A stretch of 64,000 bases of DNA from Acidovorax sp. NCPPB 3576 (GTDB lineage Bacteria; Pseudomonadota; Gammaproteobacteria; Burkholderiales; Burkholderiaceae_C). Positions 1 to 64,000 of the stretch are shown one piece after another; within the stretch, counting starts at the first letter, position 1, and every line of letters begins with the position of its first letter. Both the position numbers and the translations under genes were made by a program. The DNA is taken from contig NZ_CP097267.1 of assembly GCF_028473605.1 (NCBI RefSeq), forward strand, positions 1,976,501-2,040,500, written 5' to 3'. The notes beneath the pieces were generated by a model. The model did not search any database. It was not told the DNA's origin and was given only the letters and a program-made list of their open reading frames with translations.

Positions 1-860
1 TCGGCGAATTCGGCCAGTGCCATCGCAATGAGCCGACGGGTGGCCTGCATGGAATTATGCGGGTTCGTGCGTTCACCCAGGATGACGGACATATCTTCTG
101 CACCGAAGAGCAGATTCAGCAGGAGTGCATCAACTTCACGACGCTGTTGCAGAAGGTCTACAAAGACTTCGGCTTCACCGACATCATCTACAAAGTCGCC
201 ACCCGGCCTGAAAAGCGCATCGGCTCTGAGGAAAGCTGGGACAAGGCAGAGAATGCATTGATTGAAAGCCTGAAAGCCTCTGGCTGCGACTACCAAATCG
301 CCGTCGGTGACGGGGCTTTCTACGGCCCCAAGCTGGAATACACGTTGCGTGATGCCATTGGCCGTCACTGGCAGTGCGGCACCATTCAGGTCGATCCTTC
401 CATGCCTGAACGGCTGGGTGCCGAGTACGTGGGGGAAGACGGTGCCCGGCATCGTCCCATCGTTTTGCACCGCGCCATTGTTGGCAGCTTGGAGCGTTTC
501 ATCGGAATTCTGATCGAACAGCACGCAGGCGCATTGCCAGTCTGGTTGGCTCCAGTGCAGGTGGCCGTGCTGAACATCACGGGTGCACAGGACGATTACT
601 GTCGTGAAATCGCCGCAAAGCTTCAAAAAGCACTGCCGAATCAAGACCTTAGGGTGGCGCTTGACCTGCGTAACGAAAAGATTACGTATAAAATACGAGA
701 GCATTCGTTGCAAAAGCTGCCTTACATCATCGTTGCCGGTGAGAAAGAAAAGGTAGCAGGAGCCGTCGCAGTGCGCGCCCGGGGCAATCGAGACCTCGGT
801 GTGATGTCCCTCGAAGCGTTCGTAGCGCTCATCGCCCAGGACATCGCTTCTAAAGCTTGA
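1..860 (+). CDS. thrS: threonyl-tRNA synthetase, C-terminal part (5' end outside window)
   Basis: Charges tRNA-Thr with threonine in the cytosol. The reading frame is open from the first base of the window (frame 3) and carries the class II catalytic core around motif 2, with [17 protein letters not shown] near the left edge followed by [11 protein letters not shown]. Motif 3 and the alpha/beta anticodon-binding domain follow in the last 100 or so residues. The start codon, the TGS domain and the editing domain lie upstream of the window. It heads the conserved block thrS-infC-rpmI-rplT-pheS-pheT-ihfA. The gene ends in TGA, and 86 bases separate it from infC. Confidence 0.97.
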
Positions 861-906
861 TTTGGTGTCAAACTTGGCTTTAGCCCGCGTGAGTTGTGCG
901 GTATTC

Positions 907-923
907 GCTACGGTATTCGTAGC
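907..923 (+). other. small hairpin between thrS and infC
   Basis: GCTAC at 907-911 and GTAGC at 919-923 form a five-base stem with a seven-base loop, followed by ATTTTG. It could be a weak terminator for thrS or part of the infC leader. The stem is short and the T run has only four bases, so this is tentative. Confidence 0.25.
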
Positions 924-946
924 ATTTTGATTGAAGGAAGATAGCC

Positions 947-1537
947 ATCGCTACTGAATTTCGTGATCGTCGCCAGCGCGAAGAGCGCAAGCACCGCCTG
1001 AACCGTGAAATCATGGCCCCTGAGGTTCGCCTCTCTGGTCCTGAGAACGAGCCGCTCGGGGTCGTAAGCCTCATGGAAGCCCTCCGCATGGCGGGTGAGC
1101 TGGATGTGGACTTGGTGGAGATTGCCGCAACGGCCAACCCTCCTGTGTGTCGCCTGATGGACTATGGCAAGTTCAAGTATCAGGAGCAAAAACGCGCGGC
1201 AGAGGCCAAGGCCAAGCAGACGGTCATCGAGATCAAGGAAATCAAATTCCGTCCCGGTACGGATGATGGTGACTACAACATCAAGATGCGCAACATTCGC
1301 CGCTTTCTGGCGGAAGGTGACAAATGCAAGATCACCTTGCGCTTCCGCGGCCGGGAGATCACCCATCAGGAATTGGGGTTGGCCTTGCTCAATCGCATTC
1401 GCGATGATTTGGGCGACACCATCCTGATCGAGCAGTTTCCCAAGCTCGAAGGCCGGCAAATGATCATGATGATCGCGCCTGGCAAGAAGAAGCCCGCTGG
1501 CAAGCCTGCAGCGGAAGGCGCCACCACCGCTGCTTGA
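947..1537 (+). CDS. infC: translation initiation factor IF-3 (ATC start codon)
   Basis: IF-3 binds the 30S subunit and proofreads start-codon and initiator-tRNA choice. The protein has about 196 residues, with the N-terminal domain ([18 protein letters not shown]), the linker and the C-terminal RNA-binding domain ([20 protein letters not shown]). The first ATG in frame is at 1013, which would cut off the conserved N terminus. Translation more likely starts at the ATC codon at 947-949, which is preceded by GAAGGAAG at 933-940. Rare ATT or ATC starts are a known hallmark of infC and make its translation self-limiting, because IF-3 itself discriminates against such codons. It lies upstream of rpmI and rplT as in most bacteria. 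Confidence 0.95.
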
Positions 1538-1724
1538 GGTGGCTGGTGAGCTAGGCGTTTAAGTGAATTGACTGGGTCAGCCCCAAGGCTGGCTCGGGCA
1601 TAGGGGCCGTGAAAGCGGCACCGAACGGCAGGCCAAGGTTTGCCGTCAAAAAGTGACTCGGGGCCAACAAGGTTGCGGATCGGTTCGCAAACGCCTCGCG
1701 AGCACAAACAAAAGGAGCATTCAC
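1538..1724 (+). promoter_or_regulatory. structured infC-rpmI leader, possible L20 autoregulatory region
   Basis: This 187-base gap is long for the operon and contains several inverted repeats. GCCCC (1580-1584) can pair with GGGGC (1603-1607), and ACGGCA (1625-1630) can pair with TGCCGT (1641-1646). In E. coli, ribosomal protein L20 binds structured RNA upstream of rpmI and represses rpmI-rplT translation. A comparable role here is inferred from position and structure only. The rpmI ribosome binding site AAAGGAG is at 1711-1717. Confidence 0.4.
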
Positions 1725-1928
1725 ATGCCCAAAATGAAGACCAAGAGCAGCGCGAAAAAGCGTTTCCGCGTTCGTCCCGGTGGTACCGTCAAGCGCGGTC
1801 AAGCCTTCAAGCGTCACATCTTGACGAAGAAGACCACCAAGAATAAGCGCCATCTGCGTGGTGCAGTTTCTGTGCATGAGACCAATATGGGCTCCATTGC
1901 ACAAATGCTGCCTGGTGCTGGCCTTTAA
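1725..1928 (+). CDS. rpmI: 50S ribosomal protein L35
   Basis: A small, very basic protein of 67 residues starting [20 protein letters not shown], typical of bL35 of the large ribosomal subunit. The chosen start at 1725 has an AAAGGAG site about seven bases upstream. An open frame runs further upstream, but no L35 begins there. rplT follows after 24 bases, so the two are co-translated or tightly coupled. Confidence 0.97.
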
Positions 1929-1952
1929 TAACGACGAACAAGGAGTACTCAC

Positions 1953-2315
1953 ATGCCTCGCGTCAAACGTGGTGTAACGGCCCGTGCCCGTCACAAGAAA
2001 GTTCTGGCCCTTGCAAAGGGTTTCCGTGGTCGCCGCGGTAATGTTTTCCGTATCGCCAAACAGGCGGTAATGAAGGCTGGGCAGTATGCCTACCGTGACC
2101 GCCGCACCAAGAAGCGCGTGTTCCGCCAACTGTGGATCGCCCGTATCAACGCCGCTTCGCGCGAATTGGGCCTGACCTACAGCCAATTCACGAACGGCTT
2201 GAAGAAGGCTGCCATCGAGATCGACCGCAAGATGCTGGCCGACCTCGCGGTGCACGACAAGGCTGCCTTCGGCAGCATCGTGGAGCAAGTCAAGGCCAAG
2301 CTGGCTGCTGCTTGA
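1953..2315 (+). CDS. rplT: 50S ribosomal protein L20
   Basis: bL20 is an early 23S rRNA assembly protein. The protein has 120 residues, with the basic N-terminal helix [18 protein letters not shown] and the conserved globular part containing [16 protein letters not shown]. The ribosome binding site AAGGAG lies just upstream (around 1940). In enterobacteria L20 also acts as the autogenous repressor of this operon. The gene is followed by a palindromic intergenic repeat before pheS. Confidence 0.97.
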
Positions 2316-2328
2316 GTTCACGACTGGT

Positions 2329-2393
2329 AGCTATCTTATTGATAGCTGCTTGCGCAATAAACGCAAGGGCTAGGGCTTGAAAAGGCACTAGCC
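2329..2393 (+). repeat. intergenic palindromic repeat, copy 1 (rplT-pheS)
   Basis: Three adjacent inverted repeats fill the gap. AGCTATC (2329-2335) pairs with GATAGCT (2341-2347). CTTGCG (2349-2354) pairs with CGCAAG (2362-2367). GGCTAG (2368-2373) pairs with CTAGCC (2388-2393). The GCTAT...ATAGC core recurs at four other intergenic places in this window (19156, 25873, 35787 and 58166), so this is a dispersed family rather than a private terminator. Confidence 0.75.
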
Positions 2394-2426
2394 TTTGTTC
2401 ATTTCCAAGAGACGATGAGAGTTGGT

Positions 2427-3479
2427 ATGAACGAGTTGGACTCCCTGGTCGAAAGCGCGCGGAACCTGTTCGCGCAAGCCGTCACCCCTGCCGATCTGGA
2501 AAATGCCAAGGCGCAGTTCCTGGGCAAGTCGGGGCGCGTGACCGAGCTCATGAAAGGTATGGCCCAGCTGTCCGTTGAGGAAAAGAAATCTCGCGGTGCC
2601 GCCATCAACGTCGCCAAGCAGGCCATTGAAGCATCCCTGAACGCAAGCCGAAAAGCGTTGGCGGATGCCGAGCTGGAAGCACAACTGCAGGCGGAATCGT
2701 TAGATGTCACCCTGCCCGGCCGTCAACGTGGGCAAGGTGGACTGCATCCTGTGTCCTTGACCCTGGAGCGCATCGAGGGCATTTTCGGCTCGATGGGTTT
2801 TGACGTGGCCGAAGGACCTGAGATTGAATCCGACTGGTTCAATTTCACGGCCCTGAACACGCCCGAAGACCATCCGGCGCGCTCCATGCACGACACGTTC
2901 TATGTTGAGGGCGGCACTGCCACCGCTCCGAACCTGTTGCGCACGCATACCAGCCCAATGCAGATCCGCCATGCTGTTCAGCATGTCAAAAAAAATCGCG
3001 CTTTGATCGACTCGGGCCAGGCCATGCCGGAGATCCGAGTGATTGCCCCAGGTCGCACTTACCGGGTGGACAGCGACGCCACGCATTCGCCCATGTTCCA
3101 TCAGTGCGAGGGTTTGTGGATCGGCGAAAACGTGAGCTTCAAGGATCTGAAGGTCGTCTTCACCGACTTCTGCCGTACTTTCTTTGAAAGTGATGACTTG
3201 GTCTTGCGCTTTCGTCCCAGCTTTTTCCCTTTCACCGAGCCCAGTGCCGAAATAGACATCCAGTTCCAGACAGGCCCCTTGGCCGGGCGCTGGCTCGAAG
3301 TGGCGGGCTCTGGGCAGGTGCATCCGAACGTCGTGCGGAACATGGGCCTTGATCCAGAAAAATACATCGGCTTTGCGTTCGGCATGGGCCCTGACCGGCT
3401 GACGATGCTGCGCTATGGGGTCAATGATTTGCGCCTGTTCTTTGAGGGCGACATTCGTTTTCTTTCGCAGTTCCAGTAA
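2427..3479 (+). CDS. pheS: phenylalanyl-tRNA synthetase alpha subunit
   Basis: Catalytic subunit of the alpha2-beta2 PheRS that attaches phenylalanine to tRNA-Phe. The protein has about 350 residues. The N-terminal coiled coil is followed by the class II core, with motif 2 around [19 protein letters not shown] and motif 3 around [17 protein letters not shown]. The start at 2427 ([15 protein letters not shown]) fits the family best. An in-frame ATG at 2415 would add four residues. pheT follows 75 bases downstream. Confidence 0.96.
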
Positions 3480-3554
3480 ACCGCAAGCCGCGTTCCATAC
3501 AGGCGGCCCACCTACCGCAGGGCTGCTGCGCTCAAGAATCACTGAAGACCGAAT

Positions 3555-5996
3555 ATGCAATTTCCAGAATCCTGGCTGCGCGAGTTTTGCAATCCTCCGC
3601 TTTCGACCGCTGAGCTGGCTGAGACACTGACCATGGCGGGGCTCGAAGTGGAAGAGCTGCAGCCTGTGGCGCCTCCTTTCACGAAGATAGTGGTGGGAGA
3701 AATCAAGGAGGCGGTGCAGCATCCAAATGCCGATCGCCTGCGCGTTTGCCAAGTCGATGTGGGGCAGGGTGCTTTGCTCAACATCGTGTGCGGTGCGCCC
3801 AATGCACGCGTCGGTATCAAAGTGCCCTGTGCGCTTGTTGGTGCGGAGTTGCCTCCCGGCGAGGATGGAAAACCGTTCTTGATCAAGGTGGGCAAACTTC
3901 GTGGCGTGGAAAGTCAGGGCATGCTGTGCTCTGCCAGGGAGTTGAAGCTTTCGGAAGACCATGGAGGCCTTTTGGAACTGGCGCCCGATGCTCCGCTCGG
4001 GCAGGACATTCGGGTGCATTTGAACCTGGACGACACGCTGTTCACCCTCAAGCTCACGCCCAACCTGGCACATGCCTTGAGCGTCTATGGCATTGCGCGC
4101 GAAGTCTCTGCGCTGACTGGATCGCCGCTGAAGCCGCTGCAATTTCCTGCGGTCCCGGTGGGCCATGGCGACGTTTTGCCGGTCAAGATCAGTGCCTCGG
4201 ATCTGTGCGGGCGCTTCTCAGGACGTGTCGTTCGCAATATCAACACGCAAGCCGCAACTCCGCAGTGGATGCTGGACCGGCTGGCACGTTGCGGGCAGCG
4301 AAGCGTTTCCCCATTGGTCGATATTTCCAACTATGTGATGTTCGAGTTGGGCCGCCCCTCTCACATTTTTGATTTGGACAAAATTCACGGCGCCTTGGAT
4401 GTGCGTTGGGCGCGTGCCGGTGAAGAGCTCAAGCTGTTGAATGGCAACACCGTCGCCCTTGATGAAAAGGTGGGTGTCATTGCGGATGCAAGCCAAGTCG
4501 AATCGCTAGCTGGCATCATGGGCGGCGATGCGACGGCAGTGTCGAACGACACCCGCCATATCTACATTGAAGCCGCTTTCTGGTGGCCCAAGGCCGTTGC
4601 TGGCCGCTCGCGCCGCTATAACTTCTCGACCGATGCCGGACATCGTTTCGAACGTGGCGTGGATCCCAGCCAGACCGTGGAGCACATTGAGCGCATCACC
4701 CAGTTGGTGATCGACATCTGCGGCATGCCTGAAACCGTTTGCGGGCCGATGGATGACCAGTGTCCGAACGTGCCTGAAGCCAAGCCCGTCACCCTCCGCG
4801 TTGCCAGAGCCGTCAAGGTGATCGGCATGCCATTGACGCAAGAGCAGTGTGCCGATGCGCTGGGGCGCCTGGGACTGCCGGTGACCTCCGGCGAGGGCAC
4901 GTTGACGGTGCTGCCGCCTCCCTATCGGTTCGATCTCGCGATCGAGGAAGATCTTATTGAAGAAGTGGCCCGCATGGTGGGCTACCAGCAATTGCCTACC
5001 ACGCCGCCATTGGCGCCCATCACGCCCAAGCTGCGTGCCGAAGCGCGGCGGGGGCCTTTTGCCGTGCGTCGTGCATTGGCGGGGCTTGGATACCAGGAAA
5101 CCATCAATTTCAGCTTCGTAGAGGAGCATTGGGAGCATGAGTTGGCGGGCAATCCGCAGCCCATCCGTTTGCTGAACCCCATTGCCAGTCAAATGAGCGT
5201 GATGCGCTCGTCGCTGTTGGGCTCCTTGCTGCAGGTTTTGAAGTTCAACCTGGACCGCAAGGCGCCGCGTGTGCGGGTCTTCGAATTGGGCCGGGTCTTT
5301 CTGCGCGATACCTCCGTTGCGGGGTCCGATACCACGGTAGAGGGTTTTCATCAGCCCATGCGCGTGGCTGGCCTCGCGTATGGCGCATCCGATGTCCTCC
5401 AATGGGGATGCAAAGAGCAGGGGGTGGATTTCTTCGATGCCAAAGGTGATGTCGAGGCACTGCTTGCTCCCCTGAAGCCCGTTTTTGAGCCTGCAACGCA
5501 CCCGGCCATGCACCCTGGCCGCTGTGCCCGCGTGCTGCTGGATGGCCAAGCCATTGGGTTCATCGGGGAGTTGCATCCTCGGTGGCGCCAATCCTGGGAA
5601 CTTCCCCAGGCTCCGGTCATGTTCGAGTTGGAACTCGATGCGGTCATGCAGCGGCAAATCCCTCGATTTCATGCGGTGGCCAAGCACCAAGCGGTCGAGC
5701 GGGATCTGGCAGTGGTGGTTGCCGAGCGGGTCACGCACGCCGATGTGATGGCAGCCATTCAGGCTACCGTGCCTCCTACACGGCTTCGCGCAGCGGTATT
5801 GTTTGATGTGTTCCGGCCCAAGCCTTTGCGTGATGGCGAAGCAGCTGTTGGTGGTCTCGCCAGCGGTGAAAAGAGCTTGGCCGTGCGCCTGACGCTGGGG
5901 GCTGACGGTGCCACGCTGACAGATGCTGAAATCGAGGCGACGATTCAGTCGGTGGTCGAGCAACTGTCGAATCGTACCGGTGCGAGGTTACGGTGA
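3555..5996 (+). CDS. pheT: phenylalanyl-tRNA synthetase beta subunit
   Basis: Non-catalytic subunit of PheRS, 813 residues. Visible domains in order are an N-terminal OB-fold tRNA-binding domain (around residues 40-150), the B3/B4 editing domain (around 210-380, with [17 protein letters not shown]), the B5 domain (around 410-480), the pseudo-catalytic domain and a C-terminal anticodon-binding FDX-ACB domain (RDLAVVV onward). The editing domain hydrolyses misacylated Tyr-tRNA-Phe. The stop codon overlaps the start region of ihfA, indicating translational coupling. Confidence 0.97.
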
Positions 5997-6349
5997 TGAT
6001 GCTGAACGGGAGCGCTGACGTGATGGAATTTGCGGTAGAAAGCCTGGAAACCCCTGCGTTGACGAAGGCGCAGCTGGCAGACCTTCTGTTCGATCACATT
6101 GGGCTGAATAAACGTGAATCGAAAGACATGATCGATGCTTTTTTCGATCTGATTGCGCAGCGCCTGGTGGACGGTCAAGACGTGAAGCTGTCGGGCTTCG
6201 GTAACTTTCAGATCCGCACCAAGGCCCCGAGGCCAGGGCGAAATCCCCGGACGGGCGAGGCGATCCCGATCCAGGCTCGCCGCGTCGTGACCTTCCACGC
6301 CAGCAGCAAACTCAAGGAGCAGATCCAGAACGCGGGCGCTGCTGGCTGA
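5996..6349 (+). CDS. ihfA: integration host factor alpha subunit
   Basis: IHF-alpha pairs with IHF-beta to bend DNA at specific sites, aiding recombination and sigma-54 transcription. The protein has about 117 residues with the HU/IHF fold and the arm and tip sequence [24 protein letters not shown] at 5993, ATG at 5996, ATG at 5999 and ATG at 6023 are all in frame. 5996 overlaps the pheT stop by one base, and 6023 ([15 protein letters not shown]) is an equally credible start with GGGAG ten bases upstream. The pheT-ihfA coupling is conserved in proteobacteria. Confidence 0.95.
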
Positions 6350-6447
6350 AACGCTGTCTCTTTCCCGCCTGCCTCTGAACGGAAGTGGCTGGCGCCTTTG
6401 TTCCGGCTGCAGTACGCTGCTCGTTTATTCGCTAGAAACCGCGTCCC

Positions 6448-6867
6448 ATGGGTACACCGCTTCCTCCCATTCCGGCCAAACGGTATTTCACCATTGGGGA
6501 GGTGGCCGCGTTGTGTGGCGTGAAACCCCATGTTTTGCGCTATTGGGAGCAAGAGTTCACCCAGCTTCGCCCGATGAAGCGCCGGGGGAACCGTCGCTAC
6601 TATCAGCATCATGAAGTGCTCATGATTCGCCGGATCCGAGACCTGCTGTACGAGCAAGGTTTCACGATCAGCGGTGCGCGCAACCGGCTACAGGAGGTCG
6701 ATTCCCAGCCTTCCGAGTTGAATAGTCACTCTTCTTTTGCTATGCAGACGGTAGCTGGGGCAGGCTTGGCTAGTTCCTCAACGGCGCTACCTTCGGTCTC
6801 CATCTTGGATGCGCAGGACCTGCGGCGGGAATTATTTGAAATTCGTGCACTGCTTTCTTTGAGCTAA
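6448..6867 (+). CDS. MerR-family transcriptional regulator
   Basis: 139 residues. The N-terminal winged helix-turn-helix is typical of the MerR family (YFTIGEVAALCGVKPHVLRY, then WEQEF and RRGNRRYY). The rest lacks cysteines or any recognisable effector domain. A small MerR gene directly downstream of ihfA is a recurrent arrangement in betaproteobacteria, and its target is unknown. The linker after residue 95 (SSFAMQTVAGAGLASSS) is low in complexity. At DNA level it resembles a decayed copy of the intergenic repeat found elsewhere in this window. The last codons overlap the tRNA-Pro promoter. Confidence 0.85.
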   Translation: MGTPLPPIPAKRYFTIGEVAALCGVKPHVLRYWEQEFTQLRPMKRRGNRRYYQHHEVLMIRRIRDLLYEQGFTISGARNRLQEVDSQPSELNSHSSFAMQTVAGAGLASSSTALPSVSILDAQDLRRELFEIRALLSLS

Positions 6868-6885
6868 GATTTTTGTGCATATAAT
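6858..6885 (+). promoter_or_regulatory. sigma-70 promoter of tRNA-Pro
   Basis: A perfect -10 box TATAAT lies at 6880-6885, and a -35-like TTTGAG lies at 6858-6863 with a 16-base spacer. Transcription would start near 6892, a few bases before the mature tRNA. The -35 region overlaps the end of the MerR gene. Confidence 0.7.
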
Positions 6886-6896
6886 CTAAGTCTTGT

Positions 6897-6973
6897 CGGC
6901 GTGTAGCGCAGCCTGGTAGCGCACTTGCATGGGGTGCAAGGGGTCGCGAGTTCGAATCCCGCCACGCCGACCA
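6897..6973 (+). tRNA. tRNA-Pro (anticodon GGG)
   Basis: A 77-base cloverleaf. The acceptor stem is CGGCGTG with CACGCCG, the anticodon stem is CTTGC with GCAAG, and the loop ATGGGGT gives anticodon GGG. The T loop is TTCGAAT and the CCA end is encoded. One A-C mismatch is seen in the T stem. It resembles E. coli proL. It marks the left edge of an accessory block. Confidence 0.96.
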
Positions 6974-6988
6974 TTTATAAAAAAATCA

Positions 6989-7022
6989 ACGGGCTACCGC
7001 CAAAAGCGGTAGCCCGTTTTTT
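6989..7022 (+). terminator. rho-independent terminator after tRNA-Pro
   Basis: A perfect twelve-base stem (6989-7000 with 7006-7017) around loop CAAAA is followed by a T run. It sits 15 bases after the tRNA CCA end. Confidence 0.92.
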
Positions 7023-7266
7023 CTTGTCTTGTCCCGCACTTCGTTTGCTGCATCCCACCGCAAGACGGCGACCTCCCCCTTTTCTTCCAGTGTCAGCCTC
7101 CTAGTCCTTGGCGAGCTGCTCAGCAAAACTCAAGCTTGGCCCGTGCCGCTAGTTTGTGCTTTCGGGTAATTGATCAACGATGCCGTAGAAAGCTCGCGAA
7201 ACGTTCAGCAATGCAAACGTCGCTTCGCAATACGCTTAGCCCCTATAAAAAAGGTGGAGGGCAGGG

Positions 7267-8439
7267 ATGAACGATCGGGCGATATGGCCGGCAAGCATGG
7301 GGGCGTTGACCCGTTTTGAGCCGCAAAGCTGGAGGGTAAATGCAACACAGGAGGTTTCCTACGAAGTGCGTCAGGTCGATGGCATCTTCACACCCAACTC
7401 CCTTCAATTGATCACTTGTGGCAAGGCGAAGCCCTGTTCACGCCAAGTCATTGTGATCGACGCGCATGTGGACCAAATCTACGGAGATGAGATGCGTGCC
7501 TACTATGCTCATCATCGGGCTGACGTTTCCATCCTGAGCCTTTCGGTTTCAGAGGAATCGAAAGACCTGGATTCAGCATTGATGATTGCTCGCCATATCG
7601 AAACTGCAGGTGTGCTGCGTCGTTCTGAGCCCGTGGTTGCTATCGGCGGCGGAGTATTGCTGGACCTGGTTGGATTTGCTGCTGGCTTGTATCGGCGGGG
7701 CATTCCTTACGTCAAGGTTCCTACCAACGCGATGGCGCTGTGGGATGCCGCAGTCGGCATCAAGACCGCCGTGAATGCGCTTGAGCGTCGAAATCGCTTG
7801 GGCTCATACCATGCGCCAACCTTGGCCTTGCTGGATCGCAGCTTTCTATCGACGGTGGAGTCCCGCGAACTGTCCAATGGGATGGGAGAGTTGCTCAAGC
7901 TCGCGGTGATCAAGAGCCCCCGTTTGTTCGACCTGCTGGAGCGGCATTCCGAGATGCTGCTGCTGACACGATTCCAGGACGCGATCATTGCTCCGGAAGT
8001 CATCGGTTTGGCGGTTGAAGGCATGCTGGAGGAGTTGGCTCCCAACCTGTGGGAACTCACGCTGGATCGATGCGTCGATTTTGGGCACTCGTTTGCACCC
8101 CTTCTCGAGATGAAGGCCCTGCCTGAACTGCTGCACGGCGAGGCAGTCGCTCTGGATGTGCTGTTTTCTTGCCGTTTGGCGCGCGCTAGAGGACTCCTTT
8201 CTGACCGGGACGTTCATCGGGTCGTGCGTGTGATGAAATCCATGCAGTTGCCTTTGCGGCATCGCTTCTTCGAACAGCCCGGCTTGCTTCAGGAGGCGCT
8301 GGAGGACACGATGCGTCATCGTGACGGGAGACAGCGATTGCCTCTGCCTGACGGGATTGGTGCATGCTGCTTTGTGAATGATGTGGATGCCCATGCCATT
8401 TGCGCTGCTGCCAAGGAGATGGCACATGCAGACGCTTGA
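7267..8439 (+). CDS. sugar phosphate cyclase, 2-epi-5-epi-valiolone synthase-like (3-dehydroquinate synthase superfamily)
   Basis: 390 residues, homologous to sedoheptulose 7-phosphate cyclases, which close the C7 sugar into a cyclitol using NAD and a divalent metal. The NAD-binding stretch is VAIGGGVLLDLVGFAAGLYR (about 124-143). The dehydroquinate-synthase metal ligands are kept as Glu208 (NGMGELLK), His274 (DFGHSFAP) and His290 (LLHGEAVALD). The C-terminal blocks EDTMRHRDGRQRLPLPDGI and FVNDVD are characteristic of the valiolone synthase group rather than of AroB. The motif after the NAD site reads VPTNAMALWDAAVGIKTAVN, whereas relatives usually have VPTTL..., so substrate or product may differ. 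GGAGG lies six bases before the ATG. It is the first gene of a unit with a GlcG-like protein, an SDR and a transporter. Which C7 cyclitol it makes cannot be told from sequence. Confidence 0.85.
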   Translation: MNDRAIWPASMGALTRFEPQSWRVNATQEVSYEVRQVDGIFTPNSLQLITCGKAKPCSRQVIVIDAHVDQIYGDEMRAYYAHHRADVSILSLSVSEESKDLDSALMIARHIETAGVLRRSEPVVAIGGGVLLDLVGFAAGLYRRGIPYVKVPTNAMALWDAAVGIKTAVNALERRNRLGSYHAPTLALLDRSFLSTVESRELSNGMGELLKLAVIKSPRLFDLLERHSEMLLLTRFQDAIIAPEVIGLAVEGMLEELAPNLWELTLDRCVDFGHSFAPLLEMKALPELLHGEAVALDVLFSCRLARARGLLSDRDVHRVVRVMKSMQLPLRHRFFEQPGLLQEALEDTMRHRDGRQRLPLPDGIGACCFVNDVDAHAICAAAKEMAHADA

Positions 8440-8860
8440 AACCGGTCTCTCGCGGTTGAGCGCCTGCCAGGCGCAGCAATTGGTGCAGAGCGCGCTGATC
8501 ACAGGATTGGACGAAGGCTTGGCCGTCTCGGCTGCAGCAGTAGACAGCTCAGGACACTTGCTGGCGTTTGCCCGTGCGGATGATGCCTTTCTGGGATCGA
8601 TCGACGCGTCGATTGCGAAGGCGCGGACGGCAGTTTATTTCCGCAGGGACACCGCCACGATGCAGCAGGCGCTGGAACAGGGCAAGACCGCTTATCTCGC
8701 TCTGGCCGACGTTCTGCCATTGGAAGGCGGCGTTCCACTCCTGGTCGGAGGAACGTTGGTGGGCGGACTCGGAATCAGCGGCGCCGCGTCTGTGCAGGAT
8801 GGGGTGCTGGCCCGGGCCATTGCATCGTTGCTGAACTCGTTGTCAGGTCGGACCACATGA
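8426..8860 (+). CDS. GlcG/HbpS-like (DUF336) protein
   Basis: 144 residues, a single GlcG/HbpS (DUF336) domain. Family hallmarks are the AAAVDSSGHLLAFARADDAF strand-turn-helix and the glycine-rich GGVPLLVGGTLVGGLGISGA. Some members bind haem or cobalamin-related ligands, and others sit in sugar or diol catabolic operons without a proven activity. AAGGAG at 8413-8418 supports the start at 8426, which overlaps the end of the cyclase gene by 14 bases. The 3' end overlaps the SDR gene by four bases (ATGA). The coupling suggests a part in the same pathway, but the reaction is unknown. Confidence 0.8.
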   Translation: MQTLETGLSRLSACQAQQLVQSALITGLDEGLAVSAAAVDSSGHLLAFARADDAFLGSIDASIAKARTAVYFRRDTATMQQALEQGKTAYLALADVLPLEGGVPLLVGGTLVGGLGISGAASVQDGVLARAIASLLNSLSGRTT

Positions 8861-9612
8861 ACGCTTTCAAGGAAAGAGTGGTGCTGGTGACTGGAGGAGG
8901 CACTGGCATCGGGAGGGCGACGGCGATGGCTTTCGCCAAGCAAGGCGCCCAGGTGGCCATTGCAGGGCGCACGGTGTCGTCCTGCGCGGAAACCGCAAAG
9001 ATGATTCTGGATGCTGGCGGCATCGGCTTTGCGGTCGCCTGCGATGTTTCCAGCGAAAACGACGTCATGAATCTGATGGACGAAGTCGAGCGCCGTCTTG
9101 GCGTGGTGGACATCGCTTTCCTGAATGCGGGCGTCGGAACGGCCTCGGCCATCGTCGATCAAGACATTGATGCTTTTGAGGCGGTCATGCGCACAAACTG
9201 CACCGGGCTCATGCTGTGCATGAAGCACTTGCTGAGACCGATGTACGAACGTCGCTCGGGTTGCATCGTCAACAACCTTTCTGTACACGCCCATCGCACG
9301 ATTCTGGAGGGGACTGGCGCGTACACCGCGTCAAAGCATGCGGCCCTTGCACTGACGAAGGCCGCCGCAGTCGAGGCGGCGACCTATGGCGTGCGTGTGA
9401 ATGCCGTGTCCCCTGGGCCGATTTCCACAGAGATGCTGGCCCGCTCCAGTGCCGTTTCTGGAGGCCTCGAGGGCTGGGCGCAGCGTCTGCCCATGAAGCG
9501 CGTTGGTGAACCGCATGAGGTGGCGCAGGCCGTGCTCTGGCTCTGCAGCCCTGAGGCGTCATTTCTGACAGGTGCGGTCGTTCCAGTGGACGGTGGGTTT
9601 CTCTCACTTTGA
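8857..9612 (+). CDS. short-chain dehydrogenase/reductase
   Basis: 251 residues, classical SDR. TGGGTGIG at residues 12-19 binds NAD(P), NAG is at 90-92, and the catalytic residues are Ser142, Tyr156 and Lys160 (AYTASK). The C-terminal PVDGGFLSL is typical. It overlaps the preceding gene by ATGA, so translation is coupled. Given the cyclase upstream, oxidation or reduction of a cyclitol carbonyl is a reasonable guess. SDRs such as AcbN act on phosphorylated C7 cyclitols in the acarbose pathway. The substrate cannot be read from sequence. Confidence 0.88.
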   Translation: MNAFKERVVLVTGGGTGIGRATAMAFAKQGAQVAIAGRTVSSCAETAKMILDAGGIGFAVACDVSSENDVMNLMDEVERRLGVVDIAFLNAGVGTASAIVDQDIDAFEAVMRTNCTGLMLCMKHLLRPMYERRSGCIVNNLSVHAHRTILEGTGAYTASKHAALALTKAAAVEAATYGVRVNAVSPGPISTEMLARSSAVSGGLEGWAQRLPMKRVGEPHEVAQAVLWLCSPEASFLTGAVVPVDGGFLSL

Positions 9613-9621
9613 AGCCCGGCC

Positions 9622-10521
9622 ATGACATGGATTGTTTTGGGCCTGCTTGCGGGTCTGGTGCTGGGAACCTACGATTTTTTGACCAAGCTCGCGCTCAAGG
9701 AAAAAACAGTTCTGGAGGTGGTGTTTTGGTCATCCGTTCTTGGGGCGCTGATCTGGATACCTTTCTTCTTCCTACCCACCGTGTGGGCGGGCTCTTTGCA
9801 ACCGATGGGTTTGTACCCCGCAGCGTTGACCACAGCCGAGCAACTGGCCTTGCTACCCAAATCCGCAATGATGGTGGTCACTTGGGTTCTGTCGTATTAC
9901 TCGGTCAAATCATTGCCGCTTTCGATTTCCGCTGGCGTGCGCGCTTCGGGCCCCCTCTGGACGGCGGTAGGAGCCATCGTTTTTCTATCCGAGCAACTCA
10001 ACTGGTGGCAGTGGCTGGGGCTCGCGGTTTCCATGGGTTCCTATTATTTGTTTTCGTTGATTGGGCAAAAAGAAGGCATCAGTTTCCAGCGCAACGGCTG
10101 GGTGCTTTGCATGCTCGCAGCCACATTGCTGTCGTCTGCCAATGCGCTTTACGACAAGCACATTCTTGCGACCCTTCAACTGGATTTGGCCGCGGTTCAA
10201 GCGTACTCGGCGGTTCAGCGCGGTGGGATGGCGCTGCTGCTGTTGCCGTGGGTACTCGGAACGCTGGAATGCCGAAGCCTGCTGTCCCGAAATTGGGCGG
10301 TGCCCGCCATCGCCGCAGCCTATGTACTGGCCGAGTTCATTTATCTGACCGCCGTGCAAACCGAAGGGGCACTGATCTCGGTGATATCGGTGCTTCGGCG
10401 AACCAATCTGGTCATGGTGTTTGCCTTGAGCGCTCTGTTTTTTGCCGAGCGATTCATCCGGCAAAAAATATTGGCGATTGCAGGTGTTCTGGTCGGTATC
10501 GTGCTCACCATCGTTCATTAG
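9622..10521 (+). CDS. EamA/DMT-type inner-membrane transporter
   Basis: 299 residues, about ten hydrophobic segments in two similar halves, as in the drug/metabolite transporter superfamily. The first half starts TWIVLGLLAGLVLGTYDFL and the second half starts near WVLCMLAATLLSSANALYDK. It lies nine bases after the SDR and is probably the last gene of the unit. It may export or import the cyclitol or a precursor. Its stop codon overlaps that of the convergent LysR gene by four bases, leaving no room for an intergenic terminator. Confidence 0.85.
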   Translation: MTWIVLGLLAGLVLGTYDFLTKLALKEKTVLEVVFWSSVLGALIWIPFFFLPTVWAGSLQPMGLYPAALTTAEQLALLPKSAMMVVTWVLSYYSVKSLPLSISAGVRASGPLWTAVGAIVFLSEQLNWWQWLGLAVSMGSYYLFSLIGQKEGISFQRNGWVLCMLAATLLSSANALYDKHILATLQLDLAAVQAYSAVQRGGMALLLLPWVLGTLECRSLLSRNWAVPAIAAAYVLAEFIYLTAVQTEGALISVISVLRRTNLVMVFALSALFFAERFIRQKILAIAGVLVGIVLTIVH

Positions 10522-11393
10522 CCGTCCTGGACCAGAGAGCGAATCCAATGGATCACCGTGCTGCCATGGCGAGAGATCATGGCCCGTTCCGATGCAAGCA
10601 AAAAATACGACTGCTCAGAAGGAATGGCGATGTCGGAGACCTGGACCAAGCTGCCGTTTTGAAGGAGACCTTTGACAAGGGAACGTCGGCCCAGCGCGAT
10701 TCCTTGCAGATTGAGAGCCGCATCCAACATGAAACCAGTGTCGGAATACGTCAGCGTCCGCTGTGCCGGAGAAATCTGTATCCCTGCTTTTGTCAGCCAG
10801 GGCTCCCAAGGCTGCCTGCTGTGGGACAGAAATACCGCGCGTTTGAACAGGTCAGCGACGCTGTGTGTATTCCACTGTTTCAGGTAAGCCGGAGCTGCCA
10901 CGGGAAACCATTCGTCCTCCAGCAACGGTTCGCAATGATGGGCTTGAGGGCGGGCCTTGGCGAACCGGATGGCAATGTCTGCCTCCCCTTGGTCAATGTC
11001 TACTTTGCAAGTCGTCGGCGACACCTCGATGGAAACGGCGGGATGCAAGCGCTGAAATTCCGTGAGCGCAGGCACCAACCGAAAGCGCGCAAAGGAGGGC
11101 AATACGCTGATCCGGATGACGCTGCGCTCTTGAGCGAAGCCAGAGAAAGCGGCCTCCAGCGTGTCCAGCGAGTCTTTCATTCGTTGATGCAGATACTCGC
11201 CCTCAGTGGTCATTGCGACCGAGCGAGTGGTCCGCATGAACAAACTGCTGCCCAGCAGGCGTTCAAGTTCACGAATCCGGTGGCTCACAGAACTGTGGGA
11301 AATGTTCAGCTCATCCGCCGCTTTGTTGAAGCTGCGCATGCGCGCTACAGCGTCGAAAGCAAGAATCAAATGGATGGGAGGTATCTTTCGCAT
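10518..11393 (-). CDS. LysR-family transcriptional regulator (GcvA-like)
   Basis: About 291 residues. The N-terminal winged helix (MRKIPPIHLILAFDAVARMR, then FNKAADELNISHSSVSHRIR) is followed by a substrate-binding domain of the GcvA type. The start at 11393 matches the usual MRKLPPLNALRAF beginning of this subgroup. An in-frame ATG at 11468 would add 25 residues inside the ROK gene. The start codon is back-to-back with that of the ROK kinase (shared CATG), so its promoter and any operator must lie within the kinase gene or in its own coding region. It is the likely regulator of the flanking cyclitol genes, and the effector is unknown. Confidence 0.88.
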   Translation of the reverse strand: MRKIPPIHLILAFDAVARMRSFNKAADELNISHSSVSHRIRELERLLGSSLFMRTTRSVAMTTEGEYLHQRMKDSLDTLEAAFSGFAQERSVIRISVLPSFARFRLVPALTEFQRLHPAVSIEVSPTTCKVDIDQGEADIAIRFAKARPQAHHCEPLLEDEWFPVAAPAYLKQWNTHSVADLFKRAVFLSHSRQPWEPWLTKAGIQISPAQRTLTYSDTGFMLDAALNLQGIALGRRSLVKGLLQNGSLVQVSDIAIPSEQSYFLLASERAMISRHGSTVIHWIRSLVQDG

Positions 11394-12306
11394 GGACGCG
11401 GATAAGGAAAATTCGAAGGAAAGATTCCATATCGGGATCGATCTGGGTGGGACAAAAATCGAAGGCATCGTACTCGACCATCAATATCGAGAATGCCGGC
11501 GAATCCGAATGGAAACCCGATCCAGCGATGGATATGCCAATGTTTTACAGCGCATTATCGAAATCCATTCCCAGCTGGCGATGGTGGCTTTGGGTAAAGA
11601 GGTGACATTGGGAATCTGCACTCCTGGATCCATCTCGAAAACCAACGGGCTGTTGAAAAATTGCAATGCAACCGAATTGAATGGGCATCCTTTGCAGGCA
11701 GATCTGCTTCAGCGTCTGGGCCGTCCGTTCACGATGGAAAACGATGCCAATTGCTTTGCGATCGCAGAAGCCCGCCATGGCGCGGGCAGCGGGCACGGCT
11801 GTGTGCTGGGAATCGTGCTCGGCACGGGAGTGGGGGCAGGCATCGTAGTCAATGGGCACCTTTGGAGCGGGCGTCATGGCATTGCCGGTGAGTGGGGCCA
11901 TATGTCTGTCGATCCCAATGGACCTCCTTGCTACTGCGGCCGCAAAGGGTGTGCCGAGCGCTATCTGAGCGGGGCAGCCTTGGAGGCCAACTACCAGCAG
12001 TCCACAGGCCAGTCTGCCGATGCAGCCCGCATCGTCGAAATGGCGCGGCGGGGTAACAAAGCTGCGTTCGACGTGTTGGACCAGTTTCTCAGCCGGTTTG
12101 CCGGAGCGGTCGCCAACGTGGTTGCCGTGCTGGACCCGGATGCCATCGTCATTGGCGGCGGACTTGCAAGCATCGATGAACTGTACGAAGAAGGTGCCCT
12201 GCGGTTGCAGCGGATGGTTTTCAACGATGCCTTTCATACCCCGGTGCTACGCAATAGGCTCGGCAACTCGGCGGGCGTGATCGGCGCTGCCATGGTGGGG
12301 GTTTGA
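11392..12306 (+). CDS. ROK-family sugar or cyclitol kinase
   Basis: 304 residues. The phosphate-binding DLGGTK is at 17-22 and the catalytic Asp118 is in MENDAN. The ROK zinc signature is His170 with Cys180, Cys182 and Cys187 (GHMSVDP..., CYCGRKGCAERYLSG). Family members phosphorylate glucose, N-acetyl amino sugars or, in acarbose and validamycin clusters, C7 cyclitols (AcbM, ValC). The company of a valiolone-synthase-like cyclase favours the last option, but this is inference. GGGAGG at 11376-11381 supports the start. The gene is divergent from LysR with overlapping start codons and one base ahead of the PfkB gene. Confidence 0.88.
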   Translation: MDADKENSKERFHIGIDLGGTKIEGIVLDHQYRECRRIRMETRSSDGYANVLQRIIEIHSQLAMVALGKEVTLGICTPGSISKTNGLLKNCNATELNGHPLQADLLQRLGRPFTMENDANCFAIAEARHGAGSGHGCVLGIVLGTGVGAGIVVNGHLWSGRHGIAGEWGHMSVDPNGPPCYCGRKGCAERYLSGAALEANYQQSTGQSADAARIVEMARRGNKAAFDVLDQFLSRFAGAVANVVAVLDPDAIVIGGGLASIDELYEEGALRLQRMVFNDAFHTPVLRNRLGNSAGVIGAAMVGV

Positions 12307-12307
12307 C

Positions 12308-13225
12308 GTGCGTGTGGTCACGATTGGCGGTGCCACCCTCGATATCGTGGTTGCAGGAGCGAATACAGCGCTTGGCCCCGGAGCCAAACATGACGTGGCC
12401 AGCATAGGCTGGTCGATGGGCGGAGGTGCGGTGAATGCTGCGCTGGGGTTTGCTGCCTTTCACGCGCACGTGATTGCCTTGTGCGCCGTTGGTGCGGATG
12501 TGGAAGGCCGATGGTTGCGTGATACGTTGATCCGGCAAGGCATTTCGGTGGAAGGCGTACAAACCATTCCCGGATGCGCCACGGGTAAAGCCGTGATCCA
12601 CCTGGACCCGCAGGGCGAGGCTGCCGTGTTCGCACAGCGTGGTGCCAGCACCCGGCTGTCGTTGAAGGGGGCGGCTGCGATGCTCATGCAAGCAGACGTG
12701 GTGTATATCTCTGCATTGGCAGATGCAGCCACTGTCCAATTGAACCAGACACTGACCGAGCCTTCGTGCCATCCTTTTCGTTTGGCGGTCAATCCGGGCG
12801 CACGTCAGTTGCGGCAATCGCCACACCTTTTGGAGCCGTCATTGCAAGCGGCAGACTTGATTTGCTTGAATGCAGTCGAAGCACAACTGCTGGCAGCCAG
12901 CAGGAAATTGGCCTGCACAGGAGATCTGAGCGCAAGCGACGCCGTAGAGCTCGCTTGTGCATTGGCGCATCGTCCGGCGCAATGCGTGCTGATTACCCTC
13001 GGAGCTGACGGGGCCGCGTTTTTCGATGGGTCGAAGGGACACTATCACCCTGCAGAGCGCGTAGCCGTCGTTTCCACGTTGGGCGCTGGAGATGCTTACG
13101 CGTCGGCCTTTGCTTTTCACTGGTTTTCAGGCCATGGCGCCAGCGCGTCCTTGCTGGCCGCCAATCGCAGCGCTGCCGTCGTGCTTCAAGTCGCTTCTGC
13201 AAATCAGGCAACTTTGGCCATGTAG
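12308..13225 (+). CDS. PfkB-family carbohydrate kinase
   Basis: 305 residues, ribokinase fold. The N-terminal GGGAVNAALGFAAF (38-51), NAVE (188-191, the NxxE magnesium motif) and STLGAGDAYASAF with catalytic Asp262 are all present. It starts with GTG one base after the ROK stop codon, so the two kinases are co-expressed. Two kinases in one unit suggest sequential phosphorylation, for example of a primary hydroxyl and then a ring hydroxyl. Ribose, fructose or nucleoside substrates are alternatives. A strong terminator follows. Confidence 0.87.
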   Translation: MRVVTIGGATLDIVVAGANTALGPGAKHDVASIGWSMGGGAVNAALGFAAFHAHVIALCAVGADVEGRWLRDTLIRQGISVEGVQTIPGCATGKAVIHLDPQGEAAVFAQRGASTRLSLKGAAAMLMQADVVYISALADAATVQLNQTLTEPSCHPFRLAVNPGARQLRQSPHLLEPSLQAADLICLNAVEAQLLAASRKLACTGDLSASDAVELACALAHRPAQCVLITLGADGAAFFDGSKGHYHPAERVAVVSTLGAGDAYASAFAFHWFSGHGASASLLAANRSAAVVLQVASANQATLAM

Positions 13226-13252
13226 AAAATCACCGGAGCGAACTGGCGAACA

Positions 13253-13286
13253 AATAAAAAAGCCACCCGAAGGTGGCTTTTTTATT
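13253..13286 (+). terminator. rho-independent terminator after the kinase genes
   Basis: A perfect fifteen-base stem (13253-13267 with 13272-13286) around loop CGAA, with an A run on one side and a T run on the other. It is symmetrical and may also stop transcription arriving from tRNA-Ser on the other strand. Confidence 0.93.
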
Positions 13287-13311
13287 TCCCGGCTTGGAGT
13301 CGGAACTGTTT

Positions 13312-13402
<91 letters not shown>

Positions 13403-13463
13403 GAAGCCCGCGATTGTAGCAGCGGTTTTGGCCTGTTTTTTGAAAATCGTTGAAGGCTGCCGC

Positions 13464-14384
13464 TCAGGTCGCGCGCTGGGTGGTTTGAACCATCTTCATC
13501 GCAGAGCCGATGAGGGCGGACACCTCGCTCATGTTGCTGGGCACGATAAGGGTGGTCGTCGCATCTGCGGCCACCTTGCCGTAAGCGTCCACGGCCCGCT
13601 CTGCCACCTTCAGCTGCACGGCCTGCTCGCCGCCCGGTTGCCGGATGGCCGCCGCGATGCGTTCGATGGCCTGTGCCGTGGCTTCTGCCACCGCGGTGAT
13701 GGACGCGGCCTCACCCTGTGCGTTGTTGATCTGCGCCTGCTTTTCGCCTTCGGAACGCGCAATGAATGCTTCGCGCTCGCCGGTGGCGATATTGATCTGC
13801 TCCTGCCGGCGGCCTTCCGATGCGGCGATGAGGGCGCGCTTTTCCCGCTCCGCCGTGATCTGGGCCTGCATGGAGCGCAGGATTTCAGCCGGCGGGGTGA
13901 GGTCCTTGATTTCGTAGCGCAGCACCTTCACGCCCCAATTCAGCGCGGCCTCGTCGATCGCCTGGACGATCTGGGCGTTGATGATGTCGCGTTCTTCGAA
14001 CGTCTTGTCGAGTTCGAGCTTGCCGATCACGCTGCGCAGCGACGTTTGCGCCAGTTGGGTCACGGCCATGATGTAGTTGCTGGAGCCGTAGCTGGCGCGC
14101 ATGGGGTCGGTCACCTGGAAGTAGAGGATGCCGTCCACCTGCAACTGGGTGTTGTCACGCGTGATGCAGACCTGGCTGGGCACATCGAGCGGAATTTCCT
14201 TGAGGCTGTGCTTGTAGGCCACGCGATCGACGAAGGGCACGAGGAAGTTCAGTCCTGGCGTGAGGGTGCCGGCATATTTGCCCAGCCGTTCCTTGACCCA
14301 GGCGTTCTGTTGCGGAACCACCTTCACCGAGCGTGCGATGAAGATGCCGGCGATGACGACGATGACGAGGGCAATGATTTCCAT
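13464..14384 (-). CDS. SPFH/band-7 (stomatin, QmcA-like) membrane protein
   Basis: 306 residues. One N-terminal membrane segment (MEIIALVIVVIAGIFIA) is followed by the band-7 domain (VPQQNAWVKERLGKYAGTL) and a long helical region rich in Ala, Glu and Gln. Such proteins form large rings at the membrane and gather proteases or other partners. The start at 14384 has AAAGGAC upstream. The frame is open further upstream, but only because of high GC. It lies 65 bases downstream of the NfeD-like gene, the usual partner. Confidence 0.92.
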   Translation of the reverse strand: MEIIALVIVVIAGIFIARSVKVVPQQNAWVKERLGKYAGTLTPGLNFLVPFVDRVAYKHSLKEIPLDVPSQVCITRDNTQLQVDGILYFQVTDPMRASYGSSNYIMAVTQLAQTSLRSVIGKLELDKTFEERDIINAQIVQAIDEAALNWGVKVLRYEIKDLTPPAEILRSMQAQITAEREKRALIAASEGRRQEQINIATGEREAFIARSEGEKQAQINNAQGEAASITAVAEATAQAIERIAAAIRQPGGEQAVQLKVAERAVDAYGKVAADATTTLIVPSNMSEVSALIGSAMKMVQTTQRAT

Positions 14385-14449
14385 GGGGTCCTTTGCGATG
14401 GTGAAGATTCGGGGCGGTATGCCACTGTGCAGGATCGTGACGGAGAGAC

Positions 14450-14878
14450 TCAGGCCTTGTCGACCAGCAGGCGGTTGCCGATGACTTCCGCCACGCGATG
14501 CAGACCGGAGGAGGGCGCGTTGCCGGGTCGCAGAACCACTGTCCATTGGGCGCCGCGGTAGCGCACCTGCGCGGTGCCGTCGGGATTCCATATCTCCACG
14601 TTCACGGACTCGCCCACGTCCATGTTCACGTCGCGGTTGCTCGATGCAGGCTGGGCGCCAGGGCTTTTCTTCCTGAACACATAGCAGCCCACCACACCCG
14701 CCGACCCGACAGCGGCGGCGGCCAGCAGTTGCACCGCGACCGAGGCGCCCGCATGGGCTGCGAGCGCGCCCGCGGCCAGGCCCACGGCCAGCATGAGCAG
14801 GTAGAACGTGCCTGTGAAAAGCTCCACGGCAACGGCCCCTCCCGCCATCAGCCACCAGAGGGTGGATTGCTCTATCAC
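14450..14878 (-). CDS. NfeD-like membrane protein
   Basis: About 142 residues. Hydrophobic segments cover roughly residues 5-60 (LWWLMAGGAVAVELF onward), and a C-terminal soluble beta-barrel (OB-fold) domain contains VNVEIWNPDGTAQVRYRG. NfeD proteins are encoded next to SPFH proteins and are thought to anchor or modulate them. The start is probably GTG at 14878 with GAGGAG six bases upstream. An ATG at 14911 lacks a ribosome binding site. It is the first gene of a two-gene unit with the band-7 gene. Confidence 0.88.
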   Translation of the reverse strand: MIEQSTLWWLMAGGAVAVELFTGTFYLLMLAVGLAAGALAAHAGASVAVQLLAAAAVGSAGVVGCYVFRKKSPGAQPASSNRDVNMDVGESVNVEIWNPDGTAQVRYRGAQWTVVLRPGNAPSSGLHRVAEVIGNRLLVDKA

Positions 14879-15009
14879 TGCATGCTCCTCGATGTGTTTA
14901 GTGCACCACATTCTGGGTCAAAAGACCGGACCGTCAAAGGCGTGACAACGTTATTCCTTACACTTCGCGCCTGTTTCGTTTTTTGAGCCCGCTCGCTCGG
15001 AGGCTGCGC

Positions 15010-17391
15010 ATGAAATTCCGCTTTCCCATCATCATCATCGATGAGGACTATCGTTCCGAGAACACGTCGGGTCTGGGCATCCGCGCGCTGGCGCAGGCCA
15101 TCGAATCGGAGGGCTTCGAGGTGCTGGGGGTCACAAGCTACGGCGACCTGTCGCAGTTTGCGCAGCAGCAAAGCCGCGCGAGCGCTTTCATCCTGTCGAT
15201 CGACGACGAAGAGTTCACCCTCGGCTCGGGCCTGGACCCCATCGTGCTGAGCCTGCGCAACTTCATCGCCGAAGTGCGCCGCAAGAATTCCGACGTGCCG
15301 ATCTACGTGCATGGCGAAACCAAGACCAGCCGCCACCTGCCCAACGACATCCTGCGCGAGCTGCACGGCTTCATCCACATGTTCGAGGACACGCCGGAGT
15401 TCGTGGCCCGCCACATCATCCGCGAGGCCAAGAGCTATCTGGAGGGCGTGCAGCCGCCGTTCTTCAAGGCCTTGCTGGACTATGCGGAAGACGGCTCCTA
15501 CAGCTGGCACTGCCCTGGCCACTCGGGTGGCGTGGCGTTTCTCAAGAGCCCCGTGGGGCAGATGTTCCACCAGTTCTTCGGCGAGAACATGCTGCGCGCC
15601 GACGTGTGCAATGCGGTCGAAGAACTGGGCCAGCTGCTCGACCACAACGGCGCCATCGGCGAGAGCGAGCGCAATGCCGCGCGCATCTTCAATGCGGACC
15701 ACTGCTTTTTCGTGACCAACGGCACCAGCACGTCCAACAAGATGGTGTGGCACCACACGGTGGCGCCCGGCGATGTGGTGGTGGTGGACCGCAACTGCCA
15801 CAAGTCCATCCTGCACAGCATCATCATGACGGGCGCCATTCCGGTGTTCATGAAGCCCACGCGCAACCACTTCGGCATCATCGGCCCGATTCCCCAGTCG
15901 GAATTCGAGCCCGAGGCGATCCAGGCCAAGATCCGCGCCAATCCGCTGCTCAAGGGCGTGGATGCGAAGGCCGTGAAGCCGCGCGTGCTCACGCTCACGC
16001 AGTCCACCTACGACGGGGTGCTCTACAACACCGAAACCATCAAGGGCATGCTCGATGGCTACGTGGACAACCTGCACTTCGACGAAGCATGGCTGCCCCA
16101 TGCGGCGTTCCACCCGTTCTACGGCAGCTACCACGCGATGGGCAAGAAGCGCGCGCGGCCCAAGCACTCGGTGGTGTATGCCACGCAGTCCATCCACAAG
16201 CTGCTGGCAGGCATTAGCCAGGCCAGCCACGTGCTGGTGCAGGACTCGCAGACGGTCAAGCTCGACCGGCCGCTGTTCAACGAGGCGTACCTCATGCACA
16301 CCTCGACCTCGCCGCAGTACAGCATCATTGCCAGCTGCGATGTGGCCGCCGCGATGATGGAGCCGCCCGGCGGCACCGCGCTGGTCGAAGAGAGCCTGCT
16401 CGAAGCCTTGGACTTTCGCCGCGCGATGCGCAAGGTGGAAGAGGAGTTCGGCAAGAACGACTGGTGGTTCAAGGTGTGGGGGCCGGACAAGCTCGTGGAC
16501 GAAGGCCTGGGCCGCGCCGAGGACTGGGTCATCCGCAGCGACGGCAAAGGCAAGAAGAACCACGCCAGCAAGTGGCACGGCTTCGGCCAACTGGCCGACG
16601 GCTTCAACATGCTGGACCCGATCAAGTCCACCATCGTCACGCCCGGCCTGAACCTGGATGGCAAGTTCGACGCGAACGGCATTCCCGCATCCATCGTGAC
16701 CAAGTACCTGGCCGAGCATGGCGTGGTCGTGGAGAAGACGGGGCTCTACAGCTTCTTCATCATGTTTACCATCGGCATCACCAAGGGCCGCTGGAACACG
16801 CTGCTGACGGCGCTGCAGCAGTTCAAGGACGACTACGAGAAGAACCAGCCGATGTGGCGCATCCTTCCGGAGTTCTGCCAGCAGCACAAGAAATACGAAC
16901 GCATGGGCCTGCGCGATCTGTGCCAGCACGTTCACCAGCTCTACGCCAAGTACGACATCGCACGCCTGACCACGGAGATGTACCTGTCGGACCTGACGCC
17001 TTCGATGAAGCCGAGCGACGCCTATGCGCACATCGCGCACCGCAAGACCGAGCGCGTGGAAATCGATGCCCTGGAAGGCCGCATCACGACGAGCCTGATC
17101 ACGCCGTACCCGCCTGGCATTCCGCTGCTCATTCCGGGCGAGGTCTTCAACAAGAAGATCGTGGACTACCTCAAGTTTTCGCGTGAGTTTTCCAAGCTGT
17201 GTCCGGGTTTCGAAACCGACATCCACGGCCTGGTGGAGATCGAAGACGACAACGGCAACGTGCGCTATTACGCCGATTGCGTGGCAGCCGCGCCCCAGGC
17301 GGCGCCTGCACGCAAGAGCCGCAAGAACGCCCCTGCCGCACAAGACATCGTGCAGGTGGGCAGCGACGGACCGTTCGGCCGCACGATCTGA
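15010..17391 (+). CDS. Orn/Lys/Arg decarboxylase (PLP-dependent, AdiA/CadA family)
   Basis: 793 residues, a fold-type I decarboxylase that removes CO2 from a basic amino acid to give a polyamine or agmatine, used for acid resistance or polyamine supply. The N-terminal wing domain starts FRFPIIIIDED. The PLP core has the lysine in QSIHKLLAGISQASH (Lys397) and the substrate-loop sequence STSPQYSIIASCD. The C-terminal domain contains LITPYPPGIPLLIPGE. It is longer than E. coli CadA (715) and AdiA (756). GGAGG six bases before the ATG fixes the start. Arginine or lysine is likely, and no cognate antiporter gene is adjacent. A terminator follows. Confidence 0.92.
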   Translation: MKFRFPIIIIDEDYRSENTSGLGIRALAQAIESEGFEVLGVTSYGDLSQFAQQQSRASAFILSIDDEEFTLGSGLDPIVLSLRNFIAEVRRKNSDVPIYVHGETKTSRHLPNDILRELHGFIHMFEDTPEFVARHIIREAKSYLEGVQPPFFKALLDYAEDGSYSWHCPGHSGGVAFLKSPVGQMFHQFFGENMLRADVCNAVEELGQLLDHNGAIGESERNAARIFNADHCFFVTNGTSTSNKMVWHHTVAPGDVVVVDRNCHKSILHSIIMTGAIPVFMKPTRNHFGIIGPIPQSEFEPEAIQAKIRANPLLKGVDAKAVKPRVLTLTQSTYDGVLYNTETIKGMLDGYVDNLHFDEAWLPHAAFHPFYGSYHAMGKKRARPKHSVVYATQSIHKLLAGISQASHVLVQDSQTVKLDRPLFNEAYLMHTSTSPQYSIIASCDVAAAMMEPPGGTALVEESLLEALDFRRAMRKVEEEFGKNDWWFKVWGPDKLVDEGLGRAEDWVIRSDGKGKKNHASKWHGFGQLADGFNMLDPIKSTIVTPGLNLDGKFDANGIPASIVTKYLAEHGVVVEKTGLYSFFIMFTIGITKGRWNTLLTALQQFKDDYEKNQPMWRILPEFCQQHKKYERMGLRDLCQHVHQLYAKYDIARLTTEMYLSDLTPSMKPSDAYAHIAHRKTERVEIDALEGRITTSLITPYPPGIPLLIPGEVFNKKIVDYLKFSREFSKLCPGFETDIHGLVEIEDDNGNVRYYADCVAAAPQAAPARKSRKNAPAAQDIVQVGSDGPFGRTI

Positions 17392-17422
17392 TCGCCGCGC
17401 GGCGCGCTGGATATCCCTTTTG

Positions 17423-17460
17423 AAAAAGCCCGGCGGCGCGAAAGCGCCTCCGGGCTTTTT
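17423..17460 (+). terminator. rho-independent terminator after the decarboxylase
   Basis: AAAAAGCCCGG (17423-17433) pairs with CCGGGCTTTTT (17450-17460) around a GC-rich inner hairpin with a GAAA tetraloop. It lies 31 bases after the stop codon. Confidence 0.93.
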
Positions 17461-17567
17461 GTATGGGAATGTCAACGCGTGAATCCAAGCGGCCGCCAGG
17501 CCCGTATGAGTGTTCAGCCGCTCGAATTGTCGGGCGGCGTCAGACCACCAACTACCGGAGATTTGCA

Positions 17568-18128
17568 ATGACCTTCCGCCTGAATGCCCGCCTGGCTGCC
17601 GCCGGCCTCACGCTCGCCCTGTCTGCTGCCGCAATGCCGGCCCTCGCGCAAGTGACCGTCGGTGGCGCGCCGATGTACCCCACCAAGGACATCATCGACA
17701 ACGCGGTGAACTCCAAGGACCACACCACGCTGGTCGCCGCCGTGAAGGCTGCAGGCCTGGTGGACACGCTGAAGGGCCCTGGACCCTTCACGGTGTTCGC
17801 GCCCACCAACGCCGCGTTCGCCGCATTGCCTGCTGGCACGGTGGACACGCTGCTCAAACCCGAAAACAAGGCCACGCTGACCAAGGTGCTGACCTACCAC
17901 GTGGTGGCGGGCAAGGTCGATGCGGCATCGCTGTCGAAGATGATCGCCGATGGCAAGGGCTCGGCCAGCTTGAAGACCGTGGCCGGTGGCATGCTGACCG
18001 CCAAGGCCAGCGGTTCCACGATCGCGCTGACGGATGAAAAGGGTGGCACGTCCAATGTGACCATCGCCGACGTGTACCAGTCCAACGGCGTGATCCATGT
18101 CGTGGACAAGGTGCTGCTGCCCAAGTAA
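17568..18128 (+). CDS. secreted fasciclin-domain protein
   Basis: 186 residues. An N-terminal signal peptide (AGLTLALSAAAMPALA, cleavage before QVTVGG) is followed by one fasciclin (FAS1) domain with the H1 and H2 boxes, GPFTVFAPTNAAFAALP and the C-terminal NGVIHVVDKVLLP. Bacterial single-FAS1 proteins are periplasmic or secreted and linked to adhesion or surface interactions, mostly without proven function. CCGGAG lies upstream of the ATG. It is monocistronic between two terminators. Confidence 0.92.
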   Translation: MTFRLNARLAAAGLTLALSAAAMPALAQVTVGGAPMYPTKDIIDNAVNSKDHTTLVAAVKAAGLVDTLKGPGPFTVFAPTNAAFAALPAGTVDTLLKPENKATLTKVLTYHVVAGKVDAASLSKMIADGKGSASLKTVAGGMLTAKASGSTIALTDEKGGTSNVTIADVYQSNGVIHVVDKVLLPK

Positions 18129-18207
18129 GCCGAAGCGACAGGGCCGTTCTGTTCGCATTGCCGGTTCTGGGTGACTCCCAGCCGGTGCGAACCCTGCCAG
18201 AAAAAGC

Positions 18208-18248
18208 AAAGCCGCAAACGCGCCCATTGAGAGCGCCTTTGCGGCTTT
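18208..18248. terminator. bidirectional terminator between fasciclin and ligase genes
   Basis: AAAGCCGCAAA (18208-18218) pairs with TTTGCGGCTTT (18238-18248), with a short inner GCGC pairing. T runs occur on both strands (CGTTTTGG to the right; CTTTTT on the minus strand), so it can serve both convergent genes. Confidence 0.8.
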
Positions 18249-18268
18249 CGTTTTGGCGCTGGGGCAGG

Positions 18269-19144
18269 CTAAGGGGCGGCGGTGTGCATGTCCTCGCGCA
18301 CGCGCAGGAAGCTGGCGAAGCGCGGCAGACCGCCCTCGTGCGTGCCGCGAAAGCGGTAGGTCACCCAACTGCCCAGGGGCGGTGGATGATCCCGGTCCGC
18401 ATCGGTGAAGCCCGCGCCCAGCTTGAATCGCTGGCCGCCGGGCATCTCCACCAGCAGCGCCCCCATGCGGCCCCGGTGCCGGCCTTTGCCGGGCACGTGG
18501 CCCACGACCCGCGCTTCGGTGTCCTCATGGGTCTTGAGCTTGATGAGATCATCCCCGCGGCCGGCTTGGTACAGCGACGCCCCACGGTGCAGCATCAGCC
18601 CTTCGCCCCCGTCGCGCACCGTGCGGTGCAGCAGGGCCTGCAACCGGGCATCGGTGGCGATGCGCTGCTGGGGCACGGCCTGCACCCAGGGCTGGCCGAT
18701 GCGGGCCACGGCGGCCTGCAATGCCGGCAGGCGCTCATCGAAAGGGCCGCCCTGCGCAGGCAGATCGAACACCATGAACTGCAGGTGGCGCCAGGCCGTG
18801 TCGTCGGGCCGCCGCTGCCGCACGGTGGACTGCGCCTGGGCGAAGCGGCCCCGGCCGGCCCACAACTCGCCATCCATCGGGATCGCGGGCCAGCCCTGAG
18901 TGAACCAGGCGGGCGCATTCACCCGCTCGCCACCGCGCGTGTGCAGCTGATGTCCGTCCCAGTAGCCGCGCACCCCGTCGTACTTTTCGCTCACCCAGTA
19001 GTCCGCCAGCGGCAGCCCGGCACGGTAGATGTTGGCCAGGAGCAGTGGCGGCGGCGAGGCGGGCGATACCGGCGTCGGGGGTTGCGCCCAGGCCGGCAGC
19101 GCGCCGCAGACCAGCAGGACGGTGATGGCAATGCGGCGCAGCAT
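18269..19144 (-). CDS. exported minimal ATP-dependent DNA ligase (LigE type)
   Basis: 291 residues. A signal peptide (IAITVLLVCGALPAWA, cleavage near residue 20) is followed by the ligase adenylation domain with the nucleotide-binding lysine in EKYDGVRGYWDG (Lys54). Downstream motifs are MDGELWAG, GGEGLMLHR and DLIKLKTHEDTEARV, then a C-terminal OB domain (LGSWVTYRFRG). This matches the small periplasmic LigE ligases known from Neisseria, Haemophilus and other proteobacteria, which have been linked to handling of extracellular or incoming DNA. The main NAD-dependent LigA is expected elsewhere. Confidence 0.88.
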   Translation of the reverse strand: MLRRIAITVLLVCGALPAWAQPPTPVSPASPPPLLLANIYRAGLPLADYWVSEKYDGVRGYWDGHQLHTRGGERVNAPAWFTQGWPAIPMDGELWAGRGRFAQAQSTVRQRRPDDTAWRHLQFMVFDLPAQGGPFDERLPALQAAVARIGQPWVQAVPQQRIATDARLQALLHRTVRDGGEGLMLHRGASLYQAGRGDDLIKLKTHEDTEARVVGHVPGKGRHRGRMGALLVEMPGGQRFKLGAGFTDADRDHPPPLGSWVTYRFRGTHEGGLPRFASFLRVREDMHTAAP

Positions 19145-19151
19145 GGGATTA

Positions 19152-19204
19152 TTTTGCTATTGTTTTAATAGCGACATGCCCTAGGGAAATATGCGCTGGT
19201 GGCC
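19152..19204. repeat. intergenic palindromic repeat, copy 2 (ligE-fabI)
   Basis: GCTATT (19156-19161) pairs with AATAGC (19167-19172) around loop GTTTT. The following GCCCTAGGGAAATATGCGC (19178-19196) matches 14 of 19 bases of the inverted copy at 35763-35781. It occupies the gap between the divergently placed promoter side of ligE and the 3' end of fabI. Confidence 0.72.
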
Positions 19205-19219
19205 GATTTGGCTCAAACC

Positions 19220-20017
19220 TCAGGACAGTTCGGCGCTTTCTCGGCTGATGCCGCCCGTTTGGCTGAAGCCGCCGTCCACGTACATGATCTCGGCCGTCAC
19301 GCCGCTGGCCAGGTCCGACAGCAGGAAGGCGGCGGCGTTGCCCACGTCTTCGATCGTCACGTTGCGGCGCAGGGGCGAGGCGCCTGCGACCACGCCCAGC
19401 AGCTTGCCGAAGTCCTTGATGCCGCTGGCCGCCAGGGTCTTGATGGGTCCGGCGCTGATGCCGTTGGCGCGCATGCCGCGCGGGCCCAGCGATTCGGCCA
19501 GGTAGCGCACGCTGGCCTCCAGGCTGGCCTTGGCCAGGCCCATGGTGTTGTAGTTGGGCACCGTGCGCAGCGCGCCCAGGTAGCTCAGGGTGACCACGGA
19601 CGATTTATCGTTGAGGTAGGGCAGGGCGGCCTTGGCCATGGCGGGAAAGCTATAAGCGCTGATGTCGTGCGCGATGCGGAACGACTCGCGCGACAGCCCT
19701 TCGAGGAAGTCGCCGGCGATCGCCTCGCGCGGCGCGAAGCCGATGCTGTGCACGAAGCCGTCGAACTTCGGCCAGGCCTGCGACAGGTCGGCGAATAGGC
19801 GGTCGATCTGCTCGTCGCTGCCCACGTCGCAATCGAAGATGAGCTTGGAGTCGAACTCGGCAGCGAAGTCGGTGATGCGGTCCTTGAAGCGCTCGCCGAC
19901 GTAACTGAAGGCAAGTTCTGCGCCTTGTGCGTGGCAGGCGCGGGCGATGCCGTAGGCGATCGAGCGGTTGGACAACACGCCGGTGATAAGCAGCTTCTTG
20001 CCGGTCAGAAAACCCAT
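19220..20017 (-). CDS. fabI: enoyl-[acyl-carrier-protein] reductase (NADH)
   Basis: 265 residues. FabI reduces trans-2-enoyl-ACP in the last step of each fatty acid elongation cycle and is the triclosan target. The cofactor site is [20 protein letters not shown]. Tyr146, Tyr156 and Lys163 ([11 protein letters not shown]) stand at the same positions as in the E. coli enzyme. The start at 20017 has GGAGAAG upstream. An upstream in-frame ATG at 20101 would add 28 residues without family support. Confidence 0.96.
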
Positions 20018-20142
20018 GTTTCTTCTCCTGTGGAATGCGGGGGATTGGGGGCGTGGCGGCGGCGTGTGCGCCGCTGATAGACCCACCGGGGCATGTGACA
20101 TGCGACCCGTCGGGGCGCAGCCAGCTAGTGCAGAATTGTCGC

Positions 20143-21975
20143 ATGCGTCTTTGGCCGATCTTGTTGCTGTGGGGGAGTGCGATGCCCGTGTGGGCGGGAC
20201 ACGCCTATGCGCTGTGGGGCGAGCCCCGGATGCCTGCGGGCTTCGACCACTTCGGGTACGTCAACCCCGACGCGCCCAAGGGCGGCGAACTGCGGCTGGT
20301 GAGCAACCTGCGCGTCTCCACCTTCGACAAATACAACCCGTTCACCATCAAGGGCAATTCCCCGGCCTACCTGTCGGACCTGATGTTCGATACGTTGCTC
20401 ACCGGCTCGCTGGACGAGACCGCCACCGGCTACGGCCTGCTGGCGCAGGACGTGGAGGTGGCCGCCGATGGCCTCTCGGTGGTGTTCCGCCTGCGGCCCG
20501 AAGCGCGCTTTCACAACGGCAAGCCGGTGCTGGCACAGGATGTGAAGTTCAGCTACGACACGCTGATGGGTCCCTACACCTCGCCGGCCTACAAGACGGC
20601 GCTGTTCGACGTGGCGGGCATCGACGTGATCGACGACCGCACGGTGCGCTACCGCTTCAAGCACCCCAACCGCGAGCTGCCGCTCACGGTGGGCGGGCTG
20701 CCGGTCTTCAGCCGCGACTGGGGCGTGCAGAACGGCAAGGCCAAGCGCTTCGATCAGGTGGTGATGGACATCCCGATCGGCAGCGGCCCCTACAAGATCG
20801 GGCCGGTGCGCTTCGGCAAGGACATCACCTACGTGCGCGATCCCGGCTACTGGGCGCGCGATCTCAACGTGCGCAAGGGCACCGCCAATTTCGACCGCAT
20901 CCTGGTGAAGATCTACCGCGACAACACGGCGCGACTGGAGGCGCTCAAGGCCGGTGAGTTCGACCTGATGCGCTTTTTCAGCGCGGGCGACTGGGCCCGC
21001 CGCGTCACGGGACGCAAGTTCGATACCGGCGAGCTGGTCAAGGGCGATTTCGCGCACAAGCTGCCTTCGGGCTTCCAGAGCTACGTGCTCAACACGCGCC
21101 GCCCGCTGCTGCAGGATGCCCGCGTGCGTGAAGCGCTGGGGCTGGCCTACGACTTCGAGTGGATGAGCCGCCAGCTGTTCTACGGCGCCTACCAGCGCAT
21201 CAACGGCCTGTTCGGCAACACCCTGTGCGAGACCCGCGGCACGCCCACGCCCGAGGAACTGGCGCTGATGGAGCCCTGGCGCCAGAGCCTTCCCGCCAGC
21301 GCCTTCGGCCCCATGACCATGCCGCCGCGCACCGAGGGCGGCACGACGCTGCGCGACAACCTGCGCCGTGCGCAGGCCCTTTTGAGAGAGGCGGGCTGGG
21401 AGGTCAAGGACGGCGCGCTGCGCAACGCCCAAGGCCAGGCCATGGTGCTGGAGTACCTGGACAGCAGCGAGGGCGGCGTGCGGTCGCTGTCGTCATGGAT
21501 CCGCAACCTGCAAAAGCTCGGCATCACGCTGAACTTTCGTGCGGTGGATTTCGCGCTCTATCAGCAGCGCCTGAGCAAGTTCGACTTCGACATCACCACC
21601 ATCGCGTACCAGGGCACCAACAACCCGGGGCAGGAGCTGGCCGACATGTTCGGCTCGCAGGCGGCGGACACGGAAGACTCGGGCAACTTTCCCGGCGTGA
21701 AGAGCAAGGCCGTGGACGCGATGATCCGGGGCATCGTGTCGGCCAAGACGCTGGACGAGTTGCTGCCCGCCTGCCATGCCCTGGAGCGCGTCATCGCGCA
21801 CGGGCACTACCTGATTCCCCAGTACACGGCGCCCTCGCACCGCATGGTCTATAACGCCTGGCGCCTGGAGCGGCCGGCCACGCTGCCGCCGTATTCCACG
21901 GGCGAGGCCTGGGCCATCGACACCTGGTGGGCCCGCATGCCGCCCCAGACGGCGCCGGACCCCGCGCGGCGCTGA
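20143..21975 (+). CDS. yejA: YejA-like periplasmic peptide-binding protein
   Basis: 610 residues, SBP family 5. A signal peptide ([16 protein letters not shown]) is followed by the YejA-specific start [20 protein letters not shown]. The mature protein carries the usual bilobed oligopeptide-binder sequence ([30 protein letters not shown]). In enterobacteria YejABEF imports microcin C and related peptides. The natural substrate here is probably a peptide or a cell-wall fragment. It is the first gene of a four-gene unit and 59 bases ahead of the permease. Confidence 0.93.
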
Positions 21976-22034
21976 TCCGCCCGCACCCCCCGGCCCCGTC
22001 CTGACCTGCCCACATTCCGACCCTCACCGCCGCC

Positions 22035-23072
22035 ATGTTCGCCTACATCCTCAAGCGCGTGCTGCTCATGCTGCCCACCCTGCTCGGCGTGCTGCTGCTG
22101 ACCTTCGTGGTGATCCAGTTCGTGCCCGGCGGCCCCGTCGAGCAGTACCTGGCCGAGTCCAAGGCGGGCATGGGGCGCGGCGGCGGCGGGGCCGAAGGCG
22201 GAGGCCTGGCTTACCGGGGGGCGCAGGGCGTGGACCCGAAACGGCTGGAGCAGATCAAGGCGCTCTACGGTTTCGACAAGCCGGCGCATGAGCGCTTTTG
22301 GCAGATGCTGGGGCAATTCGCGCGCTTCGACCTGGGCCGCAGCTTCTTTCAGAACAAGGACGTGTGGCAGCTCGTGAAGGAAAAGCTGCCCGTGTCGATC
22401 AGCCTGGGCCTGTGGACCTTCTTCATCAGCTACCTCGTGGCCGTGCCGCTCGGCGTGGCCAAGGCGGTGCGGGCGGGCTCGCGCTTTGACTTCGTCACCA
22501 CGCTCATCGTGCTGGCGGGCTACGCCATCCCCGGCTTCGTGCTGGGCGTGGCGCTGCTGGTGATCTTCGGCGGGCAACTGCAGTGGTTCCCGCTGCGGGG
22601 GCTCACCTCGGCGAACTGGGACGAGATGACCTGGGGGGCGCGCATCGTGGACTACCTGTGGCACATCACGCTGCCGGTCACGGCGATGGTGCTGGGCAGC
22701 TTCGCGGTGACGGCCATGCTGACCAAGAACGCCTTCCTCGAAGAGATCCGCAAGCAATACGTGCTCACGGCCCGCGCCAAGGGACTGTCGGAGCGGCAGG
22801 TGCTGTGGAAGCACGTGTTCCGCAATGCGCTCATTCCCATCATCACGGGCTTTCCGGCAGCGTTCATCGGGGCGTTCTTCGCCGGCTCGCTGCTGATCGA
22901 GACGCTCTTCTCGCTCGACGGCCTGGGCCTGCTGAGCTACGAGAGCGTGATCCGGCGCGACTACCCCGTGGTGCTGGGCACGCTGTATCTCTTCACGCTG
23001 ATCGGACTGGTGACCAAGCTGGTGAGCGATCTTTGCTACGTATGGGTGGACCCGCGTGTCAAGTTTGACTAA
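22035..23072 (+). CDS. yejB: peptide ABC transporter permease, YejB-like
   Basis: 345 residues with six membrane helices. The first is FAYILKRVLLMLPTLLGVLL, and a large periplasmic loop follows. The permease motif EEIRKQYVLTARAKGLSERQ couples to the ATPase. The Gly-rich loop GMGRGGGGAEGGG (about residues 45-57) is as seen in YejB proteins. Its 3' end overlaps the next gene by 17 bases. Confidence 0.94.
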   Translation: MFAYILKRVLLMLPTLLGVLLLTFVVIQFVPGGPVEQYLAESKAGMGRGGGGAEGGGLAYRGAQGVDPKRLEQIKALYGFDKPAHERFWQMLGQFARFDLGRSFFQNKDVWQLVKEKLPVSISLGLWTFFISYLVAVPLGVAKAVRAGSRFDFVTTLIVLAGYAIPGFVLGVALLVIFGGQLQWFPLRGLTSANWDEMTWGARIVDYLWHITLPVTAMVLGSFAVTAMLTKNAFLEEIRKQYVLTARAKGLSERQVLWKHVFRNALIPIITGFPAAFIGAFFAGSLLIETLFSLDGLGLLSYESVIRRDYPVVLGTLYLFTLIGLVTKLVSDLCYVWVDPRVKFD

Positions 23073-24150
23073 CCCCCCTGAGCCGGCCGATGGCCGCCCC
23101 CGCGATGGCGCCGTGCCTGCACCCTCGCTCTCGCCCGGCCGCCGTGCGTGGCGGCGCTTCAAGCGCAACCGGTTGGGCTACTGGAGCCTGATCCTGTTCA
23201 GCGCGCTGGTGGCCTTGAGCCTGGTGGCCGAGCTGATCAGCAACGACCGCCCCTTGATCGTGCGCTACGAGGGGCAGACCTACCTGCCCATGCTGCACGA
23301 CTACTCCGAAAAGACTTTCGGCGGCGATTTCGACACGCCCACCGACTACCTGGACCCCTTCATCCGCGATCGCCTGCGGCAAGGCAGCAACTGGGCGCTG
23401 TACACCCTCAATCCGTATGGCCCGAACACGCTGAACTATTTCGCGAAATCGCCCAACCCGTCCGGCCCCACGGCGCAGAACTGGCTGGGTACGGACGACC
23501 GGGGCCGCGACCTGCTCGCGCAGCTGATCTACGGCTTTCGCGTGAGCGTGCTTTTTGCCATCGCGCTCACGGTGGTGGGGGTGCTGCTGGGCGTCATCAC
23601 CGGGGCGATCCAGGGCTTTTTCGGGGGCAAGACCGACCTGGCGTTCCAGCGCTTCATCGAGATCTGGGGCTCGATGCCCGAGCTGTACCTGCTCATCATC
23701 TTCAGCGCCGTGTTCGCCCCCAGCGTCGGCCTGCTGCTGGTGCTGCTGTCGCTGTTCGGCTGGATGGGCCTGTCGGACTACGTGCGTGCGGAGTTCCTGC
23801 GCAACCGGCAACTCGACTACGTGAAGGCCGCCCGCGCGCTGGGCGTGCCCAATGGGCAGATCATCTGGCGCCACATCCTGCCCAACAGCATGACGCCGGT
23901 GGTGACCTTTCTGCCGTTTCGCATGAGCGCGGCCATTCTGGCGCTCGCCTCGCTCGATTTCCTGGGCCTGGGCGTGCCACCCGGCACGCCGTCGCTGGGC
24001 GAGTTGCTCAACCAGGGCAAGAACAACATCGATGCCTGGTGGATTTCGCTGTTCACGTTCGCGGCGCTGGTGGTCACGCTGCTGCTGCTCACCTTCATGG
24101 GCGACGCGCTGCGCGATGCGCTCGATCCCCGCAAGGCAGACCATTCATGA
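23056..24150 (+). CDS. yejE: peptide ABC transporter permease, YejE-like
   Basis: 364 residues, the second permease subunit. One N-terminal helix (LGYWSLILFSALVALSLVAE) and a long periplasmic segment with DYSEKTFGGDFDTPTDYLDP, typical of YejE, precede five further helices and the coupling motif. It starts with GTG inside the end of yejB and ends in an ATGA overlap with the ATPase gene. Confidence 0.94.
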   Translation: MSSLTNPPEPADGRPRDGAVPAPSLSPGRRAWRRFKRNRLGYWSLILFSALVALSLVAELISNDRPLIVRYEGQTYLPMLHDYSEKTFGGDFDTPTDYLDPFIRDRLRQGSNWALYTLNPYGPNTLNYFAKSPNPSGPTAQNWLGTDDRGRDLLAQLIYGFRVSVLFAIALTVVGVLLGVITGAIQGFFGGKTDLAFQRFIEIWGSMPELYLLIIFSAVFAPSVGLLLVLLSLFGWMGLSDYVRAEFLRNRQLDYVKAARALGVPNGQIIWRHILPNSMTPVVTFLPFRMSAAILALASLDFLGLGVPPGTPSLGELLNQGKNNIDAWWISLFTFAALVVTLLLLTFMGDALRDALDPRKADHS

Positions 24151-25823
24151 GCGACGCACGCCTGCGCGGCACCGCGCCTTCCATCCCGCCGTCCCCGTCT
24201 TCTCCGCAGTCCCCACTGCTGCAGTTGCAGGACCTGCGTGTGCGCTTCGGCGACAAGGAGGTGGTGCGCGGGGTCAGTTTCGACATCGCGGCCGGCGAGA
24301 AGCTCGCGTTGGTGGGCGAATCCGGTTCTGGCAAAACGATTACCGCGCTGTCGATCCTTCGGCTGGCGGGCGATGCGCGCATCACCGGCCGCGCGCTGAT
24401 GGACGGGCACGACCTGCTGGCCCTGTCCGAGCGCGAGATGCGCGGTGTGCGCGGCGGCGATATCGCCATGGTGTTCCAGGAGCCCATGACGGCACTCAAC
24501 CCGCTCATGTCGGTGGGTGACCAGGTGGCCGAGGTGCTGCAGCTCAAGCAGGCGCTCTCGCGTGCGCAGGCCGGGCAGGCGGCCATCGAGTTGCTGGCCA
24601 GCACGGGTATTCCTGAGCCGGCCCGGCGCGCGGGCGCGTTTCCGCACCAGCTGTCGGGCGGGCAGCGCCAGCGCGCGATGATTTCCATGGCGCTGGCCAG
24701 CCGCCCGCGCCTTTTGCTGGCTGACGAGCCGACCACCGCGCTGGACGTGACGCTGCGCGGACAGATCCTCGACCTGCTGTCCGACCTGCAGCGCCAGACC
24801 GGCATGGCCGTGCTGCTCATCACGCACGACCTGCACCTGGTGCGCCAATTCGCCGACCGTGTGGCGGTCATGGAGCACGGGGTGCTGGTGGAGTCTGGCG
24901 CGGTGTCGGACGTGTTCCGTGCGCCGCAGCATGCATACACGCAGCGCCTCATCGGCAGCGTGCCGCGCCGCGACGTACTGGATGCAGCGCCTTCGCCCAC
25001 CGCCGTGCCTGCCGCGCAGGCGCACGCGCTGCGCGTGGCCTATGCCACGCCGCTGCCGGGCATCCGTGGCTGGTTCCGGCGCGGAGAGTTCGTGGCGGTG
25101 AAAGGCGCCGATTTTTCCATCGGACCCGCGCGCACCTTGGGCGTGGTGGGCGAATCGGGATCGGGAAAATCCACCCTGGCACAGGCGCTGCTGGGGCTGC
25201 TGCCGTACCAGGGCGAGCTGCGGATCGCAGGGCAGGGCTGGCAATTGCCGGCCCAGCGCAACACCCCGGAGAACCAAGCCTTGCGCCGTCAGGTGCAGGT
25301 GGTGTTCCAGGACCCGTTTTCCTCCCTGTCGCCGCGCCTGACCGTGGAAGAGATCGTGGGCGAGGGCCTGCGGGTGCACGAGCCCGGCCTGTCGCCCGCC
25401 GACCGCCGCGCGCGCGTGCAGTCGGCGCTGGAGGATGTGGGCCTGACCGAGGCGCAATTCCCCGGGTTGCTGGCGCGTTATCCGCACGAGTTTTCCGGCG
25501 GGCAGCGCCAGCGGCTGGCGATTGCGCGCGCGCTCATCCTGAGCCCCCGGCTGCTGGTGCTGGACGAGCCCACCAGCGCCCTGGACGTCACCATCCAGCA
25601 GCAGGTGCTGGCGCTGCTGCAGCGGCTGCAGAAGGAGCGCTCGCTCAGCTACCTGCTCATCACGCATGACGTGGCGGTGATCCGTGCGATGGCGCACGAC
25701 GTGATTGTGATGAAGGACGGCGAGGTGCTGGAGTCGGGCCCGGTGCAGGCGGTGCTGGATGCGCCCGGGCACCCCTACACCCAGCGGCTGGTGTCTGCGG
25801 CCGGGCTGGATGGGGTGGGTTGA
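24147..25823 (+). CDS. yejF: peptide ABC transporter ATP-binding protein (two ATPase domains), YejF-like
   Basis: 558 residues with two ABC domains. The first has GESGSGKT and LSGGQRQRAMI, and the second has GESGSGKS and FSGGQRQRLAI, each with a Walker B aspartate followed by EPT. The fused architecture is as in YejF. It starts in an ATGA overlap with yejE, and the frame extends upstream only as a shadow of yejE. It powers the YejABE importer at the inner membrane. Confidence 0.94.
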   Translation: MSDARLRGTAPSIPPSPSSPQSPLLQLQDLRVRFGDKEVVRGVSFDIAAGEKLALVGESGSGKTITALSILRLAGDARITGRALMDGHDLLALSEREMRGVRGGDIAMVFQEPMTALNPLMSVGDQVAEVLQLKQALSRAQAGQAAIELLASTGIPEPARRAGAFPHQLSGGQRQRAMISMALASRPRLLLADEPTTALDVTLRGQILDLLSDLQRQTGMAVLLITHDLHLVRQFADRVAVMEHGVLVESGAVSDVFRAPQHAYTQRLIGSVPRRDVLDAAPSPTAVPAAQAHALRVAYATPLPGIRGWFRRGEFVAVKGADFSIGPARTLGVVGESGSGKSTLAQALLGLLPYQGELRIAGQGWQLPAQRNTPENQALRRQVQVVFQDPFSSLSPRLTVEEIVGEGLRVHEPGLSPADRRARVQSALEDVGLTEAQFPGLLARYPHEFSGGQRQRLAIARALILSPRLLVLDEPTSALDVTIQQQVLALLQRLQKERSLSYLLITHDVAVIRAMAHDVIVMKDGEVLESGPVQAVLDAPGHPYTQRLVSAAGLDGVG

Positions 25824-25872
25824 ACCGGATTTGGGGTGTTTTCGGCCCTATGCCGGGGCATTGATTGCCCTA

Positions 25873-25913
25873 TTTGCTATCAATTAAATAGCAAAACGCT
25901 GGCTTGAGGCGTT
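25873..25913. repeat. intergenic palindromic repeat, copy 3 (yejF-flxA-like)
   Basis: TTTGCTAT (25873-25880) pairs perfectly with ATAGCAAA (25888-25895). A second stem, AACGC with GCGTT (25909-25913), follows. It lies between two convergent genes, so it may also aid termination, but there is no T run. Confidence 0.72.
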
Positions 25914-25961
25914 GGGGCGCGCCGCATGTCCGGGCGGTGGGCCGGGCGCCGGGCGCGGCGA

Positions 25962-26345
25962 TCAGGCGAAGGTATCGACTTGCGTGCCCAGGGTGGCGGA
26001 GGCGGCGGGTGGGGTCTTCTTCTTGTCGGCCGACTGCTGCAGCTCCATGGCCTTTTCCATGGCCTTTTGCTGCTGCTCCTGCTGCTGGGCCTGCTGGATG
26101 GCTGCGATCTGCTGCTGCACGAGCTGGATCTGGTTCTGCAGCGCCTGCAGCCTCTGCTGCTTGGCTTTGGCGTCGCTGGGGTCGGACGCCTGGCTGGCGT
26201 CTGCCGACGCCTGCTTGAGATCGGCCGTGAGGTCCTTGAGCTGCTTTTGAAGCGCCGCGATGTCACCGCTCGATTGGCCCGAAGCGCGGCTCCCCGAAAC
26301 GCTGGTGGAAGAGGTGCTGGAGGCGGAGGAGATGGACAGGGACAT
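25962..26345 (-). CDS. FlxA-like coiled-coil protein
   Basis: 127 residues. A Ser-rich N terminus is followed by a long Gln- and Ala-rich coiled coil (IAALQKQLKDLTADLKQAS, QRLQALQNQIQLVQQQIAAI), as in the FlxA family. E. coli flxA is a flagellar-regulon gene of unknown role. No signal peptide or membrane segment is present. The Gln-rich stretch gives CTG-type triplet runs on the plus strand between about 26035 and 26165. Function is not established. Confidence 0.72.
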   Translation of the reverse strand: MSLSISSASSTSSTSVSGSRASGQSSGDIAALQKQLKDLTADLKQASADASQASDPSDAKAKQQRLQALQNQIQLVQQQIAAIQQAQQQEQQQKAMEKAMELQQSADKKKTPPAASATLGTQVDTFA

Positions 26346-26403
26346 GAACGAGGTATCGGCTGGTCGGGGGTGGAACTGTAGGCCTTGCCGGCTTTTATTC
26401 TGT

Positions 26404-28662
26404 TTATTTCTGGTTCAGCGGCACGATGGAGGGCTCCTGGTCAGGCCCGGCATACAGCCGGAAGTGCCCCCGCCCCGCACGCTTGGCCGCGTACATGGCC
26501 ATATCGGCACTGCGGGACAGCTCTTCGAAATTGCTCCCGTGCTGGGGGAAAAGCGCAATGCCGCCGCTCAGACCGATCTGCCGTACTTCGCCCTGCAGAT
26601 CGAATGGCGGCTGGCATGCCGCCATGATCTTTTGCGACACCAGGCAGGCCTGGTCGGCATTGTCCAGTTTGGGCAGCAGCACGACGAACTCGTCGCCCCC
26701 CTGGCGGCACACCGTGTCGGAATGCCGGACCGCGGCCTTGAAGCGGCGGGCGACCTGCACCAGCAGCATGTCGCCGGCATCGTGGCCGAGCGTGTCGTTG
26801 ACCTGCTTGAACCCGTCCAGGTCGATGTACATCAGCGCCATGCTCCGGTGGTCACGCAACGCATGCGCGATGGCTTGCTGTGCGCGGTCCTGCAGCAGCA
26901 CCCGATTGGGCAGGTCGGTCAGCACGTCGTACTGGGCCAGGTGGGCCATGCGGCGCGACATCTCCATGGCTTCCGTCACGTCGCGCAGCACCATCACGGT
27001 GCCGGTGACGTGGCCGTGCCGGTCGGTGATGGGGCTGACCGTTTTTTCGATGTCGATACGCCGCCCGTCGCGGCACTGCAGCACCACGCCGCGCTCGGAA
27101 GGCTGGGCCTTGCCCTCGGCCAATGCCTTGCGGGTGGGGCTGAGGCCGCCCTCGTTGCCTGCCTGATGCAAGGGAACCACGTCGTCGATGTCCGACCCCG
27201 CCGCGTGAAAGGCTTGCCAACCCGTCATCTTCTCGGCCACAGGGTTGATGTAGGTGACTTTGCCCTCGGCATCGGTGCAGATGACCGCATCGCCGATGGA
27301 CTGCAGCGTCAGCCGGATCAGTTCCTTTTCCTCGAACAGCAGGTCTTCCATGCGCTTGCGATCAGTCAGGTCGTCGATCTGCACGAAGATGCCCTGCACC
27401 TCCTCGCCGTCCTTGTCCGGGATGTACGACACCAGGGTGTGGCGTACCTCGCCGGAGGGCAGCGGCATGGTGCGCTCGAACACCTGCTTGTGGCCTTGGA
27501 GCGCTTGCTGGATATGCGTCAGCGCATGTTGGTAGGTATCCCGGTCGAGCACGTCCAGCAGCTTCACGTTGGGCATGCGCTCCGGCGAGACGCCCAGCCA
27601 GTCCATGTAGGCCTGGTTGGCAAAGCGGTTGTGCTGGTTCTTGTCCCAGTAGCTCACCAGCGAGGGCAGGTTGTCGAGAATGGTGCGCGTATCGTGCTCG
27701 GCTTGCTTGAGCTGGGCTTCGATGGCCTGGCGGCGCTGCAGCTCGCGCGCGAACAGGACGGACAGGCCCAGGCAGGCGGCCATCAGCAAAATCGCGAAGG
27801 CGCCCAGCACTTTGGCGCTGGCGCGCCATTTGGCCAGGATGGTGTCGGCCGATTGCCCCACGCTCACCGCCAGGGGGTAGCCCCCGATGCGGCGAAAGGT
27901 GTGCAGGCGCTCGGTGTTGTCCTGCGGGTCCTGGGCGGTGTAGCTGCCGCTGTCCATCTTTTGCAGCCGTGCCAGCAGGCTCACGTCGTCCATCGGCTGG
28001 CCCACGTCTTTCTCTTCGTAGGGAAAGCGCGCGATGGTCGTGCCGTCCCGGGTGCTCCACAGCTCCACTCGGCTCAGCGGCCCGACGTCGATGGATGCGA
28101 ACAATTCCTTGAAGTAATTGATCCTGACGGTGCCCACCACCACGCCGCCGAAACTGCCATCGCTGCGAAAGTAGGCGCGGCTGATGGGCAGGCTGTACGT
28201 GCCCGACACGCGGCCCTGGATGGGCTTGCCGACGTAGGCCCCTTCATGCGGGGCCAGCGTGTGGACCTGGAAATAATCCCGGTCCGCCAAGTTGAGGTTG
28301 ATCGGTTCCAGGCTGGTGGACCGCATCACCACATTGCCTTCGGCATCCAGCACCGCCACCGCCCCCAAGCCTGGCGTGTCCAGCGAATGGTCGAAAAGGA
28401 ACGTGTTGCGCATCTGCGCGTTCAGGCTCGGCAAGCCGGGGTCTGACAGGCTCTTGACCACGCCCATCAGCGAGTAGTCGAAGCCTTTGAGCGTGCGCTC
28501 GATATTTTGCTCGACCGTGCGTGCCAGGCTGCTGTTGGTGTGCAGCGCATACGACCAGGCGTCGTCGCGGATCGTGAGGATCGCTCGTACGAACAGCGCG
28601 CCGATGCCTGCCGACAGCACAAGGGCCAGCAGGACGAGTCGATGGGGCGAGATCTGGGGCAT
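26404..28662 (-). CDS. membrane diguanylate cyclase with sensory and PAS domains
   Basis: 752 residues. A first membrane helix (about 8-28) and a periplasmic PDC/Cache-like domain (about 30-285, with NLADRDYFQVH and YVGKPIQGRVSGTYSLP) precede a second helix (about 290-310). Two PAS domains (about 325-445 and 455-575) and a GGDEF domain follow. GGDEF is intact at 655-659, and the product-inhibition site RHSD is at 646-649, five residues upstream. It should therefore make cyclic di-GMP and be feedback-inhibited. There is no EAL domain. The periplasmic ligand is unknown. Confidence 0.92.
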   Translation of the reverse strand: MPQISPHRLVLLALVLSAGIGALFVRAILTIRDDAWSYALHTNSSLARTVEQNIERTLKGFDYSLMGVVKSLSDPGLPSLNAQMRNTFLFDHSLDTPGLGAVAVLDAEGNVVMRSTSLEPINLNLADRDYFQVHTLAPHEGAYVGKPIQGRVSGTYSLPISRAYFRSDGSFGGVVVGTVRINYFKELFASIDVGPLSRVELWSTRDGTTIARFPYEEKDVGQPMDDVSLLARLQKMDSGSYTAQDPQDNTERLHTFRRIGGYPLAVSVGQSADTILAKWRASAKVLGAFAILLMAACLGLSVLFARELQRRQAIEAQLKQAEHDTRTILDNLPSLVSYWDKNQHNRFANQAYMDWLGVSPERMPNVKLLDVLDRDTYQHALTHIQQALQGHKQVFERTMPLPSGEVRHTLVSYIPDKDGEEVQGIFVQIDDLTDRKRMEDLLFEEKELIRLTLQSIGDAVICTDAEGKVTYINPVAEKMTGWQAFHAAGSDIDDVVPLHQAGNEGGLSPTRKALAEGKAQPSERGVVLQCRDGRRIDIEKTVSPITDRHGHVTGTVMVLRDVTEAMEMSRRMAHLAQYDVLTDLPNRVLLQDRAQQAIAHALRDHRSMALMYIDLDGFKQVNDTLGHDAGDMLLVQVARRFKAAVRHSDTVCRQGGDEFVVLLPKLDNADQACLVSQKIMAACQPPFDLQGEVRQIGLSGGIALFPQHGSNFEELSRSADMAMYAAKRAGRGHFRLYAGPDQEPSIVPLNQK

Positions 28663-28709
28663 GGCGCATGGCAGCCGGCAGGGCTGCCGGCCGGAACTGC
28701 GCTATTACA

Positions 28710-29768
28710 TTACTTTACCGAGGAATCCGCGGGTTGAGAGAACAAATCCCAGGTGGCGATGAAAAGGGCGGCGATCACCGGGCCGATCACGAAGCCCGTC
28801 AGCCCGAACAGCGCCATGCCGCCCAAGGTGGAGATGAGAACGATGTAGTCCGGCATCTTCGTGTCCTTGCCCACCAGCACCGGGCGCAGTGCGTTGTCCA
28901 CCAGCCCGATCACGCAGACGCAGAAAGCCACCAGTACCGACCCCTGCCAGATGGCGCCGGTCGCGAAGAAATAGATGGCCACCGGACCCCAGATCAGGCC
29001 GGCGCCAATGGCGGGCAGCAGCGACAGGAAGGCCATCAGCACGCCCCAGAGGATGGGGCCCTGGATGCCCAGGATCCAGAAGATTCCGCCACCCAGCGCA
29101 CCCTGGACTGCCGCGACCACGATGTTGCCCTTGACGGTGGCCCGGATCACCGTGGTGAACTTGCTGGCCAGCTGGCGCTTGTGTTCTTCGTCGAGCGGGA
29201 CCGCCTGCCGGATGCGGTTGACCAGCGAACTGCCGTCGCGCACCAGGAAGAACAGCAGATACAGCATGATGCCGAAGCTCACGATGAACTGCAGCGTGTT
29301 CTGGCCCACGTCCAGCGCCTTCGTCGCCAGGAACTGGCCGGCTTGAACGGCCACGGACGACAGCTTGGCCTCGATCTCGGCGGCCGAGGTGAGGTTGAAG
29401 CGGTCCAGCAAACCCAGCAGCCACGAGGGCAGGGCGCCCAGCACCTGCTGCACGTAGGCGCCGAAGTTCAGTTGCCCCGACTTCATGCGTTCATAAATCA
29501 GCCCGGCCTCCTGAACCAGCGAAATGCTGATGAAGGTCATGGGCAGGATCACGATCACCAGGCACAGTCCGAGCGTGCACAGGGCCGCCAGGTTGCGCCG
29601 TCCGCGCATGCGGCGCAGCAGCCGCCGATGCAGTGGCGTAAAAAGGATCGCCAGGATGACGCCCCAGAAAACCGCTCCGTGGAATGGCCAGAGGATGGCT
29701 AAAAACGCGACAGTCACCGCGATGAGAAGAAGCAGCAGGGTGCGGCTCTGAAGGGTGGGTGAGTTCAT
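28710..29768 (-). CDS. AI-2E family transporter (PerM-like membrane protein)
   Basis: 352 residues with about seven or eight membrane helices, starting LLLLLIAVTVAFLAILWPFH. The conserved segment WGVLMAFLSLLPAIGAGLIW and the final GPVIAALFIATWDLF are typical of UPF0118/AI-2E permeases. Members export autoinducer-2 or act as cation antiporters, so the name is generic. The start at 29768 excludes a 50-residue upstream extension that is Arg-rich and not family-like. Confidence 0.87.
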   Translation of the reverse strand: MNSPTLQSRTLLLLLIAVTVAFLAILWPFHGAVFWGVILAILFTPLHRRLLRRMRGRRNLAALCTLGLCLVIVILPMTFISISLVQEAGLIYERMKSGQLNFGAYVQQVLGALPSWLLGLLDRFNLTSAAEIEAKLSSVAVQAGQFLATKALDVGQNTLQFIVSFGIMLYLLFFLVRDGSSLVNRIRQAVPLDEEHKRQLASKFTTVIRATVKGNIVVAAVQGALGGGIFWILGIQGPILWGVLMAFLSLLPAIGAGLIWGPVAIYFFATGAIWQGSVLVAFCVCVIGLVDNALRPVLVGKDTKMPDYIVLISTLGGMALFGLTGFVIGPVIAALFIATWDLFSQPADSSVK

Positions 29769-29967
29769 AGAGACGGTTGCAGATGATGGGGAAATGTAAG
29801 CGACGTCGATGACGCGGCGGCGAAGGAACACGCGCTTACGCCGTGTAGGGCTCGCTCTTGGGCGTTCGGTGGCACAATGGCGCCCGCACCCCCGGCCCTT
29901 CCCCAGCCACAGTCGCATCCGCCAATCGGTTCAGCCGTGTCGCGGAAGGTTTCACCCACCAGCTAAT

Positions 29968-29989
29968 GCTTCCCTCAGGGAAGCGGAGG
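29968..29989 (+). promoter_or_regulatory. hairpin directly in front of the sucA ribosome binding site
   Basis: GCTTCCC (29968-29974) pairs with GGGAAGC (29978-29984) with a three-base loop and abuts GGAGG (29985-29989). It could modulate access to the Shine-Dalgarno sequence or protect the 5' end of the mRNA. The rest of the 231-base gap 29769-29999 shows no other clear signal. Confidence 0.4.
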
Positions 29990-29999
29990 TCAGCGGAAT

Positions 30000-32879
30000 A
30001 TGAGCGATACGACATCCGTATACCAAGCCTACCAAGGCAACACCTATCTTTTCGGCGGCAATGCGCCTTATGTCGAAGAGATGTACGAGAACTACCTCGT
30101 CAACCCCGGCAGCGTGCCCGACACGTGGCGCGAATACTTCGACGCCTTGCAGCATGTGCCTGCCGTCGATGGCTCGAACGCCAAGGATGTGCCCCACCTG
30201 CCCGTGGTCAACGCCTTTGCCGAGCGCGCCAAGCAAGGCGGCACGAAGGTCGTTGGCGCCACCAGCGCCGACTCCGAAATGGGCCGCAAGCGCACCGCCG
30301 TCCAGCAACTGATCTCCGCCTACCGCAATGTCGGCCAACGCTGGGCCGATCTGGACCCTTTGAAGCGCACCGAGCGCCCCGCCATTCCGGAGCTCGAAGC
30401 CTCCTTCTACGGCTTCAGCGACGCCGACCAGGAAACGGTGTTCAACACGAGCAACACCTTCTTCGGCAAGGAAGCCATGCCGCTGCGCGAGCTGATCAAC
30501 GCGCTGCGCGAAACGTATTGCGGCTCCATCGGCGTCGAGTACATGTACGCCACCGACCAGAATCAAAAGCGCTGGTGGCAAGAAAAGCTCGAGACCATCC
30601 GCAGCAAGCCGACGTTCGGTCCCGACAAGAAAAAGCACATCCTGGACCGCCTCACGGCCGCTGAAGGCCTGGAGCGCTTCCTCCACACCAAGTACGTCGG
30701 CCAAAAGCGCTTCTCGCTCGAAGGCGGCGAAAGCTTCATCGCCGCCATGGATGAACTCATCCAGGCCGCTGGCTCCAAGGGCGTTCAGGAAATCGTGATC
30801 GGCATGGCCCACCGCGGCCGCCTGAACGTGCTGGTGAACACGCTGGGCAAGATGCCCAAGGACCTGTTCGCCGAGTTCGACCACACCGCTCCGGAAGAAC
30901 TGCCTGCCGGCGACGTGAAGTACCACCAGGGCTTCAGCTCCGACGTCAGCACCCCTGGCGGCCCGGTGCACCTGTCGCTGGCCTTCAACCCTTCCCACCT
31001 GGAAATCGTGAACCCCGTCGTGGAAGGTTCGGTGCGCGCCCGCATGGACCGCCGCGCCGACCCGCATGGCAAGCAGGTGCTGCCCGTGCTGGTGCACGGC
31101 GATGCGGCTTTCGCCGGCCAGGGCGTCATCCAGGAAACGCTGGCGCTGGCCCAGACCCGTGGCTATTCCACGGGCGGCACGGTGCACATCGTCATCAACA
31201 ACCAGATCGGCTTCACGACCTCCGACCCGCGCGACAGCCGCTCCACGCTGTACTGCACGGACGTGGTCAAGATGATCGAATCGCCCGTGCTGCACGTGAA
31301 CGGCGACGATCCCGAAGCCGTCGTGTTCGCCACCCAGCTCGCCCTGGAATTCCGCATGGAGTTCCAGAAGGACGTGGTCGTGGACATCATCTGCTTCCGC
31401 AAGCTGGGCCACAACGAGCAGGACACCCCCGCGCTCACCCAGCCGCTGATGTACAAGACGATCGGTGCACACCCCGGCACCCGCAAGCTGTATGCCGACA
31501 AGCTGGCCACGCAGGGCCTGGGCGAAACCTTGGGCGACGACATGTCCAAGGCGTACCGCGCCGCCATGGACGCGGGCAAGCACACGGTCGATCCCGTGCT
31601 GACCAACTTCAAGAGCAAGTACGCGGTGGACTGGAGCCCCTTCCTGGGCAAGAAGTGGACCGATGCCGGCGACACCGCCATCCCGCTGGCCGAGTGGAAG
31701 CGTCTGTCCGAGAAGATCACCACCATCCCTGAAGGCGTGACGCCCCACCAACTGGTCAAGAAGGTGTACGACGACCGCGCCGCCATGGGCCGTGGCGACA
31801 TTCCCGTGGACTGGGGCATGGGCGAGCACATGGCTTTCGCCTCGCTGGTGGCCAGCGGCTTCCCCGTGCGCCTGTCGGGCGAGGATTGCGGCCGCGGCAC
31901 GTTCACTCACCGCCACTCGGTCATCCATGACCAAAAGCGCGAGAAGTGGGACACGGGCACCTATGTGCCGTTGCAGAACGTGAGCGAGAACCAGGCACCG
32001 TTCGTCGTGATCGACTCCATCCTGTCCGAGGAGGCGGTGCTGGGCTTCGAATACGGCTATGCCTCCAACGATCCCAACACGCTCGTGATCTGGGAAGCGC
32101 AGTTCGGCGACTTCGCCAACGGCGCGCAGGTCGTGATCGACCAGTTCATCGCCTCCGGCGAAGTGAAGTGGGGCCGCGTGAACGGCATCACGCTGATGCT
32201 GCCGCACGGCTACGAAGGCCAGGGCCCCGAGCACAGCTCGGCACGCCTGGAGCGCTTCATGCAGTTGTCCGCCGACGCCAACATGCAGGTGGTGCAGCCC
32301 ACCACCGCCAGCCAGATCTTCCACGTGCTGCGCCGCCAGATGGTCCGCCACCTGCGCAAGCCGCTGATCATCATGACCCCGAAGTCGCTGCTGCGTAACA
32401 AGGACGCGACCTCGCCGCTGTCCGAGTTCACCAAGGGCAGCTTCCAGACGGTGATCCCGGAGCAGAACGAAGCCATCGAGAAGAAGGCCGACAAGGTCAA
32501 GCGCGTCATCGCCTGCTCGGGCAAGGTGTACTACGACCTGGTCAAGAAGCGCGAAGAGAAAGAAGCCGACGACGTCGTCATCCTGCGCGTGGAACAGCTC
32601 TATCCGTTCCCGCACAAGGCTTTCGCTGCCGAGCTGAAGAAGTACCCGAACGCCACCGACATCGTGTGGTGCCAGGACGAGCCGCAGAACCAGGGCGCTT
32701 GGTTCTTCGTGCAGCACTACATCCACGAGAACATGCTCGAAGGCCAGAAGCTGGGTTACTCCGGCCGTGCCGCTTCGGCATCGCCCGCGGTGGGCTACTC
32801 GCACCTGCATCAGGAGCAGCAAAAGGCACTGGTGGACGGCGCGTTCGCGAAGCTCAAGGGGTTTGTCCTGACCAAGTAA
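30000..32879 (+). CDS. sucA: 2-oxoglutarate dehydrogenase E1 component
   Basis: 959 residues, thiamine diphosphate-dependent. It decarboxylates 2-oxoglutarate and transfers the succinyl group to the lipoyl arm of SucB in the TCA cycle. Visible are the N-terminal E1o segment ([20 protein letters not shown]), the ThDP pyrophosphate region ([22 protein letters not shown]) and the C-terminal transketolase-like domain ([36 protein letters not shown]). GGAGG lies ten bases before the ATG. It is the first gene of sucA-sucB-lpdA. Confidence 0.97.
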
Positions 32880-32931
32880 GGCCGGAAACCCGAACACACA
32901 AAAAGCAGAAACAATCCCCGAAAGAATTCCC

Positions 32932-34218
<1,287 letters not shown>

Positions 34219-34230
34219 TCCCCCTGGATG

Positions 34231-34283
34231 GACCCGCCCGCGTGGCCCGGCCGTTGGCCGCGCCCGCCGGTGGGTCTTTCTTC
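34231..34283 (+). other. hairpin between sucB and lpdA
   Basis: GACCCGCC (34231-34238) can pair with GGTGGGTC (34269-34276) with one G-T pair. The inner stem CGGCC with GGCCG (34248-34260) has a GTT loop. TTTCTTC follows. It may be an attenuating terminator or a stabiliser that sets lpdA level relative to sucAB. The T run is imperfect. Confidence 0.45.
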
Positions 34284-34304
34284 AACTGATTGAGTGAGAT
34301 TGAC

Positions 34305-35732
34305 ATGAGCAAACAATTCGACGTGATCGTGATCGGCGGCGGCCCCGGCGGCTACATCGCCGCCATCCGTGCTGCGCAGCTGGGCTTCAACGTGGCCTGC
34401 ATCGACGAGTGGAAGAACGGCAAGGGCGGCCCCGCACCGGGCGGCACCTGTACCAACGTGGGCTGCATTCCTTCAAAGGCGCTTCTGCAGTCGTCCGAGC
34501 ATTTCGACCAGGCCAACCACCACTTCGCCGACCATGGCATCGAGGTCAAGGACGTGCGCATGGACGTGGCCAAGATGATCGCCCGCAAGGACAGCGTGGT
34601 GAAGCAGAACAACGACGGCATCCTGTACCTGTTCAAGAAGAACAAGATCACGTTCTTCCACGGCCGTGGCTCGTTCGTGAAAGCCGCCGACGGTGGCTAT
34701 GAAATCCGCGTGGCCGGTGCTGCCGAAGAGTCCATCACGGGCAAGCAAGTCATCTTGGCCACGGGCTCCAACGCCCGCGCGCTGCCCGGCGTGCCGTTCG
34801 ACGAAGAGTTCATCCTCTCCAACGACGGCGCCCTGCGCATCGGCGAGACGCCCAAGAAGCTGGGCCTGATCGGCGCCGGCGTGATCGGCCTGGAAATGGG
34901 TTCGGTCTGGCGCCGCCTGGGTGCCGAAGTGACGGTGCTGGAAGGCCTGCCCACGTTCCTGGGCGCGGTCGATGAGCAGATCGCCAAGGAAGCCAAGAAG
35001 GCGTTCGACAAGCAGAACCTCAAGATCGAGCTGGGCGTGAAGATCGGCGAGATCAAGACCGGCAACAAGAGCGTGAGCGTGGCCTACACCAATGCCAAGG
35101 GCGAAGCCCAGACGCTGGAGGTGGACAAGCTCATCGTCTCCATCGGCCGCGTGCCGAATACGATCGGCCTTGGGGCCGAGACCATCGGCCTGCAACTGGA
35201 CGAGCGCGGCGCGATCGTGGTCGATGCCGATTGCAAGACCAACCTGCCGGGCGTGTGGGCGGTGGGCGACGTGGTGCGTGGCCCGATGCTGGCGCACAAG
35301 GCCGAGGAAGAAGGCGTGGCGGTGGCCGAGCGCATCGCGGGCCAGCACGGCCATGTGAACTTCAACACCATTCCCTGGGTGATCTACACCAACCCCGAGA
35401 TCGCATGGGTGGGCCGCACCGAGCAGCAGTTGAAGGCCGACGGCGTGAAGTACAAGGCCGGCACGTTCCCGTTCCTGGCCAACGGCCGCGCCCGCGCGCT
35501 GGGCGATACGACCGGCATGGTCAAGTTCCTGGCCGATGCGACGACGGACGAGATCCTGGGCGTGCATATCGTCGGCCCCATGGCCAGCGAACTGATCTCC
35601 GAAGCCGTGGTCGCCATGGAGTTCAAGGCCAGCGCAGAAGACATCGCGCGCATCTGCCACGCCCACCCCAGCTTGAGCGAAGCCACCAAGGAAGCGGCCC
35701 TGGCCGTGGACAAGCGCACGCTGAACTTCTGA
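34305..35732 (+). CDS. lpdA: dihydrolipoyl dehydrogenase (E3)
   Basis: 475 residues, flavoprotein disulfide reductase that reoxidises the lipoyl arm and makes NADH. The FAD motif is [14 protein letters not shown], the redox disulfide is Cys49 and Cys54 ([13 protein letters not shown]), the NAD motif is [14 protein letters not shown], and the C-terminal base is in [14 protein letters not shown]. The start MSKQFDVIV at 34305 fits the family. An upstream GTG- or ATG-type start at 34290 would add five residues. Confidence 0.97.
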
Positions 35733-35755
35733 TCCCGAGACTTTGGGTAAAAATG

Positions 35756-35803
35756 GCTATCCGCGCATGAAACACTAGGGCGGATAGCTATATTTTTTAT
35801 AGC
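35756..35803. repeat. intergenic palindromic repeat, copy 4 (lpdA-zapE)
   Basis: GCTATCCGC (35756-35764) pairs with GCGGATAGC (35780-35788), and GCTATA (35787-35792) pairs with TATAGC (35798-35803). The two hairpins share GC, so they are alternatives. The reverse complement of 35763-35781 matches 14 of 19 bases of copy 2 at 19178-19196, showing an inverted family member. It ends only a few bases before the zapE ribosome binding site. Confidence 0.75.
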
Positions 35804-35818
35804 GTTGGGAGTGTGCGT

Positions 35819-36916
35819 GTGAATGTGAAGCAGGCGTATGAGGCGGAGCTGGCCAGCAAGGGCTACCAAAGCGATCCGGCCCAGTTGCGTGCCGTCGAGG
35901 CGTTGCAGCGGTGTGCCGACGAGTGGGCGCTGTACAAGGAGCGCCGTTCCAACGCCTTGAAGAAGCTCATCAACCGGCCCGAGGTGCCGCGCGGCGTGTA
36001 CATGTACGGCGGCGTGGGGCGGGGCAAGAGCTTTCTCATGGACTGCTTTTTCAACGCCGTGCCCATCCGCCGCAAGGTGCGGCTGCACTTTCATGAATTC
36101 ATGCGCGAAGTGCACCGCGAGTTGGCGGGGCTGCAAGGCACCGTCAATCCCCTGGACGTGCTGGGCGAGCGCATTTCCAAGCGCTACAAGCTCATCTGCT
36201 TTGACGAGTTCCATGTGGCGGACATCACCGACGCGATGATCCTGCACCGCCTGCTGGCGGCGTTGTTCGAAAACGGCGTGGGTTTTGTCACCACCTCCAA
36301 TTTCCAGCCCGACGGGTTGTACCCCGGCGGGCTGCACCGCGACCGCATCCTGCCTGCCATCGAACTGCTGAACCAGCGGATGGAAGTGGTCAACGTGGAC
36401 AACGGCACCGACTACCGCCGGCGCACGCTGGAGATGGTCCGGCTGTACCACACGCCGCTGGGGCCCCAGGCCGATGCGGAAATGTCCGAAGCCTTCGACC
36501 AACTGGCCGAAGTGCGCGATGAAGACCCGGTGCTGCACATCGAGGCGCGCGAGATCCGGGCGCGCCGCAAGGCGGGCGGTGTGGTCTGGTTCGATTTCAG
36601 CGTGCTGTGCGGTGGCCCGCGCTCGCAGAACGACTACCTGGAAATCGCCACGCAGTTCCACACCGTGCTGTTGTCTGACGTGCCCCACATGCCCGTGTCG
36701 ATGGCGTCGCCGGCCCGGCGCTTCACGTGGCTGGTGGACGTGCTGTACGACCGGCGCGTCAAGCTCATCCTTTCCGCGGCCGTGCCGCCGGAAGAGCTGT
36801 ACACCGAAGGCCCGCTGGCCCATGAGTTTCCCCGCACCGTGTCCCGCCTGAACGAAATGCAGTCCAAGGAATTCCTGGACCTGGAGCGGCGCGTGGTGGA
36901 CACCGGACTGACGTAA
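35819..36916 (+). CDS. zapE: ZapE/AFG1-family ATPase
   Basis: 365 residues. P-loop GGVGRGKS at 64-71 and Walker B LICFDE at 125-130, followed by FHVADITDAMIL, are typical of the AFG1/ZapE group. ZapE binds FtsZ and destabilises rings in E. coli, and the eukaryotic AFG1 relatives act in mitochondrial protein quality control. The GTG start at 35819 has GGGAG eight bases upstream, whereas GTG at 35813 is too close to it. Location directly after lpdA is usual in Comamonadaceae. Confidence 0.92.
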   Translation: MNVKQAYEAELASKGYQSDPAQLRAVEALQRCADEWALYKERRSNALKKLINRPEVPRGVYMYGGVGRGKSFLMDCFFNAVPIRRKVRLHFHEFMREVHRELAGLQGTVNPLDVLGERISKRYKLICFDEFHVADITDAMILHRLLAALFENGVGFVTTSNFQPDGLYPGGLHRDRILPAIELLNQRMEVVNVDNGTDYRRRTLEMVRLYHTPLGPQADAEMSEAFDQLAEVRDEDPVLHIEAREIRARRKAGGVVWFDFSVLCGGPRSQNDYLEIATQFHTVLLSDVPHMPVSMASPARRFTWLVDVLYDRRVKLILSAAVPPEELYTEGPLAHEFPRTVSRLNEMQSKEFLDLERRVVDTGLT

Positions 36917-36930
36917 CCCCTTTGCTCACC

Positions 36931-37632
36931 ATGCCCTCTTTCCAACGCCTTTTCCTCGCTGCCGCGCTGGGGCTCGCCTCCACGCTGGCAGCGGCCCAGT
37001 CACCGGTGGCCGCATCGCGCGCCGCCGCCGATGTCGCCCAGGCCGAGCGCCGTGCCGAGCGCGACCAGATCCAGCGCGACCGCCGCGCCCTTGAGGCCCG
37101 GCGCGTGAAGGAAGAGGGTGTTTGCTACCAGCGCTTTGCTGTCGAGGACTGCCTGGTGGGCGTGCGCGCCCAGGTGCGCGATCAGGAAACCGCCCTGCGG
37201 CAACGCGAATTGGCCATCAACGATGCCGAGCGCCGCGAAAAGGCCGCTCTGCGCGTGCAGTCGATCGAGCAAAAGCAGCAGGAGCAACGCCAGAAGCTCG
37301 AAGCCGGCGAACGCCCGGCGCCCATGCAGGCGGCCTCCCGCGCCCAGGCGCAAGCCCAGGGCCGTGCGGAGCGCGAGCACGACGCGCAGCAACGCGCCGC
37401 GCAGCAGCATTCGCGTGAGCAGACGCACGACGCCGCCAAGGCGGAGCGGGCGGCGGCGCAGCCCGGCCACATTTCCGAGGCACGTGCCCGGTACGAGGCC
37501 AAGCAGAAGGCTGCCCAGGAGCGGCGCGAAAAGCACGAAAAGGCGCGGGCCGATGCCCAAGCCCAGGGCCGCAAAGCGCCAGCGGGGCTGCCGCCGCCAC
37601 CTCCCGCGCCGCCGGCAAGCATTGCCCCTTGA
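36931..37632 (+). CDS. exported coiled-coil protein of unknown function
   Basis: 233 residues. A signal peptide (FLAAALGLASTLAAA) precedes a highly charged Arg/Gln/Glu/Ala-rich helical region. Two cysteines (VCYQRFAVEDCLVG) sit in the first third, and the Pro-rich C terminus contains PPPPPAPPA. It lies 14 bases after zapE and is probably co-transcribed. I do not recognise a characterised family. The composition suggests a long periplasmic helix, and the two close cysteines could form a disulfide. Confidence 0.75.
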   Translation: MPSFQRLFLAAALGLASTLAAAQSPVAASRAAADVAQAERRAERDQIQRDRRALEARRVKEEGVCYQRFAVEDCLVGVRAQVRDQETALRQRELAINDAERREKAALRVQSIEQKQQEQRQKLEAGERPAPMQAASRAQAQAQGRAEREHDAQQRAAQQHSREQTHDAAKAERAAAQPGHISEARARYEAKQKAAQERREKHEKARADAQAQGRKAPAGLPPPPPAPPASIAP

Positions 37633-37685
37633 GGGCTCGCAGGGCAGGGGTAGCCACCGAGTGGTGGGCTCGCTCGCCGCCTGTT

Positions 37686-38474
37686 TCAGCGAACGAGCCG
37701 GGCCGGTTTTTTCTCTTCCGCCAGCGCTTCGATTTTCACGATGGCGAGCGACAGGTTGTCTCCGCCCCCGCGCGCCCGCGTGCGGGCTTTCTCGATGAGG
37801 AATTCCGTGGCCTCTCGCGGTGACAGGGAGTCCACCACCGAGGCCAGCTCCGTGGGCGAAAAATAGTGCCACACGCCGTCGCTGCACGCCAGCAGCACAT
37901 CGCCGGGCAACAGCTGTGCAATCGTGTGCTGGGCCACCGGCGGATCGCTCTCGGTGCCCAGGCAGCCCACCAGGATGTTGGAGTGCGGATGGGTGTTGGC
38001 CTCGGCCTCGGTGATTTCGCCGCGGTCCACCAGGGCCTGCACATAGGAATGGTCGCTGGTGCGGTAGGCCAGTCGCGCGCCCTGGAAGTGGTAGATGCGC
38101 GAATCGCCTGCATGTGCCCAATGGCAGTCGCCCCGCGGGTTGATGATGAACGCCGCCACCGTGCTGTGGGGTTCCTGCTCGGCGGAGATGGCGGTGAGGC
38201 GGATCACGATATGCGCCTCTTCCACCATGTGTTTGAGCATCGCCGCGGTGTCGTCTGAATCCGGCGAATAGCGCTCGAACCACTGCCGCGCCGTCAGCAT
38301 CACCTGGTCTGACGCTTTGCGGCCCCCGCTACGTCCCCCCATGCCATCTGCCACGACACCGAGCACGCAGCCGTTGTAGCGGGGGTGCGCAATCAGCGCG
38401 ACCTGGTCTTGCTGGTATTCGCGATCGCCTTTGTGGATGCCGGTTGACGCAGTGAGGCGAAACGGTTTGGTCAT
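37686..38474 (-). CDS. PP2C-family serine/threonine phosphatase
   Basis: 262 residues. The metal-binding and catalytic motifs of PPM phosphatases are present in order: KGDREYQQDQ, VVADGMGG, AHAGDSRIYH, LLACSDGVWH and GGGDNLSLAIV. It removes phosphate from Ser or Thr on partner proteins. No kinase gene is next to it here, although stand-alone PP2C genes are common. The start MTKPFRLTAS at 38474 fits family length, and the longer open frame upstream is Arg/Gly-rich noise. Confidence 0.9.
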   Translation of the reverse strand: MTKPFRLTASTGIHKGDREYQQDQVALIAHPRYNGCVLGVVADGMGGRSGGRKASDQVMLTARQWFERYSPDSDDTAAMLKHMVEEAHIVIRLTAISAEQEPHSTVAAFIINPRGDCHWAHAGDSRIYHFQGARLAYRTSDHSYVQALVDRGEITEAEANTHPHSNILVGCLGTESDPPVAQHTIAQLLPGDVLLACSDGVWHYFSPTELASVVDSLSPREATEFLIEKARTRARGGGDNLSLAIVKIEALAEEKKPARLVR

Positions 38475-38661
38475 GGCGGAAATGGTGGAGGGCGCGGGCC
38501 GGCCGGAGGGTCGGGCGAAGCACGTATTATCGGGCGCCCTCTGGCGTTTTTGCCATGCGACGCCTCTCCTTCCTCCTTTCCTTGCGCTGCCTTGTTTACT
38601 CCCCGTCCGACCTCGCCCCAATGATGCGGCCTGTGGCGGTCACCCGTGAGCGAAAGCCGAG

Positions 38662-40776
38662 ATGACCGGCATGGACCTGCCCCGCATCGAATCGCTCGTC
38701 CACGCAGTGCAGGCCGCATTCGAGGAGGGCGGCGTGCTGTCGCTGGCCCAGGCGCATTTTTCGCCCCGGGCCGGCCAGACCGAGATGGCGCTGGCCGTGG
38801 CCGAAACCATCGAGCAAGGGGGCGCGCTGGTGGTGGAGGCGGGTACGGGCGTCGGCAAGACGTTTTCGTACCTCGTGCCGGCGTTGCTCAGCGGGGAGCG
38901 GGTGTTGGTATCCACCGCCACCAAAGCGCTGCAGGACCAGTTGTTCGCACGCGACTTGCCCCGCCTGGTGGATGCGCTCGCGTTGCCGGTGCGTACCGCC
39001 TTGCTCAAAGGGCGGGCCAGCTATCTTTGCCTTCATCGAATGGAGTTGGCCCGCCAGGACGGTGCCGCCCACGATGCGGCTGTGGCGCGGGTATTGGCCC
39101 GTGTGGAAACCTGGTCACAAGGCACGGTGAGCGGCGACCTGGCCGAGTTGCCGGGGCTGGACGAGCGCTCGCCTGTCATTGCGTTGGTCACGTCCACGCG
39201 CGAGAACTGCCTGGGCTCGCCGTGCCCGCGTTTTCGCGCCTGCCATGTGCACCGTGCCCGGCGCGAGGCTTTGGCCGCCGATGTCGTGGTGATCAACCAC
39301 CACCTCTTTTTTGCCGATCAGGCCGTGCGCGATTCCGGCATGGCCGAACTGCTGCCCTCCGTGCGCGTCGTGGTCTTCGACGAGGCGCACCAGTTAAACG
39401 AAACCGGCGTGCAGTTCATGGGCCGACAAGCCTCCACCGCGCAATTGCTGGATTTTTCGCGCGACGTGATGGCTGCGGGCCTGCAGTTTGCCCGCGGACT
39501 GGCCGATTGGCTGGCGGTGGCCGCCGCGCTGGACCGCGCCGCCCGCGACCTGCGCCTGGCCGCAGGCCGTGCCCCGGCGGGGGCGCGGCTGCGCTGGATG
39601 GGCGAGGTGCCCGACGGGGTGGACCCTGGCGAGTGGCATGCGGCCATGCACCAGGTGGTCAGCGCGTGCCGCACGGCCCTGGCGGCCCTGGACACTGTGA
39701 GCGAGATCGCTCCGGACTTCGTGCGCCTGCATGGCCGCGCGGTCCAGATCATGGAGCGCATGGACGGCTTTTCCCAGCCCTGCGGTGCAGATGCCGTCCG
39801 GTGGGTGGATGTGGCGGCCGCGCTCCGGCTGGTGGAGGCGCCGCTGGACATTGCGGGCCCGATGCGGGCCCTGTGGCACCTGCCTTCCGGCGAAACTGCT
39901 GCTGCCGAGGCATCCGCCTGGGACGAACAAGCGCATGGGCAAGAAGAGGAAACGGGTGCCAGGCGATCGCAGGGCAAGCCCCGTGCCTGGATCTTCACCT
40001 CGGCCACACTGGGGGATGACGCGACCTTGCGCTGGTTCACCGAGCCCTGCGGTTTGCAGGACGCGCGCATTCTGAGGGTGGAAAGCCCATTCGACTATGC
40101 ATCGCAGGCGGCTTTCCATGTGCCTTTGGCGTTGCCCAAGCCTTCCGACCCTGCCCACAGCGCTGCATTGGCAGCGTGGGTGGGCGATGCGGTTCTGGTG
40201 CTGGGCGGGCGTACCCTGGTGCTCACCACCACGCTCAAGGCCTTGCGTGCCATCGGCGAGGCGCTCCAGTCCCGATTCGCTGGCGAGCCCGGCATCGAAG
40301 TGCTGGTGCAGGGCCAGTGGCCCAAGCGGCGGCTGATGGAGCGGTTCCGCGAGGGCGCGTCCGAGGGGCGGGCCGGGTGCGTGCTGGTCGCGTCAGCCAC
40401 GTTCTGGGAAGGGTTCGACGTGCCGGGCGAGGCCCTGCAACTGGTGGTGATCGACAAGCTGCCGTTTCCGCCACCGGGTGATCCGCTGGTGGAGGCGCGC
40501 TCCCAGCGGCTGGAACAGGCCAAACGCAGCGCCTTCCGGTACTTTTCGCTGCCGGAGGCAGCGATCACCCTCAAGCAGGGCGCGGGGCGGTTGATTCGCA
40601 GCGAAACCGACCGGGGCGTGCTGGTGGTGGCCGACACCCGCCTGGTCGAAATGGGCTATGGCAAGCGCCTGTTGTCGGCCTTGCCCCCGATGCGCCGCCT
40701 TCAGACGGCGCAGGAATTCGATGCAGCGCTGCGCGCGCTCACCACACCTTCCACCATGGCTCCGACTTGGCCTTGA
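38662..40776 (+). CDS. DinG/YoaA-like ATP-dependent DNA helicase (XPD-type, iron-sulfur)
   Basis: 704 residues, superfamily 2 helicase. Walker A EAGTGVGKT is at 59-67 and the DEAH box at 240-243 (VVFDEAHQL). Four cysteines placed as in Fe-S helicases are at 123, 183, 188 and 194 (ENCLGSPCPRFRAC). C-terminal motifs are SATFWEGFDVPGE and KQGAGRLIRSETDRGVLVVAD. It probably unwinds DNA in repair or resolves R-loops. Its last 38 bases overlap the 3' end of bamD on the other strand. Confidence 0.92.
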   Translation: MTGMDLPRIESLVHAVQAAFEEGGVLSLAQAHFSPRAGQTEMALAVAETIEQGGALVVEAGTGVGKTFSYLVPALLSGERVLVSTATKALQDQLFARDLPRLVDALALPVRTALLKGRASYLCLHRMELARQDGAAHDAAVARVLARVETWSQGTVSGDLAELPGLDERSPVIALVTSTRENCLGSPCPRFRACHVHRARREALAADVVVINHHLFFADQAVRDSGMAELLPSVRVVVFDEAHQLNETGVQFMGRQASTAQLLDFSRDVMAAGLQFARGLADWLAVAAALDRAARDLRLAAGRAPAGARLRWMGEVPDGVDPGEWHAAMHQVVSACRTALAALDTVSEIAPDFVRLHGRAVQIMERMDGFSQPCGADAVRWVDVAAALRLVEAPLDIAGPMRALWHLPSGETAAAEASAWDEQAHGQEEETGARRSQGKPRAWIFTSATLGDDATLRWFTEPCGLQDARILRVESPFDYASQAAFHVPLALPKPSDPAHSAALAAWVGDAVLVLGGRTLVLTTTLKALRAIGEALQSRFAGEPGIEVLVQGQWPKRRLMERFREGASEGRAGCVLVASATFWEGFDVPGEALQLVVIDKLPFPPPGDPLVEARSQRLEQAKRSAFRYFSLPEAAITLKQGAGRLIRSETDRGVLVVADTRLVEMGYGKRLLSALPPMRRLQTAQEFDAALRALTTPSTMAPTWP

Positions 40777-41536
40777 GGCCTTCGCGGTTCAACTCGCTCT
40801 GCGGATAGGAGCTTGCCATCACGCGCTGCGCGTCGTCGCGCAACTGGGTCATGCCCAACGCATCGTAGGACTTGACCAGGATGTACAGGGCCTCTTCCAG
40901 GGCCGGCACTTCCTTGTAGTCGGCCAGGGCGATCTGGGCACGGCTGATGGCCGCCACGTAGGCTCCGCGCTCGTAGTAGTAGCGGGCCACGTGCACTTCG
41001 TACTGCGCCAGGGAATTGACGATATAGGTCATGCGCTGGCGCGAATCCTGGGCGTAGCGCGAATCCGGGAACCGCGTGGTCAGTTCGCGGAAGGATTCGA
41101 ACGAATCCTTGGCGGCCTTCTGGTCGCGCTCGGACAGGTCTTGGCGCGACAGCCAGGAGAACAGGCCCAGGTTGTCGTTGAAGTTGACCAGGCCCTTCAG
41201 GTACAGCGCGTAGTCATAGGCGGGGCTGGCAGGGTGCAGCTTCATGAAGCGGTCCAGCGTGGCGATGGCCTGGGCTTTTTCGCCGGCCTTGTACTGGGCG
41301 TAGGCCTTTTCCAGCTGGGCTTGCTGTGCCAGCGGCGTGCCGGCAGCGCGGCCTTCGAGCTTCTCCAGCAAAGGCACGGCCTTGTCGAAGCCGCCGCTGT
41401 TGAGCTCGTCGCGGGCTTCTGAGTAGATGCGATTGGGACTCCAGCCGGCGGTCTTGTCTTCGGGGGTGCTGGAGCAGCCCGCCATCAGGCTGGCGGCCAG
41501 CAGGGCGGACAACAGGGGCAGGGGAAAACGCGGCAT
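40739..41536 (-). CDS. bamD: outer membrane protein assembly factor BamD
   Basis: 265 residues, lipoprotein of the BAM complex that inserts beta-barrel proteins in the outer membrane. The signal peptide with lipobox LMAGC gives a lipidated Cys21. TPR-like helical repeats follow (YSEARDELNSGGFDKAVPLL, YALYLKGLVNFNDN, FPDSRYAQDSRQRM), as in BamD/ComL. An in-frame ATG at 41566 would add ten residues and has GGGAA upstream, so the start is not certain. It is divergent from dnaE. Confidence 0.94.
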   Translation of the reverse strand: MPRFPLPLLSALLAASLMAGCSSTPEDKTAGWSPNRIYSEARDELNSGGFDKAVPLLEKLEGRAAGTPLAQQAQLEKAYAQYKAGEKAQAIATLDRFMKLHPASPAYDYALYLKGLVNFNDNLGLFSWLSRQDLSERDQKAAKDSFESFRELTTRFPDSRYAQDSRQRMTYIVNSLAQYEVHVARYYYERGAYVAAISRAQIALADYKEVPALEEALYILVKSYDALGMTQLRDDAQRVMASSYPQSELNREGLKAKSEPWWKVW

Positions 41537-41725
41537 GGAGGCAGCTTTCAGGCAATAGAAGGGCATCGGTTCCCGATTCCGATCAGATGAGCCGGGAAGG
41601 CCACAGGGGCTTGCCGCGGCGATCGGGCAAGTGCCGGATTGTACCGGCGCGCCAGCCGATAGCCTGAACGAAACGCCGGGGCTCTGGCGCGGGGCCGGGA
41701 GGCTGGCGTTCCTACAATACCCGCC

Positions 41726-44700
41726 ATGTTTGTTCATTTGCGCCTGCACACCGAATTTTCCGTCGTCGACGGCACCAACCGCATCGATGAGGTGGCCAAG
41801 GCGGCCGCCAAGGACGGCCAGCCCGCCCTGGCGATCACCGACCTCAGCAACCTTTTCGGCGCCATCAAGTTCTACAAGGAAACGCGGGGCAAGGGCGTCA
41901 AGCCCGTGCTGGGGGCCGAAGTGTTCGTCGAACCCGAGGAGCCCGGCAATCCCCCGTCCCGCATCATCTTGTTGGTGCAGGGCAAGCAGGGATACCTGAA
42001 CCTGTCGGAACTGCTCGCCCGTGCCTGGACGCGCAATGTGGTCAAGAATCAGCCCGTCTGCACCTGGGCCTGGCTGGAAGAGCTGGGGGAGGGGCTCATC
42101 GCGCTGGCAGGCGCCCAGGCCGGCCCGGTGGGGCAGGCGATCGTCAAGGGCGACGACGCCGGCGCGGCGCGGCTGGCACTGCGTTTGGCCGGGTTGTTTC
42201 CGCATCGCTTCTATCTGGAGATCCAGCGCGCGGGCCGGCCCGATGACGAGGCGCATGTGGTCTCGGCCGTGCAACTGGCCGCCCGGCTGAACCTGCCCGT
42301 GGTCGCGACCCATCCCGTGCAGTTCGCCACGGCCGACGACTACGAGGCCCATGAGGCGCGCGTCTGCATTTCCGAAGGCGAAATCCTGGGCAACCAGCGG
42401 CGGGTGCGCAAGTTCACGCGCGAGCAGTATTTCAAATCCAGCGCGCAGATGGAGGCGCTGTTCGCCGACGTGCCGTCCGCGATCGCCAATACGCTGGAGA
42501 TCGCCAAGCGCTGCAACCTCACGCTGGTGCTGGGCAAGCCGCAACTGCCGGACTTTCCGACCCCGGGCGGCATGCCCATCGACGAGTACTTCCGGGTGGC
42601 GTCGCTGGAAGGGCTGGAAGAGCGCCTGGCGCACCTGTACCCCAAGGAGGCAGAGCGCGACAAGGAGCGTCCGCGCTACCTGGAGCGGCTGGAGTTCGAG
42701 ATCAACACCATCCTGAAGATGGGGTTTCCGGGCTACTTCCTGATCGTGGGGGACTTCATCCAGTGGGCCAAGAGCAATGGCTGCCCGGTGGGGCCGGGCC
42801 GGGGTTCCGGTGCGGGCTCGCTGGTGGCCTATGCGCTCAAGATCACCGACCTGGACCCGCTGCAATACAACCTGCTGTTCGAGCGGTTCCTGAACCCCGA
42901 GCGGGTGTCGATGCCCGACTTCGACATCGATTTCTGCCAGTCCAACCGCGACCGCGTGATCGACTACGTGAAGGACAAGTACGGCAAGGATGCCGTGAGC
43001 CAGATCGCCACGTTCGGCACCATGGCCGCCAAGGCGGCCATCCGCGACGTGGGCCGGGTCATGGACATGAGCTACACGTTCTGCGACGGCATTTCCAAGC
43101 TCGTGCCGGGCAAGCCCGGCATGTCGTACACGCTGCAGTACCCTCCCAACCCCAAGAAGGAAGGCGACAAGAACAACTACGCGCTGGAGCTGGAGCCGCT
43201 GCTGGCCGAGCGCGTGCAGAAGGAAGAAGACGTCAAGACCATCATCGAGATGGCGCAAAAGCTCGAGGGCATGACCCGCAACATCGGCATGCACGCCGGG
43301 GGCGTGCTGATCGCCCCGGGCAAGCTCACCGATTTTTGCCCCCTGTACCAGCAGCCGGGCAGCGATTCGGCCGTGAGCCAGTACGACAAGGACGATGTGG
43401 AGGCCATCGGCCTCGTGAAGTTCGACTTCTTGGGCCTGGCCACGCTCACCATCCTGGAGATCGCCAAGGAGTTCATCGTCAAGCGCCACAAGGGCCAGGA
43501 GAACTTCACGTTCGAGAACATTCCGCTGGACGATGCGCGCACCTACCAGTTGTTCTCCGACGGCAAGACCGAGGCCGTGTTCCAGTTTGAAAGCCGCGGC
43601 ATGCAGGGCATGCTCAAGGAGGCGCGTCCCAGCCGGCTGGAAGACCTGATCGCCCTGAACGCGCTGTACCGGCCGGGTCCGATGGACCTGATTCCCAGCT
43701 TCGTGAACCGCAAGCACGGCAAGGAGGTGGTGGAGTACCCCCATCCGCTGGTCGAGAAGGTGCTGTCGGAAACCTACGGGATCATGGTGTACCAGGAGCA
43801 GGTGATGCAGACCGCCCAGGTGCTGGGCGGCTACTCGCTCGGCGGCGCCGACATGTTGCGCCGCGCCATGGGCAAGAAAAAGGCCGAGGAAATGGCCGAG
43901 CACCGCGAGATCTTCCGTGCGGGCGCGGCCAAGCAGAACATCAGCCAGGAGAAGGCCGACGAGGTGTTCGACCTGATGGAAAAGTTCGCGGGGTACGGCT
44001 TCAACAAGTCGCACGCGGCGGCCTACTCGCTGCTGGCCTACCAGACCGGCTGGCTCAAGGTGCACTACACGGCCGAGTTCTTCTGCGCCAACATGACGGT
44101 GGAAATGGATGACACCGACAAGCTCAAGGTGCTGTTCGAAGACGCCATGAAAAAGTTCGGGCTGACGTTCGAGCCGCCGGATGTGAACCGGGGCATGTAC
44201 CGGTTCGAGCCGGTCACGGATAAGGTCATCCGCTACGGGCTGGGCGCCATCAAGGGAACGGGGCAGCAGGCCATCGAGGCCATCGTCGCGGCCCGGGAAG
44301 GGCGGGGCGCAGGGCCACGCGGCGATACCAAAGGGCCGTTCACCAGCCTGTTCGACTTCTGCGTCCGCGTGGACCGCACGCGCTTGAACAAGCGCACGCT
44401 GGAGGCGCTCATCAAGGCGGGCGCCTTCGACGCCATGAACATGAACCGGGCCTCGCTCGTCGCCTCGATCGACCGGGCCTTCGACTTCGCGAATGCCACG
44501 CTGGCCAATGCCAACCAGGGCGGCCTGTTCGACATGATGGGCGAAGATGCCCATGGCTCCAGCACCCAGGAGCCCGCGCTCGTCGAGATGGTGCCCTGGG
44601 GCGTGAAAGAGCGCCTCACGCAGGAAAAAACCGCCGTGGGCTTCTACCTGTCGGGCCACCTGTTCGATGAGGTGGCCAGCGAGGTGCGCCGTTTCGTGCG

Positions 44701-45274
44701 CACGCAGATCGAAGAACTGCTCGACAGCCGCGAGCCCCAGATCCTGGCCGGCATCATCAGCGACTTCCGGGTGATCAACGGGCAACGCGGCCGGCTGGCC
44801 TTGTTCAAGCTGGACGACAAATCAGCCACCATCGAAGCCTCGGCGGACGAGAACGTGGTCAACGCCCACCGGGACATGCTGAAGGACGACGAATTCGTGG
44901 TCATGAGCGGGCGTTTGCAGCTCGACCATTTCAGCGGCGGCTTGCGGGTGAAGGTGCAGCAGGTCTGGGACTTGGCCGCTGCGCGGGCCAAATTCGGGCG
45001 CTACCTGCAGGTCGCCATCGGCGACACGGCGCCGGACGTGCAACGTCTGGTGCGCGAGTTTCCGCCGCGCCGGCAGGAAACCGAGCAGGGCGAGGTGCTG
45101 GTGCATGGCCTTCGTGTGCGCATGGGCGTGCGCTGCCAGGCCGGCCAAGGCCAGGCGGTGGCGGAATTGCAGCTAGGCGAGGGCAGCCGCTTCTTCCCCT
45201 CCGACGCCGCTTTGGCGGCCTGGAGCGCCCAGGCCGGCACCGGTTCGGTCAATGTGGTGTACGACGCAGGCTGA
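41726..45274 (+). CDS. dnaE: DNA polymerase III alpha subunit
   Basis: 1182 residues, the replicative polymerase. An N-terminal PHP domain (FVHLRLHTEFSVVDGTNRID), the C-family polymerase palm with aspartates in PDFDIDF (398, 400 and 402), the fingers, a helix-hairpin-helix region, an OB fold near 960-1060 and a C-terminal tau-binding part are all visible. It is of typical DnaE1 length. Its complement stays open over more than 3 kb owing to codon bias and should not be read as a gene. Confidence 0.97.
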   Translation: MFVHLRLHTEFSVVDGTNRIDEVAKAAAKDGQPALAITDLSNLFGAIKFYKETRGKGVKPVLGAEVFVEPEEPGNPPSRIILLVQGKQGYLNLSELLARAWTRNVVKNQPVCTWAWLEELGEGLIALAGAQAGPVGQAIVKGDDAGAARLALRLAGLFPHRFYLEIQRAGRPDDEAHVVSAVQLAARLNLPVVATHPVQFATADDYEAHEARVCISEGEILGNQRRVRKFTREQYFKSSAQMEALFADVPSAIANTLEIAKRCNLTLVLGKPQLPDFPTPGGMPIDEYFRVASLEGLEERLAHLYPKEAERDKERPRYLERLEFEINTILKMGFPGYFLIVGDFIQWAKSNGCPVGPGRGSGAGSLVAYALKITDLDPLQYNLLFERFLNPERVSMPDFDIDFCQSNRDRVIDYVKDKYGKDAVSQIATFGTMAAKAAIRDVGRVMDMSYTFCDGISKLVPGKPGMSYTLQYPPNPKKEGDKNNYALELEPLLAERVQKEEDVKTIIEMAQKLEGMTRNIGMHAGGVLIAPGKLTDFCPLYQQPGSDSAVSQYDKDDVEAIGLVKFDFLGLATLTILEIAKEFIVKRHKGQENFTFENIPLDDARTYQLFSDGKTEAVFQFESRGMQGMLKEARPSRLEDLIALNALYRPGPMDLIPSFVNRKHGKEVVEYPHPLVEKVLSETYGIMVYQEQVMQTAQVLGGYSLGGADMLRRAMGKKKAEEMAEHREIFRAGAAKQNISQEKADEVFDLMEKFAGYGFNKSHAAAYSLLAYQTGWLKVHYTAEFFCANMTVEMDDTDKLKVLFEDAMKKFGLTFEPPDVNRGMYRFEPVTDKVIRYGLGAIKGTGQQAIEAIVAAREGRGAGPRGDTKGPFTSLFDFCVRVDRTRLNKRTLEALIKAGAFDAMNMNRASLVASIDRAFDFANATLANANQGGLFDMMGEDAHGSSTQEPALVEMVPWGVKERLTQEKTAVGFYLSGHLFDEVASEVRRFVRTQIEELLDSREPQILAGIISDFRVINGQRGRLALFKLDDKSATIEASADENVVNAHRDMLKDDEFVVMSGRLQLDHFSGGLRVKVQQVWDLAAARAKFGRYLQVAIGDTAPDVQRLVREFPPRRQETEQGEVLVHGLRVRMGVRCQAGQGQAVAELQLGEGSRFFPSDAALAAWSAQAGTGSVNVVYDAG

Positions 45275-45363
45275 CCCGGCGCAGATGAGGCTTGAAACAC
45301 CGTTGGTTCATCACTACATGTAAGAGGCTGCGCCGACCGCCGTGGCTCGCTAGAATGAAATCC

Positions 45364-45723
45364 ATGGCAACTAAACCACCTTCCCCCACTCCCGCTCCGC
45401 CCGCCCGGACGCCAGCGCGGGACGATGGCGGTTCGGTCGTGCTCGAACGTCGCACGCTGAAAACCCAGCCGCCACAAATGTTTCAGGTGGTCATGCTCAA
45501 TGACGACTTCACGCCGATGGAATTCGTCATCGTCGTGCTACAGGAATTCTTCAGCAAAGACCGGGAAGCCGCCACGCAGATCATGCTGAAAATCCATTTG
45601 GACGGCAAAGGCGTATGTGGGGTGTATTCCCGCGATGTCGCCGCCACCAAAGTGGAGCAGGTCCGTGAGGCAGCGCACAAGGCGGGCCACCCGCTGCAAT
45701 GCCTCAGTGAGCCTGTTGAATAA
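45364..45723 (+). CDS. clpS: ClpAP adaptor protein ClpS
   Basis: 119 residues. The Pro-rich flexible N terminus feeds the ClpA pore. The core has [16 protein letters not shown] and [15 protein letters not shown], including the pocket residues that recognise N-degron substrates. An ATG at 45355 would add three residues. It lies 57 bases upstream of clpA, the usual pairing. Confidence 0.95.
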
Positions 45724-45780
45724 ACGGCCTTTGGTCCCGATCTACAGTAATCCCTTCCACGCAAGCACAAAGGAGTTCAC

Positions 45781-48132
<2,352 letters not shown>

Positions 48133-48171
48133 CCGATCGGTCTCGCCGCCCTGTGTGGCGGCCTGATGTGA

Positions 48172-48206
48172 AAAAAGCCCGCGTTCTCCGTGGGCTTTTT
48201 CTTTTT
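48172..48206 (+). terminator. rho-independent terminator after clpA
   Basis: AAAAAGCCC (48172-48180) pairs with GGGCTTTTT (48192-48200), followed by CTTTTT. It lies 39 bases after the clpA stop. The A run on the other side may let it also serve the convergent transglycosylase gene. Confidence 0.9.
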
Positions 48207-48271
48207 ATCGGGCATCAACGGCCCTTTGAGACAGTTCAGGTGATCGTCTTTGAATCCACCCGTGTCCAGGT

Positions 48272-49657
48272 TCAGGGCGCCATCAGCCGCTGCAGCAATT
48301 CCAGCGTAGGGTAGCCGTCGGCCACCACGCCGATGCTTTGCTGGAACTGGCGCAGGCCCGCTCTTGTGGCCGGGCCCATCACGCCATCGGCCATGCCGGC
48401 GGAAAAGCCGCGCTGGTTCAGCGCCATCTGCAGGTCTTTCACCTGGCTGCGCGACAGGGGCTGCAGGTCCCGTGGCCAGGCTGCCACCACGCCCGTACCA
48501 CCCTCGATCTGCCGCGCCAGCAGGCCCACCGCCAGCGCGTAGTTCACCGAGTTGTTGTAGCGCAGGATGCTGCGGAAGTTGTCCCCCACCAGGAAGGCCG
48601 GCCCACGTGCACCTGCGGGTGCGATGACATAGGCGGCACCCAGGTCCGGCAGGGGTTGCCGATCGATGGCCACCACCCCTTCGCCGGCCCACTGCGCGGA
48701 GGTCTGCCGCACGGTGTTCTCGGCCCGGGCGTGGTCGAATCCCGGCGGCAATTGCACCTCCACGCCCCAGGGTTGCCCGCTGCGCCAGCCGGAGCTGGCC
48801 AGGTAGTTGGCGGTGGACGACGCGACATCGGGGATGCTGCCCCAGATGTCGCGTCGCCCGTCCCCGTCGGCATCGATGGCGTAGGCGAGAAATACGGAGG
48901 GCAGGAACTGCGTGTGGCCCATGGCGCCGGCCCACGATCCGATCATGCGGTCGGCGGCGATGTCGCCCTGGTCGAGGATGCGCAGCGCAGCCATCAGTTC
49001 ATTGCGGGCCCACTGGGCGCGGCGGCCTTCGAACCCCAGCGTTGCCAAAGCATCGATCGCACGGAAGGTGCCGAAGTTGCCGCCGTAATTGCTTTCCATG
49101 CCCCAGATGGCAGTGACGACCGAGGCCGGCACGCCATACCGCGCAGCGGCGGCTTCGAGTGGCAAAGCATATTCGGTCCGCTTGGCCTGGCCTTGGGCGA
49201 TGCGCTGGGTGGACACGGCGCTGTCGAGGTAAGCCCAAGGCGTGCGCGTGAACTCGGGTTGTGCGCGGTCCAGTTCGATCACGCGAGGCTGCAATTGGGC
49301 TCCGGCCAGCGCCGTTTGCACGGTGTCAGGCCGAATGCCTGCGGCCAACGCCTCCTGGGTGAAGGCCGCGATCCATACGGCGAAGCCGGCCTGTTCGGCG
49401 GCAGCGGCTTCTTCCGGGCTCGAGGGTGCGGCGGCAGCCGGGGCATCTGCTGATGCTGTTGCTGCAGGGATGACAGAAGGTGGCTGCGGTGGCGCGGCGA
49501 CGGCCGAAGCGGCCGGGTTGGCCTGAGGTGCCTGCGCGCGCGGCGCCGACGAGCAGCCTGCCAGCGCCAACGCGGCAGCCAGGGGAATCAGCCAGGTGGC
49601 CACGGCGGGGTTGCGCGTGGAGCGGGAGGTCGATGGGGGGGCAAGGCGTCGTTGCAT
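48272..49657 (-). CDS. lytic murein transglycosylase, MltB family, with peptidoglycan-binding domain
   Basis: 461 residues. A lipoprotein signal ends in LALAGCSS. An Ala/Pro-rich linker precedes the transglycosylase domain, with the catalytic glutamate in GMESNYGGNFGTFRA. The C-terminal PG_binding_1 domain (QVKDLQMALNQRGFSAGMAD) follows. It cleaves the glycan strand to 1,6-anhydro-muropeptides at the outer membrane inner face. It is divergent from the exonuclease gene with 61 bases between starts. Confidence 0.92.
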   Translation of the reverse strand: MQRRLAPPSTSRSTRNPAVATWLIPLAAALALAGCSSAPRAQAPQANPAASAVAAPPQPPSVIPAATASADAPAAAAPSSPEEAAAAEQAGFAVWIAAFTQEALAAGIRPDTVQTALAGAQLQPRVIELDRAQPEFTRTPWAYLDSAVSTQRIAQGQAKRTEYALPLEAAAARYGVPASVVTAIWGMESNYGGNFGTFRAIDALATLGFEGRRAQWARNELMAALRILDQGDIAADRMIGSWAGAMGHTQFLPSVFLAYAIDADGDGRRDIWGSIPDVASSTANYLASSGWRSGQPWGVEVQLPPGFDHARAENTVRQTSAQWAGEGVVAIDRQPLPDLGAAYVIAPAGARGPAFLVGDNFRSILRYNNSVNYALAVGLLARQIEGGTGVVAAWPRDLQPLSRSQVKDLQMALNQRGFSAGMADGVMGPATRAGLRQFQQSIGVVADGYPTLELLQRLMAP

Positions 49658-49718
49658 GCCTTATTGTCCCGCGGCCCGGCATACTTGCGGGCTTCGGTGT
49701 TACCGGCTGCACGATTTC

Positions 49719-51155
49719 ATGCATACCTTTTTCTGGCACGACTACGAAACCTTTGGCGCCAACACGCGCCGTGACCGGCCCGCGCAATTCGCCGGCATCC
49801 GCACCGATGCGGACCTGAACGAAATCGGCGAACCGCTGATGGTCTATTGCCAGCCCGCGCCCGATTACCTGCCCGACCCGGTGTCGTGCCTCATCACCGG
49901 CATCACGCCGCAGGTCGCATTGGAGCGTGGCCTGCCGGAGCACGCATTCGCGGCACGCATCGAGGCCGAGCTGGCGCTGCCCGGCACCATCGGCGTGGGC
50001 TACAACACCATCCGGTTCGACGACGAGATCACGCGTTTCATGTTCTGGCGCAACCTGATGGACCCGTATGCCCGCGAGTGGCAAAACCAGTGCGGCCGGT
50101 GGGACCTGCTCGACGTGGTGCGCATGGCCTACGCGCTGCGCCCGGACGGCATCGTCTGGCCGAAGAAGGAAGACGGCTCCCCCAGCTTCAAGCTGGAGCA
50201 CCTGTCCCAGGCCAACGGCCTCGCGCACGAGGCCGCGCACGATGCGCTCTCCGACGTGCGCGCCACCATCGCCCTGGCCCGGCTGCTCCGCGACCGGCAG
50301 CCCAAGCTGTTCGAGTTCGCGCTGGGGCTGCATAAAAAGGACCGCGTGGCCACCGAACTGCGCCTGCCCGCCACGGCCGATACCGCACGGCCCTTCCTGC
50401 ACATTTCGGGCATGTTCCCCGCCGAGCGCGGCTGCGTCGCGGTGATGTGGCCGCTCGCCAGCCACCCCACCAACAAGAACGAGTTGATCGCCTGGGACCT
50501 GGCCCACGATCCGTCCGAACTGGCCCTGCTGGGCGCCGATGCGATCCGCGAGCGGCTGTTCAGCCGGGCGGATGCGTTGCCCGACGGCGTGGCGCGCCTG
50601 CCCATCAAGACCGTGCACTTGAACAAGTCGCCGATGGTGGTGGGCAACGTCAACACGCTGACGCCGCAGATGGCGCAGCGCTGGGCCGTCGATCTGGAGC
50701 GTGCCGCCGGCCATGCCGAGGTGGCGCGGGCCTTGCCCGACATGAGCGCCATCTGGGCCAGCGTGTTCACGCGGCCGCAGGAGGCCGCGCCGGACGTGGA
50801 CCAGGATCTGTACGGCGGCTTCGTCGGCAACGAGGACCGTCGCCGCCTGAACCGCCTGCGCGCTTTGTCACCCCAGGAACTCGCATTGGCCAAGACAGGC
50901 TTCGACGACGAGCGGCTGGAGGAACTGGTGTGGCGCTACCGCGCGCGCAATTTTCCTCACACGTTGGACGAGGCCGACCAGGAACGCTGGGAAGGCCACC
51001 GTGTCGCCTGCCTGATGGAAGGCGCGGGCGGTGCACTCACCTTCGACGAACTGTTCGCCAAGCTGGACGAGTTGGGCGCCGAAGCGGACGAGCGGGGCGA
51101 AGAGATCCTGGGCGCGCTGTACGACTACGCGGAAAGCATCGCACCCGCGATGTAG
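49719..51155 (+). CDS. sbcB: exodeoxyribonuclease I
   Basis: 478 residues. The DEDDh exonuclease domain starts FFWHDYETFGANTRRDRP and contains YNTIRFDDEITRFMFWRN and HDALSDVRATIALARLL. The SH3-like and C-terminal helical domains of ExoI follow (HLNKSPMVVGNVNTL). It degrades single-stranded DNA 3' to 5' in mismatch repair and recombination. The start at 49719 begins exactly at the family N terminus. Confidence 0.95.
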   Translation: MHTFFWHDYETFGANTRRDRPAQFAGIRTDADLNEIGEPLMVYCQPAPDYLPDPVSCLITGITPQVALERGLPEHAFAARIEAELALPGTIGVGYNTIRFDDEITRFMFWRNLMDPYAREWQNQCGRWDLLDVVRMAYALRPDGIVWPKKEDGSPSFKLEHLSQANGLAHEAAHDALSDVRATIALARLLRDRQPKLFEFALGLHKKDRVATELRLPATADTARPFLHISGMFPAERGCVAVMWPLASHPTNKNELIAWDLAHDPSELALLGADAIRERLFSRADALPDGVARLPIKTVHLNKSPMVVGNVNTLTPQMAQRWAVDLERAAGHAEVARALPDMSAIWASVFTRPQEAAPDVDQDLYGGFVGNEDRRRLNRLRALSPQELALAKTGFDDERLEELVWRYRARNFPHTLDEADQERWEGHRVACLMEGAGGALTFDELFAKLDELGAEADERGEEILGALYDYAESIAPAM

Positions 51156-51167
51156 CTGGAGGCACCG

Positions 51168-52091
51168 ATGTCCATGGCCCCATCACCCTCGGAGCGCAGC
51201 GCAGCGCCTATGCAACCCCTGGCCCAGCAAGGGATTGCCAGCGCCGATGCCGGCGTGCAGGCATTGGCGGAATTCATGGCAGCGCACCCGCGGGTATTCG
51301 TGCTCACCGGCGCGGGCTGCAGCACGGCATCCGGCATTCCTGACTACCGCGATGGCAACGGCGACTGGAAGCGGCCACCACCGCTCACGTTCCAGGCTTT
51401 CATGGGCGACGAGGCCACGCGCCAGCGGTATTGGGCACGCAGCTTCATCGGCTGGCGGGTGATGGGGCAGGCACGTCCTGCGCCGGCGCACCATGCGCTG
51501 GCGGCTCTGGAAGCGGCCGGCCGGGTGGAACTGCTGCTCACGCAGAACGTGGACGGCCTGCACACGGCTGCGGGGAGCCTTCGCACGATCGATCTGCATG
51601 GCCGCATCGACACCGTGCGCTGCATGGCTTGCGAAGCCCGGCTGCCGCGCGCTGAGCTGCAGGAAGAGTTGCTGCGCCGCAACCCTGATTGGGCGGCGTT
51701 GCATGCGCAGGCGGCGCCCGATGGCGATGCGGATCTGGAGGGCCAGGATTTCAGCGCGTTCGATGTGCCGCCTTGCCCGCGCTGCGGCGCCGGCCCGCTC
51801 AAGCCCGATGTGGTGTTCTTCGGTGAAAGCGTGCCGCGCGATCGCGTGCAGGCCGCCCGCGACGCACTCCTGCGCGCCGATGCCATGCTGGTGGCCGGCT
51901 CGTCGCTCATGGTGTATTCGGGCTTTCGCTTCGTCCAGATGGCCGTGGATGCGGGCAAGCCCGTGGCAGCGGTCAACTGGGGGCGCACGCGGGCCGATCC
52001 GCTACTGTCGCTCAAGGTCGAGCACGAAGTCGGGTCGGCGCTGGGCGCGGTGGCCCAGGCACTGGCTGCAGGGCCTGCCGGGCCGGCTTGA
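51168..52091 (+). CDS. NAD-dependent protein deacylase (sirtuin)
   Basis: 307 residues. NAD-binding GAGCSTASGIPDYR (48-61) and QNVDGLH (126-132) are present with catalytic His144. The zinc cysteines are Cys152, Cys155, Cys203 and Cys206 (CMAC, CPRC). The FFGESVPRD segment is intact. The GAGCST form resembles the class II (SIRT4-like) group, whose members act as deacylases or lipoamidases with weak deacetylase activity. It starts 12 bases after the exonuclease gene, suggesting co-transcription. Confidence 0.92.
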   Translation: MSMAPSPSERSAAPMQPLAQQGIASADAGVQALAEFMAAHPRVFVLTGAGCSTASGIPDYRDGNGDWKRPPPLTFQAFMGDEATRQRYWARSFIGWRVMGQARPAPAHHALAALEAAGRVELLLTQNVDGLHTAAGSLRTIDLHGRIDTVRCMACEARLPRAELQEELLRRNPDWAALHAQAAPDGDADLEGQDFSAFDVPPCPRCGAGPLKPDVVFFGESVPRDRVQAARDALLRADAMLVAGSSLMVYSGFRFVQMAVDAGKPVAAVNWGRTRADPLLSLKVEHEVGSALGAVAQALAAGPAGPA

Positions 52092-52175
52092 GTGTCGGCC
52101 GGCTATGGGCCGGCAGGGCTTTGGAAACATCTTCGCCAGGCCATTGGTGCTAAGGTGCCAGTCGCCCAGCAGCAC

Positions 52176-52197
52176 CCCGGCGCCTTGTTGCGCCGGG
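52176..52197 (+). other. strong hairpin upstream of the sigma-54 regulator
   Basis: CCCGGCGC (52176-52183) pairs with GCGCCGGG (52190-52197) around loop CTTGTT. There is no T run, so it is more likely a leader structure or rho-dependent boundary than an intrinsic terminator. The remainder of the 132-base gap shows no clear promoter. Confidence 0.45.
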
Positions 52198-52223
52198 CGA
52201 TGACAAAAGCCCAAGGAGACAGC

Positions 52224-54353
52224 ATGCAGACGAACGCATTCCTCGGTGCGCCCGGCCCGACGCCGGGCGAGGTGGGCGCCTCGGCGGCGCAGCGGATCAC
52301 GCAGGCGCACGAGCGCTCCACCGCCTTCGGCCTGCGGCGGCACGAATCGGCGGACCTGCGGCCCATGGATGCCGAAGCCCTGGCCTGGATGGTCGCCCGC
52401 AACGAGGCCCTGTTCGCCCACGCCCGGCCCGTGATGGAGACGCTGTCGGCGCAGATTGCCGGTACCCAGAGCATGGTGCTGCTGACCGATGCGCAGGGCG
52501 TGGTGCTGCATGCCCTGGGCGATGATGAGTTCCTGGACCGGGCGAGCCGGGTCGCCCTGCGCCCCGGCGCGGCGTGGTCCGAGCGCAGCAAGGGCACCAA
52601 TGCCATCGGCACGGCCCTGGCGCTGGGCGAGGCGCTGCAGGTGAACGGCAATGAGCACTTTCTGCAGGCCAACCATTTCCTGACCTGCTCCTGCGCGCCC
52701 ATCCTCGACCCGCACGGGCATGTGATCGGCGCGCTCGACGTGAGCGGCGACCACCGCAGCCAGAGCGCCCACACCATGGCACTGGTGCGCATGTCGGCCA
52801 AGATGGTGGAGAACCACCTGTTCGGCAAGGTGTTCGAAGACGCGGTGCGGCTGCGCTTCCATGCGCGGCCGGAGTTCCTGGGCACGCTGGTGGAGGGGCT
52901 GGCCGCGTTCACGCCGGACGGGCGGTTCCTCGCTGCCAACCGCAGCGGACAGTTCCAGCTGGGCATGTCGTCCAATGCGCTGCAGGCGCATACTTTTTCC
53001 TCGCTGTTCGGCATGCCCATGGCGGCGTTGCTCGCGCATGCGCGCCAGGCCGTACCGGAGCCGTTGCGGCTGCAGTTGCCGGGCGGCGTGGCGGTGCAGG
53101 CGCTGGTGGAGTTTCGGCCGCGTTCGGGCACGCTGCTGCCATGGCCCGATCAGGGCCAGGGGCTCGGCGAAGAGGGGCAGGCGGGCACGCCGAGGCCGAC
53201 CGAAGGCCAGGGGCCGGCAGCGCTGCCGGCCCTCTCGCGGCCGCCCAAGCCGGCACGGCTGTCCAGCCTGCGCTATCTGGACACGGGCGACGCACAACTG
53301 GCCCAGGTGATCGACCGGGTCACGCGGCTGCTGGGCAGCGACGTTGCCACGCTGATCCTGGGCGAGACCGGCACCGGCAAGGAATTGCTGGCCCGCGCCA
53401 TCCACCAGGACGGGCCACGCCAGCGGGGGCCTTTCGTCGCCGTCAACTGCGCGTCGATTCCCGAAACCCTGATCGAGTCCGAACTCTTCGGCTACGACGA
53501 AGGCGCCTTCACGGGTGCGCGGCGCAAGGGGCATCCTGGCAAAGTCGTGCAGGCGCATGGCGGCACGCTGTTTCTCGACGAAATCGGCGACATGCCGCTG
53601 TCGATGCAGGCACGGCTGCTGCGGGTGTTGCAGGAGCGCAGTGTGTCGCCGCTGGGCGCGTCGCGGCAGGTGCCGGTGGATGTGGCCGTGGTCTGCGCCA
53701 CACACCGCAATCTGCGCGAGATGATGGCCCAGGGCACCTTCCGCGACGACCTGTACTACCGGCTGAACGGGCTCGTGGTGCGGCTGCCCGCGCTGCGCGA
53801 GCGCACGGACCTGGCCGTGATCGTCGAGCGCCTCCTGCGTGCGCAGGCCGACGCCCCGCCCGCCGGTGGCGCAAGCCCGGTGCCGCGCGTGGCGCCCGAA
53901 GCCATGGCGCTTTTTGCCACGCATGCCTGGCCGGGCAACCTGCGCCAGTTGAGCAGCGTGTTGCGCACCGCCGCGTTGATGGCCCGTAGCGATGGCGGGG
54001 TCATCCAGCAGGCCCATTTGCCCGAGGACTTTCTAGAGGATTGCGAGCTGCTTTTGACCCAGGCACATGGCGGTGCCGGTGTGGCCAGGATATCGACCGG
54101 CCCGGTGGGCGTTGCCGCGGCTGGCGGAATCACGCCGCAGTCCCGCGCAATCGCAGGCCGCTCCATCGCCGTGGCGCGCCTGGGCGATACGACCGCCGCT
54201 GCGTTGGTGCAGGCGCTGACGGCCCATGGCGGCAACGTATCGGCCGCGGCGCGTGCGCTGGGCGTGTCGCGCAACACCGTGTACCGGCACCTCAAGGCGG
54301 CGCAGGCCGCGGGCAGGCCCGGGCCTCTTGAGCCGGCGGTCCGAGCGCGCTGA
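52224..54353 (+). CDS. sigma-54-dependent transcriptional regulator (AcoR-like, GAF-AAA-Fis)
   Basis: 709 residues. An N-terminal GAF-type sensor region (about 70-210, containing VLRPG-like ALRPGAAWSE and KGTNAIGTALALGEALQ) precedes the AAA+ domain, with GETGTGKE at 380-387, the sigma-54 contact loop GAFTGA at 427-432 and Walker B GTLFLDEIGD. A Fis-type helix-turn-helix (NVSAAARALGVSRNTVYRHL) ends the protein. AAGGAGA lies before the ATG at 52224. It lacks a phosphoacceptor receiver, so it should respond directly to a small molecule, as AcoR-type regulators do to acetoin or alcohols. It is convergent with the operon it probably controls. Confidence 0.92.
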   Translation: MQTNAFLGAPGPTPGEVGASAAQRITQAHERSTAFGLRRHESADLRPMDAEALAWMVARNEALFAHARPVMETLSAQIAGTQSMVLLTDAQGVVLHALGDDEFLDRASRVALRPGAAWSERSKGTNAIGTALALGEALQVNGNEHFLQANHFLTCSCAPILDPHGHVIGALDVSGDHRSQSAHTMALVRMSAKMVENHLFGKVFEDAVRLRFHARPEFLGTLVEGLAAFTPDGRFLAANRSGQFQLGMSSNALQAHTFSSLFGMPMAALLAHARQAVPEPLRLQLPGGVAVQALVEFRPRSGTLLPWPDQGQGLGEEGQAGTPRPTEGQGPAALPALSRPPKPARLSSLRYLDTGDAQLAQVIDRVTRLLGSDVATLILGETGTGKELLARAIHQDGPRQRGPFVAVNCASIPETLIESELFGYDEGAFTGARRKGHPGKVVQAHGGTLFLDEIGDMPLSMQARLLRVLQERSVSPLGASRQVPVDVAVVCATHRNLREMMAQGTFRDDLYYRLNGLVVRLPALRERTDLAVIVERLLRAQADAPPAGGASPVPRVAPEAMALFATHAWPGNLRQLSSVLRTAALMARSDGGVIQQAHLPEDFLEDCELLLTQAHGGAGVARISTGPVGVAAAGGITPQSRAIAGRSIAVARLGDTTAAALVQALTAHGGNVSAAARALGVSRNTVYRHLKAAQAAGRPGPLEPAVRAR

Positions 54354-54756
54354 CGGCCTCCCATTCCGCATCGCTGTACAGCCGCGATCGTGTCAGGAAA
54401 CGCAGGCCCGTGGGCCGCTCCAGCGAGAACATGCCGCCGTTGCCCGGCACCGCATCGATGATGAGGTGGGTGTGCTCCCAGTAGGCGAACTGCGAGCGGC
54501 TCATGTAGAAGGGCGTGCCCGCGATCTCGCCCAGCAGCACGTCGGCATCGCCCACCAGAAACTCCCCGAGTGCGAAGCACATGGGCGCGCTGCCGTCGCA
54601 GCAGCCCCCCGACTGATGGAACATGAGCGGACCGTGCTGCGCCGCCAGGCGCTCGATGAGCGCCACCGCCGCCGGCGTGGCCGAGACGCGGCCCACGGAC
54701 CCGATCTCCTGCGGGGCGGGGACCGGGGTGGAGGGGGCAGCCGGCGTGTCCATCAT
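54292..54756 (-). CDS. DUF779 protein linked to aldehyde oxidation
   Basis: 154 residues. The DUF779 domain is visible, with FHQSGGCCDGSAPMCF, its three cysteines, and YWEHTHLIIDAVPGNGGMFS. The family is widespread beside acetaldehyde or aldehyde dehydrogenases, and its activity is not established. The cysteines and histidines could bind a metal. It starts two bases after the adhP stop codon, so it is translationally coupled. Its last 62 bases overlap the 3' end of the sigma-54 regulator on the opposite strand. Confidence 0.85.
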   Translation of the reverse strand: MMDTPAAPSTPVPAPQEIGSVGRVSATPAAVALIERLAAQHGPLMFHQSGGCCDGSAPMCFALGEFLVGDADVLLGEIAGTPFYMSRSQFAYWEHTHLIIDAVPGNGGMFSLERPTGLRFLTRSRLYSDAEWEAVSALGPPAQEARACPRPAPP

Positions 54757-54758
54757 GG

Positions 54759-55793
54759 TCAGGCCGCTGCCATGTCCAGCACGATGCGCCCCTGGATCTG
54801 CCCCTGGCGCATGCGTTCGAACACGGCGTTGATGTTCTCGAGCTTCTCGGTGGCCACGGTGGCCTTCACCTGGCCGCGGGCGGCGAAGTCGAGCGACTCC
54901 TGCAGGTCGAGCCGCGTGCCCACGATGGAGCCGCGCACCGTCACGCCGCGCAGCACCATGTCGAAGATCGGCAGGGGGAAGTTGCCGGGCGGCAGGCCGT
55001 TGAGCGCCACCGTGCCGCCGCGCCGCACCATGCCCAGGGCCTGCTCGAAGGCTTTGGGCGACACGGCCGTCACCAGCGCGCCGTGGGCGCCGCCGATCTC
55101 CTTTTGCAAGTAGGCGGCGGGGTCGGTGGTCTTGGCGTTCACCGTCACGGTCGCGCCCAGTTGCCTGGCCAGTTCCAGCTTGTCGTCTTCCACATCCACC
55201 GCCGCCACGTTCAGGCCCATGGCCTTGGCGTATTGCACGGCCATGTGGCCCAGTCCGCCGATGCCCGAGATGACGACCCAGTCGCCGGGCTTGGTGTCGG
55301 TCACTTTCAGGCCCTTGTACACCGTGACGCCCGCGCACAGGATGGGCGCGATCTCGACGAAGCCGATGTCCTTGGGCAGATGGCCCACGAAGTTCGGGTC
55401 GGCCAGGGCGTAGTCGGCAAAGCCGCCATTGACCGAGTAGCCGGTGTTGCTCTGCGACTCGCACAGCGTCTCCCAACCGCCCATGCAGTGCGTGCAGTAG
55501 CCGCACGCCGAGTGCAGCCAGGGCACGCCCACGCGGTCGCCTTCCTTCACGTGCTTGACGTTCTTGCCGACCGCGGCCACGAAGCCCACGCCTTCATGGC
55601 CCGGGATGAACGGCGGGTTGGGCTTGACGGGCCAATCGCCCTCGGCGGCGTGCAGGTCGGTATGGCAGACGCCGGACGCCTCGATCTTCACGAGGATCTG
55701 GTCGTCCGAGGGCGTGGGAACGGGCACTTCCTCGATGGTGAGCGGCTGGCCGAATGCGCGAACGACGGCGGCCTTCATGGTCTTGGCGGTCAT
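54759..55793 (-). CDS. adhP: zinc-dependent alcohol dehydrogenase AdhP
   Basis: 344 residues, medium-chain dehydrogenase. Catalytic zinc ligands are Cys43 ([10 protein letters not shown]) and His66-Glu67 (IPGHEGVG). Structural zinc cysteines are 97, 100, 103 and 111. The NAD motif is [11 protein letters not shown]. AdhP oxidises ethanol and other primary alcohols to aldehydes, which the upstream aldehyde dehydrogenase then converts to acids. An ATG five codons in ([10 protein letters not shown]) is an alternative start. Confidence 0.94.
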
Positions 55794-55840
55794 GGGAGGA
55801 AAAGTCCTTTCGTCTGCAGCGGATGTGCAGTGGATTCAAT

Positions 55841-55872
55841 GGGTGTCGGGCCTCACGTTAGGCCCGACACCC
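55841..55872 (-). other. long perfect hairpin between aldehyde dehydrogenase and adhP
   Basis: A thirteen-base perfect stem (GGGTGTCGGGCCT at 55841-55853 with 55860-55872) has a six-base loop. On the transcribed minus strand it is not followed by a T run, so it is probably an mRNA-stabilising or processing element that sets different levels of the two dehydrogenases, not a full terminator. Confidence 0.6.
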
Positions 55873-55900
55873 GGTGGCTGGGCTGATGCAGATCAATCGG

Positions 55901-57421
55901 TCAGAAAAAGCCCAGCGGCGCCTGCGAGTAGCTCACCAGCAGGTTCTTGGTCTGCTGGTAGTGGTCCAGCATCATCTTGTGGTTCTCGCGGCCAATGCCC
56001 GACTGCTTGTAGCCGCCGAAGGCGGCGTGCGCGGGGTACTGGTGGTAGCAATTGGTCCACACGCGCCCGGCCTGGATGCCTTTGCCCATGCGGAAGGCGC
56101 GAGCGCCATCGCGGCTCCATACGCCGGCGCCCAGGCCGTACAGCGTGTCGTTGGCGATCTCCAGCGCTTCCTCCTCGGTCTTGAAGGTGGTCACCGACAG
56201 CACGGGGCCGAAGATCTCTTCCTGGAAGATGCGCATCTTGTTGTGGCCTTTGAAGACGGTGGGCTTCACGTAGTAGCCGCCGGCCAGGTCGCCGCCCAGT
56301 TGGTTGCGCTCGCCGCCGATGAGGCACTCCGCGCCTTCCTGCTTGCCCAGATCCAGGTACGAGAGGATCTTTTCGAGCTGCTCCTGCGAGGCCTGCGCGC
56401 CGATCATGGTGCTCTTGTCCAGCGGGTGGCCTTGCTTGATGGCCGCCACGCGCTTGAGCGCGCGTTCCATGAACTTGTCGTAGATCGATTCCTGCACCAG
56501 CGCGCGGCTGGGGCAGGTGCAGACTTCGCCCTGATTGAGCGCGAACATCGCAAAGCCTTCCAGCGCCTTGTCGAAGAAGCCATCGTCGGCCGCCATCACG
56601 TCTTCGAAGAACACATTGGGGCTCTTGCCACCCAGCTCCAGCGTGACGGGGATGATGTTCTGGCTGGCGTATTGCATGATCAGCCGGCCCGTGGTGGTCT
56701 CGCCCGTGAAGGCTATTTTCGCGATGCGGGGGCTGCTGGCCAGGGGCTTGCCGGCCTCCAGGCCGAAACCGTTCACCACGTTCAGCACGCCGGGCGGCAG
56801 CAGGTCGCCCACCAGTTCCAGCAGCACCAGGATGGAGGCGGGCGTCTGCTCGGCAGGCTTGAGCACCACGCAGTTGCCGGCGGCCAGGGCCGGGGCGAGC
56901 TTCCATACCGCCATGAGGATCGGGAAGTTCCACGGAATGATCTGCCCCACCACGCCCAGCGGCTCGTGGAAGTGATAGGCCATGGTTTCGTGGTCGATCT
57001 CGCTGATGCCGCCTTCCTGTGCGCGGATGCAGCCGGCAAAGTAGCGAAAGTGGTCGATGGCCAGGGGAATGTCGGCCGCCATGGTCTCGCGCAGCGGCTT
57101 GCCGTTGTCCAGCGTCTCCGCCACGGCGATGGTGAGCAGGTTGGATTCCATGCGGTCGGCGATCTTCAGCAACGCGTTCGCCCGGTCGGTGGTGGAGGTC
57201 TTGCCCCAGGCGGCCTTGGCCTTGTGGGCGGCATCCAGCGCGGCGTTGATGTCCTTGTCGTTGGAGCGGGGGATGGAGGTGAATACCTGCCCGTTGATCG
57301 GCGACGTGTTCTCGAAATACTGGCCGTCGATCGGCGGCACCCACTGCCCGCCGATGTAATTGCCGTACTGCTTCTTGTAGGGGTTGGCGATGCCGAGGCT
57401 GGCGATTTCTGCCATGTTCAT
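55901..57421 (-). CDS. NAD-dependent aldehyde dehydrogenase (AcoD/ExaC type)
   Basis: 506 residues. The NAD-binding region is [19 protein letters not shown] and the general base is in [12 protein letters not shown]. The nucleophile is in GEVCTCPSR (Cys301, with Cys303 beside it), the CxC form common to acetaldehyde dehydrogenases AcoD, ExaC and AldB. The C-terminal [20 protein letters not shown] is also of that group. GGAGAC upstream supports the start at 57421. It is the first gene of the sigma-54-controlled operon with adhP and DUF779. Confidence 0.94.
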
Positions 57422-57490
57422 GGTGCTTGTCTCCTTGGGTCGGTTGGGGTGTTCCACGCCACTTTGGCGGCGCGGGCCACTTGTCTGTGC

Positions 57491-57505
57491 GCAATGCGCG
57501 TGCCA
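57491..57505 (-). promoter_or_regulatory. sigma-54 (-24/-12) promoter of the aldehyde dehydrogenase operon
   Basis: On the minus strand TGGCAC (57505-57500), a five-base spacer and TTGC (57494-57491) match the sigma-54 consensus exactly. Transcription should begin near 57480, about 60 bases before the start codon. It lies within the 321-base gap between the divergent aldehyde dehydrogenase and TfoX-like genes. Confidence 0.88.
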
Positions 57506-57635
57506 ACCGGATCAAACCATTCAAACAATCAAAATTAATAGCATGAAAGCGAATGCTGTAAAGCGGCGGAGGCTTTTTTTTGAGGTGCCTATGGCGGGCA
57601 TGCCTCGCTGCCGGGCCGCGCTGCAGTGGAGCGGT

Positions 57636-57652
57636 TGTTCCGTGACGGAACA
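57636..57652. promoter_or_regulatory. palindromic upstream activator site
   Basis: TGTTCCGT (57636-57643) and ACGGAACA (57645-57652) form an 8+1+8 palindrome about 155-175 bases upstream of the sigma-54 start site, a normal enhancer distance. A further GGAACA half site lies at about 57669-57674, two helical turns away. The AT-rich stretch 57510-57545 between enhancer and promoter could allow IHF bending. The binding protein is inferred to be the Fis-type regulator at 52224-54353. Confidence 0.65.
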
Positions 57653-57742
57653 CTGCGCGGCGCAGCATGGAACAAGGCCCGTGCCCCGCACAATGGGCAC
57701 ATTCGCCGCCATTCCAGCGGCCCCCAGCCACCCCACCGACCC

Positions 57743-58147
57743 ATGAGAAAACCGCCTTCGTCTCCCTTGAGCGCGTTTGCGCAGGAACTGTCCGGGGTGT
57801 TCGCCCCCTGGGGTGCCGTCCATCTGCGGCGCATGTTCGGCGGCTGGGGCGTCTTCCATGATGGCCGCATGCTGGCGCTGGTGGTGAACGATGCGCTTTA
57901 CCTCAAGGCCGACGCGATCACGGCGCCGGTGTTCGACGCGCGGGGATTGCAGCCTTTCGTCTATGAGCGCAATGGCCGCCCGGTGGCCCTGTCGTACCGG
58001 CAGGCACCGGCGGAGATGTACGAAGGGCCGGCGGAAGCGGTGGAGTGGGCCGGCCGGGCGTGGGAGGCCGCCTTGCGGTCGGCCGCCAGCGCGGCCCCGG
58101 CTCGGGCCGGGCCAAGGACCCCCTCTGCGGACAAAAAGGCCCGATAA
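57743..58147 (+). CDS. TfoX N-terminal domain protein
   Basis: 134 residues, only the TfoX-N domain (LRRMFGGWGVFHDGRMLALV, DALYLKADAI). The C-terminal TfoX domain of the competence regulators TfoX/Sxy is absent. Stand-alone TfoX-N proteins are common and of unknown function. The tail is Ala/Arg-rich. No good ribosome binding site is seen before the ATG. It is divergent from the aldehyde dehydrogenase gene. Confidence 0.85.
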   Translation: MRKPPSSPLSAFAQELSGVFAPWGAVHLRRMFGGWGVFHDGRMLALVVNDALYLKADAITAPVFDARGLQPFVYERNGRPVALSYRQAPAEMYEGPAEAVEWAGRAWEAALRSAASAAPARAGPRTPSADKKAR

Positions 58148-58165
58148 GCCGAAGCCTGGCGTTTT

Positions 58166-58213
58166 GCTATTTTTTTGATAGCTATCAGGACATTGAATAC
58201 GGCGGCAGAGGCT
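58166..58213. repeat. intergenic palindromic repeat, copy 5 (tfoX-like - yebC)
   Basis: GCTAT (58166-58170) pairs with ATAGC (58178-58182) across a T-rich loop, and GATAGCTATC (58177-58186) is itself palindromic. It continues into a less conserved tail ending near GGCTCTTTTTG. It is a member of the family described at 2329, 19152, 25873 and 35756. Confidence 0.65.
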
Positions 58214-58291
58214 CTTTTTGATCCCAAAAGCCGCAAGGACCGTGGCGGCGCGGGTTCGCGGGTGTATAACCGATGCCCTCCGGGTCGGGCG

Positions 58292-58327
58292 CCCGTGCGG
58301 CCTGCGGGCACGGGGGCAACTCCCCCC
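58292..58327 (+). other. GC-rich hairpins in the yebC leader
   Basis: CCCGTG (58292-58297) pairs with CACGGG (58309-58314), and GGGGG (58312-58316) can pair with the following CCCCC (58322-58327). The two pairings compete. The sequence from about 58214 to 58406 otherwise shows no gene. Possible leader regulation of the YebC-type gene. Confidence 0.35.
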
Positions 58328-58406
58328 AGGCCGTCGCCCGGCCCACCCAACGAATCAATCAACGAAGCCGGACGCCTGGAGCGCCGCAAACCAAGGAATC
58401 GTCACG

Positions 58407-59120
58407 ATGGGCGCGCAGTGGAAAGCAAAGGGCAAGGCACAGGTCGCGGATGCCAAGGGCAAGCTGTTCGGCAAGCTGGTCAAGGAAATCATGGTCGCCG
58501 CGCGCGGCGGCGCCGACCCGGCGGGCAATGCCCGGCTGCGCCTGGTGGTGGAGCAGGCCCGCAAGGTCTCCATGCCCAAGGACACCCTGGAGCGCGCCAT
58601 CAAGAAGGGCGCGGGCCTGTCCGGCGAAGCGGTCAATTACGAACGGGTGATCTACGAAGGCTTCGCCCCGCACCAGGTGGCGGTGATGGTCGAGTGCCTG
58701 ACCGACAACGTGAACCGCACGGCGCCGGAAATGCGGGTGCTGTTTCGCAAGGGCCAACTGGGCACGTCCGGCTCCGTGGCCTGGGACTTCAACCATGTGG
58801 GCATCATCGAAGCCGAGCCGGCGTCTGCCGACGCCGATCCCGAAATGGCTGCCATCGAGGCGGGCGCTCAGGATTTCGAGCCCGGCGAGGAAGAGGGCAA
58901 CACGACGTTCTGGACCGATCCCACCGACCTGGACCTGGTGTGCCGCGCGCTGCCCGCGCAGGGCTTCACGGTGCTGGCGGCCAAGATGGGCTACCGGCCC
59001 AAAAACCCGGTGAACCCGGCCAATCTGAGCCCGGAGCAGATGGAAGAGGTCGAATCGTTCCTCGCGGCCATCGATGGCAACGACGACGTGCAGAACGTGT
59101 TCGTGGCGCTGGCGGGCTAA
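58407..59120 (+). CDS. YebC/PmpR-family protein
   Basis: 237 residues. Typical start [20 protein letters not shown], then [20 protein letters not shown] and the acidic domain II. Members act as DNA-binding regulators (PmpR) or, as shown recently for some, help ribosomes translate difficult proline stretches. It is close to the TACO1 group. AAGGAAT precedes the start. A strong terminator follows. Confidence 0.93.
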
Positions 59121-59147
59121 AGACGCTACAAGCCATTCGAATGCGAT

Positions 59148-59187
59148 GAAAAAGGCCGCACTGGAATGTTCCAGCGCGGCCTTTTTC
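59148..59187 (+). terminator. rho-independent terminator after the YebC-type gene
   Basis: A twelve-base perfect outer stem (59148-59159 with 59176-59187) encloses a six-base inner stem CTGGAA with TTCCAG. It ends in a T run on the plus strand. Confidence 0.93.
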
Positions 59188-59281
59188 TATTTCGGATGGA
59201 GGTTGGGTGCCGATGAATAAATCATCGGCGCCGTTTCAAGGGTATTTGATTAACCCTTGCTGTCCTCCAGAGGTCGAATGA

Positions 59282-59656
59282 TCAGCACTTGCCAACGGTC
59301 GTGCTGTAAATGGCATTGCCATTCAGATAAACGGTGACTTTCGCACCGCGGGGAATAATGCCGCAAGTTTGGGCGCAAACCTTGAGGTCTGCACCGAATG
59401 GCACGGGGATGGGCAGGGTAATGCAAAACTGGCCGATGATCGGCAGCTTGAAGCACAGCTTTTTCGTCGTCGGATCGTAGGTCGCGCTCACGCAGGCTTT
59501 GATCTGCGCGGCATCCACCCCTTCGAATGCGGAAGCGATGGCATCGAAGTTGGCCGTATGGTCACCGTCGAAGCCTGCCACGGCGAAATTCGGCAAATGC
59601 TCTGCGTTATTGCTGCTGGATTGAACGTTGTTTTGATTGCAATTACAGTCGGACAT
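59282..59656 (-). CDS. small eight-cysteine protein of unknown function
   Basis: 124 residues from MSDCNCNQNNVQSSSN. Eight cysteines are at 4, 6, 55, 68, 78, 94, 98 and 124. The middle is hydrophobic and Pro-rich (KLPIIGQFCITLPIPVPFGA), and the end is predicted beta strand (GAKVTVYLNGNAIYSTTVGK). There is no signal peptide or membrane helix. I do not recognise the family. The same frame is open to an ATG at 59830, giving a 182-residue form with a basic N terminus and AAGGG upstream. I prefer 59656 because the extra part overlaps several perfect inverted repeats and is AT-rich like a promoter region. It is divergent from the regulator at 59945. Confidence 0.65.
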   Translation of the reverse strand: MSDCNCNQNNVQSSSNNAEHLPNFAVAGFDGDHTANFDAIASAFEGVDAAQIKACVSATYDPTTKKLCFKLPIIGQFCITLPIPVPFGADLKVCAQTCGIIPRGAKVTVYLNGNAIYSTTVGKC

Positions 59657-59694
59657 TTCTTTGCTTTCTCTTGTTTCTTTGCGAAAGACGCTTC

Positions 59695-59755
59695 GAAAAA
59701 TACGGCGTATTTTTCTGAGCAATGGCTCATGACGCATGCTGAAAGCATATTCAGC
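59695..59755. promoter_or_regulatory. cluster of three inverted repeats upstream of the eight-cysteine gene
   Basis: GAAAAATAC (59695-59703) pairs with GTATTTTTC (59707-59715). TGAGC (59716-59720) pairs with GCTCA (59725-59729). GCTGAA (59738-59743) pairs with TTCAGC (59750-59755). Three consecutive palindromes in an AT-rich gap between divergent genes suggest operator sites or a structured leader. The rest of 59756-59944 shows nothing specific. Confidence 0.45.
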
Positions 59756-59944
59756 GGCTTTTGCCAGCCCTTGAATAACCCCATCCCTAATGCTTTTCAT
59801 GAGTGGACGGATTTTGTTTGTTAATCCCATCGATTGCCCTTAAAGCACCCTGGGAAAATCTGAAGCGTTCTGAAACAATCTTGGTGTAGAGTGGGCGACC
59901 CGCCGGGGAGGCTGGGTTTTTCAGGCAACAAGAACTTGCGGGCC

Positions 59945-61480
59945 ATGACCACTGAATTCACGTTTTCCCATTTCACCCTCAGGGTCCACGAGCGTCAGTT
60001 GCTGGCCCATGGAAAGCCTGTCTTGTTGGGGGCGCGCGCTTTCGACGTGCTTTGCGCCCTGGTGCACAAAGCCGGCGCTCTGGTGACCAAATCGGAGCTG
60101 TTCAATCTGGTTTGGCCCGGCATGGTGGTGGAGGAAAACAACCTGCAGGTGCATGTGTCCTCGCTGCGCAAGCTGCTGGGCTCCGAACTGATCATGACGA
60201 TCCCGGGGCAGGGCTACCGGTTCGTCGCGCGCGTTGCGCCGGTGGCTGCCGGCGAGCACGTCCCCGAGCCCTTGCCGCCCATGGTGTCCAGTGCGTCCCG
60301 CTCGGTCGCGGTGCTGGCTTTCGGCGTGGCGGGCGGTTTGGCCGACGACGGATACCTGGCCGATGGGATGGCCGAGGACATCATCAACCGGCTTTCGCGC
60401 TCGCGCTGGCTGTATGTGATCGCCCGCAGTTCGTCGGTAAGCTACCGGCATCCCTTGCCGCCCAACGGCACCATCAGCCGCGAACTGGGCGTGCGCTACC
60501 TCGTCTCGGGGCTGATCCGGTTCAACGGCAACCGGTTGCGGGTGACCGCCGAGCTGATCGACGGACCACGCAACGAAACCATCTGGGCGCAGAGCTTCGA
60601 CCGGCCGGTGGACGACCTCTTTCAGGTGCAGGACGAGATATCGGCGGCCATCGTGAGCGCCATCGAGCCGGTGTACCTGCGGCGCGAGGAATGGGTCAGC
60701 AGCCAGTCCACGCCGCGTGACCGCGAGCATTGGGAATTGCTGATGCGCGCGCGCTGGCATTTTTGGCGCTCCACGCGCGACCACATGCAGAAGGCAGAGC
60801 ACTTCGCGCAAAAGGCGCTGGACAGCAAGCCCGACGATCCGCCGACCCTCGCCTTGCTCGCGTTCATCCTGATGTCGCGCGTGTGGGCCGGGTGGTCCGA
60901 GTCCGCCCGCATGGACATTGCCGAAGCCAACCGGCATGCCCTGCAGGCCGTCAGCCACGACGACACCGATGCCTTCGCCCATTTCACGCTGGGCACCGTG
61001 CTTTCGTTCTCGCGCAATTTTCCGCAGGCGATATCAGAGCAGGAACATGCCCTGTCGATCTATCCGCAGTTCGCGGCAGCGGCGGGCGAGTTGGGGCGCC
61101 TGCTGGCGTTTTGCGGGCGCACGCAGGAGGCCGCGAGCTACGCGCTGCAGGCCTGCGAGGCCAGCCCGCTCGATCCGCACCTGAGCCTGTGGATCCGCAC
61201 GCGGGCGCTGGCGAGCTTCATCGAACGGGACTACCAGGCTGCGCTCGGGTTCGCCCTGCAGGCGCTGTCCAAACGCCCGGACTGGTTCTTCAACCATTAC
61301 CTGCTGGCGGCATGTCAGGTCGCGGCCGGGCGCCCCGAGGACGGGCAGCAGACCCTGCGGCAGGCACAGAAGTTCGGCCCGTACTCCCTGCAGGCGCTCA
61401 AGGCGGGTCACCCCTTCAGCGACGATGAGCATCTGAACCATTACACCGACTGCTTGCGGCAGGCGGGATGGAGCGAGTGA
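59945..61480 (+). CDS. winged-helix transcriptional regulator with TPR repeats (CadC/HilA-like, no membrane helix)
   Basis: 511 residues. An OmpR/PhoB-type winged helix (about 5-98) has FDVLCALVHKAGALVTKSEL and VHVSSLRKLLG. A middle domain (about 120-245, DGMAEDIINRLSRSRWLYVI, ELGVRYLVSGLIRFNGNRLR) is of the kind found in adenylate-cyclase-like and TolB-N-like regulators. C-terminal TPR repeats (about 270-500) follow. It lacks the membrane helix of CadC. Its place between the eight-cysteine gene and the flavin oxidoreductase suggests it controls one or both. Confidence 0.85.
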   Translation: MTTEFTFSHFTLRVHERQLLAHGKPVLLGARAFDVLCALVHKAGALVTKSELFNLVWPGMVVEENNLQVHVSSLRKLLGSELIMTIPGQGYRFVARVAPVAAGEHVPEPLPPMVSSASRSVAVLAFGVAGGLADDGYLADGMAEDIINRLSRSRWLYVIARSSSVSYRHPLPPNGTISRELGVRYLVSGLIRFNGNRLRVTAELIDGPRNETIWAQSFDRPVDDLFQVQDEISAAIVSAIEPVYLRREEWVSSQSTPRDREHWELLMRARWHFWRSTRDHMQKAEHFAQKALDSKPDDPPTLALLAFILMSRVWAGWSESARMDIAEANRHALQAVSHDDTDAFAHFTLGTVLSFSRNFPQAISEQEHALSIYPQFAAAAGELGRLLAFCGRTQEAASYALQACEASPLDPHLSLWIRTRALASFIERDYQAALGFALQALSKRPDWFFNHYLLAACQVAAGRPEDGQQTLRQAQKFGPYSLQALKAGHPFSDDEHLNHYTDCLRQAGWSE

Positions 61481-61561
61481 TTGAGTGAGTGAGTGACCGG
61501 ATGCGCGCCACGAAGCCATCCATAAGAAACCATCGGCAATCCGAAAGAGAGAGGGAAAGAT

Positions 61562-63691
61562 ATGTCTGAAGCGAATGCACCCCAGAAAATCGCCATTCTG
61601 GGCGGGGGCCTGGCCGCCCTGACGGCGGCCTACGAGCTGACCAGCCAGCCCGGCTGGCAGGAGAAATACGCTATCACGGTGTACCAGATGGGCTGGCGGC
61701 TCGGCGGCAAGTGCGCCACCAAGCGGGGGCCCAACAACCGCATCGAAGAGCACGGCATCCACGGGTTCCTGGGCAGCTACTACAACGCGCTGCCGATCAT
61801 GGCCGACTGCTACAAGGCGCTGGGCCGCCCGGCGGACGCCAAGCTCGCCACGTTCGAGCAGGCCTTCATTCCCGAGAGCTTCGTGCTGATGTGGGAGTTC
61901 GAGAACGGCGGCTTCAAGCGCTGGCCCATGACGGTTCCCACCAATTCGCTGACCCCGGACGATTCCTCGTCGCTTCAGACCATCCGCCAATGGATCGGCG
62001 GGCTGATCGAGACCACGCAGGGCCTGATCGACCCCGAGGCCACGCCCGGCCTGAGCGAGATCCACAAGTTGGAACTGCGCGCCGGCCAGGACATCCTGGA
62101 GCGCCTGCAGAGCGCCATCCTCGACGAGAACGCCGAGCTGGGCACCAGCCACCCCGCGCTCGACGAGGTGTGGGAATGGCTGCACGCGCGGCTCAAAGGC
62201 CTGATCGACGAGAACGACGACCTGCGGCGCCTGTACATCCTGCTCGAATACCTGATGGCCATCGTGCGCGGCGTGCTGGCCGACCGCATCATCGAGCGCG
62301 GCTTCGATGTGATCGACAACGAGAATTTCAGCGACTGGCTGGCGCGCCACGGCGCTTCGGTGATGACCGTGTCGTCCCCGCTCGCGCTCAACACGGTCAA
62401 CCTCTCGTACCAGTACCCGCAGGGCGACACGGCCCGCACCGCCAGCATGGCGGCGGGGGCCTACCTGCACTGGTCGCTGCGCAGCTATGCCTACATGGGC
62501 GCGTTCGCCTGGCTGTTCGCGGCAGGCACGGGCGAGACGGTGATCGCGCCGCTGTACCTGGTGCTGCGCCAGCGCGGCGTGCAGTTCGAGTTCTTCCACA
62601 AGGTCGAGAACCTCGCGCTGTCGGCAGATGGCGAGTCGGTGGCCGCTGTGGAGCTGGGCGTACAGGCCACTCTGGTGAATCCGGACGCGCCCTACGAGCC
62701 ACTGGTGCCGGTCGAGGGCCTGCCGTCGTGGCCTTCCGGTCCCTGCTATGACCAGCTGGTGGAGGGCGATGCGCTGCGCGAGCAGGACATCGACCTGGAG
62801 TCGTACTGGACGCCCTGGAAGAACGTGGGCCAGAAGACCCTGAAGGCCGGCGAAGATTTCGACCAGGTGGTGCTGGCCATCGCGGTGGGTGCCGTGCCCT
62901 ATCTTTGCAAGGAGCTGCTGGCCGCACGCCCCGCGTGGCGCGCGATGGTCGAGAAAGTGCCTACCGTGCAGACGCAGACCATGCAGGTGTGGCTGAACCG
63001 CAGCACCACCGACCTGGGCTGGGACATTCCCCTCAAGAACCCCACCGACACGGTGATCGGCGCCACCTACATGAACCCGCTGGATGGCCAGGTGGACTTC
63101 ACCCACCTGCTGCAGTGGGAGTCCTGGCCGGCCAGCCAGATGCCCAAATCGCTGTGGTACTTCTCCGGCGCCATGGCCGACTACGAGCCGCCGCCGCCCC
63201 TGACCGACACCGGCTACCCCGCACGGGCCCATGCCCGGGTGAAGGCGCAGTGCATCCAGTACCTGCAGGTGTGCATGGGGCCGCTGCTGCCGAAGTCCAC
63301 GACCAACGTGGTCTCCCCGCCGGGCGATCCGACGGGCATGGATTTCAGCCTGCTGCAGGACCACGACCCGGCCAACGCCGGGCTGGGCGTGCAGCGCTTC
63401 GACCAGCAGTTCTGGCGCGCCAACATCGACCCGTCCGAGCGCTACGTGATCAGCCCGCCGGGCAGCACCGCCGCGCGGCTCAAGGCGTGGGAGTCGGGTT
63501 TCAGCAACCTCGTGCTGGCGGGCGACTGGATCTACACCGGGCTGAACGTGGGCAGCGCCGAGGGCGCGACCATGGGCGGGCGGCTCGCGTCGCACGCCAT
63601 CAGCGGCTATCCGGCGCTGACGGACATCGTGGGCTATCCGGCTTCCGCGGACACCCCTTGCGCGCCCCCCGCGGCGCCCGCCACCGAATAG
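61562..63691 (+). CDS. large FAD-dependent oxidoreductase (amine oxidase/phytoene desaturase-like)
   Basis: 709 residues. The dinucleotide fold KIAILGGGLAALTAAYELTS at the N terminus is followed by MGWRLGGKCATKRG, as in the phytoene desaturase/amine oxidase group. The C-terminal FAD contact is LVLAGDWIYTGLNVGSAEGA. A helical insert of about 130 residues (DPEATPGLSEIHKLEL to about 250) and a second insert with aromatic residues make it longer than usual. There is no signal peptide. GAGAGAGGGAAAG precedes the ATG. Substrate unknown; a carotenoid, amine or lipid are possible. It lies 81 bases after the regulator. Confidence 0.82.
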   Translation: MSEANAPQKIAILGGGLAALTAAYELTSQPGWQEKYAITVYQMGWRLGGKCATKRGPNNRIEEHGIHGFLGSYYNALPIMADCYKALGRPADAKLATFEQAFIPESFVLMWEFENGGFKRWPMTVPTNSLTPDDSSSLQTIRQWIGGLIETTQGLIDPEATPGLSEIHKLELRAGQDILERLQSAILDENAELGTSHPALDEVWEWLHARLKGLIDENDDLRRLYILLEYLMAIVRGVLADRIIERGFDVIDNENFSDWLARHGASVMTVSSPLALNTVNLSYQYPQGDTARTASMAAGAYLHWSLRSYAYMGAFAWLFAAGTGETVIAPLYLVLRQRGVQFEFFHKVENLALSADGESVAAVELGVQATLVNPDAPYEPLVPVEGLPSWPSGPCYDQLVEGDALREQDIDLESYWTPWKNVGQKTLKAGEDFDQVVLAIAVGAVPYLCKELLAARPAWRAMVEKVPTVQTQTMQVWLNRSTTDLGWDIPLKNPTDTVIGATYMNPLDGQVDFTHLLQWESWPASQMPKSLWYFSGAMADYEPPPPLTDTGYPARAHARVKAQCIQYLQVCMGPLLPKSTTNVVSPPGDPTGMDFSLLQDHDPANAGLGVQRFDQQFWRANIDPSERYVISPPGSTAARLKAWESGFSNLVLAGDWIYTGLNVGSAEGATMGGRLASHAISGYPALTDIVGYPASADTPCAPPAAPATE

Positions 63692-63743
63692 GGCAAGGCG
63701 CAATCAGGGCACTCGGGCTGCGGCGGCGCAGCCCGTGTACTGT

Positions 63744-64000
63744 TCAGCCGTGCAGGAAGTCCGCGTGGCCGGGCCGGCCGGGCAGATGCAGCGCAGCCAC
63801 GGGCGCCGGGCTGCTCGCCACCCGCCGGCCGCGCCGCCACACCCCCAGGCGCGCGGCGCGCAGCCGGATCGCCTCGGCCGGATCGCGCGCATGCAGCAGC
63901 ACGAAGTCGGCATGGCAGCCGGCCTGCAGGCCGTAGCCCTCCAGGCCCAGCAGCCGGGCCGGCTGGGTGGTCACCGCCTCGAAGCACTGGCGCATGGCGT
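63744..64000 (-). CDS. amidohydrolase (cytosine deaminase-like), C-terminal fragment cut by window end
   Basis: The frame is open to the window edge and ends at 63744. Visible are the last 85 or so residues, with LLGLEGYGLQAGCHADFVLL and DPAEAIRLRAARLGVWRRG. This closely resembles the C terminus of CodA-type cytosine deaminases and related amidohydrolases, where the barrel ends and the beta-sandwich domain closes. The metal-binding residues lie outside the window. Confidence 0.8.
   Translation of the reverse strand, partial: AMRQCFEAVTTQPARLLGLEGYGLQAGCHADFVLLHARDPAEAIRLRAARLGVWRRGRRVASSPAPVAALHLPGRPGHADFLHG

Follow-up and report, generated by a model that had tools for sequence, protein, structure and literature searches.

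In the acarbose route, as outlined in two published accounts (PMC9200736, PMC7081202), the cyclase is followed by a ROK kinase, an epimerase, AcbL, the short-chain dehydrogenase/reductase (SDR) AcbN, and a second kinase, AcbU. Acarbose, validamycin, and streptol, an inhibitor of plant roots, are among the bioactive sugar mimics that come from EEVS-based pathways. For leaf-nodule Burkholderia, an EEVS gene on a plasmid and streptol and kirkamide in the hosts have been described (PMC8599487). Members of the DUF336 family are described, in the account used here, as sensing formaldehyde or binding haem and cobalamin (PMC8153426).

We analysed a stretch of 64,000 nucleotides from Acidovorax sp. NCPPB 3576 (the window), in which an earlier note had proposed cyclase, GlcG/HbpS-like, SDR, EamA, LysR, ROK, and PfkB genes between two tRNA genes. 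Gene calls made from open reading frames and Pfam matches above curated cut-offs agree with that description, and all seven predicted genes lie in the tRNA-Pro/tRNA-Ser interval:

6897..6973, + strand: tRNA-Pro, flanking the cluster
7169..7236, + strand: conserved upstream element ending in TACGCT, a candidate LysR operator and promoter (column identity; LysR binding putative)
7267..8439, + strand: sedoheptulose 7-phosphate cyclase, ValA/EEVS-like (PF01761, 103 bits; PF24621, 74 bits; tree; ValA alignment)
8426..8860, + strand: GlcG/HbpS (DUF336) protein of a distinct type (PF03928)
8857..9612, + strand: SDR (PF13561, 212 bits; motifs)
9622..10521, + strand: EamA/DMT-family transporter, putative exporter (PF00892, 61 bits)
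10518..11393, - strand: LysR-family regulator (PF00126 and PF03466; the longest open reading frame reaches 11468)
about 11392..12306, + strand: ROK kinase, fructokinase-like branch (PF00480, 246 bits; NF007108, 264.6 bits)
12308..13225, + strand: PfkB/ribokinase-family kinase, GTG start at 12308 (PF00294, 120 bits)
13252..13287, no strand: perfect 16-nt inverted repeat with A/T-rich ends, a likely terminator common to the cassette and tRNA-Ser
13313..13402, - strand: tRNA-Ser, flanking the cluster

We favor the view, at a probability of roughly 0.62, that these genes are a self-contained C7-cyclitol cassette, most likely a route under LysR control by which an unaminated C7 cyclitol is formed, reduced, and sent out of the cell. 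We infer its product, the order of its steps, the direction of transport, the kinase substrates, and the role of the HbpS-like protein from gene families and layout. Starting from sedoheptulose 7-phosphate, which the pentose phosphate pathway supplies, the cyclase would form 2-epi-5-epi-valiolone or a near epimer of it, and the SDR would reduce the ring ketone, either on the cyclase product or on a later intermediate. The GlcG/HbpS-family protein may bind the reactive keto-cyclitol as a sensor, carrier, or catalytic partner, and the EamA protein would export the finished, unaminated cyclitol. The LysR protein is a candidate for control of the cyclase operon via the conserved upstream element, and the ROK-PfkB operon could phosphorylate the cyclitol, either within the pathway (at 7-O and then at another hydroxyl) or in salvage.

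Sequence comparison supports the cyclase class, the gene families, the operon coupling, the joint conservation, and the common upstream element. The genes fall into two operons, with the cyclase in one and ROK and PfkB in the other. The 3' end of the cyclase gene overlaps the HbpS-like gene by 14 nt (likely start ATG at 8426, behind aaggaga; end at 8860), the HbpS-like and SDR genes have a common ATGA, and gaps of 9 nt and 1 nt separate SDR from EamA and ROK from PfkB; on this layout, the HbpS-like gene is translationally coupled to the cyclase gene. Catalytic motifs are intact in the SDR (TGGGTGIG, YTASK), the ROK kinase (DLGGTK, GTGVGAG, CYCGRKGCAE), and the PfkB kinase (GGGAVN, GAGDA), and dN/dS values of 0.04-0.21 against carrier genome G016 indicate purifying selection on all seven genes.

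Conservation of the genes together, a point that the earlier note had left to comparison, is borne out within the genus Paracidovorax: the cyclase occurs in 6 of 17 genomes, the same six hold EamA, ROK, a strong PfkB, and close HbpS relatives, and the seven-gene order is identical in all six. The joint presence and order in 6/6 carriers rule out a chance neighbourhood, and the seven genes are one unit. Its fastest-changing gene is PfkB (43-72% identity among carriers), which, like the division into two operons, weighs against the cassette reading. The carriers represent three genomic addresses, that is, three sets of neighbours. Each of the three has the 68-bp element 5' of the cyclase; ungapped comparison of the window, G011, and G010 gives 31 identical columns out of 68 (200 shuffles gave a mean of 13.5 and a maximum of 17). 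A consensus promoter scan was uninformative (one site against 2.2 expected), and an Rfam scan of the region returned the two tRNAs and nothing else.

Farther afield, 9 of the 19 nearest cyclase clusters apparently share a contig with a ROK relative and two more, both from Variovorax boronicumulans, with an HbpS relative, as judged by equal lengths of the longest contig; one of the 19 (P0011) is G010 over again. A wide cyclase search at E <= 1e-60 found the gene in 4 of 398 other genomes of the family, 3/368 of the class, 0/397 of the phylum, and 0/398 of the order, samples that overlap, and the seven cyclases recovered form a separate clade in the tree. Rarity is poorly measured by these counts because the samples missed known carriers (five in the genus, Variovorax boronicumulans, and A. 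vitis).

The G+C content of the cluster (58.2%, against 64.1% for the window) says nothing about transfer, since the neighbouring pheS and pheT are low too. As to a tRNA-targeted integrative island, none of the seven proteins matches an integrase family in Pfam, and a search of each cluster edge on its own gave no direct repeat of 12 nt. In G016, two transposase genes and an open reading frame without a Pfam family lie between PfkB and tRNA-Ser. The scanned flanks contain no cyclitol gene in G010 (a TonB receptor, an M20 peptidase, a LysR gene, and two family-less reading frames) or, over the part scanned, in G009 (a histidine kinase and a flavin oxidoreductase).

The HbpS-like protein matches PF03928 at 97 bits against a cut-off of 25, and its predicted structure is confident (mean pLDDT 92). 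It belongs to the same Pfam family as GlcG, HbpS, and EfgA and keeps their invariant positions (D40, R50, K65, G101, G102, P104, L105, and D125, across 40 aligned sequences), but differs from them by its linkage to a cyclase and by the motif FRR.T..MQ..LE.G...YLA, present in 8/8 cassette-linked sequences. No GlcG/HbpS gene occurs in the annotated stretches around three plasmid cyclases, so a DUF336 partner is not general. A bolder and rather doubtful proposal casts the protein as an enzyme or binding partner devoted to the cyclitol, one that might, for example, replace the absent AcbO and AcbL steps. The cassette would then be a new and minimal way for plant-associated Paracidovorax to turn sedoheptulose 7-phosphate into a cyclitol that mimics glucose and is exported. 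If true, this would give the DUF336 family a part in catalysis or as a carrier.

The kinases admit a different assignment. The best NCBIfam model for the ROK protein is fructokinase, although its score lies below the cut-off of 443, and the solved structures closest to the protein are those of N-acetylglucosamine kinases and glucokinases. Among the ROK proteins encoded beside cyclases on plasmids of Agrobacterium vitis, Rhizobium rhizogenes, and Streptomyces clavuligerus, just that of R. rhizogenes matches it (25% identity, E 6e-4); the A. vitis ROK as query has no match in the window's own genome and a best E of 0.004 in the other five carriers. A ROK kinase is present, but the earlier note's likening of it to AcbM and ValC goes no further than the superfamily and is weak; the protein is fructokinase-like and unlike these three plasmid proteins. 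With PfkB ribokinase-like and both kinases in a separate operon, ROK and PfkB might instead feed the cyclase, phosphorylating plant sugars or sedoheptulose to sedoheptulose 7-phosphate and not the cyclitol, so that the operons are linked but serve different ends. We consider this unlikely: the pentose phosphate pathway already yields sedoheptulose 7-phosphate, and none of the seven genes is for sugar uptake.

By sequence, the cyclase is ValA-like and not AroB, in keeping with the earlier identification as valiolone-synthase-like. Its best solved relative is ValA, with 46% identity (171 of 371 aligned residues), against 27% (87/320) to the genome's own AroB. In a tree built by a quick method from ValA, DDGS (a long branch), and AroB, the set holding no confirmed 2-epi-valiolone synthase (EVS) or DOIS, 26 AroB/DHQS rows stand opposite ValA, DDGS, and the window cyclase, with 100% SH-aLRT on the dividing branch. 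Residues E, H, and H are kept in 6/6 cassette cyclases. At the two of 14 published fingerprint sites compared, all six share a D/H pair with ValA, whereas DDGS has A and T and 25/25 AroB sequences have N and another residue. The same pair also marks 7/7 cyclases of another clade, with LuxS, methyltransferase, UbiA, or TIM-barrel neighbours at three of the loci, and is therefore no proof that EEV is formed. A sedoheptulose 7-phosphate cyclase making another ring, 2-epi-valiolone or a new epimer, with odd partner genes that mirror that product, is a minority possibility. In its favor, the cassette cyclases group in a clade separate from that of ValA, their partners are unlike those of known EEV pathways, and, according to one account of the superfamily, tree position does not reveal the ring product (PMC5133447); the identity to ValA and the D/H pair in 6/6 count against it. 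A divergent second 3-dehydroquinate synthase serving the shikimate pathway is scarcely credible: the NCBIfam aroB model does match the cyclase, at 194 bits, but its cut-off is 305, and the standard AroB encoded elsewhere in the genome (C1:1022009), the tree, and the replacement of the DHQS-typical Asn by Asp, as in ValA, all speak against this reading.

The C7-cyclitol cassette remains our preferred reading. Named species of the genus include plant pathogens. The cassette, which a genome of the genus either has whole or lacks, is a small, testable system for a new C7 cyclitol, and it may show a role of DUF336 in metabolism and the recruitment of sugar kinases and a transporter outside the actinobacterial scheme. 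The open-licence literature, a scope that leaves out most subscription papers, yielded no description of such a cassette and nothing on Paracidovorax cyclitols, Acidovorax cyclitols, or Acidovorax valienol.

Like the early acarbose (acb) and validamycin (val) pathways, the cassette has a ValA/AcbC-type cyclase, a ROK kinase, an SDR, and a second sugar-kinase-like gene. It differs in adding a DUF336 protein, an EamA transporter, and a LysR regulator, and its ROK apparently belongs to another branch, as judged without direct comparison to AcbM or ValC. As the earlier note had it, later pathway genes are absent: in the Pfam scan none of the seven proteins belongs to a TIM-barrel or VOC family, as an AcbO/ValD-like epimerase would, or to a medium-chain dehydrogenase family, as an AcbL-type dehydratase would, and none is an aminotransferase, nucleotidyltransferase, (pseudo)glycosyltransferase, or phosphatase. 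Without a recognisable epimerase or dehydratase among the seven, a valienol-type product is unaccounted for. The analogy drawn with acarbose and validamycin is thus partly right: it holds for the cyclase class but apparently not for the ROK branch, and instead of the later pathway genes the cassette has a DUF336 protein coupled to the cyclase.

The ebo operon, whose EboD belongs to the same sugar phosphate cyclase superfamily, is ruled out as a model, as the seven proteins include no UbiA, TatD-like, or xylose-isomerase-like member (ebo content as given in PMC5133447). The claim that such a system is unexpected in a betaproteobacterium loses some force in view of Candidatus Burkholderia kirkii of leaf nodules, likewise a plant-associated betaproteobacterium with EEVS; there the gene is plasmid-borne in an obligate symbiont, a comparison by description and not by sequence (PMC8599487). 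Its products, streptol and kirkamide, are small C7 cyclitols, and streptol is unaminated, again a likeness by description. Agrobacterium vitis pRvVAR031a also combines LysR, cyclase (47% identity), ROK, SDR, and transporter genes in a small cluster, but its ROK has no blastp match to the cassette ROK at E 1e-3, its SDR is no more than 24% identical, and it includes MDR and TIM-barrel isomerase genes and an MFS transporter. Set against these systems, the cyclase is of a familiar type, but its complement of accompanying genes looks new.

The seven genes described earlier as a putative C7-cyclitol cluster at 7267..13225 form a cassette that is real and conserved, and its sequence looks functional. 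ORF calls, Pfam matches and reading of the sequence all place the genes at these coordinates, on the expected strands and with tRNA-Pro and tRNA-Ser on either side. Their arrangement suggests two compact operons, one of cyclase, HbpS-like (GlcG/HbpS, DUF336), SDR and EamA genes and one of ROK and PfkB, with LysR between them on the opposite strand. The likely start of the HbpS-like gene (ATG at 8426, preceded by aaggaga) falls inside the last codons of the cyclase, which makes translational coupling of the pair probable. LysR, on the minus strand, and ROK, on the plus strand, probably start at overlapping codons within a single CATG (11391-11394), which leaves no intergenic room for promoters; in three other carriers, G009-G011, ROK similarity starts about 10 residues further in. 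The catalytic motifs of SDR, ROK and PfkB are all intact, and dN/dS of the seven genes against the same-genus carrier G016 ranges from 0.04 to 0.21.

The genes are also conserved together, a point that the earlier note had proposed to check. Five of the seven proteins (SDR and LysR aside) were searched genome-wide against 17 same-genus genomes, one of them the source of the window, and the cyclase occurs in 6 (67-100% identity). Exactly these six genomes also yield relatives of EamA and ROK at the E-value limits applied, HbpS relatives at 49-100% identity and PfkB relatives above 200 bits; G009 has one extra weak PfkB paralogue (64 bits), and a distant GlcG paralogue (34-41%) is present in all 17. 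Gene order and orientation are identical in all six carriers (loci L003 and L004 duplicate G010 and G003), and PfkB is the least conserved of the seven against G016, G003 and G011. The cassette has three addresses: beside tRNA-Pro, with tRNA-Ser at the far side, in the window, G016 and G003; a second common to G009 and G011, which are 92.8% identical over 400 bp upstream; and a third in G010. In G016, two transposase genes (DDE_Tnp_1_5; L043 3776-4723 and 4969-5937) lie between PfkB and tRNA-Ser. One upstream element is shared between addresses:

7169-7236: candidate LysR operator, 68 ungapped columns, 31 identical across the window, G011 and G010

Shuffled sequences gave a mean of 13.5 identical columns and a maximum of 17 (200 shuffles, dinucleotide blocks), far below the observed 31, so the element moves with the cassette; it is the best candidate operator for the cassette's LysR, which would bind there. 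Among the three genomes at the first address, a stretch of about 138 bp (7031-7168), which separates this element from the tRNA-Pro side, does not align, although the DNA on both sides of it is 80-98% identical.

The solved structure nearest to the cyclase is 4p53 (E 7.5e-98), followed by 5tpr (E 6e-67), which we take to be the Anabaena desmethyl-4-deoxygadusol synthase (DDGS), and then by 3-dehydroquinate synthases (DHQS). The available text of one report identifies 4p53 as ValA (PMC4426668). Identical residues in the alignments number 171/371 with ValA, 125/360 with 5tpr and 90/318 with the DHQS 3okf. The genome also has an AroB of its own, encoded separately some 0.96 Mb distant, which shares 87/320 with the cyclase. 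Tree placement, a check proposed in the earlier note, separated the cyclase from 26 AroB/DHQS rows and put it on the same side as ValA and DDGS, in a tree of 163 rows built by a quick method, with DDGS as a long branch and without confirmed EVS or DOIS. There it sits in a fully supported 25-row clade with its genus relatives and Variovorax boronicumulans, and ValA falls in a different clade. All six cassette cyclases have three metal ligands, together with the D/H pair dividing ValA from DDGS. The D/H pair is also found in 7/7 cyclases of another clade, and thus fits formation of 2-epi-5-epi-valiolone (EEV) without proving it. Two fingerprint sites of this kind are mentioned, though not named, in the available text of PMC4426668.

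The likeness of the ROK protein to AcbM and ValC holds only at the level of the superfamily, since the protein is fructokinase-like and matches poorly the ROKs that adjoin cyclases of the EEV synthase (EEVS) type. Its top NCBI model is fructokinase (264.6 bits, under the cut-off of 443), many relatives at 49-55% carry that source name, and among solved structures the top matches are N-acetylglucosamine kinases and glucokinases. At 340-357 aa, the EEVS-adjacent ROKs of Agrobacterium vitis, Rhizobium rhizogenes and Streptomyces clavuligerus exceed the cassette ROK in length, and only that of R. rhizogenes matches it at E 1e-3 (25%, E 6e-4); with the A. vitis ROK as query, the best E among the six carriers was 0.004, with no match in the window's own genome. 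A different ROK may have been recruited, or the ROK may act on another substrate. PfkB is ribokinase-like.

The HbpS-like protein keeps the invariant residues of the GlcG/HbpS family, and its predicted structure is confident (mean pLDDT 92). R73, R74, M79, Q80, L83, E84, Y90, L91 and A92 are common to all eight cassette-linked sequences (the window, five genus relatives and two Variovorax sequences whose linkage is taken from equal-sized contigs), whereas at each position 89 lower-ranking homologues, those of suitable length out of 100, have a different majority residue or no clear majority. The motif FRR.T..MQ..LE.G...YLA occurs in 8/8 linked sequences and in 9/120 of the homologues listed, four of these nine being within the eight. 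With its Arg-Arg pair, the protein would be suited to a ligand that is anionic or polyhydroxylated. According to the available text of PMC8153426, DUF336 proteins are known to sense formaldehyde and to bind haem and cobalamin, and they also have unexplained roles in metabolic clusters.

In the wider distribution, evidence of linkage is indirect, from contigs of equal size. With P0019, the window's own fragment, excluded, the nearest cyclase clusters number 19 (P0001-P0018 plus P0020, of which P0011 repeats G010). In nine of them the longest contig is equal in size to that of a ROK relative, in two more, both Variovorax boronicumulans, to that of an HbpS relative, and in eight to neither; none of 20 farther cyclases shares a contig size with the ROK rows compared. 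HbpS (66%) and ROK (68%) relatives, P0124 and P0245, both have a longest contig of 470848 bases, for which no close cyclase is listed, and are possibly a derivative of the cassette. Cyclase relatives at E <= 1e-60 were scarce in family, class, phylum and order genome samples, which missed known carriers; the seven matches all belong to a second clade (38-40% identity; betaproteobacteria; related hits L036-L042). At three second-clade loci, where part of the neighbours was scanned, the cyclase lies near LuxS-family, methyltransferase and UbiA genes (L067), LuxS, methyltransferase and xylose-isomerase-like TIM-barrel genes (L068), or a TIM-barrel gene and a Crp-type regulator (L065), an arrangement that resembles the ebo operon but is not clearly the same. 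Rhizobial plasmids carry EEVS-type clusters with ROK and a TIM-barrel isomerase in Rhizobium rhizogenes C6.5 (L063 7866-11383), and with MDR, SDR and MFS genes besides in Agrobacterium vitis VAR03-1 (L062 7953-15474), where the cluster looks like a valienol-type route.

What is new in the cassette, judged from its genes, is a known enzyme class, the cyclase, in an unusual set of partners. The cyclase would convert sedoheptulose 7-phosphate to EEV, as its sequence class suggests, the SDR might then reduce the ring ketone, ROK and PfkB could add one or two phosphates, and EamA would export the product. Later-pathway genes are absent, as first noticed: nothing among the seven points to steps of amination, glycosylation or activation by a nucleotide. 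The predicted product would be a small C7 cyclitol that carries no amino group and is similar in kind to streptol; according to the available text of PMC8599487, streptol is provided to the host plant by Ca. Burkholderia kirkii and is an inhibitor of root growth.
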